A stretch of 33,686 bases of DNA, from positions 1 to 33,686 of the forward strand of contig JAILPJ010000082.1 of NCBI GenBank assembly GCA_024699605.1, written 5' to 3'. The position numbers and the translations under genes are program-made. The stretch's first letter is position 1. Every line of letters starts with the position of its first letter. This DNA comes from Desulfovibrio sp. (GTDB taxonomy: Bacteria; Desulfobacterota; Desulfovibrionia; Desulfovibrionales; Desulfovibrionaceae). A model generated the notes under the pieces. It was not told where the DNA came from. It worked only from the letters and a program-made list of their open reading frames with translations, and searched no databases. Of this stretch, positions 1-33,686 are shown piece by piece.

Positions 1-1659
1 GAATATAATATTCCATCGACGAGTAAAAGAATTGATTTTGTAATTACTGGTCATGATACTAGTAATAATTCAAATTTTTTAATAATAGAATTAAAGCAAT
101 GGGCATCAGCTGAAGCTACGCAAAAGGAAGCAATCGTCAAAACATATTTGAATAACTCTCTTAGAGAAACTACTCATCCTGCTTATCAAGCTTATTCGTA
201 TAAAAAATATCTTTCTGATATGAATACAGCAGTTTATGCTGGTGATATTAAAACTATATCATGTGCATATCTGCATAATTATAAAAGAAAAGATCCTGAA
301 CCATTACTTCAGGATCAATATAAAGAAATTATATGTGATACGCCTATCTTTTTTTCCTCAGATGCTGAAAAACTTGAGGAGTATGTTAAGAAATATGTTG
401 GGAGAGGTGATGGTCTTGGTATTCTTTATGAAATAGAAAATGGAAAGATTGCTCCTTCTAAAAAATTTATTGACTATGTTGCTTCTCTATTTAAAGGTAA
501 TAGTGAGTATACACTTTTGGATGAACAAAAGCTAGCTTACTCATCTATTATAGATTTAGTCTTAAACAATAAAGAAAAGACATCAATAATTATAAACGGT
601 GGACCTGGTACCGGCAAATCTGTGGTTGCCATGAATGCTTTTGTGACATTGCTGCAAAAACGCTTAAATATACGATTTGTAGCTCCTAACGCTTCATTCC
701 GAGAGAGTATGATTGATACATTGGGAAGAAAAAAGATCTCTAGTAAAAAAAGAATTAAAAGTTTATTTTTAGGATCTGGTTGCTTTTACGATGCTGGGAT
801 GAATAGTTTTGATGTATTACTTTGCGATGAGGCGCACCGGCTTAAGAAAAAAGGTGCGTATATGTATAAAGGTGTGAGTCAAGTTGAAGATATTATTAAG
901 GCTGCACGTGTTAGTATATTTTTTGTTGATGATCAGCAAAGGATTAGACCAGACGACGAAGGTTCCGTAGAAAGAATACAACAAGTTTGTAGACAAAACA
1001 ATGTAGCTATTCAAGAAGTAAAACTTATTGCCCAATTTCGCTGTTCCGGAGCCGCTGGCTATATTAATTGGCTTGATCATACATTACAGATTCAAGACAC
1101 CGGAAATTATGATGGTTGGGACAAATCTGATTTTGACTTTAAAATATTTGATAATCCGAATGACTTATTTACAGCTATTTGTCAACTCAATGAGCAGGGA
1201 TTTAAAGCGAGAATATTAGCTGGCTTTGCGTGGCCATGGACAGCTGATAAAGATGGAAATAGTGATGCTCAAAAAAATGATGTTTCGATACCAGAATGTC
1301 AATTTAGTATGCCATGGAATAGTAGAAAAAATCAATATACATGGGCAACTGATGAAGATAAAATAAAACAAGTTGGATGTATTCACACATCTCAAGGCTT
1401 AGAATTTGATTATGTAGGTGTAATTCTAGGTAATGACCTCAGATTTGATCGGCAAAAGCAAATGATTTATGCATCTGGGCCTGATTATTATGATGCAACA
1501 GGGAAAAAAGGCCTTAAAAATGAGCCAGAAAAACTAACATTATATGTCAAAAGAATTTATAAGGTCCTTATGTCTAGAGGACAGAGGGGTTGTTATATAT
1601 ATTGTAGAGATAAAGAGCTTGCGTTATACTTCAGACAACGTAGCCATTATGATTTGTAA
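1..1659 (+). CDS. DUF2075-type helicase/ATPase with N-terminal nuclease-like segment (5' partial)
   Basis: The reading frame is open from base 1, so the gene begins before the window; the internal TTG at 148 is not the start. The visible 552 residues begin with a PD-(D/E)XK-like pattern, RIDFVITG at 10-17 followed by IIELKQW at 28-34, giving D12 and E30-x-K32 as candidate metal-binding and catalytic residues. A Walker A GGPGTGKS lies at about 200-207 (bases 598-621) and a Walker B LLCDEAHRL at about 273 (bases 811-840). Late helicase-like motifs are HTSQGLEFDYVGV and VLMSRGQRGCYIYC. This arrangement fits DUF2075 (COG3410) proteins, which pair a nuclease-like front with a superfamily 1-type helicase core and often sit in defence or mobile regions. 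The gene is AT-rich compared with DNA after 3300. The start and full N-terminus are not visible. The family call is firm; the role in nucleic-acid processing is inferred. Confidence 0.8.
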   Translation, partial: EYNIPSTSKRIDFVITGHDTSNNSNFLIIELKQWASAEATQKEAIVKTYLNNSLRETTHPAYQAYSYKKYLSDMNTAVYAGDIKTISCAYLHNYKRKDPEPLLQDQYKEIICDTPIFFSSDAEKLEEYVKKYVGRGDGLGILYEIENGKIAPSKKFIDYVASLFKGNSEYTLLDEQKLAYSSIIDLVLNNKEKTSIIINGGPGTGKSVVAMNAFVTLLQKRLNIRFVAPNASFRESMIDTLGRKKISSKKRIKSLFLGSGCFYDAGMNSFDVLLCDEAHRLKKKGAYMYKGVSQVEDIIKAARVSIFFVDDQQRIRPDDEGSVERIQQVCRQNNVAIQEVKLIAQFRCSGAAGYINWLDHTLQIQDTGNYDGWDKSDFDFKIFDNPNDLFTAICQLNEQGFKARILAGFAWPWTADKDGNSDAQKNDVSIPECQFSMPWNSRKNQYTWATDEDKIKQVGCIHTSQGLEFDYVGVILGNDLRFDRQKQMIYASGPDYYDATGKKGLKNEPEKLTLYVKRIYKVLMSRGQRGCYIYCRDKELALYFRQRSHYDL

Positions 1660-1723
1660 ATATATTAATGGAATTGTACGGCTTATAAAATAATAAAAAT
1701 TTGATAGTGGCCCAGGTATTGAT

Positions 1724-3076
1724 ATGCAACGTTTGATTATGAATGATCTTAAAGTCTGGGCCACTAGCCAATCCCCAAAGCCTGCAATGGTCAATGGGGC
1801 ACGGCGCGTTGGAAAGACATGGCTTATTTTAGAACTTGGAAAACTCTTTGGCGATAATTTTATCTATCTTCCAATGGAGGGGAATTCTGTCGTAAAAAAT
1901 CTTTTCGAACGTGAACCTGGTACAACGGAACTTGTCAAAGGCATTGAAAAGTATAGTGGCAAAGAGCTTATTCCCGAAAAAACACTTCTTGCTATCGATG
2001 AGGTTCAGGCTGTTCCTAAAGCTCTTGAGTCAATTAAATACCTCTATGAGGATTTACCGGGATTACATATTATTGCCACGTGTTCTTTGATGGGGCTAGC
2101 CGTTCATAAAGGAACATCATATCCTGTTGATACAGTAAACTTTAACGTTCATCCATTAACTTTTGTAGAATTTTTACTGGCTTTAGGCAATGAACGTAAT
2201 GCTATTGATATTCTTGAAGATGATCATAATGTCTATTTAGATAGGCATGCTGTATTAGTAAAACTATATAAAGATTATCTTTTTATTGGTGGCATGCCTA
2301 ATGTTGTTAATGAATATATTAAAACAAATAATTTAATATCTGTCCGCAATGCGCAAAATGAAATTATCGGTCTCTATGAGAGAGATTTTTCTAAGCATAC
2401 TGAAAATAGCTTGGAGGCTGTAGGCCTTCAGCAACTCTGGAAAAATATCCCAATTCAGTGTCAAAATGACAGTTCTGAAGGATTTAGTTATAAAAAAATT
2501 CGAAGTGGTGGCAAGAAAGATGAATATGATTGGGCGCTTGGTTGCTTAAAATATAGTGGAATTATTCATGTGATACATCGTATTTCGGCTTTAGGACTGC
2601 CGTTATGTGCCTATCTAGAGTTACAGCATTTTAAGATAAGATTAGTTGACATTGGTCTTCTTGGCGCTATAACTCAGACTATTCCGGCTATGCTTGAAGA
2701 TTTATCGACGAAAACGGCCATAATTCGTGGTGTTTTTGCTGAGCAATTTGTTCTTCAAGAAATGCTTGGAAACAAAATAGGTGTAAACTCTTTTGGTTAT
2801 TGGAAACATGGAAATGAAGAAATAGAGTATCTTCTGGCCAGCGGTCTTGATATTATCCCAATTGAAGTAAAATCTGGAAGGGTAACGAAGTCAAATTCTT
2901 TATCTTCATATATAAAAAATAATAAACCGCCTTTGGCCGTAAGAGCTTCATTAGCCGCCTATAAACGCCACGAGGCCCTAGAAGAAGTTCCCATTTATGG
3001 CATTGGCTCATATCTATCAAAGCATAAATTCAAGGACTCAACGTTGGGCTGGGAAATCCCTCCTGCAACGCCTTGA
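1724..3076 (+). CDS. AAA ATPase with DUF4143-type C-terminus
   Basis: This 450-residue protein has a Walker A GARRVGKT at 25-32 and a Walker B LLAIDEVQ at 88-95, typical of the AAA_14/DUF4143 family. The C-terminal part carries EIEYLL followed by IIPIEVKSG, the PD-(D/E)XK-like signature common in DUF4143 proteins. The sensor-like strand reads IIATCS, where I would expect Gly or Ala in place of the Cys. It lies 64 bases after the DUF2075 gene on the same strand and shares its AT-rich composition, so both probably arrived together. The ATG at 1724 has no clear Shine-Dalgarno but agrees with the N-terminus of the family. Relatives usually end soon after a motif like YGIGSYL, whereas this protein continues for about 20 residues into DNA of a different character, so its 3' end may be a recombination junction. 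These ATPases are widespread and mostly without known substrate. Confidence 0.8.
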   Translation: MQRLIMNDLKVWATSQSPKPAMVNGARRVGKTWLILELGKLFGDNFIYLPMEGNSVVKNLFEREPGTTELVKGIEKYSGKELIPEKTLLAIDEVQAVPKALESIKYLYEDLPGLHIIATCSLMGLAVHKGTSYPVDTVNFNVHPLTFVEFLLALGNERNAIDILEDDHNVYLDRHAVLVKLYKDYLFIGGMPNVVNEYIKTNNLISVRNAQNEIIGLYERDFSKHTENSLEAVGLQQLWKNIPIQCQNDSSEGFSYKKIRSGGKKDEYDWALGCLKYSGIIHVIHRISALGLPLCAYLELQHFKIRLVDIGLLGAITQTIPAMLEDLSTKTAIIRGVFAEQFVLQEMLGNKIGVNSFGYWKHGNEEIEYLLASGLDIIPIEVKSGRVTKSNSLSSYIKNNKPPLAVRASLAAYKRHEALEEVPIYGIGSYLSKHKFKDSTLGWEIPPATP

Positions 3077-3360
3077 TGGTAGCGGCTTTCTTCAAACAAG
3101 CTGCTTTTCAGGCGGTCTTCAGAGGAGCAAGGCAATGACAATGCTGGCAAGATGGCAATTCCCTGGTCCTCAAAGACGAGCTTTGTCAAAGCCAGATTCT
3201 TTACGGCTGCTTGAGCGGCCAAAAACCTTCCACCGAACTTCATTGCGTCAGAGGAAAAACACACGTTGGAATGCTTCTGTCTATGTCTTCCATGCAGTTG
3301 CAAAATGGTATATAGTGACTCTGACTCCATATTATCGTTCGATCAAGCGCCGGAGGGACA

Positions 3361-4401
3361 ATGCAGAGACCTGTGATGAAAACCATTCCCGTGCAAGAGG
3401 CTGTGGGAACTGTGCTCTGTCACGACATTACACGCATTGTACCCGGAGGAGAAAAAGGCCCGGCTTTCCGCAAAGGCCATGTGGTACGCCAGGAGGACAT
3501 TGCGACTCTTCTGAAACTGGGCAAGGAAAATCTCTACGTTTTTGAAGACCAGCCAGGCTTTGTCCATGAAAACGATGCCGCAAAAGCGATCGTTGAGTGT
3601 ATTCGAGGCCGCAATCTCATCGCCACAGAACCCAAGGAAGGGCGCATTGATCTCAAAGCGGGCTGTGATGGTCTCTTGCAAGTGGATGTGGAAACGCTCA
3701 TGGCCATCAATATGCTGGGGGAAATTACCCTAGCGACCCTTCATGGTCAGCAGTTTATCACCAAAGGCCGCTCTGTGGCCGGAACTCGGGTCGTGCCCCT
3801 GCTCATTGCCCAGGAAAAGCTTCAAGCTCTGAAAAAGCTTGTGCAGCGTCCGGTTTTGGAGATTCTGCCATTACGCGCGGCACGTGTGGGTTTGGTGACC
3901 ACAGGCTCAGAAGTGAGCAGTGGCCGCATTGAGGATGCGTTCGGCCCGATCTTACGTAAGAAATTTTCTGCCCTGGGCAGTACGGTAGTTGAGCAGACCT
4001 TTACCAGTGACGATGCCTCCAAAACAGCCCAGGCCATCCGGGACTATCTGGCACAGGGCCTCGATTTGATTGCCGTCACAGGTGGCATGTCTGTTGACCC
4101 AGATGATCGTACGCCAAGAGCGATCCGTGAAAGCGGTGCTGAAATCGTCTGCTATGGCGCTCCGGTCTATCCTGGCGCAATGTTTCTTTTGGCCTGGGCA
4201 GAAGGTCGCCTTGGTCGCGTCCCCATTGTGGGACTGCCTGGCTGTGTCATGTACTACAAGGCTAGTATTTTTGATCTCATCGTTCCGCGCCTGCTTGCGG
4301 GAGTCGAGGTGACGGCCAAGGATATCGCAAGCCTTGGACATGGTTCGTTTTGCTCCCAATGTGCCCACTGCCGTTATCCCATCTGTCCCTTTGGCAAATA
4401 A
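3361..4401 (+). CDS. Molybdopterin-binding protein (MoeA/MogA-type domain)
   Basis: This 346-residue protein has a front region typical of Moco-associated binding proteins (EAVGTVLCHDIT near residue 13) and a MoCF_biosynth-like domain from about 175, with GLVTTGSEV and, near 241, TGGMSVDPDDRTP, the loop that contacts molybdopterin in MogA/MoeA. It ends in a cysteine-rich tail, C331-x2-C334-x2-C337-x4-C342, which could bind a metal or Fe-S cluster. It is shorter than true MoeA, and such proteins are commonly encoded beside molybdenum hydroxylases. The product probably binds or delivers Moco, in the cytoplasm, for the Mop enzyme encoded next. GGAGGG at 3352-3357 lies only 3 bases before the ATG at 3361, so the ATG at 3376 (MKTIPVQ) is a realistic alternative start. 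The link to Mop is from context. Confidence 0.85.
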   Translation: MQRPVMKTIPVQEAVGTVLCHDITRIVPGGEKGPAFRKGHVVRQEDIATLLKLGKENLYVFEDQPGFVHENDAAKAIVECIRGRNLIATEPKEGRIDLKAGCDGLLQVDVETLMAINMLGEITLATLHGQQFITKGRSVAGTRVVPLLIAQEKLQALKKLVQRPVLEILPLRAARVGLVTTGSEVSSGRIEDAFGPILRKKFSALGSTVVEQTFTSDDASKTAQAIRDYLAQGLDLIAVTGGMSVDPDDRTPRAIRESGAEIVCYGAPVYPGAMFLLAWAEGRLGRVPIVGLPGCVMYYKASIFDLIVPRLLAGVEVTAKDIASLGHGSFCSQCAHCRYPICPFGK

Positions 4402-4402
4402 C

Positions 4403-4414
4403 GCCCACGTGGGC
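4403..4414. repeat. 12-bp perfect palindrome GCCCACGTGGGC
   Basis: A perfect inverted repeat lies two bases after the stop of the molybdopterin-binding gene and about 115 bases before mop. It is followed by pyrimidine-rich DNA (cttttcctttctttt) but no uninterrupted T-run. It could be a weak hairpin separating the two genes or a binding site for a dimeric regulator controlling mop. Function unknown. Confidence 0.4.
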
Positions 4415-4529
4415 TTGCTTTTCCTTTCTTTTACCCGGCTTGTACTTTCCTCGCCCTAAGTGGCTTGCTCTTTTTTCTTGTTTCTTCTTTGCTCATGTTT
4501 CCCTCAGCTTGAAAGGAGATCCCAGACCT

Positions 4530-7253
4530 ATGGAAAACAAAACGTTGCTTGTGAACGGCGTTACCCGGCGTCTGCTGGTGGATCCTGAAGATTCCCTGGT
4601 TGATGTCCTGCGCAATCAGCTGCAAATAACCAGTGTGAAAGTGGGTTGCGGCAAAGGACAGTGTGGAGCCTGTACGGTTATCCTGGACGGTAAGGTGACG
4701 CGCTCTTGTATCGTCAAAATGTCCCGAGTCCCGGACAACGCCAGTGTGACTACGGTGGAAGGGATCGGCACAGCCGCCAACCTCCATCCCCTGCAAAAAG
4801 CCTGGATCTTCCACGGTGCCGCTCAATGTGGTTTCTGTACTCCTGGCTTCATTGTTTCGGCCAAAGCACTCCTTGATGAAAACAACAATCCCACGCGCGA
4901 AGAAGTGCGTGACTGGTTCCAGAAACATCACAATCTCTGCCGTTGCACCGGCTATAAACCGCTAGTTGACGCTGTCATGGACGCGGCCGCCGTGATCAAT
5001 GGCAAAAAGACGCTGGACGACATCACCTACCATGAACCCAGCGATGGCCAGGTCTGGGGCACAAAACGGCCCAGACCCAGTGCCGTGGCCAAAGTTACCG
5101 GTATGGCCGAGTTCGGTGCCGACGCTGCTGTGCATATGCCGCCTGACACCTTGCATCTGGCCTTGGCGCAGGCCAAAGTCTCCCACGCCAAAATCAAGGG
5201 CATCGACACCTCCGAGGCCGAAAAAATGCCCGGTGTCTTCCGTGTGCTGACCCACAAGGATGTCAAAGGCAAAAACCGCATTACAGGCCTGATTACCTTT
5301 GCCAGCAATAAGGGCGATGGTTGGGAGCGTCCCATTCTCAATGATACCAAGGTCTTTCAATACGGTGATGCCTTGGCCATTGTCTGCGCCGATACCGAGC
5401 GTCACGCCCGAGAAGCTGCGGAAAAGGTCAAGTTTGATCTGGAACTTTTGCCTGAATACATGAGCGCGCCGGAAGCGATGGCTCCTGATGCCATTGAAAT
5501 CCATCCCGGCACCCCCAATGTCTACTATGACCAGCTGGAAGAAAAAGGTGGGGACACGGCGCCGTTCTTTGAGGATCCCAACAATGTGGTCGTGGAAGGC
5601 AGCTTCTACACCCAGCGTCAGCCGCATTTGCCCATTGAGCCCGATGTGGGCTTTGGCTACCTCAATGACAAGGGCCAGGTTGTGATTCACTCCAAATCCA
5701 TCGGCTTGCACCTGCACGCCCTGATGATTGCCCCGGGCCTGGGCCTTGAATTCCCCAAGGATCTGGTCATGGTGCAGAATACCGCCGGTGGCACCTTTGG
5801 CTATAAATTCAGCCCCACCATGGAAGCCCTGATTGGCGTGGCTGTCATGGCCACAGGCCGTCCGTGTCATTTGCGCTATAACTACGAGCAGCAACAGAAC
5901 TATACCGGCAAACGTTCTCCCTTCTGGACGACCATGCGCTATGCCGCCAACAAGGAAGGCAAAATCCTGGCCATGGAATCGGACTGGAGCGTGGATCACG
6001 GCCCGTATTCGGAGTTTGGTGATCTCCTGACGCTGCGCGGTGCCCAGTATATCGCGGCTGGCTACGGAATTGCCAATATCCGCGGCCATGGTCGCACGGT
6101 TGCCACCAACCATTGCTGGGGCGCTGCCTTCCGTGGCTACGGTGCGCCTGAGGCCGAATTCCCCTCTGAAGTGCTCATGGATGAACTGGCTGAAAAACTG
6201 GGGATGGATCCCTTTGATCTGCGCGAGAAGAACTGCTACCGGCCCGGTGACACCACGCCTTCCGGTCAGACGCCGGAAGTCATGAGCCTGCCGGAGATGT
6301 TCAAAGCCCTGCGTCCCCACTACGAGGAGGCCAAAAAACGCGTTAAGGCCAATTCCACCGCGCAGATCAAGCGTGGTGTAGGCCTGGCTCTGGGCGTCTA
6401 CGGGGCCGGTCTGGATGGACCGGATACCTCAGAAGCCTGGGCAGAGCTCAATCCCGATGGCTCAGTGACCATTGGCAGTTCCTGGGAAGATCACGGCCAG
6501 GGCGCTGATGCCGGAAGCCTGGGGACGGCCCACGAGGCCTTACGTCCTCTGGGCATTAAGGCTGAGCAGATTCATCTGGTGATGAATGACACCTCCAAGA
6601 CCCCCAATTCCGGTCCTGCTGGTGGTTCCCGCTCCCAGGTGGTTACGGGCAATGCCACGCGTGTTGCCTGTGAAATGCTTCTGGAAGGTCTGAAAAAGCC
6701 CGGAGGCGGTTTCTATACCTATGAGGAATTGAAGCAAGCCGGCAAGCCTGTACACTTTGATGGCAAGTGGACGGCGCCGGCCAAGGACTGCGATGCCAAG
6801 GGCCAGGGTTCTCCCTTTGCCTGCTACATGTACGGCCTGTTTATGGCCGAAGTGGCCGTGGAAGTGGCCACGGGCAAGACAACCGTGGAAAAACTGACCT
6901 GTGTGGCTGATATTGGCCGGATTAACAATCGCCTGGTGGTGGACGGTCAGATCTACGGCGGTCTGGCTCAGGGTGTTGGTTTGGCTCTGAGTGAAGATTA
7001 CGAAGATCTGAAAAAGCATGCCACCATCGCCGGAGCCGGTATCCCCGGTATTAAGATGATTCCTGACGACATCAAGATCATCTACGTGGAAACCCCGCGT
7101 CCTGCCGGCCCCTTTGGTGCCTCAGGCGTGGGTGAACTGCCCCTCACAGCTCCCCATCCGGCTATTATCAACGCTATCTACAATGCCTGCGGTGCCCGTG
7201 TCCGTCATCTGCCAGCCAGACCGGAAAAGGTGCTTGAGGCCATGCCGAAGTAA
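4530..7253 (+). CDS. mop: Molybdopterin-dependent aldehyde oxidoreductase (Mop type)
   Basis: This 907-residue xanthine-oxidase-family enzyme oxidises aldehydes to carboxylic acids, with electrons passing from Moco through two [2Fe-2S] clusters. The N-terminal plant-type ferredoxin domain has C40, C45, C48 and C60. The second cluster domain has CGFC near 100 and CRC near 137. The Moco domains follow, with GGTFGYKF, AFRGYGAPE and the catalytic-glutamate motif GASGVGELPL near the C-terminus. Length and cysteine positions match what I recall for D. gigas Mop, and there is no FAD domain, as expected for that type. The ATG at 4530 has AAAGGAG at 4513-4519; the frame is open upstream to 4350, but that extension encodes a low-complexity hydrophobic stretch and lacks a better ribosome site. 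Neighbours for Moco handling and electron transfer follow on the same strand. The natural aldehyde substrate cannot be told from sequence. Confidence 0.95.
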   Translation: MENKTLLVNGVTRRLLVDPEDSLVDVLRNQLQITSVKVGCGKGQCGACTVILDGKVTRSCIVKMSRVPDNASVTTVEGIGTAANLHPLQKAWIFHGAAQCGFCTPGFIVSAKALLDENNNPTREEVRDWFQKHHNLCRCTGYKPLVDAVMDAAAVINGKKTLDDITYHEPSDGQVWGTKRPRPSAVAKVTGMAEFGADAAVHMPPDTLHLALAQAKVSHAKIKGIDTSEAEKMPGVFRVLTHKDVKGKNRITGLITFASNKGDGWERPILNDTKVFQYGDALAIVCADTERHAREAAEKVKFDLELLPEYMSAPEAMAPDAIEIHPGTPNVYYDQLEEKGGDTAPFFEDPNNVVVEGSFYTQRQPHLPIEPDVGFGYLNDKGQVVIHSKSIGLHLHALMIAPGLGLEFPKDLVMVQNTAGGTFGYKFSPTMEALIGVAVMATGRPCHLRYNYEQQQNYTGKRSPFWTTMRYAANKEGKILAMESDWSVDHGPYSEFGDLLTLRGAQYIAAGYGIANIRGHGRTVATNHCWGAAFRGYGAPEAEFPSEVLMDELAEKLGMDPFDLREKNCYRPGDTTPSGQTPEVMSLPEMFKALRPHYEEAKKRVKANSTAQIKRGVGLALGVYGAGLDGPDTSEAWAELNPDGSVTIGSSWEDHGQGADAGSLGTAHEALRPLGIKAEQIHLVMNDTSKTPNSGPAGGSRSQVVTGNATRVACEMLLEGLKKPGGGFYTYEELKQAGKPVHFDGKWTAPAKDCDAKGQGSPFACYMYGLFMAEVAVEVATGKTTVEKLTCVADIGRINNRLVVDGQIYGGLAQGVGLALSEDYEDLKKHATIAGAGIPGIKMIPDDIKIIYVETPRPAGPFGASGVGELPLTAPHPAIINAIYNACGARVRHLPARPEKVLEAMPK

Positions 7254-7263
7254 TTGATTGGAA

Positions 7264-7294
7264 AACGGCCACTCTCCTTTGGGGGGTGGCCGTT
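7264..7294 (+). terminator. Hairpin after mop, terminator-like without T-run
   Basis: A 9-bp perfect stem, AACGGCCAC at 7264-7272 with GTGGCCGTT at 7286-7294, begins 10 bases after the mop stop. The next T-run (TTTTTT) is about 20 bases further on, so this is more likely an mRNA-stabilising or attenuating hairpin than a strong intrinsic terminator. It may let mop be expressed at a higher level than the genes that follow. Confidence 0.55.
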
Positions 7295-7382
7295 CTTAGG
7301 CAAGCGAGAATAGCTTTTTTGTCCGTCAATATTGCTCTGGCTGTGCCTCAGCATCCTGGCACAGCCAGATGAGGAGCCTGCC

Positions 7383-9731
7383 ATGCTGGATCAGGACAGT
7401 CTGCGTCGATATGAAGCGCAATGCACTCAGGACAGTCCGCCCCAATGCCGGATCAATTGTCCGTTTTCCCTGGATTGTCGTGCTTTTTTGACCAACATGG
7501 CTTGCGGAAAACTGGCTGCCGCCCGCGCAATCCTCGAACGCCACCTCCCTCTCCCCCACATCATGGCCCTGATCTGCGATCATCCCTGTGAACAGGCCTG
7601 TTTGCGACGCGATTTCGGTGGGGCCATAGCTCTCCATCATCTTGAATTCTCCTGTCTTGCGCAGACCACAAGCGCAGAACGTCTCTTGCCCATTCCCCCC
7701 AAACGCCACAAAATGGCCGTGGTTGGGGCGGGATTGGCCGCTCTGACCGCAGCCTGGGATCTCTCTCGCAAATCGTATCCGGTAACGCTCTTTGTGGACG
7801 GGGAGATCTCAGAGCTCTTGCTCTGCCAGTTTCCCAACCTTGAGGAAGCCCGTGCCTGGCTCGAAGAGGATCTGAAGGTCCTTTTGCGCAAGGTCTGTGT
7901 TGAACAGAAGACTGTGACGCGCGAGGCTCTTGTGACCTTGGCCCAAGACTTTGCCGGTGTTTTCCTCGATGCCAGCACGCATCCTGCCCTTGCGCCCGCA
8001 GAAGCGGCGGTTGATGCCAGCACCTGGCATTGGCAGGATGGCATCTGTGTGGCCGGTTGGCGTAGCCTCTCCCCCACAGGCCACACCTACAGCCTGCCAT
8101 CCAGACAGGCCGGCCAGGGACGCGAGGCGGCCCTGACCATGGAACGGGTGGCTGGCAAGCTTTCGCTGACTGCCGAGCGCAAGAAACGCTACGGGAATTT
8201 GCACACAGACTGCACACAGGTTGAGCGCGTTCAGCGCCTGGAACCTCAGACCACGCAATGGGGCTGTGCCCTCTACAGTCAGGAGGAGGCGCGTCAGGAG
8301 GCCAGCCGCTGTCTGCAGTGCCAATGCCTGATCTGCGTGGAGAATTGTCCCTATTTGCAGAAGTATAAGGGCTATCCCAAAGTCTATGCCAGGCAGATCC
8401 ACAATAACGCCACCATTGTCAAAGGCTTGCACACGGCCAATGCGCTGATCAACGGCTGTGCGCTCTGCGATCAGTGCAGCCGGCTTTGCCCGGAGCATTT
8501 TTCCATGGCTGAACTCTGTCTGGCGGCCCGTGAGGAGATGGTGGCGCGTGGACAGATGCCACCTTCGGCCCACGAATTTGCCCTGGAGGACATGGAGCAG
8601 GCCCAAAGTCCAGGGGCTTTTCTGACTTGGCCAAAGCCCAAGCCTGGCGCGTCGCCTCCCCATTGGCTTTTCTTTCCCGGCTGTCAGCTGAGTGCCTCAA
8701 GAGGCGAACAGGTGCTGGCCCTTTTTGCCTGGCTTGAACAGAAACTGTCTGGCAGCGATCAGGCCGGTTTGGCTCTCTGCCTTGCCTGCTGTGGCCAACC
8801 GGCACACTGGGCAGGCCAGCGCAAGCTCTTTGAGGAGCAACTGGCACGCCTTCGAGACGTCTGGCAGGAGTATGGCAAGCCCACCATTCTTACGGCCTGT
8901 GCTTCCTGTCTGGCCGCCTTGCGAGAGGGGTTGCCCGACCTGCCTGTGCGCTCTGTCTGGGAGCTGGTCGATAGCCTTGAGCTGTCTGATCTGCCCAAAG
9001 AAGCCAGATTCCCCCTGCCCAAGACCTTTTCCGTTCATGATCCCTGCGCTGCACGCGATGACAAGGGCTGGCAGAAGGCCATTCGTTCCCTGGCGCAAAA
9101 ATTGGGCTATACCCTGATTGAACCCAAGTGTACTGCGGAAACGACATCCTGCTGCGGTTATGGAGGTCTAGTCTGGTGTGCCCAGCCTGAGACCGCCAAC
9201 AGCCTGGTCGCGGATCGTATAGCCCAATTGCCTGGGGACGTCCTGGCTTCCTGTGTCATGTGTCGGGACCGCTTTGTGGCGCAGGATAAAGCCTGCTGGC
9301 ACATTCTCGATCTGCTTTTGCCCCATCTGGCCGTGGCAGGCACGCAGCGCGGTCCAGGCCTTGCTCAGCGCAGGTATCAGCGTAGCCAACTCAAAGCCCG
9401 GATTTTGGGGCAGACAATCCGGCCAGAGGGCGAAGAGGTTGCGCTGGCTTCGGATCTCGCCGAGACATTGGAAGAACAGCATATTTTACTTTCTGACATC
9501 ATCACAGCGCTTGAACAGATTGAAGCAAAGACCTTGTGGTGTCTGAACAAGACCAATAATCACCGCGTAGGAGCCTGGCGACCTCGTAAGGTCACCTTTT
9601 GGGTGGAGTACAGCAAAACAGAACACGGTTTTCTGGTGCACGATGCCTGGTGCCACCGCATGCTTGTTCCAGGGGCCGGGGGCGAGGACGCTGAGACTGT
9701 GATTGCGCGTGAGCAGTCCTCAAGCTCCTAA
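7383..9731 (+). CDS. Pyridine nucleotide-disulfide oxidoreductase-like / dicluster and CCG-domain protein (DVU_1558-like)
   Basis: This 782-residue protein has four parts. The N-terminus resembles the Fe-S domain of GltD-type proteins (C14, C22, C26, C32, then CDHPCEQAC). A short dinucleotide-binding segment follows (VVGAGLAALTAAWDLSRK near 113-130); the rest of the expected FAD/NAD fold is reduced. A two-[4Fe-4S] ferredoxin-like region has C310-x2-C313, C315-x2-C318-x3-C322 and C359-x2-C362-x2-C365-x3-C369. Two cysteine-rich HdrB/GlpC-type CCG segments follow (CLACCGQPAH and TSCCGYGG). This mix suggests an electron-transfer hub, possibly carrying electrons from Mop to a heterodisulfide- or quinone-type acceptor. 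The ATG at 7383 has GAGGAG at 7371-7376. It is the second gene of the cluster and is followed 20 bases later by the small CxxC protein. The partner and direction of electron flow are inferred. Confidence 0.8.
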   Translation: MLDQDSLRRYEAQCTQDSPPQCRINCPFSLDCRAFLTNMACGKLAAARAILERHLPLPHIMALICDHPCEQACLRRDFGGAIALHHLEFSCLAQTTSAERLLPIPPKRHKMAVVGAGLAALTAAWDLSRKSYPVTLFVDGEISELLLCQFPNLEEARAWLEEDLKVLLRKVCVEQKTVTREALVTLAQDFAGVFLDASTHPALAPAEAAVDASTWHWQDGICVAGWRSLSPTGHTYSLPSRQAGQGREAALTMERVAGKLSLTAERKKRYGNLHTDCTQVERVQRLEPQTTQWGCALYSQEEARQEASRCLQCQCLICVENCPYLQKYKGYPKVYARQIHNNATIVKGLHTANALINGCALCDQCSRLCPEHFSMAELCLAAREEMVARGQMPPSAHEFALEDMEQAQSPGAFLTWPKPKPGASPPHWLFFPGCQLSASRGEQVLALFAWLEQKLSGSDQAGLALCLACCGQPAHWAGQRKLFEEQLARLRDVWQEYGKPTILTACASCLAALREGLPDLPVRSVWELVDSLELSDLPKEARFPLPKTFSVHDPCAARDDKGWQKAIRSLAQKLGYTLIEPKCTAETTSCCGYGGLVWCAQPETANSLVADRIAQLPGDVLASCVMCRDRFVAQDKACWHILDLLLPHLAVAGTQRGPGLAQRRYQRSQLKARILGQTIRPEGEEVALASDLAETLEEQHILLSDIITALEQIEAKTLWCLNKTNNHRVGAWRPRKVTFWVEYSKTEHGFLVHDAWCHRMLVPGAGGEDAETVIAREQSSSS

Positions 9732-9751
9732 CAGCAGCAAGACAGGAGGAA

Positions 9752-9973
9752 ATGGCGATGGGGATGTTGCCGGAATATCGTCCGGATCAGGGCGAGTGGC
9801 TCTGCGGACGCTGCAAGATTCCCCTTGAGCAGGGGAAAGTGCCGGTCTTTTATCTGAACAGTGCCTTTGACGTGATTTTGCCGCGTTGTCCCCAATGCGG
9901 CTTCACCCTTGTGCCCAAATCTCTGGCACAGGGAAAAATGCTGGAAGTGGAAAGCCTCTTGGAAGAGAAATGA
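9752..9973 (+). CDS. Small two-CxxC redox protein (DVU_1557 family-like)
   Basis: A 73-residue protein with two CxxC pairs, CGRC near residue 18 and CPQC near residue 46, fitting a zinc ribbon or rubredoxin-like knuckle. From its position between the dicluster protein and the methyltransferase it matches the small protein I know as the DVU_1557 family redox protein. AGGAGG at 9744-9749 lies 2 bases before the ATG at 9752 and 8 bases before the ATG at 9758, so the second is probably the true start (71 residues). The stop overlaps the next ATG as ATGA, indicating translational coupling. Whether the cysteines bind iron, zinc or nothing is not visible. Confidence 0.75.
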   Translation: MAMGMLPEYRPDQGEWLCGRCKIPLEQGKVPVFYLNSAFDVILPRCPQCGFTLVPKSLAQGKMLEVESLLEEK

Positions 9974-10629
9974 AGCCCCTCTGGGAACAGGAACTCTTTC
10001 AGGCCATTGCCGGTGACAGCCTGCACCCGGGGGGCAGGGCCGCAAGCGCAGAGGGGCTGCAATGGCTGCGTGCCCATCAGCTTTTGACCTGCGGGCAATG
10101 GGCCGTGGATTTTGGTTGCGGACGGGGGGCAACCCTTGCTTTGCTTAAGCAATACGGTTGTCGGATCATCGGTCTTGATCGCACACGCTCACATGCGTGT
10201 CCTGGCACTGACATTCCCTTGATTTGTGCGGATCTTGCGCATCTGCCCCTGCGTTCTGGTTCCATTGACCTCGGGGTCTGCGAATGTGTGCTGTCTGTGC
10301 TGTCTGATCCGCTGGCCGGACTTCTGGAAATAGCCAGAGTCCTTGCGCCGTGTGGCGCATGTCTGGTCAGCGATCTCTCTGGAGAAGTTTCAGGGCAGGC
10401 CTGTGCCAAAGCCTCCTGTCTCAATGGCGCAAAAACCCTTGCGCAGTGGCAAACGCTTTTTCAAACAGCGGGCTTTCGCCTGCTGCACAGGCAAGATCAC
10501 AGTGCTGCCCTGCGCAAGCTTGGGGCCCAACTGCTTTGGTACGGCGACAAAGCACGCTTCGATTTCGATTTTTGTGGCCTGCTTAGGCAGAAGTTTGGCT
10601 ATCAGCTCTGGCTTCTGCAAAAGGAATGA
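9970..10629 (+). CDS. Class I SAM-dependent methyltransferase (DVU_1556/TrsM-like)
   Basis: A 219-residue class I methyltransferase with motif I WAVDFGCGRGATLALL at 44-59, the acidic strand GLD following the second beta strand, and a motif IV-like segment (SIDLGVCECVLS). It is the constant neighbour of the C_GCAxxG_C_C and radical SAM genes in Desulfovibrio-type clusters, and I recall it being named TrsM or the DVU_1556 family. The substrate is unknown; given its partners it may methylate a small molecule or a peptide during maturation. The ATG at 9970 overlaps the preceding stop by 4 bases. The frame is open further upstream inside the previous gene, but that start would need a long overlap and has no support. 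Confidence 0.8.
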   Translation: MKPLWEQELFQAIAGDSLHPGGRAASAEGLQWLRAHQLLTCGQWAVDFGCGRGATLALLKQYGCRIIGLDRTRSHACPGTDIPLICADLAHLPLRSGSIDLGVCECVLSVLSDPLAGLLEIARVLAPCGACLVSDLSGEVSGQACAKASCLNGAKTLAQWQTLFQTAGFRLLHRQDHSAALRKLGAQLLWYGDKARFDFDFCGLLRQKFGYQLWLLQKE

Positions 10630-10633
10630 TACT

Positions 10634-11086
10634 ATGCATCCGCTTCTTCTGGAATTACTTCCCTCTATACAGCAAGGCTTTTGCTGCAGTCAGCTGCTCA
10701 TCCAGCTTGCCTTGCGAACACTGGATCGGGATAATCCTGAGCTTGTGCAAGCCGCGCACGGTTTGTGCTACGGCATTGGCCAGTCCAATGGCCCGTGCGG
10801 TCTTTTGACCGCCGGAGCCTGCTGTCTTGCGCTCTTGTCTTGCAAGGGCGCAGAACAAGAAGCTTGTGCGCCCTTGTCCCATCCCATGCTCAATCCCATG
10901 CTCAACGACTATGCCCTGTGGTTTGCAGAAACGGTTCAGCCTTATGGCGGTACCAACTGTGACCAGATTGCCCTGGGGCTCGGCGGCTCAAAAGAGCCTG
11001 ATCCGCAAGCCTGTGGGGATTTGCTGGCTTGCTGCTGGGAGAAAATTCTGGAATTGCTGCAGGCCTACGAGGTTGAGATCTCATGA
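10634..11086 (+). CDS. C_GCAxxG_C_C family protein (DVU_1555-like)
   Basis: A 150-residue cysteine-rich protein with the family hallmarks: C17/C18 (GFCCSQ), a central motif GPCGLLTAGACC at 53-64, then C109, C127 and C133/C134. The family is thought to bind a redox cofactor or metal, but its role has not been established to my knowledge. It starts 5 bases after the methyltransferase stop, with AAAGGAATG just upstream, and its stop overlaps the ATG of the radical SAM gene. A 12-bp tandem duplication inside the gene gives a small repeated PMLN motif near residues 84-91. I assign it to the DVU_1555 type because of the flanking methyltransferase and radical SAM genes. Confidence 0.85.
   Translation: MHPLLLELLPSIQQGFCCSQLLIQLALRTLDRDNPELVQAAHGLCYGIGQSNGPCGLLTAGACCLALLSCKGAEQEACAPLSHPMLNPMLNDYALWFAETVQPYGGTNCDQIALGLGGSKEPDPQACGDLLACCWEKILELLQAYEVEIS
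10881..10904 (+). repeat. 12-bp perfect tandem duplication inside the C_GCAxxG_C_C gene
   Basis: ATCCCATGCTCA occurs twice head to tail and keeps the frame, adding four residues (the protein reads HPMLNPMLN). It looks like a recent slippage or duplication event. Confidence 0.85.
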
Positions 11087-12456
11087 TCATTCGGCGCACA
11101 GAAAGTCTGTGCCCGGTCTGTCTGAGGCGTTTGGATGCCAGCTACGAGCAGGCAGGCGAAATTGTCTATCTGCGCAAGCAATGTCCGGAACACGGTTCTT
11201 TCAGCACTGAAGTCTGGCGTAACGACACGGGTATGGCCTGGGATGTCTGGCAGCGTCCAAAGCTGCCTTCCTATCCCAAAGATCCGAGCACGGCTGTGCA
11301 AGACGGCTGTCCCTTTGACTGCGGTCTCTGTCCCGAGCACGGTCAGCATACCTGCACAGGGCTTCTGGAAATCACCAGGCGCTGCAATATGGCCTGTCCC
11401 ATCTGCTACGCTCAGGCTGGCCAAGAGGGCACGTCTGATCTGGACCTTGCGGAAATCGATCGACGTCTGGAAAGTCTGCGACGTTTGAGTGGCAGCTGCA
11501 ATCTCCAGATTTCCGGCGGAGAGCCGACGGTTCGGGACGATTTGCCCTCTGTCATTGCCCTGGCTGCCAGCAAGGGCTTTGGTCTTGTGCAACTGAATAC
11601 CAATGGTCTGCGTCTGGGCAGAGAAGCGGGCTATGCCCAGGTCTTGGCTCAGGCAGGACTGGAATCGGTGTATCTGCAATGGGACAGTTTGCGCGCTGAG
11701 ACCTGGCGCAGGCTGCGCGGAGAAGACTATCAGGAGATCAAGCTCAAGGCTTTGCGTTCCTGTCGAGAGGCCGGGCTTGGTGTTGTTCTGGTTGCCACAG
11801 TCATTCGTACATTGAATGATGGCGAACTGGGTGAGCTTTTGCGCTTTGCCTTGCAAGAGGATGTGCGTGGTCTGCACCTGCAGCCAGCCGCTTTTTTTGG
11901 CCGTTACCCCTGGTCTTTGGCCGAAGCCCCGCGTCTGACCTTGCCGGAACTATGGGGGGCCTTAACGAGCCAGGCTCCTGATCTTCTGAGAAGCGACGAT
12001 GTGCATGCGCCTGGCTGTGAACACGAGATGTGCTCCTTGAGCGCTGTCTATGTCAAAACCTGGGACAAAAAACTCAAGCCCCTTGGACAGGCCACGCCAT
12101 GCTCTTGCCGTATATCGGACTCTCAGCGTCCTCCTCTTCAAGCCTCCGAAGGGGCGCGTGCTGCCAGGGCCTTTACGGCCAGGCACTGGAAGGGAGATGG
12201 GCAAGAGATGCCGAACAAGGCCCGCCAGAAAGCCGATGAGGACAACAACGCTTTGGCTTTTGACCGTTTTTTGGCCAACGCCTCAGTCAGACAGCGCTTT
12301 ACGCTGTCAGCCATGGCCTTTCAGGATGCCTTAAGTGTCGATGTTCAACGGGTGCGCGGCTGCTGCATTCATGTGCTGCGCGCAAACGATGTCTTGATAC
12401 CCTTTTGCCTGCATAATCTCACCTCCCAAAGCGGGATACGCTTGTATCCGCTGTGA
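11083..12456 (+). CDS. Radical SAM protein, TrsS-like
   Basis: A 457-residue radical SAM enzyme. The [4Fe-4S]/SAM cysteines are C101-x3-C105-x2-C108 (RRCNMACPICYA), followed by a GGE-type motif (QISGGEPTVR). Two extra cysteine groups precede the core: C10/C13/C34, zinc-ribbon-like (CPVC, then CPEHG), and C76/C80/C83/C91. The C-terminus has RGCCIHVL and LIPFCLHNLTS, typical of the TrsS group, some members of which I recall as selenoproteins; here the positions are cysteine codons and no in-frame TGA is seen. It overlaps the C_GCAxxG_C_C gene by ATGA. A role in maturing a cofactor or peptide for the neighbouring Mop system is inferred from conserved neighbours, not proven. Confidence 0.85.
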   Translation: MIIRRTESLCPVCLRRLDASYEQAGEIVYLRKQCPEHGSFSTEVWRNDTGMAWDVWQRPKLPSYPKDPSTAVQDGCPFDCGLCPEHGQHTCTGLLEITRRCNMACPICYAQAGQEGTSDLDLAEIDRRLESLRRLSGSCNLQISGGEPTVRDDLPSVIALAASKGFGLVQLNTNGLRLGREAGYAQVLAQAGLESVYLQWDSLRAETWRRLRGEDYQEIKLKALRSCREAGLGVVLVATVIRTLNDGELGELLRFALQEDVRGLHLQPAAFFGRYPWSLAEAPRLTLPELWGALTSQAPDLLRSDDVHAPGCEHEMCSLSAVYVKTWDKKLKPLGQATPCSCRISDSQRPPLQASEGARAARAFTARHWKGDGQEMPNKARQKADEDNNALAFDRFLANASVRQRFTLSAMAFQDALSVDVQRVRGCCIHVLRANDVLIPFCLHNLTSQSGIRLYPL

Positions 12457-12660
12457 TTGGGGAAGCTGCCTGGTCTTTTTCGAAAACGTGGATACGCGTT
12501 TGGATGCCTCCTTGCCAGCACGGTTAGCCTACAACGGACCTCATTTCTGCACGGCTTTTGATCGGATTTTTCGTTGCCATGTCTGCCACGATTGCTGAAA
12601 TCCAGGGCAAAGATCAAAAATTACGGTGTGTTGGCACAATTTGACTCAAGGGATAGTCGC

Positions 12661-13098
12661 ATGATCGGAATTTCGGATAATCGGATGAAGCACATTTTGG
12701 GCGTGTCTCGAAAGGCGTATGCTCTGGCCAAGGAGAGAGGACACGATGAGACCTTTGCCAGAAAAATGTTTGCCATAGGCTGGATGCACGATATTGGCTA
12801 TGCTTTCAGCGAACAGCGGTCTGAACATCAGGAGAAGAGCGCAGAACTGCTAGCCTTGATTGGTGGGATGGCTTGCAGAGAGGGATCCGCGTATTTGGCC
12901 GTCAAAAATCATGGCAGGCTTTTGCCTGAAATGACTGAGGAAGATATCATCTTGAATATGGCAGACATGCTTGTTGACCCGAAAGGAGCTGATGTGACGG
13001 CAGAAGAGAGACTTGCTGAGCTTAGGGATCGTTTCGGAGAACATTCGCCACAGTATAGAGAAGCCAAGGCTATTTGCCAAAGCCTTGGGCTCATGTGA
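12661..13098 (+). CDS. Small HD-domain hydrolase
   Basis: A 145-residue protein of the HD superfamily. Residue H11 lies early, the HD pair is H43-D44 in WMHDIGYAF, and further His/Asp residues (H57, H94, D107) could complete the metal site. The ATG at 12661 has AAGGGA at about 12649-12654; the frame is open back to a TTG at 12574, but that extension lacks a ribosome site. It is separated from the radical SAM gene by about 200 bases with no recognisable gene, so it may have its own promoter. It sits inside the Mop cluster but I do not recall it as a standard member. Substrate unknown; a phosphohydrolase acting on a nucleotide is the generic expectation. Confidence 0.75.
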   Translation: MIGISDNRMKHILGVSRKAYALAKERGHDETFARKMFAIGWMHDIGYAFSEQRSEHQEKSAELLALIGGMACREGSAYLAVKNHGRLLPEMTEEDIILNMADMLVDPKGADVTAEERLAELRDRFGEHSPQYREAKAICQSLGLM

Positions 13099-13587
13099 AG
13101 AGCGCCGCTCGTGTTCAGGAAGGCATTGTCTGCGTTTGCTTGCGAATAGTGTTTGGCTTGTCGTGTTTTTTGGCTGGGTGAACGCACTCTTGCGGGTTTT
13201 CCTCGGAATTCTTTTAAGCATGACGGGGCCTTGCATTGGACTTGGTCTGCTTCGCTAGGCCAAATTTTTGTTGTTGCCGTTCACTCATGAGATGAGGAAT
13301 AGCAACGATGGAAAAGGTGATGACAGATCAGTTGTCATGGAATCGTTACGTTTCGTTGTCGTTATCTCCCTTTTGGGGTCAGAGTCGCTGTCTTGTTAGC
13401 CGTGCAATGTGTGGCTCTGTTTGTGAGCAGTATTGGCATTCCTACAGGCATTGTCCTGGCCAAAAGCCTTTCTACGATTCTGCATCCTCTTCATACAATC
13501 TGCGTGGATATGGATACGGCACGTCTTGCCAGAGCAAAAAAGGCTGAGGAGAGATTCGCAAAAAATCGATCCTGATGGTGAAGAACC
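13099..13587 (+). other. 489-bp gap with no firm gene
   Basis: This stretch between the HD protein and the ligase has host-like composition. It holds a short membrane-like reading frame (13393-13575, listed separately) and, before it, short open stretches in other frames that do not look like one protein. No tRNA, terminator or clear riboswitch was recognised. A decayed gene is possible. Confidence 0.5.
13393..13575 (+). CDS. Possible small membrane peptide or gene remnant
   Basis: A 60-residue frame starting at TTG, with a hydrophobic stretch (LFVSSIGIPTGIVLA) followed by a charged tail (RLARAKKAEERFAKNR), which looks like a small single-span membrane protein. The open frame extends upstream of the TTG without a start codon and there is no convincing ribosome site. 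It ends 12 bases before the ligase start. It could be the tail of a broken gene, since the overlapping frame from 13308 has an ATG (MEKVMTDQLSWNR) that might once have been joined to it by a single-base shift. Confidence 0.3.
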   Translation: MLAVQCVALFVSSIGIPTGIVLAKSLSTILHPLHTICVDMDTARLARAKKAEERFAKNRS

Positions 13588-14661
13588 GTGTCTTTCGCAA
13601 AACCGTCAAAGAAGGAAAAGACCCTGTTTGCTTGTGATTTGGATCAATGGCTTGCCAAGGAAGCCCATGCCAAGAGCGCGAAGGATTTGCCACAAGCCAT
13701 TGAGCGTGCTCAGTTTCAGGCTTTGGCTGAGGTGCTGGAGCGCGCTGTGCAAAACAATGCCTTCTATGCGCAGAGGCTTCGCCAGTGCAATCTGTCACCC
13801 AGGAATCGGCAAGACATGGCGCAACTGCCCTTTTTGACGGCCGAGGATCTCAACCCCTACACCCGCCTTTTGACCACATCTCAGGATCTGGTGGAGCGAC
13901 TTGTGACCGTATCCACCTCGGGTACCACAGCAAGCCCCAAACGTATTGGCCTGACCAGAAACGACCTCAATCGCACCAGGGACTTTTTTGCCGTGGGTTT
14001 ACGCTATCTGGTGAAAGCTGGGCAGAGCGTCGCGGTTTTGCTGCCGGGCGGCAACCGTCCCAATGGCGTGGTCGACCTCATCCGTCAAGCCTTGCTCCCC
14101 AGAGGCTGTCAGGTTTTGTCAGTCAATACCCAGGATGAGGCATGGCCAGAAGCTTTGCGGGCCATCTCTCCTCAGGTGCTCATTGCCATGCCCAGTCAGC
14201 TGCACTGGTTGAAATGCCAGCGGGTCTCCCTTCCCGGTCTTACAGGCATCCTCGCCAGTGCCGAGCCATTGGATTGTGAACTGGCCAGGCAGTATGGTGA
14301 GTATTGGCACTGCGAAGTACTGAATCACTATGGTTTGACTGAAGTGGGCTATGGCTGTGCTGTGGAATGCCCGGCGCATGGCGGAATGCATCTGAGAGCA
14401 TTGGATGTGCTGGTGGAAATCATTGATCCCAGAACACAGGAAGTACTGCCTGTGGGCTGTGTGGGAGAAATCGTGGTGACTACGCTCAAGCATCAGGCTA
14501 TGCCCTTGATTCGTTATCGTACGGGAGATATCTCTTCGCTCATTGCTGCTCCCTGTCCCTGTGGCAGCCCCCTGATGCGTTTAGGGCCCGTTCTTGGACG
14601 TTTGGAGGCGGGGAGAGTGGTGCAATTGCCCAAGGGAGGCCGCTTTTGTTTGCAGCCCTGA
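13588..14661 (+). CDS. AMP-dependent ligase, short form (DVU_1553 family-like)
   Basis: A 357-residue adenylate-forming enzyme of the phenylacetate-CoA ligase (PaaK) type. The phosphate-binding loop is TSGTTASPK at 110-118, followed by NHYGLTEVGYGC (motif A5) and RYRTGDISS (motif A7), then a CPCG pair as in PaaK-like enzymes. It ends shortly after that, so the usual C-terminal swinging domain with the second catalytic lysine is missing or minimal. The cluster position matches what I know as the DVU_1553 family AMP-dependent CoA ligase. The GTG at 13588 is the start in frame, but its ribosome site is weak. The gene overlaps the next one by 16 bases. It probably activates a carboxylate as an acyl-adenylate; CoA transfer is less certain given the short C-terminus. 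The acid made by Mop is a reasonable candidate substrate. Confidence 0.8.
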   Translation: MSFAKPSKKEKTLFACDLDQWLAKEAHAKSAKDLPQAIERAQFQALAEVLERAVQNNAFYAQRLRQCNLSPRNRQDMAQLPFLTAEDLNPYTRLLTTSQDLVERLVTVSTSGTTASPKRIGLTRNDLNRTRDFFAVGLRYLVKAGQSVAVLLPGGNRPNGVVDLIRQALLPRGCQVLSVNTQDEAWPEALRAISPQVLIAMPSQLHWLKCQRVSLPGLTGILASAEPLDCELARQYGEYWHCEVLNHYGLTEVGYGCAVECPAHGGMHLRALDVLVEIIDPRTQEVLPVGCVGEIVVTTLKHQAMPLIRYRTGDISSLIAAPCPCGSPLMRLGPVLGRLEAGRVVQLPKGGRFCLQP

Positions 14662-15776
14662 TTCTCGCCGCAGGCCAAGGCCGGCGTATGGGTTCTGTGG
14701 CCAAAGCCTTGTTGCCTGTGCCCCAAGAGTCGGCGCTGGCCACGCTTGCGCAGACTTTCAGGCTCTGTGGGGTTGAGCGCATTGTGGTTGTCAGCGGTTG
14801 GCACGCCGAGGTGGTTGAAGGCGAGGCCAGGCGGCTTGGCCTTGCCCTGGTGCAGAATGCCCAGCCTGAGCTTGGCATGTTTTCTTCCGTTTTGACCGGC
14901 TTAACAACGCTTTCAAGGCGTTGGCCCGAGCTTTCAGGCGTCTTTGTGCAGCCCGTGGACTGTCCTCTCGTGCGCGTTCTCACCGTAGAACATTTGCTGG
15001 CCGAGAGACGGGATCGAGTAGCAATCCCAAGCTTCGCCGGCCAGAGTGGCCATCCGCCACTGTTGCCAGCAAGTCTCTTGCCGCAGCTCCTTTCCTTGCC
15101 GCCAGATCTGCCAGGAGGTTTGCAATCTGTGCTTTGGCCTCGGGACGATGTGCCGGTCTGTGACAGTGCCATGCTTTTGGATATGGATAGTCCAGAAGAC
15201 TATGCGCGCATCAAAGCGGTGCAGCCCTGGCTTGAGGCTCTCTATCCTCACGAAGCCCAAGAATTGTTGCGCCTTAGGTCGTTTTCTGCCAAGGCCTTTG
15301 CCCACGCCCGAGCTGTGGGTAGCGTGGCCCAGGCCCTGGCTGAAAAGGCCGGCTGTCAGCCGTGGCTTGCCCTGTCTGGCGGATTGCTGCACGATCTGGC
15401 CAAGGGCTGGCCTGATCACGAAATCGTAGGGGCAAAATGGCTTTGTGAGCTCCATTTACCCCTTATGGCCAGGCTGATTGCCGATCACCGGGATCTCACC
15501 GTGCCGGATGAGCAAGCCATAAGCGAGCGGGAACTGGTTTATCTGGCCGATAAGTACTGTTTTGGTTCCCAGTTTGTGACCATTGCCCAGCGTTTTGGCC
15601 AGAAAAAGGCTTTGTTTACCCATGATCCCTTGGCCTGTGCGGCCATTGAGAGAAGAATGCAGCATGCCCTTTGTCTGGAAAAGCGCCTGCACAGGGAACT
15701 TGGGCAGGCGCCTGCTCTCATTGCTCGGCAGGCTTTGCGTACGTCAACCGGTCTTTTTTCCGATGCCGACAGTTAA
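14646..15776 (+). CDS. MobA/MocA-like NTP transferase fused to HD domain (DVU_1551 family-like)
   Basis: A 376-residue two-domain protein. Residues 1-190 form a MobA/MocA-like nucleotidyltransferase, with LILAAGQGRRMG at 5-16, K20 and VQPVDCPLV near 101-109 where the metal-binding Asp is expected. Residues 205-350 form an HD domain, with H220, H249-D250 in LLHDLAKG, H281 and D301. The TTG at 14646 is well supported by GGGAGG at 14634-14639, 6 bases upstream, and the gene overlaps the ligase by 16 bases. In Desulfovibrio, MocA-type enzymes make the cytosine-dinucleotide form of Moco used by Mop-type enzymes, so a role in finishing the Mop cofactor is plausible. The HD half may hydrolyse a nucleotide or phosphate. 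This fits the DVU_1551 family NTP transferase. Confidence 0.85.
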   Translation: MFAALILAAGQGRRMGSVAKALLPVPQESALATLAQTFRLCGVERIVVVSGWHAEVVEGEARRLGLALVQNAQPELGMFSSVLTGLTTLSRRWPELSGVFVQPVDCPLVRVLTVEHLLAERRDRVAIPSFAGQSGHPPLLPASLLPQLLSLPPDLPGGLQSVLWPRDDVPVCDSAMLLDMDSPEDYARIKAVQPWLEALYPHEAQELLRLRSFSAKAFAHARAVGSVAQALAEKAGCQPWLALSGGLLHDLAKGWPDHEIVGAKWLCELHLPLMARLIADHRDLTVPDEQAISERELVYLADKYCFGSQFVTIAQRFGQKKALFTHDPLACAAIERRMQHALCLEKRLHRELGQAPALIARQALRTSTGLFSDADS

Positions 15777-15901
15777 GACATCATGCGGCTTTGTTGGGAC
15801 GTTTGCGTGTTAGTGGACGAGCGGATTAATACCTGGAAAATCATGGGAGGCAGCGTGTTCTCTTCGGTCAGCATGGCGGATTGAGACGCTGAACCATTTT
15901 C

Positions 15902-16465
15902 ATGAAACGGATCATCCTTGTGCGGCATGGGGCCTTACAGCGAGAGCCGCATATCCTTGTAGGGCAAAAGGATCTGTCCTTGAGTCCTCTGGGTCGTGCT
16001 CAGATGCAGGCGCTTGCTCAAAGCTGGCCAGATTCCCTGTGGCAGGAAATAGTCTGTGTGTTCACCTCTGATCTCTCGCGCTGTGTGGAAAGTGCCCGGA
16101 TTTTGCTCAGGGACCATCCTGAGCTTCCCCTGCGGAGTGAGCCCGCGCTGCGAGAAATTTCCCTGGGACAATGGGAAGGGTTAAGCAAGCAGGCTATTGA
16201 GCGGCAGTGGCCAGGCGGGCATCTGATGCGGGGTTTGGATCTGGCGGCTTTTGTTCCACCAAACGGAGAGAGTTTTCGGGCCCTGAAGCGCCGCAGCCTC
16301 TGCTGTCTTGAACGCCTACGCGCTCGTTATCCCAAGGGGACTCTCTGTCTGGTCACTCATGCCGGGATTATCCGCGTTTTGCTCGCAGCCCAGCGGAAGC
16401 TTTCCTTAAAACAGATTTTGCGGATACCGGTGGAGTATGCCAGTTGGACTACGCTGGCTATCTGA
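15902..16465 (+). CDS. Histidine phosphatase (phosphoglycerate mutase-like/CobC-like)
   Basis: A 187-residue branch-1 histidine phosphatase. The phosphohistidine motif is LVRHG with H9, followed by R60 in SDLSRC, E85 in LREISLGQWEG and the second active-site H153 in VTHAG. Such proteins remove phosphate from small molecules; CobC (alpha-ribazole phosphatase) has this shape, but substrate cannot be assigned here. The ATG at 15902 is the first in frame but no good Shine-Dalgarno precedes it, so a later start is possible. It follows the NTP transferase after 125 bases and precedes XdhC by 46 bases, so it may help process a phosphorylated Moco intermediate (inference). Confidence 0.8.
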   Translation: MKRIILVRHGALQREPHILVGQKDLSLSPLGRAQMQALAQSWPDSLWQEIVCVFTSDLSRCVESARILLRDHPELPLRSEPALREISLGQWEGLSKQAIERQWPGGHLMRGLDLAAFVPPNGESFRALKRRSLCCLERLRARYPKGTLCLVTHAGIIRVLLAAQRKLSLKQILRIPVEYASWTTLAI

Positions 16466-16511
16466 GGAAGTGTTCAGCGACAAGAACGTGCAAGCAAAGA
16501 GAAGGAAGACT

Positions 16512-17549
16512 ATGCCAACGGCTCTTCTTGATACCAATATTGAGGCGGCTGCGCTCCGACTCCTGCGCCAAGGAGAAAGGGCGGTTTTGGTGACGATTCT
16601 GGCCAGTCAAGGCTCGACTCCCAGACATGCTGGGACGCGAGCGCTTTTCACCCAGGAGGGCTTGCGGGGTACGGTGGGAGGTGGCGTGCTGGAAGCCAAG
16701 GCCTGCTTGCTGGCCAAGCAGGCCTTACAGGATGGTCAAAGTTTTTGGGCCAGTTTTTCCTTTGAGCCTGGTCAAGCAAGTGACATGGTTTGCGGGGGCA
16801 GTATCAGTGTGCTCTGCGAGCTCTTGCAGCCCGGGCAGAGCGAACTCTTTGCTCAGGCCCAGGCAGCCCTGCAGACAGGCCAGACAGGCCTGTGGGTCGT
16901 TCGTCTGCATGGCCTTGAGCAGGACAAGGGCTTCCCAGATTGTGTCAATGAGCCGGTCCGGGTGGGGGTAGAACGCAAGCTGAGCCTTGGAGAGCACAGG
17001 CAAACGCCAAGCCTTGAGCAGGCAGGCTCGCTTTACCTGGAGCCCCTTTTGGCGCAGCCGGTCTTGTTTATCGCCGGTGCCGGCCATGTTTCACTGGAGC
17101 TTGCCAAATGTGCGCATGCCTGCGGTTTTGTCATTGATGTGGCGGACGATCGGGCGGATTTTGCCAATGCGGAGCGTTTTTTTATGGCTCGCAACTGCTT
17201 TGTGCTTCCGCACTTTGCCGGGATTCGTGAGCATTGCGCTCTGAATGCCAGCTCTTACGTGGCTATTATGACTCGAGGCCACGCCTACGACCAAGAGGTG
17301 CTCGCACAGATTTTACGTGCTCCTGTCCGCTATGTGGGAATGATCGGCAGCCGCAAGAAGCGTGAGCACGTCTATGCCGCATTGCGAGCGCAAGGTGTGT
17401 CGCAAGAACAGCTCGATGCGGTGCACTGTCCCATTGGTCTTGATCTGAAGGCTGAGACGCCGCAGCAGATTGCTGTTTCTATCGTGGCCGAACTGCTCTG
17501 TTCGAAAAATGGCGTGGACAGCTGCAACTCACTGTCAGCAGTCAACTAA
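16512..17549 (+). CDS. xdhC: XdhC/CoxI family Moco insertion protein
   Basis: A 345-residue XdhC-type protein. The N-terminal XdhC/CoxI segment has TILASQGSTPRHAG and GTVGGGVLEA, then MVCGG with C94, a cysteine position linked in the family to Moco binding. The C-terminal Rossmann domain (XdhC_C) has FIAGAGHVSLELA, VADDR and YVGMIGSRKKR. In XDH-type systems XdhC binds Moco, promotes its sulfuration and hands it to the apoenzyme, which suits the Mop enzyme upstream. The ATG at 16512 has AAGGAAG at 16502-16508; an in-frame start at 16437 would overlap the phosphatase and lacks support. It is the last plus-strand gene of the molybdenum cluster before the AT-rich island. Confidence 0.9.
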   Translation: MPTALLDTNIEAAALRLLRQGERAVLVTILASQGSTPRHAGTRALFTQEGLRGTVGGGVLEAKACLLAKQALQDGQSFWASFSFEPGQASDMVCGGSISVLCELLQPGQSELFAQAQAALQTGQTGLWVVRLHGLEQDKGFPDCVNEPVRVGVERKLSLGEHRQTPSLEQAGSLYLEPLLAQPVLFIAGAGHVSLELAKCAHACGFVIDVADDRADFANAERFFMARNCFVLPHFAGIREHCALNASSYVAIMTRGHAYDQEVLAQILRAPVRYVGMIGSRKKREHVYAALRAQGVSQEQLDAVHCPIGLDLKAETPQQIAVSIVAELLCSKNGVDSCNSLSAVN

Positions 17550-17567
17550 TGGCTGCCTTTGAGTAGA

Positions 17568-17586
17568 AGCGTTCATCCTGAACGCT
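17568..17586. terminator. 8-bp perfect hairpin after the molybdenum cluster
   Basis: AGCGTTCA at 17568-17575 pairs with TGAACGCT at 17579-17586 around a 3-base loop, 18 bases after the xdhC stop. No T-run follows, so it may be a weak or factor-assisted terminator, or an mRNA end-protecting hairpin. Confidence 0.45.
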
Positions 17587-17618
17587 CACTCTTCAACGGA
17601 AGATTTATCCTACGCCTC

Positions 17619-17887
17619 TTATGGTACAAGGTACAATAGTGGATCCCCCTGGGAAAAGTTTTTCTCGGGATCTTCGAGGTTAAGCAAAACACGCCGTTGG
17701 CGGACTTCAAGGATATGGAAAGTTCGGAAAAATGGCCTATTTAGACCGTTCCCCTCAAGTCGCAAAATTTCTATAGCTCTTTCTTTTTTTGCTTCATCTT
17801 TATATTTTCATCGATTTTATCAACCCACAAAGAGGCCTGAATACCCTTTTCTTGTCCATCAGAATCATAACTAGTAGAGTAGTTAGT
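17619..17887 (-). pseudogene. Broken ORF downstream of the Hsp70 gene (two frames joined by a shift)
   Basis: Reading minus, one frame from 17887 gives a hydrophilic peptide (YDSDGQEKGIQASLWVDKID, stop at 17771-17773). Another frame from about 17807 continues with DEAKKERAIEILRLEGNGL and LEVRQRRVLLNLEDPEKNF to a stop at 17619-17621. Each half looks like genuine protein sequence, and they overlap where A/T runs (17781-17807) could easily have lost or gained a base. There is no start codon, and the front overlaps the last bases of the Hsp70 gene. I read it as the 3' remnant of a gene that once followed Hsp70; I do not recognise the family. It accounts for most of the 333-base gap between xdhC and the Hsp70 gene. 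Confidence 0.4.
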
Positions 17888-20411
17888 CTAGAAAAAACTT
17901 AATACCTTTTAGGTTTTTACTCGCTGCCAAGTTAAACAAAGGCTCTACCATAACTAGAAGTTCTTCGTTTGACAGTATCTCTTCATCATAACTTAGTCTT
18001 GTATATATTTCTTTCAAAAGACTTTTTGCCTTGATTGGATCAGTCCAGAATGAAGGATTAAAGTGTCTATATTGTTCAGTAATAAAATCGTATAAGCTAT
18101 CAAAAAAATTACTAAAAATATATATAAGCCTTAATTGCTTAAGTAATAACTCAGCTTGCTTAAAATCTTTACTCTTTTCAAGATCATTTAACAAGGTTTC
18201 GGCCGATTCAATCAAATCATCAAAGTTATTGTCTAGATAATCATAACTATCTTTAAGAGCAGCTATAGTCTTTTTTAGTTCTTTAAATAATGGTTCGAAA
18301 CCGTATTTTTTACTCATCTTTTCGATTGCTAAAAACAGTCTTCGTAAATCTGCAAGTAGATGCATCTTTCCGTCTTCTGAATTTTTTTCGTAACCAAATC
18401 TCGTATTAATATCATTAAATGCTTTTTCTATATTAACTAATTCGTCTTTTTCAACACTTTTGTTCTCTTGTAAAGTAGTGTACTTAGCTTTAACTAATGA
18501 TAAGAATTCTTCTAATGATTTAATATTTACAGTTTTTCTCTGTGCTACATAAATTGGCTTTCTGATACATTCGCCTGTCGTCCCAAATGTTACTTCTACA
18601 GACATCATTTGAGATCTATCAATATTAATCATTATGTCAAAGGAGGAAAATTCATCAACATGGGCTGTAATATCAGACCCAGTGACCACTACATCAAAAA
18701 CGTGATCATTATACATTGCTGTTGAACCATTTGCATCATATTCACCCTGATAAATAGGTATAACTAATTTGTCATTAGAGTTGTCAGGCCGTAAACAAGT
18801 TGGTGTTCTAAGATCTTTAATTATACCAGAAGCGGGAAGAAAAACATTTTTTTCAAGGCCTTTGAGTGAGGTAAAAATATCTTTTCCTTCAAAAAAATCA
18901 TGAACTTCAACGCCAATATAATATGGAAGTAAATCATTAATAATTTTTGTGCCCTGTAAGATAGAAAATGACTGAGGATGACAAGATATCTTAGAGCCTT
19001 TTGAGTCAAATACATTAATTTGAAAGGTATTACTTTTTCCTTCTAATAAATAGCATTCAAAAACTTCACCTTTGATATTCAGGGGTATTTTACCGCTAGA
19101 CCAGCCTTGGTCACTCCTTACTATTTCAACCATAAGCTCGTTTGGTATAGGTTCAGCCTCTTTAGAACTCAAAGGTTTAATTGTCACATATTCTATGGTT
19201 TCGACAGTGCTTGGTTCATAATTGACATCAAGAGTTAGAGTAAAGTCTTTATTTGTTAAATCTGAAAAATCTTCTTCATAATCAACCATTGATGCAAATA
19301 AGGCTGAGCCTATAGCCACCGCAGTCATAGGGTTGATACTGGTATCAATGTTTGGCGTGATTTGTGTACGCAGCATGTCTCTAAGTATTGAAGAATAGGT
19401 TGGACCACCGACCAATACTAAAGAAGTTATGTCTTTAGCTGTTATTTTATTGCGTTCAAGTAACGCCAGGCAAATATCAATTGCTTTTTGAAAAAACGGC
19501 TTAATGACAGGAGCTACTTCTTCACGTGTTACTGTTATATCAAGTTCAATTTCATTTTTTTGATCATCTAATCCAAATTCATCTAATTGAGAAGTTATTT
19601 CACATGCTTCAGCGTCTGAAAGAGTATTTTTAATAGTTTCAGCATAAAATTTTAGGCTTTCACGAAGAATTGACGCCGTATATGGTTTACTTAATAATTT
19701 TGTTAGTGTGTTCTTTTTTTCAAGATGAGGAAGTAAAATTTGGTCAATAATAGCATAGTCAATATTTTTCCCGCCTAAATAATTATCGCCTTCGGTGTCT
19801 TTAACCTGAATAATTCCCTCTTGCACATTCAAGAGTGCAACGTCAAATGTTCCACCGCCAAAATCAAAGACAAGCCAGTTACCAGTCTTATTTTTAGAAT
19901 TTATGCCGTAGGCTAAGGCCGCCGCAATAGGCTCTTGTAGTAACTCGCAATGTTTTATGCCCGCAAGTTCAGCTGCTCGTTTAGTTGCGGCAATTTGGTC
20001 TGTTTTAAATTTTGACGGGATAGTAATGACACTAGCGGTAATTTTTTCTGTGCTGACAAAACCTAATAAAGTTTTCAACACTTCAGCTGAAAGATCTTCT
20101 GATGAATATGTTTTGTTATTGTTAGCTGGTTTATATTTGGTATTTAGCCCCATTGTTCTTTTAAATTCTGAATAAACATTTTCATTGCATCTCGTCCATT
20201 TCTTGGTAGCTTTTGTTCTTTCTGAACGTAAGTCATTGTAGGCGGCATCACCTACACGTATGGTACCTTTTTTGACAAAGGAAACACACGATGGTATTGT
20301 ATCTTGTAATGTATCACTTTTAATAATATTTAGATCATTATTTTCGAATCTGCATAAAGATGAATTAGTTGTTCCTAAGTCAATGCCATATTTCATTTTT
20401 GTAGTTGCCAT
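17883..20411 (-). CDS. Divergent Hsp70 (DnaK-like) with non-standard C-terminal half
   Basis: An 842-residue Hsp70 family ATPase. The nucleotide-binding domain spans about 6-377, with phosphate-1 loop IDLGTTNSS at 10-18, a lysine (K84 in EFKRTMG) where DnaK has its catalytic lysine, the EPIAAALAYGI segment at 160-170, phosphate-2 loop FDFGGGTFD at 182-190 and adenosine motif LVLVGGPTYS at 331-340, so ATPase activity is expected. After about 385 the usual DnaK linker and substrate-binding domain are replaced by about 290 residues of beta-rich sequence and a long helical tail (about 640-842) with no EEVD-like end. ATAGGAT just precedes the ATG. It starts 8 bases after the GrpE-like gene stop, so the two are surely co-transcribed. 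Base composition is far more AT-rich than the flanking 3.4-17.5 kb region, indicating transfer. The client is unknown. Confidence 0.9.
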   Translation of the reverse strand: MATTKMKYGIDLGTTNSSLCRFENNDLNIIKSDTLQDTIPSCVSFVKKGTIRVGDAAYNDLRSERTKATKKWTRCNENVYSEFKRTMGLNTKYKPANNNKTYSSEDLSAEVLKTLLGFVSTEKITASVITIPSKFKTDQIAATKRAAELAGIKHCELLQEPIAAALAYGINSKNKTGNWLVFDFGGGTFDVALLNVQEGIIQVKDTEGDNYLGGKNIDYAIIDQILLPHLEKKNTLTKLLSKPYTASILRESLKFYAETIKNTLSDAEACEITSQLDEFGLDDQKNEIELDITVTREEVAPVIKPFFQKAIDICLALLERNKITAKDITSLVLVGGPTYSSILRDMLRTQITPNIDTSINPMTAVAIGSALFASMVDYEEDFSDLTNKDFTLTLDVNYEPSTVETIEYVTIKPLSSKEAEPIPNELMVEIVRSDQGWSSGKIPLNIKGEVFECYLLEGKSNTFQINVFDSKGSKISCHPQSFSILQGTKIINDLLPYYIGVEVHDFFEGKDIFTSLKGLEKNVFLPASGIIKDLRTPTCLRPDNSNDKLVIPIYQGEYDANGSTAMYNDHVFDVVVTGSDITAHVDEFSSFDIMINIDRSQMMSVEVTFGTTGECIRKPIYVAQRKTVNIKSLEEFLSLVKAKYTTLQENKSVEKDELVNIEKAFNDINTRFGYEKNSEDGKMHLLADLRRLFLAIEKMSKKYGFEPLFKELKKTIAALKDSYDYLDNNFDDLIESAETLLNDLEKSKDFKQAELLLKQLRLIYIFSNFFDSLYDFITEQYRHFNPSFWTDPIKAKSLLKEIYTRLSYDEEILSNEELLVMVEPLFNLAASKNLKGIKFFLD

Positions 20412-20419
20412 AAATTATC

Positions 20420-21382
20420 CTATAAATTTTGTGTTACAACAATTTGAGCAGATTGAATCATTAGTCCGTTGTAATTTATTTGTGGTTTAGTTACGCCTGT
20501 AATTATTTGTTTCCCTTTTTCTAAATCTTCATCATCAATAAAATTGGCTATAACTTTCATGCCAGAATTATATGGTTTGCCAAGCATTTCTATTACTTCA
20601 TAGCCGTTACTTTTTAGATGGTCTTTTATTTGTGAAATAGATTTAGTGAGTTGTTTGTAACCACGTATTGACTTGTCCATCCTTGATAAAGTAACTTCCA
20701 TGAATGTAATTTTATTTGCAATTATTTTTATTATTTCATGCTGTTTTGAGATATCTGGCGAAATTGATCTATGTTGTTCTGAGATTATAGTAGTAGCTAA
20801 GTCTAGATCTTCTAGAGATGCCTGAAATTTATCTATTATTTTTGTATTAAGAACAGCACTTTGGGCCAACAAATCAGACAGGGAAGATTGCTGTCGGTCG
20901 ACTATTTTTTTGAGCGAGTCAAAAAGGTGAAAGCTTAAAATAATAGAAAAAAGGATGCCGAAAACAGTAATTATATGAAAATCCTGGGAAGAGGAAACAT
21001 TTTTAGTTAGTGATAAAATGTCTTGCTGTAGGCTCGCGCGAGATTGGCTGGATTGACTCACTTCTTTAGAGGAATTTTCGGTTTTCGCTTTTACATCTGC
21101 CAGGCCAGACTTGAGTGGAGGAGTCGATTGTCTAAGCTCATTATGGATGTATTCGATGTTGTCTTGCAGATCTTCCAGTTCAGATTCTAGTTGAGAAAAA
21201 CGTTCGTTTAGTATTTCTGACTCGGTTCTGTTCTCAAAAGTAAAGGTCTCCGCTGTCAGAAAGTTATTTTCTCTTATCTCTTGATTTAGAGTATTCTTTC
21301 CCAACGCATCTCTGTTCACAGCAATGATCATACATCCACAGATGACCAGACTAGCTACTAGCTTCATAATTTTCCAGCACAT
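20420..21382 (-). CDS. Two-pass membrane protein with C-terminal GrpE-like domain
   Basis: A 320-residue protein. A hydrophobic N-terminal segment at about 7-21 (signal anchor) is followed by a coiled-coil-like region at about 53-86, a second membrane span at about 136-155 (IITVFGILFSIILSFHLF), a long helical region at about 160-258, and a C-terminal domain at 253-320. That domain follows the GrpE beta-domain pattern: L-x3-G-x3-I-E-x2-G-x-P-Y (GrpE: Gxx-I-E-x-x-G-x-x-F-D-P), then G290-x-x-I-x-x-V and a final run with A312 and IVV, like the GrpE ending RPAxVxV. With two spans, both the helical region and the GrpE-like domain would face the cytoplasm, where they could exchange nucleotide on the adjacent Hsp70. 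GrpE similarity is my reading of the pattern and not a search result. AAAGGTG precedes the ATG. Confidence 0.7.
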   Translation of the reverse strand: MCWKIMKLVASLVICGCMIIAVNRDALGKNTLNQEIRENNFLTAETFTFENRTESEILNERFSQLESELEDLQDNIEYIHNELRQSTPPLKSGLADVKAKTENSSKEVSQSSQSRASLQQDILSLTKNVSSSQDFHIITVFGILFSIILSFHLFDSLKKIVDRQQSSLSDLLAQSAVLNTKIIDKFQASLEDLDLATTIISEQHRSISPDISKQHEIIKIIANKITFMEVTLSRMDKSIRGYKQLTKSISQIKDHLKSNGYEVIEMLGKPYNSGMKVIANFIDDEDLEKGKQIITGVTKPQINYNGLMIQSAQIVVTQNL

Positions 21383-21444
21383 CTGCTTTTAACACCTTTA
21401 TTTTTTTGGTAGAAGTTACTATTTTTAAGGTTCTTTGATAAGCG

Positions 21445-22467
21445 TTATTTCGAGTCTTCTTGTTCTAATCTTTGTAATAGATCATCTACTTTATCAATTT
21501 TTTCTTCAAATTTATTTTGCATTATTGGTGATTTACAATAGTTGTATCCTGTATTAAAAAGATCAAATGCGTAAAGTAGCATTTGCTTGTCATTTTTTTC
21601 TTCTTTTATTATCTTATTGCCTAAAATATAAAGAGCATCTGCTATTTTATCGCAAATAGATATATATTCACGACTCTTATTGCTGAAATATTTATTAATT
21701 TTACGCATTTTTTGTTTAATAGATTTTAATGTATCTTCGCTTTCCGCTAAATTAAGGGTGGATAGCTCTTGTGTTTTGATATTTTCTATTAATTTTATAG
21801 TATCTTTATATGTTATATGTTTATTGTTAGAGGAAAGGCGTTCGAGTGCTTCTGTGAATATATTATTATCAGGATGTAATGAATACAATTCTCTGTAAAT
21901 TTTCGAAATAATTTCTGGCTTAATATCTAAGGATAGCATGTCTAAATATGTATATAAGAGGTCAAGCTCGTTAAATGTAAAATATACTCCGTTTATATTA
22001 CTTAGATAATCTAAAAAATTATTTTGTATTTCTTTATTTAAGAAGAGTTTGTTTATTGTTTTGATAGCTAGTTTTCGATTATTTTTTAGTAATAAGAGTG
22101 TTGAAAGGCTAATTATTGAGCCGAAATCATCATCTTTTTTATAAAAGTCACGAGCTTTTTTAAAGTTGTCTTGACTTAAATAGAGGGCTGCTTTTTCTTG
22201 ATTACTGGTAATGTTGTAGAACCAAAACAAAGAATTCTTTAGAAATATCTCTGGTGTATGCAACTCTAAAAGGGCTTTTTCAAGCCTTGTAATTGATCTG
22301 TCTGGCTTTTCAAGACCCTCTTCTTTAAGATCAAGTGGAAAATCAATTGTTTTATCGACGCGCGTGTAGGCTTTGATTTTACTAATATTTGCTAGAATTT
22401 CTCGGATTTTAGCGTTTGCCGTAGTGCCACAAATACGAAAAATATTTTGTTCAATAATATGTAACAC
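21445..22467 (-). CDS. J-domain-like N-terminus with helical repeat C-terminus; partner of the Hsp70
   Basis: A 340-residue, mostly helical protein. Its N-terminus reads NIFRICGTTANAKIREIL then SKIKAY, which resembles the start of a J domain (NYYEILGV-x-x-A-x-x-x-EIK-x-A) but lacks the HPD tripeptide. It continues with DFPLDL, SITRLEKALLEL and a SLFWFYN motif. I recall similar N-termini (FRILG, then FPLDL, then ALFWF) on hypothetical proteins encoded near Hsp70-like genes in other bacteria; this is unverified. The rest, about 85-340, is lysine-rich helices that may form TPR-like repeats (KAALYLSQDNFKKARDFYKK). The GTG start is supported by AAGGA 7 bases upstream. It is first in a three-gene minus-strand operon. 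Targeting of clients to the Hsp70 is inferred. Confidence 0.65.
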   Translation of the reverse strand: MLHIIEQNIFRICGTTANAKIREILANISKIKAYTRVDKTIDFPLDLKEEGLEKPDRSITRLEKALLELHTPEIFLKNSLFWFYNITSNQEKAALYLSQDNFKKARDFYKKDDDFGSIISLSTLLLLKNNRKLAIKTINKLFLNKEIQNNFLDYLSNINGVYFTFNELDLLYTYLDMLSLDIKPEIISKIYRELYSLHPDNNIFTEALERLSSNNKHITYKDTIKLIENIKTQELSTLNLAESEDTLKSIKQKMRKINKYFSNKSREYISICDKIADALYILGNKIIKEEKNDKQMLLYAFDLFNTGYNYCKSPIMQNKFEEKIDKVDDLLQRLEQEDSK

Positions 22468-22507
22468 AGGATTATCCTTTTATATGATCAATGCAGATGA
22501 TCTGTTA

Positions 22508-22675
22508 TCACTTCCAGGTGTCGATCGTGAAGCCGTACTCGCCTACCAGCTTCCTCAGATATCGCTCTGCGCTATCCCGGACATTTTCGATGAAAACCTT
22601 TTTCCGATAGTTCGTAGAACAAAGGATTTGAGACCGGTTGGAAGAGATGTAGCCGTAACCATACGTTAGATCACT
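22508..22675 (-). pseudogene. IS200/IS605-type transposase (TnpA) fragment
   Basis: On the minus strand, 55 codons between stops read SSNRSQILCSTNYRKKVFI, then AERYLRKLVGEYGFTIDTW and a stop. This matches the N-terminal third of IS200-type Y1 transposases (CTKYRRKVF, then helix, then GFEVxxxEVMPDHVHL). The fragment stops just before the expected catalytic HUH motif and has no start codon in frame, so it is a dead remnant lying about 40 bases upstream of the chaperone operon. The call rests on pattern memory. Confidence 0.55.
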
Positions 22676-22712
22676 TCACTTTCTTATGTCGCCGAAATTA
22701 TCCTTGAAAAGC

Positions 22713-22802
22713 GGATGTCATAGAGGATACTGGGAATCACCGTAACACAAAATCGTAGCAAAGAGAGCAGATGACATCCCTAACGATTGCAGGCGTTACG
22801 GT
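22713..22802. repeat. Interleaved inverted repeats with pseudoknot-type geometry
   Basis: Three inverted repeats are woven together: GGATGTCAT (22713-22721) with ATGACATCC (22771-22779), ACCGTAAC (22739-22746) with GTTACGGT (22795-22802), and AATCGT (22751-22756) with ACGATT (22783-22788). The second and third are nested, and the loop of the third contains the 3' arm of the first. It lies just past the transposase fragment in the 737-base gap between the divergent genes; it may be an insertion-sequence end or a structured RNA. Confidence 0.55.
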
Positions 22803-23117
22803 ACGCCAAAATTTTTCAAGCACATCAATTCGTTTCTCTTGGCAAGCCAAGTGGCACAATAAAGATCAACGCTTGCATCTATTGTATATCTCCAACTAGG
22901 TTGGAGGGCAACAATCTCTTGGAAGTTGATCTCTCCTAATTGAAGGTTACTGTCTTAGAGTATCATTTATCTTGGCTTGTCAAATAAAAATAGGTGTAAA
23001 TAGAGGGATTACATCCCTGTTTGCCTCTATTATGAAAATCTATTAACCTACCGCGCTTGACTGCTTACCTCATTACTCAAGTTACGAGAATGCGGCGGTC
23101 ATTTTGTGTAAACGGCT

Positions 23118-23202
23118 CCGTACGCTTTTGTACGGCGGCTAATCCACAAGGCCTGTGGTTTTCACAAGCCCCTTCCCTTTCCGTGAGGGGAATTGGCTTT
23201 TT
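23118..23202 (+). promoter_or_regulatory. Three hairpins in the leader of the glycosyltransferase gene
   Basis: CCGTAC/GTACGG (23118-23135) and CCACA/TGTGG (23144-23158) are followed by a two-part stem, AAGCC-TTCCC with GGGAA-GGCTT (23166-23199), running into TTTTT. The last looks like an intrinsic terminator ending 3 bases before the ATG at 23205. TGTG (23154-23157) can also pair with CACA (23163-23166), which would compete with the terminator stem. It is either the terminator of vanished upstream DNA or an attenuator for the following gene. Confidence 0.45.
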
Positions 23203-23204
23203 CA

Positions 23205-25079
23205 ATGCGTGAACCAACACAATCATCAGTGAGTGCGCCGAGCATGTCTACTCCAAGTGATTCGAATAGCGTTTTTGATGCCCTCTGGTATGCTGCCAGA
23301 TACCTTAATGAAAACGATTCTGACAAGGCCTTGAGGCATTATCAGCAGCAGGGAAGAACGTTAGGCTATGCCGCTTCTTTTGAAGAGGAGGCCGATCGGC
23401 GCCGCAAGGCTCTTGATCAGATGCTCTGTCGCGACCTCTGCCAGCCCGAGCGTCTGCGTGAACGTCTCGCGCATTTTCATAGTGCTTGTCAGGCGCAAGC
23501 ACACAAGCCGCGCTGGGTGATTTTTTCTGCGGTTGCTGGCGATTACGATTCTCTCAAAATTCCTTTCTGGCTTGATGCACGTTTTGACTATGTGCTTTTT
23601 GCCGATCAGCCTCAGCCGGAAACCGGAGTTTGGCAGATCAGGCCGCTACCGTATCTTGATTATGACCTAACTCGTAGAACCCGTTATGTCAAAGTGCACG
23701 GGCCGCGTCTTCTGCAAGATTATGATTTTGCCATTTGGGTCGATCAGAATGTCATCTTGACAGCGGATCTTTCAGAGGAAATCGAAGCTTTTTTCAAGAG
23801 TGGGGCAGCGCTTGGCACGTTTTTCCATCCCACACGCCACACCCTGGTCAGCGAAGCCAGTGCCTGTTTGGCTTTGGGCAAGGATGAAAAAGAGGCCCTG
23901 AGCACACAGCTGGCCCGCTATCAAAAGCTTGCCGTTTCTGACTTGGTAGCCAATACCAATGTCCTTTTTCTGCGTCTTGGCCACCCTGATCTGGAAAGGC
24001 TTCTGCATGCCTGGTGGGCTGAGCTGGTCAACTATTCGCGCAGAGATCAGCTTTCTTTGGCCTATGCGCTTCAGGTCAGCGGTTGCGCTTGGCAGCCCTT
24101 GGCTCGAAAAGGTCTCTGTCCAGCTAATCATAGCAAATTTGCGGTTTTTGGCCACGACAAAAATCGCGGCATTTGTCGCAGTTTGCTGGCCATGACCTCT
24201 CCGAAGCTTACGGATCCATTGGCCTTTTCGGCAGGCTCGAAGCAGGAAGTGAAAAAGGATGCTTGGCCTGTGGAAATCGTGGTCTGGCTGAGGTCGGGTG
24301 AGCGTCTTGGTCAAGAACTTGTGGCATCGCTGGCCGCAACAGCCGGCAATGTGCCCAGGCATCTGTTTTTTGAAGATGAGTCAGCGAGGGAGGAAGTTCT
24401 TGGCAGCCTTGCTGGCCAGCAAGGGCTTTGGCAATGTCTTTGCGTGGGGCAGAAGCCTGTGCAGAGTCTGCTCAGTTTGTGTCAGAAGCAGCCGCAGCGC
24501 TATCTAGTCCTCATCCAAGGCAATTTTCTCCTCCCTGCGCATTGGCTTGATACGTTGCTGGGGGAGCTTCACAGGCATCGCGGAGCCGGTCTCTCAGGGC
24601 CGCTCTCCAATGGGCTTGGTTTGCAGTCTGTGCCCAAAGCGTTGCTTGACGCAGGCTGGCAAGAGCCGGGCTTGGATCTGGCCAGCATCAATCACCTGCT
24701 TGAAGCCTGGTCTTTTGCCCCGTCTGCCTGGCGTGTGCCGCTGCTTGATAGCCGTTTTCTGGCGTTGGCTCCTGGCCTGGGACAAGTCCTTGCGCAGGCT
24801 TTGTTGCGCACAGGCAATTTTTCTCAGGCGCTTTTTGCCTGTGAGGATGCGGGTTTTGATCTGCTTTTGGCTCCACAGACGTATATCCAGCGTATGCCAC
24901 CAGCATCTGCCCTAGAGGCTGCTCCGGCTCCTCAAGAACAAGGCCCAAGGCTTTTGCGGGCCAGAAAAACACTGCTTTACCATCCGCTTCTTCAGGAATT
25001 GCGTCGACGCCTGCAAATTATTGAACGTTCACAAAGCGTTTCGGCTGATCATACGGACAGCATGCCCAGCGGATCTTGA
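23205..25079 (+). CDS. Glycosyltransferase-like protein, DUF616 (TOD1/MUCI70-type)
   Basis: A 624-residue protein. Residues 23-60 have the FDALWYAARYL, HYQQQGRTLGY motif common at the front of bacterial glycosyltransferases that build surface glycans. Residues 104-330 match DUF616, with VIFSAVAGDYDSLKIPFW, DYVLFAD, RYVKVHGPRLL and YDFAIWVDQNVILT, the last resembling a DxD-type metal site. The C-terminal half resembles a GT2 fold but is diverged. It probably transfers sugars to a surface polysaccharide or protein in the cytoplasm. The start is uncertain: GAGGGG at 23187-23190 lies 14 bases before the ATG at 23205 and too close to the TTG at 23193. No glycan gene neighbours are seen, and composition is host-like. 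Confidence 0.7.
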   Translation: MREPTQSSVSAPSMSTPSDSNSVFDALWYAARYLNENDSDKALRHYQQQGRTLGYAASFEEEADRRRKALDQMLCRDLCQPERLRERLAHFHSACQAQAHKPRWVIFSAVAGDYDSLKIPFWLDARFDYVLFADQPQPETGVWQIRPLPYLDYDLTRRTRYVKVHGPRLLQDYDFAIWVDQNVILTADLSEEIEAFFKSGAALGTFFHPTRHTLVSEASACLALGKDEKEALSTQLARYQKLAVSDLVANTNVLFLRLGHPDLERLLHAWWAELVNYSRRDQLSLAYALQVSGCAWQPLARKGLCPANHSKFAVFGHDKNRGICRSLLAMTSPKLTDPLAFSAGSKQEVKKDAWPVEIVVWLRSGERLGQELVASLAATAGNVPRHLFFEDESAREEVLGSLAGQQGLWQCLCVGQKPVQSLLSLCQKQPQRYLVLIQGNFLLPAHWLDTLLGELHRHRGAGLSGPLSNGLGLQSVPKALLDAGWQEPGLDLASINHLLEAWSFAPSAWRVPLLDSRFLALAPGLGQVLAQALLRTGNFSQALFACEDAGFDLLLAPQTYIQRMPPASALEAAPAPQEQGPRLLRARKTLLYHPLLQELRRRLQIIERSQSVSADHTDSMPSGS

Positions 25080-25167
25080 CGATGTACCATGGAAAGAGTA
25101 TTTTTTTCAGATATCTTTTTTTTTGTAGAAAAATTTTTTTCCTTTTGCGATCAAAGTGAGTTTGTTC

Positions 25168-26277
25168 ATGTCTGATCAACCCACACAGAATAATACAGCT
25201 GAAGCTTCTCATGTTGTTGTTATCGATGACAGCAAGATGAAACAACGATTTCTTAAAGCAATCCTGGAAAAAGATTATACTGTTCATACTTTTTCTAGTG
25301 TGCGTGAAGCTATGTCCCAGCTTGGAGCCGTTGAACCATCGTGTTTTCTGATGGATATGGAACGGCCAGGTGAGGATTCTGTTGCCTCCATCAGAACCAT
25401 CAAGGACAATCCCAAGCTCTCTGAAGTGCCCATCATTATGATCACACCCACAAGCGATGTGGAAACTGAACATCGCGTACTGGAATGTGGATGCGACGAC
25501 TATGTGGGCAATCGTTTCGCGCGAGAAATTATTCGAGTCCGGGTTAACCACCTGGTGGAACTCTTTGAATTCCGTAAAAATCTTGAAAAGCGTGTGGAAC
25601 AGAAAACACAGAGCGTCATGGAGCTGCAGGATTCCATCATGCTTATGCTTTCGGATCTTGTGGAATGCCGTGATTCTTTTACCAGCGGTCATGCCCAACG
25701 CACGCGTGATTATATGGAATGTCTGGTCTGTCAGCTGCAGGCCAATCAACACTATGTCAGTGAATTACACGAAGAGTTTGTGCGAGATCTGGTGCGTGCG
25801 GCTCCTCTGCACGACATCGGCAAAGTGGGTATCCCCGATGCCATTCTGAACAAACCCGGCAAGCTGACCAGCGAAGAATTCGAAACGATGAAGAAGCACA
25901 CGATCTTCGGGGCTCAGGCCATTATGCATGTTCTCGACAAACTGCACGATAATGCTTTTTTACGTGTTCTGAGAGATCTGGCCATGAGTCATCACGAACG
26001 CTGGGATGGCACAGGCTATCCTTTTGGTTTGCAGGGTGAGAGTATTCCGCTCTCAGGGCGCATCATGGCCATTCCCGATGTCTATGACGCCCTGGTCTCA
26101 GAACGTCCCTATAAGAAGCCTTTTCCACATGAAAAAGCGGTTGCTATCATCAAAGAGGGGATCGGCAGTCATTTTGATCCCTTTATCGGCCAAGCTTTTT
26201 TGGACTGTGAACTGCAATTTCGCTATATCGCCATGTGTCAAGAAGAAAAACCACAGTCTGGTTCATCAGACTTGTAA
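25168..26277 (+). CDS. Response regulator with HD-GYP phosphodiesterase output
   Basis: A 369-residue protein. Residues 15-130 form a REC receiver with acidic pair D20-D21, phospho-acceptor D63 (FLMDMERPG) and T93. Where most receivers have TKPF, this one has GNRF at 114-117, so the conserved lysine is replaced by N115. A coiled linker runs about 130-160. The HD-GYP domain follows, with HDIGKVGIP (H215-D216), HHERWDGTGYPFG (H275/H276 and GYP 283-285) and DVYDAL. Active HD-GYP proteins hydrolyse cyclic-di-GMP, lowering attachment and raising motility. The catalytic residues look intact, so enzyme activity is likely even if phospho-signalling is altered. The ATG at 25168 has AAAGTGAG 7 bases upstream; the GTG at 25156 is an in-frame alternative. 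No histidine kinase gene is nearby. Confidence 0.9.
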   Translation: MSDQPTQNNTAEASHVVVIDDSKMKQRFLKAILEKDYTVHTFSSVREAMSQLGAVEPSCFLMDMERPGEDSVASIRTIKDNPKLSEVPIIMITPTSDVETEHRVLECGCDDYVGNRFAREIIRVRVNHLVELFEFRKNLEKRVEQKTQSVMELQDSIMLMLSDLVECRDSFTSGHAQRTRDYMECLVCQLQANQHYVSELHEEFVRDLVRAAPLHDIGKVGIPDAILNKPGKLTSEEFETMKKHTIFGAQAIMHVLDKLHDNAFLRVLRDLAMSHHERWDGTGYPFGLQGESIPLSGRIMAIPDVYDALVSERPYKKPFPHEKAVAIIKEGIGSHFDPFIGQAFLDCELQFRYIAMCQEEKPQSGSSDL

Positions 26278-26379
26278 GCCATTTATACCATTGTTGTTTT
26301 GCACTTGTTTCTTGGTTTTCCGTTTTTCTTAATCGACGAAGACGTATGTTTTCCCAGCAAAAGGCGTGAGTGAAAAGAC

Positions 26380-29300
26380 ATGTCGTTGACAGAACTCTGT
26401 GGACACGAATTGTATTCTGAAGAAATTGCGGCTCTTTTTCTCCAGGCAGATGCCCTTTCTGCTTACCTTTCTAATACCGATCTTGCGCGTATGCTTCAGG
26501 CCTTCGGTCTGCCCAAAAAAGGTTCAGGCCGATGGGATTATGATGCCATCCGGTTATGTCGTCGCTCTTTTACAACTTCTGATCTCTACAACCAACATTT
26601 AGACCTGAACCCAGAGTATCGTCATTTTCTGAGCATTGAGGCAAGCAAAAATGACAGATTGTTAGTCGACTTCTGCCAGTTTTTGCCTAAACTCAAACAA
26701 ACACCGTCAGTCGAGAAAGAGTGGCAGTATTTGAGTCTCTATGTCAACGTTTTTCCCAGAGGCGTCAGAGCCCCCGTTTTCAACAATACCAAACTTAAAG
26801 GCGTCGTACGGGATAGATTGTCCAACGTCGACTTTGACCTTGAGTGGTTTAACTCACGCAATCAAGATATTAAAAAATGCTTGAGTAAGGTGAGCTTTGA
26901 GAACATTCTCTATGATGGCAAGCTTTTCCGAGGCGCTGGCACCGTTTTTCAAGCCATGGAAAATGCCTCTCAGATCAACTTGGATGAGCTCTTTAGCTAC
27001 TCTATGGTCAGGCTTCTTCAGGCTAAGCCTTGGCGGTGCCAATGCACCAATAGGCTCAGCGGCGATGTGGCCACCCAACTCGACATTCTTGAAATGTTTC
27101 TGCAGGGCAAATACGACGTATGTTACGAGGAACTTTTGAAGATTGCCAAGAGTTGGTGTCATGACCACAAATTGCGTAAGGTGAAATTCTTTCCGGGTAT
27201 CCTTGGTGTTACTTTTTACATTTGCCGCTACCGTCTGAATATTGATATGAAGACATTTTTTGAGGATTGTAAGACAATACTTGAGAGTATCGGCAGTAAC
27301 CGTGAATATTTGACGTATGATGCCTTCCAGTACATCTATCTGAACAAGTACTATCCAGATGAGTTGGAGTCCAATCGGCCTTGTTTCGGTTCGATGCCGT
27401 TGGAGATGACAACCTCAATTTTTGGTCGTTTTGTTTGTTATCTCGGTGCGTTGGTCGTTAACGAAGAAGGCTGGCTGAAAAACTGCCTTGCTGAGCGCGA
27501 TGTTTATCGCTGCTGCCCTGTCGCCTTTAATATTTTGAATGATATTGTGCGTGCAGCCGGGCTCAGCGATGAACCCAATATGGATGTCCAGTATCTGCCA
27601 TGGATTGATCTGGCACGCGGCGTTCCTCGCTGGGAAAAGCAGTTGCGCCAGTTGAAGCAAATTTTTGGAGAGACTGAGCCCGGTGAAAAAAAGCGCCGTC
27701 TTGTCTGGCTGGTCAATTTTGATCATTACGACATCCATCCCTATGTCCAGGTCTTAGGCGCTTCCGGCAAATGGTCACAGGGGCAGCGTTGTTCCTGGAA
27801 CAAGTTCAGTGACAAGAGCCTGCGCTGGATCACAGAGCAGGATCACGACGTCCATGATGCCATGGGCGATATCTTTTCGTTTTACTCCCATTTCAATATG
27901 TATTTCAATTTGGGCAAGGCCATACCCAAGCTTGCCGGTCACCCTCTGATTTTTGACATGGAGACTCGTGAGCCGCTGACGCTTGAGCTGCGCAAGGTTC
28001 CGCTGGATATCAAGGAAGTCAACTCCGAGTGTCACATTTCTTTGAGAATACATCCTGAAATTGAAAATCTCTATCTTGAAGAGGATAGTCCCGGCAACTG
28101 GGTGGCGTATCAGTTTAATGACACCTTGAAATCGCTCGATGAAATTCTCGGTGATCAAGGCATGATCTTGCCCATCGAAGAGTTGCCTGGATTTCTCAAC
28201 GTTTTACAGGGCGTCAAGGATTTGCAGCTTGATGTCAAGGCCAAAACACCTCGTCTGCCAGGTCATCCGGAGCCTGTGGTGCAACTCTGGCAGCAGGGCA
28301 GTCAATTCCTCGCGCAGGTCAGAGTCAGACCCTCTGGTGAGGATAAGGATGGCACGCTGTACATACCAGGAGATGGCAAGAGCGACGTTTTGCAGGTGCA
28401 CGAGGGCAAAACCGTGACCTTTGTGCGCGATCTGCAAAAGGAAGTTGATCTCAGCCAACAGCTGATTGCCAGTTGCCCGAGTCTTTCGGCCCTTGACGAG
28501 ACCTGGTCCTGGGCTGTCAACGATCTGGCCAGTTTTTTTGAATTGATTTCAGAGCTTCAAGGTACCCAGGTGCCCTTGCGTATCGAATGGCCAGAAGGCG
28601 AAAAATTCAAGCTTCTGGGCAAAGTCAGTTCCAATCAGATATCCTTGCATACACGCCAGCGCGGCGACTGGTTTTCGCTTTCAGGTGAGGTTCAGGTCAA
28701 TGAGCTCAAAGTGCTGGAGCTCTCTGATCTGCTCGAACGCACCAATGGCAAGAGCCGTTTTGTGGAATTGAAAAACGGCGAATTCCTGCAGCTCTCAGAT
28801 GATATCAGGCGCAGCCTGGCGCGTTTGCGGCTTTTCACCTCACGACGTGCCGGCAAGGAACGGCAGGTTCATCCTCTGGCCGGGGCCTTGGTCCAGGAAC
28901 TCTGTGAGGACATGCAGCATGACAGCGATGTCAGCTGGAATGAGATGGTCACCAGGATGCGTAAGGCCTTTGAGCTCAAGCCGGAATTGCCTGCCTCCTT
29001 GCAAGCTGAGCTCAGACCCTATCAGATGACGGGCTTTGTCTGGCTTTGCCGTCTTTCGGAATGGGGTGTCGGCGGCTGTCTCGCTGACGATATGGGTCTT
29101 GGTAAAACCATTCAGGCCATTGCCGTGATGCTCAGAGAAGCTCAGCACGGCCCCTGCCTGATCATTGCGCCGACCTCAGTCTGTCCCAACTGGGTGGACG
29201 AGTTGCATCGTTTTGCGCCTTCGTTACAGGTTGTGCGTCTGCGCGATGCCGATGACCGCAAGGAGATGGTCGAGAGCATGCAGAAGGGTATGGTCATGGT

Positions 29301-30390
29301 CACAGGCTACGGCCTTCTGCCTAGAGAGCACGAGATCCTTTCCACGCAACAGTGGCAGATGGTGGTTTTTGATGAGGCGCAGGCGCTCAAAAATAGCACG
29401 ACGCAACGTTCGCGTGCCGCGCACAAGATCAATGCCCATTTCCATCTGGCACTGACCGGTACCCCCATTGAAAATCACCTGGAAGATTTGTGGAGTGTCT
29501 TCGATATTATCAATCCCGGTCTGTTGGGCACGCTGCATGATTTTCATCGGCGTTTTGGCGACGCTTCCGAGGGCGGTCCCTCAGCCGCTGCCCTCAAGAT
29601 GCTCATTCGTCCCTTTATTTTGCGGCGTTTGAAGAGTCAGGTGCTCGACGATCTTCCTGAACTGACTGAACAGACCATCATTATTGAACCCACGGAGAAG
29701 GAAGCCACTTTCTACGAATCAATCCGCAGAAATGCCATCAAGCATGTCAGCGATGGGCCTCAGGCCACAGGACAGCGGCGTTTCAGTATTCTCACCGAGC
29801 TCACGCGTCTGAGAAGAGCCTGCTGTCATGCTAGTCTAGCCGATCCGCAGGGCGGAAAATTTGTTGAACCAGTGTCGTCAAAACTCAGCCGTTTCCTGGA
29901 ATTGCTCGACGAAGCCCGTTCGGGTGGCCATAGGCTTTTGGTATTCAGTCAGTTTACCGGACATCTCGCACTGGTGCGAGCGGAATTGGATAAGGCCAAG
30001 ATTCCTTATCAATATCTGGACGGATCAACGCCTGAAGAAAAACGTCGGCAAAGCGTGGCAGCCTTCCAGCGGGGCGAGGGCGATCTCTTCCTGATCAGTT
30101 TGAAGGCCGGCGGCCAGGGCTTAAATCTGACAGCGGCAGATTATGTGGTGCATCTGGATCCCTGGTGGAATCCCGCTGTGGAGGATCAGGCCACAGACCG
30201 TGCGCACCGTATCGGGCAGAAGAATACCGTTACGGTCTACCGTCTGGTCATGGCCCACAGTGTGGAGGAGAAGATTCTGAATCTGCATACGCGCAAGCGC
30301 GACCTTGCCGCTGATTTCCTTGAAGGCAGCGAAGAGGCTGTGACCTCAGCCACACTTTCCGAAGAAGAATTACTCGCTTTGCTGCAGTAG
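26380..30390 (+). CDS. SNF2-family DEAD-like ATPase with large unique N-terminus
   Basis: A 1336-residue Swi2/Snf2 ATPase of the HepA/RapA type. Motif I is DMGLGKT at 904-910, motif II DEAQ at 998-1001, motif III LTGTPIENHLEDLWS near 1025, motif V LISLKAGGQGLNLT and motif VI TDRAHRIGQ at 1272-1280; the helicase core fills about 880-1336. The first roughly 870 residues are not a fold I recognise; they include an acidic/aromatic region and, around 640-880, stretches like those of other long bacterial SNF2 proteins. It translocates on double-stranded DNA, probably remodelling protein-DNA complexes. The ATG at 26380 has GTGAAAAG just upstream, a weak ribosome site. It lies 102 bases after the HD-GYP gene on the same strand. 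Confidence 0.9.
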   Translation: MSLTELCGHELYSEEIAALFLQADALSAYLSNTDLARMLQAFGLPKKGSGRWDYDAIRLCRRSFTTSDLYNQHLDLNPEYRHFLSIEASKNDRLLVDFCQFLPKLKQTPSVEKEWQYLSLYVNVFPRGVRAPVFNNTKLKGVVRDRLSNVDFDLEWFNSRNQDIKKCLSKVSFENILYDGKLFRGAGTVFQAMENASQINLDELFSYSMVRLLQAKPWRCQCTNRLSGDVATQLDILEMFLQGKYDVCYEELLKIAKSWCHDHKLRKVKFFPGILGVTFYICRYRLNIDMKTFFEDCKTILESIGSNREYLTYDAFQYIYLNKYYPDELESNRPCFGSMPLEMTTSIFGRFVCYLGALVVNEEGWLKNCLAERDVYRCCPVAFNILNDIVRAAGLSDEPNMDVQYLPWIDLARGVPRWEKQLRQLKQIFGETEPGEKKRRLVWLVNFDHYDIHPYVQVLGASGKWSQGQRCSWNKFSDKSLRWITEQDHDVHDAMGDIFSFYSHFNMYFNLGKAIPKLAGHPLIFDMETREPLTLELRKVPLDIKEVNSECHISLRIHPEIENLYLEEDSPGNWVAYQFNDTLKSLDEILGDQGMILPIEELPGFLNVLQGVKDLQLDVKAKTPRLPGHPEPVVQLWQQGSQFLAQVRVRPSGEDKDGTLYIPGDGKSDVLQVHEGKTVTFVRDLQKEVDLSQQLIASCPSLSALDETWSWAVNDLASFFELISELQGTQVPLRIEWPEGEKFKLLGKVSSNQISLHTRQRGDWFSLSGEVQVNELKVLELSDLLERTNGKSRFVELKNGEFLQLSDDIRRSLARLRLFTSRRAGKERQVHPLAGALVQELCEDMQHDSDVSWNEMVTRMRKAFELKPELPASLQAELRPYQMTGFVWLCRLSEWGVGGCLADDMGLGKTIQAIAVMLREAQHGPCLIIAPTSVCPNWVDELHRFAPSLQVVRLRDADDRKEMVESMQKGMVMVTGYGLLPREHEILSTQQWQMVVFDEAQALKNSTTQRSRAAHKINAHFHLALTGTPIENHLEDLWSVFDIINPGLLGTLHDFHRRFGDASEGGPSAAALKMLIRPFILRRLKSQVLDDLPELTEQTIIIEPTEKEATFYESIRRNAIKHVSDGPQATGQRRFSILTELTRLRRACCHASLADPQGGKFVEPVSSKLSRFLELLDEARSGGHRLLVFSQFTGHLALVRAELDKAKIPYQYLDGSTPEEKRRQSVAAFQRGEGDLFLISLKAGGQGLNLTAADYVVHLDPWWNPAVEDQATDRAHRIGQKNTVTVYRLVMAHSVEEKILNLHTRKRDLAADFLEGSEEAVTSATLSEEELLALLQ

Positions 30391-30536
30391 ATAGGTCAAC
30401 GACCTCGCCCCAAACGAGACCTGTCAATGCCAGCTGTTTTACGGCCCATTGACCAGTGAGTCCCAAGAGGTCTGACTGTGTCCTGCCTAAGGATTATGAT
30501 CGTTCGCAAACAGAGCCTTGGCAGATAGCTTTTTAC

Positions 30537-30570
30537 GATCACAATACCCCATGTGTTGTGATCTTTTTTT
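30537..30570 (+). terminator. Intrinsic terminator after the SNF2 gene
   Basis: GATCACAA (30537-30544) pairs with TTGTGATC (30556-30563) around an 11-base loop, followed directly by seven T. It is 147 bases after the SNF2 stop and closes that transcription unit. The remaining gap (30391-30770) holds no gene I can support. Confidence 0.85.
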
Positions 30571-30770
30571 GTTTCAGAACATGCGGGTCCTCTGGCCAGG
30601 CAATTGCCAAGACAATTGACAAGACCATCTCGAAAAGCTATTGGCTGTTTTATGGAAGACTCTTTCCAATATCTGTCAAACGTTGACTTTCCTAGGAAAA
30701 TGCTTCTTTAGCATAGTTCTTCAAAGGCCAGGATTGACCATGCTGCACCAATAGCGGCAAAGGATGTGTT

Positions 30771-31403
30771 GTGAGAGATCTGGCTCAGCGTCATCTCGAA
30801 ATTCGTGTTGCCTGTCCTGCGACTGATGCAGAAAGTCTATTGGCGATTTACTCCTATTATGTCAAAAATACAGCTATCACATTTGAATACAATGTTCCAA
30901 GCCTTTTAGAGTTTACAAATCGGATACAAAACACGCTCATAAACTACCCATGGATAGTTGCAACAGCTGATGGCGTCAATCTTGGCTATGCCTATTCAGG
31001 AAGATTTAAAAATCGTGATGCGTATGCTTGGGCTTGTGAAACATCTATCTATGTTAGAGAAGATTATCGACAATTTGGCCTGGGCAGGCTTCTCTATCAG
31101 GCTCTTGAAGCCATCTTAGTCCATCAGCACGTTTTTAACTGTAATGCCTGTATTACATGGAGTGATACGGAAGATGACAGGTTAAGCCATGCCAGTGTCT
31201 TCTTTCATCAAAAAATGGGCTACACAATGGTTGGCACATTCCATAAATGTGGTTATAAATTTGCGAAGTGGTATGACATGCTATGGATGGAAAAAGCTCT
31301 TGGCGAACATACTGTATCACCACAAGCTTTTGTTCCTTTCAACTATTTTTCCCATGAGCGTATATCTTGTATCACGGCGAATCTTGTCAACACTAACTGT
31401 TAG
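30771..31403 (+). CDS. GNAT acetyltransferase, phosphinothricin/MddA-like
   Basis: A 210-residue GNAT-fold enzyme using acetyl-CoA to acetylate an amine. The front matches the phosphinothricin/methionine-sulfone acetyltransferase group (IYSYYVKNTAITFEYNVPS), with acetyl-CoA motif A IYVREDYRQFGLGRLLY at about 92-108 and the closing motif GTFHKCGYKFAKWYDMLWM typical of that group. The tail after WMEKAL is about 28 residues longer than usual. The GTG at 30771 is supported by AAAGGA about 5-8 bases upstream. The amine substrate is not known; members detoxify phosphinothricin, methionine sulfoximine or amino acid analogues. It is more AT-rich than the SNF2 region. Confidence 0.85.
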   Translation: MRDLAQRHLEIRVACPATDAESLLAIYSYYVKNTAITFEYNVPSLLEFTNRIQNTLINYPWIVATADGVNLGYAYSGRFKNRDAYAWACETSIYVREDYRQFGLGRLLYQALEAILVHQHVFNCNACITWSDTEDDRLSHASVFFHQKMGYTMVGTFHKCGYKFAKWYDMLWMEKALGEHTVSPQAFVPFNYFSHERISCITANLVNTNC

Positions 31404-31661
31404 GTCAATTGACCCTCTTTGGCAACAAAACTATTGAAAAGAATCATTCATTCGCCTCAGTATACTTTTTTGATAGGTCTTTTTGTATTTGTAAAAGATA
31501 GACAATCATAGCTTTTTAGTAGATTTTTTTTCACTGGTTATTTCTTGAAAGCTTTTTGATCGTTATCTATATCCGGTATTGTTATTAGTTAAAGTAGTTT
31601 ACAGCTTTCATACTTTCCGTGACAAATAAAGGCGATATCTAGCTTGCTAAGGGGGACGAAA

Positions 31662-32543
31662 ATGTATTTTCCAACCGCAGAGATAACATGCAATCCCTTT
31701 TTGCCTTTTTTAACAGCCGTGACCGTATCTTTTTTTACTTCTATGGGTGGCGTCTCTGGTGCCTTTTTACTTTTGCCATTTCAAATGTCAGTACTTGGAT
31801 ATACTAATCCGAGTGTAAGTGCGACAAATCAATTTTATAATATTGTCGCTTGTCCTTCTGGAGTAATACGTTATTGGAAAGAAGGTAGATTAGTTGTCCC
31901 TATTGCCATTGCCATCGCTTTAGGGACATTGCCTGGTGTTTTTTTCGGAGCAATTATCAGAATTAACTTTTTACCTAATCCGTCATACTTTAAAGTCTTT
32001 GCTGGCTTTGTGCTTTTATATATTGGTTTGAGAATGTTACTTATGATGATGAAAAACAAGAAAGCATCATCAAAGCTTGAAGTCTCCGATAAATCAATTG
32101 CAATTAATGAAAATTCAAAAAAATTTATTCGATTTGCCTTTGCTAATATTGAATATACTGTAAGCAAGAAAAACTTGATGCTGTTAAGTCTCGTTGTAGG
32201 CTTGATTGGTGGCATTTATGGCATTGGTGGTGGGGCAATAATGTCACCATTTCTTGTGTCTTTCTTCGGTCTTCCCGTGTATGTCGTCGCTGGCGCGACG
32301 TTGATGGCTACAGCTCTCACCTCATTTGGTGGCGTTATTTTTTATACCTTATTGTCTCCTTTCCATCCTGGCTTGTCGGTAGCGCCGGATGTCCGACTGG
32401 GTTTAATTATAGGCCTTGGCGGTATGCTTGGTATGTATTTTGGGGCAAAGTGTCAAAAATATGTACCAGAAAAATTTATTAAGGGTATGCTTGTATCAAT
32501 CTTACTTATCATAGCGTTTAGATATATTACGCAAATTTTTTAG
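31662..32543 (+). CDS. TauE/SafE-family (TSUP) permease
   Basis: A 293-residue membrane protein with about eight spans in two related halves. Half one has SMGGVSGAFLLLPFQ near 34-48, half two GGIYGIGGGAIMSPFLVS near 190-207, the paired glycine motifs of the TSUP (sulfite exporter TauE/SafE) superfamily. A cytoplasmic loop with KKASSKLEVSDKS lies between the halves. Members move organosulfur anions such as sulfite or sulfoacetate, which suits an organism of this type, but the substrate cannot be read from sequence. The ATG at 31662 has AAGGGGGA at 31649-31656, a strong ribosome site. The BASS transporter gene lies 69 bases downstream, so the two may be co-expressed. The 258 bases upstream are AT-rich and hold nothing I can support. 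Confidence 0.85.
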   Translation: MYFPTAEITCNPFLPFLTAVTVSFFTSMGGVSGAFLLLPFQMSVLGYTNPSVSATNQFYNIVACPSGVIRYWKEGRLVVPIAIAIALGTLPGVFFGAIIRINFLPNPSYFKVFAGFVLLYIGLRMLLMMMKNKKASSKLEVSDKSIAINENSKKFIRFAFANIEYTVSKKNLMLLSLVVGLIGGIYGIGGGAIMSPFLVSFFGLPVYVVAGATLMATALTSFGGVIFYTLLSPFHPGLSVAPDVRLGLIIGLGGMLGMYFGAKCQKYVPEKFIKGMLVSILLIIAFRYITQIF

Positions 32544-32612
32544 CATATAAAAGATGTAGCCATTGAGCTTTTTGAGGGACAAGAATGCGTGTAATGGCTA
32601 AGGGAAACGGAC

Positions 32613-33530
32613 ATGGCGTTGGCTCGTATCAATAGTTTTGTTAGTAAACATATGTCTGGGCTGATTTTGCTTGTTTCAGCCATAGCATTGTTTTGGCCTA
32701 AAAGTTTTACCTGGGTGGTCCCGCATATTACTTTTTTGTTGGGCGCAGTGATGTTTGGCATGGGCACAATGCTGACATTTGCCGATTTTCAACTGATTTT
32801 TCAGCGCCCCAAAGACGTCTTGCTGGGTTGTCTGGCCCAATACACCATTATGCCGCTGGTCGCTTTTGTGATTGTGCGAATCTTTGCGCTGCCGCCAGAA
32901 GTCGCCGTTGGCGTCTTGCTGGTCGGTTGTTGTCCAGGCGGTACGGCGAGCAATGTCATTACCTACCTTGCCAAGGGAGATATTGCCCTTTCTGTTTCCA
33001 TAACTATGACAACAACGCTTCTCTCTCCCATTGTGACGCCCTTGTTGATGCTTTTTTTCGCTGGCGAAAGAATTGAAGTTTCTTTCCTTTCCATGATGCT
33101 CTCCATCTGTCAGGTCGTAGTCTTTCCCATTGTTTTGGGTATTATCATTAATAAATTTTTTCAAAGAATTATTCAAAAAATTAAGTCCTATCTCCCCACA
33201 TTTTCTATTTTCGTTATTAGTTTGATCATTGGTGGTGTTGTTTCTATAAATTCTTCTAAGATTTTTGAGATCGGTATAGTGACAGCGCTTGTTGTTGTGT
33301 TGCATAATCTTGCCGGTTTTGCTTTAGGCTATTGTGTTGCTAAAATTTCCAAACTAGAAATGCCTAAAATTAAAGCAATTACTATTGAAGTCGGTATGCA
33401 GAATTCTGGTTTAGCAGCCTCGCTTGCTTTGATCTATTTTGGAGCTGCTGCGGCTATTCCAGGAGCTATTTTTAGCGTTTGGCATAATATATCTGGATCG
33501 TTTATCGCTAATTATTTTTCTAATAAATAA
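32613..33530 (+). CDS. Bile acid:sodium symporter family (BASS) transporter
   Basis: A 305-residue membrane protein with about ten spans. It carries the BASS hallmarks FGMGTMLTFADF near 49-60, GCCPGGTASNVITYLAKGD near 107-125 (the unwound sodium-binding crossover) and EVGMQNSGLAASLA near 262-275 (the second sodium site). Members import organic anions including bile acids, pantoate or pyruvate with sodium. AAGGGA about 8 bases upstream supports the ATG at 32613. Base composition changes within the gene: roughly the first half (to about 33110) is GC-richer and the second AT-rich. The remaining bases to the window end (33531-33686) hold no gene I can support. Confidence 0.9.
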   Translation: MALARINSFVSKHMSGLILLVSAIALFWPKSFTWVVPHITFLLGAVMFGMGTMLTFADFQLIFQRPKDVLLGCLAQYTIMPLVAFVIVRIFALPPEVAVGVLLVGCCPGGTASNVITYLAKGDIALSVSITMTTTLLSPIVTPLLMLFFAGERIEVSFLSMMLSICQVVVFPIVLGIIINKFFQRIIQKIKSYLPTFSIFVISLIIGGVVSINSSKIFEIGIVTALVVVLHNLAGFALGYCVAKISKLEMPKIKAITIEVGMQNSGLAASLALIYFGAAAAIPGAIFSVWHNISGSFIANYFSNK

Positions 33531-33686
33531 GCTTTAAAATTCATTTCTCGACTTTCGACGGGGCATCTCCCCTTGAAAAGCCTTGTTTTTAGCTGGTTTC
33601 CTGAATAATTCTGGCTTCCCCTGGAGGCGAGTCAACGAAGATGGTGGAAAGCCCCAATATAAGCCGGTTTTAGAGATATCGACAGA

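Follow-up and report, generated by a model that had tools for sequence, protein, structure and literature searches.

The operon of genes A, B and C in the window (the whole stretch of Desulfovibrio sp. DNA analysed, 33,686 nucleotides) is best explained, with a probability of a little over one half (about 0.52), as encoding a dedicated, membrane-tethered Hsp70 switch or remodelling machine that would be private, working apart from the cell's own DnaK/DnaJ/GrpE. This rests on computed results: the folds of B and of the C-terminal half of C, a J-like sequence profile for A, the order and co-inheritance of the genes, and the fact that A has lost the HPD motif and C has lost Arg167. All three genes lie on the minus strand, with 62 bases between A and B and 8 bases between B and C, and they form a genuine operon; coordinates, strand and spacing agree with those in an earlier note on this DNA.

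Table 1 Genes of the operon and their features (positions in the window)
Feature	Position	Strand	Basis
Gene A, 340 aa: J-like domain at the N-terminus, HPD missing; C-terminal part helical	21445..22467	-	ORF, family alignments, J-domain profile, PDB sequence search, hydropathy
A residues 43-46: F-P-L-D, opposite the J-domain HPD in the profile alignment	22330..22341	-	profile alignment
Gene B, 320 aa: membrane-anchored GrpE-like protein	20420..21382	-	ORF, family search, structure model and Foldseek
B residues 5-23: hydrophobic segment at the N-terminus, either a signal peptide or an anchor	21314..21370	-	hydropathy
B residues 135-153: central transmembrane helix	20924..20980	-	hydropathy, family scan
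B residues 261-318: predicted GrpE-type beta domain, most conserved part of B	20429..20602	-	alignment, profile, model, Foldseek
Gene C, 842 aa: divergent Hsp70	17883..20411	-	ORF, Pfam, alignment
C residues 9-385: nucleotide-binding domain, ATPase motifs intact	19257..20387	-	Pfam, alignment
C residues 391-486: inserted all-beta stretch between nucleotide-binding and substrate-binding domains, starting with linker-like L-T-L-D-V	18954..19241	-	profile comparison, model, linker counts
C residues 490-625: predicted Hsp70 substrate-binding beta domain	18537..18944	-	profile comparison, Foldseek
C residues 630-842: helical lid-like C-terminal region	17886..18524	-	structure model

B had been described as a two-pass membrane protein ending in a GrpE-like domain, and both parts of that description were upheld. 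Hydropathy gave the two segments listed in Table 1, the first of them perhaps a signal peptide. The B family comprises 1012 proteins at E ≤ 1e-3, B itself counted. The central membrane segment was present in 59 of 60 members, the lone exception being truncated by a contig end, and the N-terminal hydrophobic segment in 48 of 59. Net charge was higher after the central helix than before it in 52 of 59 proteins (means +2.5 and 0.0), which places the GrpE domain, by prediction, inside the cell; seven did not follow this rule, four having equal charges and three the opposite arrangement.

The C-terminal fold of B was checked against GrpE. When its structure model was compared with the PDB using Foldseek, all nine matches at E ≤ 0.001 were GrpE, as were all 12 top rows (best E 1.3e-5). 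The TM-scores to GrpE were low, 0.31-0.46 by target length for these 12, and the rmsd was 18 to 27, a consequence of a different bend in the long helices. Comparison of the B and GrpE profiles gave P 1.3e-4 across the entire beta domain, with controls at 0.36 and 0.11. The model therefore indicates that the C-terminus of B folds as a GrpE domain. B falls below the Pfam GrpE model, there being no PF01025 row among the 19 families at E ≤ 1; the GrpE of the source genome itself scores 145 bits on PF01025. The structural aligner VIA returned 50 rows for the B model, mostly helical bundles and BAG domains with no GrpE among those listed, the long helices of the model filling the list. Searching PDB sequences with the profile of full-length B gave coiled-coil and membrane proteins and no GrpE among the 60 matches listed.

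C is an Hsp70 with intact ATPase motifs, as had been proposed. PF00012 matched residues 9-404 with E 1.5e-64 (218.8 bits, cut-off 20.6), and G-I-D-L-G-T-T-N-S, K84, E160 and D-x-G-G-G-T-F-D were invariant in 25 aligned C sequences. Its score against TIGR02350 (prok_dnaK) was 226.3 bits, below the cut-off of 822.55. The earlier note also held that the C-terminal half had been replaced, and this is ruled out by the Hsp70 substrate-binding fold: a Foldseek search with the model of that half gave 117 matches at E ≤ 0.001, all of them Hsp70s among the 50 listed. The model thus points to a recognisable substrate-binding domain that follows an insert of about 100 residues near the linker. Profile comparison of this half with DnaK is weak on its own (P 0.011 to 0.036), so the substrate-binding claim rests on the fold; a PDB sequence search with it gave no Hsp70 among the 60 matches listed.

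The N-terminus of A was compared with a J-domain profile and gave P 4.4e-5, against 0.17 and 0.46 for the controls. In a PDB sequence search, seven of the 14 hits at E ≤ 10, the best six among them, were J-domain proteins whose alignments share one register (E from 0.18 to 2.4); the best match was 2cug, which we take to be a J-domain protein. These results argue, with moderate strength, that A begins with a diverged J-like domain without HPD, as previously suggested. HPD was found in none of the 65 A proteins with the N-terminal motif (the other 12 of 77, which are without it, were left out of the count), while [FY]-P-x-D was present in 49 of the 65 and Asp46 was invariant across 38 aligned N-termini. 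The missing HPD would also fit a helical module unrelated to J domains, in which case the Hsp70 would work with B alone. Pfam DnaJ was not hit by any of the A proteins scanned, and none of the 29 proteins found with the A alignment (A included) has a precomputed Pfam domain. Against this stand the profile match, well separated from its controls, and the single register of the best PDB hits, and we consider such a module unlikely. A single-sequence search of the protein database with A returned only A itself. The C-terminal part of A is variable among relatives; hydropathy showed no transmembrane segment in the window's copy, and one or more membrane-like segments occur in 65 of the 77 A cluster proteins.

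Hsp70 machines are described as generally governed by the HPD of the J domain reaching one Hsp70 arginine, and DnaK Arg167 as the partner of the HPD aspartate (sections of PMC7289447). The Arg167 position is Glu156 in C. Across the C family it is Glu in 57 of 60 proteins and Ser in the other three, against Arg in 24 of 24 DnaKs. As the arginine is replaced in all 60 C proteins and HPD is absent from A, both sides of the classical J-domain contact appear to be gone. The possibility that the linker had been fully lost as well was also considered. The strict DnaK-type linker motif occurs in 3 of 60 C proteins versus 24 of 24 DnaKs, and the linker stretch measures 121-128 residues (five members measured) versus 22. 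A looser linker-like strand directly after the ATPase domain was nevertheless seen in 36 of 60 C proteins, 22 of them with Asp, against a background of 123 of 899 other stretches (14%). By sequence the linker appears to be altered and not erased, which weakens the case for full loss, lowers the argument for separation from DnaK and slightly reduces the odds given to the dedicated machine.

Related operons were compared at 62 loci elsewhere, with counts taken over the readable cases. The three families do occur together in other genomes, distant bacteria included, C lying downstream of B in 59 of 59 loci and A upstream of B in 54 of 55. Neither of the two outcomes that the earlier note named as fatal to the dedicated-machine idea, a C-terminal domain of B unlike GrpE and rare co-occurrence of the families, was thus observed. 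Distance matrices over 47 loci agreed (r 0.90 for B-C, 0.72 for A-C and 0.63 for A-B), each value exceeding all 2000 permutations. Operon linkage and matching distances are evidence of co-inheritance and do not imply contact. A kinase-AAA+ fusion gene is added in 42 of 50 related operons and a TerB-like gene in 33 of 50. The idea of a dedicated three-gene machine therefore gains from the co-occurrence but has to allow for the kinase-AAA+ protein that relatives usually add, and for the TerB-like protein that they often add. The relatives fetched are mostly from Bacteroidota, and within the source phylum the distribution is patchy (8 of 395 genomes). Slot genes vary among the related operons, several of them resembling small membrane proteins by eye. 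Among viral contigs there were 11 pattern matches, none of which was a relative.

Sister operons (L155, L157-L159, L168-L174) encode an Hsp70 similar to C and, where recognised, a short GrpE-like protein; in several, genes for a J-like protein and for a relative of the AAA+ or kinase-AAA+ type are also present. Ten sister proteins were read at the Arg167 position, and none of them has Arg there; L156 also lacks it, and L170 was not matched by the pattern. The sister GrpE-like proteins have 117-178 aa, and none of the eight tested has a membrane segment (best 19-residue hydropathy 0.49 to 1.49), suggesting that anchoring is specific to the clade of B. In sister loci L155, L159 and L172 it is instead the J-like protein that has a membrane-like segment.

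The operon has a GC content of 32%, compared with 50% for the window outside 17.6-23.1 kb, so the low GC that had been read as a sign of transfer was borne out. The transposase remnant cited alongside it was not: the single 60-residue peptide tested had no Pfam match. Genome G376 (L181) has the glycosyltransferase and HD-GYP genes from the right side of the island in collinear order; the island's left neighbours were not found in the 13 kb fetched of that genome, which gives no clean empty site. Promoter-like sites were no commoner than in shuffled sequence (21 vs 22.1). DnaK, GrpE and DnaJ are each encoded separately in the source genome. A search of this genome, as assembled, for the kinase-AAA+ protein gave matches to the AAA half only and no such protein; the best match, a 659-aa open frame with 34% identity, was taken for FtsH. 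A search of the window for remnants of kinase-AAA+ or TerB-like genes gave nothing convincing (best E 0.023). The description of the operon as self-contained thus holds for the assembled part of the source genome but not for most related operons, which carry further genes.

In the machine that we propose, B would span the inner membrane, with a signal or anchor segment, a coiled coil of about 110 residues predicted outside, the membrane helix and the GrpE domain inside, an orientation that we infer from the charge rule. B would dock C at the membrane and reset it by ADP release. The J-like domain of A would recruit C, and the variable C-terminal part of A may sense or present. The client bound by C could be the tail of A itself, a partner in the membrane or some incoming protein, and C would be switched by B. 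In most relatives the kinase-AAA+ protein, and often the TerB-like protein, would act downstream. We also infer that C docks on B, that B has exchange activity, that the machine stays separate from DnaK and that it acts as a switch. A bolder version, which we hold to be doubtful, makes B a receptor: the outside coiled coil would sense an envelope event (damage, conjugation or the entry of a phage), and nucleotide exchange on a dedicated Hsp70 without the classical J-domain contact would carry this signal across the membrane, the GrpE protein being the transmembrane transducer and the Hsp70 the output switch.

Like canonical DnaK/DnaJ/GrpE, the A-B-C system has an Hsp70 ATPase domain, a substrate-binding domain and, by prediction, a GrpE-type exchange factor and a J-like partner. 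It differs in being a single operon, in the membrane helix of the exchange factor, in the roughly 100 residues inserted near the linker of C, and in the changes at Arg167, the strict linker motif and HPD set out above. The GAP1-N2 conflict systems include HSP70, GrpE and DnaJ fusions, and in about 14% of neighbourhoods HSP70 and GrpE genes stand beside a variable protein fused to DnaJ or TPR (sections of Kaur et al. 2020, PMC7159879). Those systems are built on GTPases and, in the same sections, are described mainly from actinobacteria and firmicutes, whereas the fetched relatives of the present operon are mostly from Bacteroidota and carry kinase-AAA+ and TerB-like genes; no GTPase domain was recognised in the scanned A, B, C, kinase-AAA+ or TerB-like proteins. 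The bacterial NLR bNACHT25 likewise uses a chaperone co-factor as phage sensor, but this is the host's own DnaJ and there is no dedicated Hsp70 operon (sections of PMC12169576). No description of the operon was found in the open-licence literature, most subscription papers lying outside the scope of the search.

A role against phages or plasmids is a tentative possibility: the Hsp70 switch would watch for viral or foreign proteins and release an effector: the tail of A, the AAA+ protein or the product of a slot gene. Such a role does not conflict with the Hsp70 machine and would be its purpose. A match was found in 249 plasmid records; four loci among the top 15 were opened, and each has neighbours of defence or transposon type. 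A Haliscomenobacter plasmid carries the complete operon of five genes, whose end lies 13 bases from BREX genes in convergent orientation (BrxL E 1e-295). The other three plasmids carry sister Hsp70s: the neighbours include a DndC-like gene (E 1.5e-40) in Pseudomonas, GajA-like (2.7e-41) and GajB-like (4.5e-14) genes in Aminobacter, and adjacent Tn7-like genes in Aeromonas. L174, one of seven sister operons fetched, has a type I restriction gene (3.2e-131) close by. However, the Haliscomenobacter case alone belongs to the membrane-GrpE clade, L174 and the other three plasmids having sister systems. The patchy distribution, the variable A tails and slot genes, and the precedents of chaperone-based conflict systems (PMC7159879, in part) and of phage sensing via DnaJ (PMC12169576, in part) also favour defence; the lack of a relative in viral contigs does not. 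No PADLOC-DB 2.0.0 model matched A, B or C better than E 0.0023 (B; 0.01 for C, none for A), and the two window neighbours scanned had no PADLOC match. Chromosomal and contig flanks were sampled at 54 loci: 213 candidates of at least 200 aa were reduced to 153 (at most three per locus) and trimmed by hand to 111 proteins. No PADLOC family occurred in more than three of these, and 127 families, 25 of them listed, had at least one match at E ≤ 1e-10, figures that come with no background rate. Among the best 25 of 126 Pfam families in the flanks TPR leads, with EF-Tu-type, SIS and exchanger proteins also present and YhcG nuclease and phage-type integrase at two members each. The phage-defence role that had been thought possible is therefore favoured by the plasmid neighbours and receives no clear signal from the chromosomal flanks.

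Alternatively, the system could be an envelope quality-control or secretion chaperone, the B coiled coil sensing crowding or misfolding outside and the Hsp70 handling membrane-protein precursors inside. The frequent N-terminal hydrophobic segment of B, its membrane helix and the predicted inside position of its GrpE domain would suit such a role, as would the membrane-like segments in most A cluster proteins and the look of several slot genes. The patchy occurrence of the operon and its low GC content are in keeping with a mobile accessory function instead, and at six loci B has only 171 residues and is without the outside part, so this part must be dispensable for core activity. We regard the envelope role as improbable.

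For the dedicated Hsp70 machine, what matters is that this bacterial family, while retaining the ATPase and substrate-binding domains, appears to have lost both sides of the HPD-arginine contact, and that its exchange factor is tied to the membrane. If this is true, the operon would represent a natural Hsp70 rewired to a private control that may act from outside the cell, and it would allow a direct test of how far the J-domain switch is indispensable.

The C-terminal part of the membrane-anchored protein B was compared with GrpE by structure and by profile. A protein search gave 1012 proteins at E ≤ 1e-3, B itself counted, and in an alignment of 35 sequences the N-terminal half was variable and the C-terminal ~110 residues strongly conserved. 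The AlphaFold model built on this alignment shows six strands after a run of long helices, with a mean pLDDT of 83.4 and values of at least 90 for most C-terminal blocks. Against the PDB, its 12 best Foldseek rows were all GrpE (E. coli, Geobacillus, Thermus, Mycobacterium and human GrpEL1; best E 1.3e-5), as were 9/9 matches at E ≤ 0.001. By target length the TM-scores were only 0.31 to 0.46, at an rmsd of 18 to 27, because the long helices run in a different course. Profile comparison with the GrpEs of related genomes aligned the entire beta domain (P 1.3e-4; controls 0.36 with J domains and 0.11 with a reversed profile). The VIA structural aligner gave no GrpE among the 50 matches listed, which were mostly helical bundles and BAG domains. 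B does not reach the cut-off of the Pfam GrpE model, so Pfam by itself overlooks it.

Of 60 B proteins, 59 have a central hydrophobic segment; the remaining one is truncated at a contig end. Net charge rises across this segment in 52/59, is unchanged in 4 and falls in 3, and from this bias the GrpE domain is predicted to be cytoplasmic and the coiled coil outside. A 171-residue form in six loci keeps the membrane helix and lacks the part predicted to be outside.

Genes of the operon
Gene	Coordinates	Strand	Length	Product
A	22467-21445	minus	340 aa	J-like protein
B	21382-20420	minus	320 aa	membrane-anchored GrpE-like protein
C	20411-17883	minus	842 aa	divergent Hsp70

The gaps are 62 bases (A-B) and 8 bases (B-C). 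The contig, C96, belongs to a 2.76-Mb genome (114 contigs, 94.7% complete) which separately encodes a normal DnaK as well as GrpE and DnaJ-type genes, so the operon is an addition. Its GC content is 32%, whereas the window outside 17.6-23.1 kb has 50%, a difference that fits transfer. The earlier note had also placed a transposase remnant nearby, perhaps at 22500-23190; this was not borne out, the one 60-residue reading frame searched there having no Pfam match. That stretch, from the operon to the next gene, looks non-coding.

The first ~30 residues of A resemble J-domain helices I and II. Against a profile of 26 J domains the N-terminus gave P 4.4e-5 (controls 0.17 with GrpE, 0.46 reversed), and in a PDB sequence search J-domain proteins made up 7 of 14 matches at E ≤ 10, in one register, including all of the top six (E 0.18 to 0.79). 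The best is the entry named mKIAA0962, which we take to be a J-domain protein. HPD was absent from 65/65 readable members of the A family; 49/65 have F/Y-P-x-D at its position, with an Asp that is invariant across 38 aligned N-termini. A is probably best called J-like, not a J-domain protein. Its C-terminal part is highly variable: members of the A cluster reach 1055 aa, and 65/77 have at least one membrane-like segment, which is missing from the window's A. The A proteins of six loci (L023, L025, L033, L064, L067, L156) share a C-terminal stretch of ~70 residues, starting C-Y-I-A-T, in place of the usual membrane tail.

Passages of PMC7289447 describe DnaK Arg167 as pairing with linker Asp393 and Asp481 of the substrate-binding domain, and the J-domain HPD aspartate as competing for this arginine. 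In the C family the position is Glu in 57/60 and Ser in 3/60, against Arg in 24/24 DnaKs from the window's and related genomes; the Arg is likewise missing from 11 further relatives of C, ten in sister systems and one in L156. With Arg167 replaced in C and HPD absent from A, both sides of the classical J-domain/Hsp70 contact are thus lost. The ATPase and substrate-binding domains are kept despite this. The strict linker motif is present in 3/60 C proteins versus 24/24 DnaKs, and a looser linker-like strand lies directly past the ATPase domain in 36/60 (L-T-L-D-V in the window's C) versus 123/899 background stretches. The linker is altered, now leading into an inserted stretch, and not erased. 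We infer a machine that would neither use DnaJ nor be used by it.

Scanning genome contigs once with the B alignment yielded 62 loci, most of them from gut and rumen Bacteroidota and a few from Clostridia and Proteobacteria; they cannot all be counted as independent (the layouts of L018 and L020 are near-identical; L041 and L047 share an assembly). Two are Desulfovibrionaceae, whose truncated C proteins share 73% and 71% identity with the window's C. Genes were assigned with a custom ORF caller and blast clusters, which called B in 59/62 loci; A and C were counted on the same strand within three ORFs of B. C follows B in 59/59 readable loci and A precedes it in 54/55. In the 47 loci compared, protein distances correlate with an r of 0.90 for B-C, 0.72 for A-C and 0.63 for A-B, each above all of 2000 permutations. 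This shows that A, B and C are co-inherited, although matching distances could also be obtained from shared descent.

Further downstream lie a kinase-AAA+ fusion (42/50 loci) and a TerB-like protein (33/50). Pfam found protein kinase and AAA domains in 3/3 fusions searched (L009, L062, L156); TerB stayed below cut-off in two proteins (E 0.0026, 0.0061) but passed it in L156 (E 8.8e-6). The fusion gene is absent from eight loci and from the window's genome; both Desulfovibrionaceae contigs stop within C and are uninformative on it. A Walker A motif is seen in 46/50 kinase-AAA+ proteins, and the catalytic loop reads H-N-E, not the usual H-R-D, in 30 of the 39 where the pattern located it. Between C and this gene (L008, L010-L014, L018, L030-L032 and others) is a slot of unrelated small genes differing by genome: a CpXC zinc protein, tiny membrane proteins and others with no Pfam match. 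At L056:8513-9085 a slot-gene relative is fused to a DnaJ domain (PF00226, E 7e-12), its HPD also altered.

With C as the query, 8 of the 395 genomes of the phylum searched, counting the window's own, had a match at E ≤ 1e-10. In four of the seven others (L169, L172, L173, L174) a neighbour of C was recognisable as a short GrpE-like protein (small protein set, E 4e-12 to 0.002). Five showed a J-like start by profile (L168, L169, L171, L172, L173; E 1.5e-8 to 0.064) and L174 one by eye; in L170 neither partner was recognised. None of eight short GrpE-like proteins tested has a membrane segment. This Hsp70 type thus has GrpE-like and J-like partners as a wider theme, in most but not all cases, and the membrane-tethered GrpE is the mark of one clade. 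A sister operon in the window's genus (L155:8100-14781) encodes a short GrpE-like protein (146 aa), Hsp70 (833 aa), AAA+ (484 aa), a J-like protein (497 aa) with a C-terminal membrane segment, and a further protein (229 aa).

Searches of open-licence literature, which leaves most subscription papers outside its coverage, turned up neither an account of the operon nor one of a bacterial membrane-anchored GrpE. According to passages of PMC7159879, HSP70-GrpE-DnaJ neighbourhoods occur within GAP1-N2 GTPase systems; these are the nearest described kind met, with core genes that apparently differ from those of the A-B-C operon.

The possibility that the system serves defence was weighed on its neighbours. 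C matched 249 plasmid records, and all four loci opened have defence-type or transposon neighbours. On the Haliscomenobacter hydrossis plasmid pHALHY02 (L156:6357-20415) the five genes A, B, C, kinase/AAA and TerB are all present, and 13 bases separate the end of this operon from a convergent BREX gene set (brxL, pglZ); B carries the annotation 'septum formation initiator' there, and A 'CFI-box-CTERM'. Sister Hsp70 operons lie near DndC-like genes (Pseudomonas, L157:671-3697), near GajA/GajB-like and Old/AriA-like genes (Aminobacter, L159:13568-18805) and beside Tn7-like transposition and mercury resistance genes (Aeromonas caviae, L158:110-14515, its Hsp70 gene annotated as two pieces). A type I restriction gene also lies near the sister operon in L174, the only such case in the seven regions fetched. 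The plasmid neighbours point to conflict with invaders, and the matches of plasmid and sister neighbours raised the weight of a defensive purpose from improbable to a tentative possibility. Against it, no PADLOC family had more than three members among 111 flanking proteins (54/62 loci), a count without a measured background; two window neighbours had no PADLOC match, PADLOC held no good model for A, B or C, and no relative was found in viral contigs.

Envelope upkeep is an unlikely purpose. Either would be compatible with the reading preferred here, that the system may be a membrane-tethered, dedicated Hsp70 remodelling switch, to which we give a probability of about 0.52, down from 0.55 since the linker is altered and not lost. 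The variability of the A tails and of the slot genes suggests that such a switch may have changing clients or targets.
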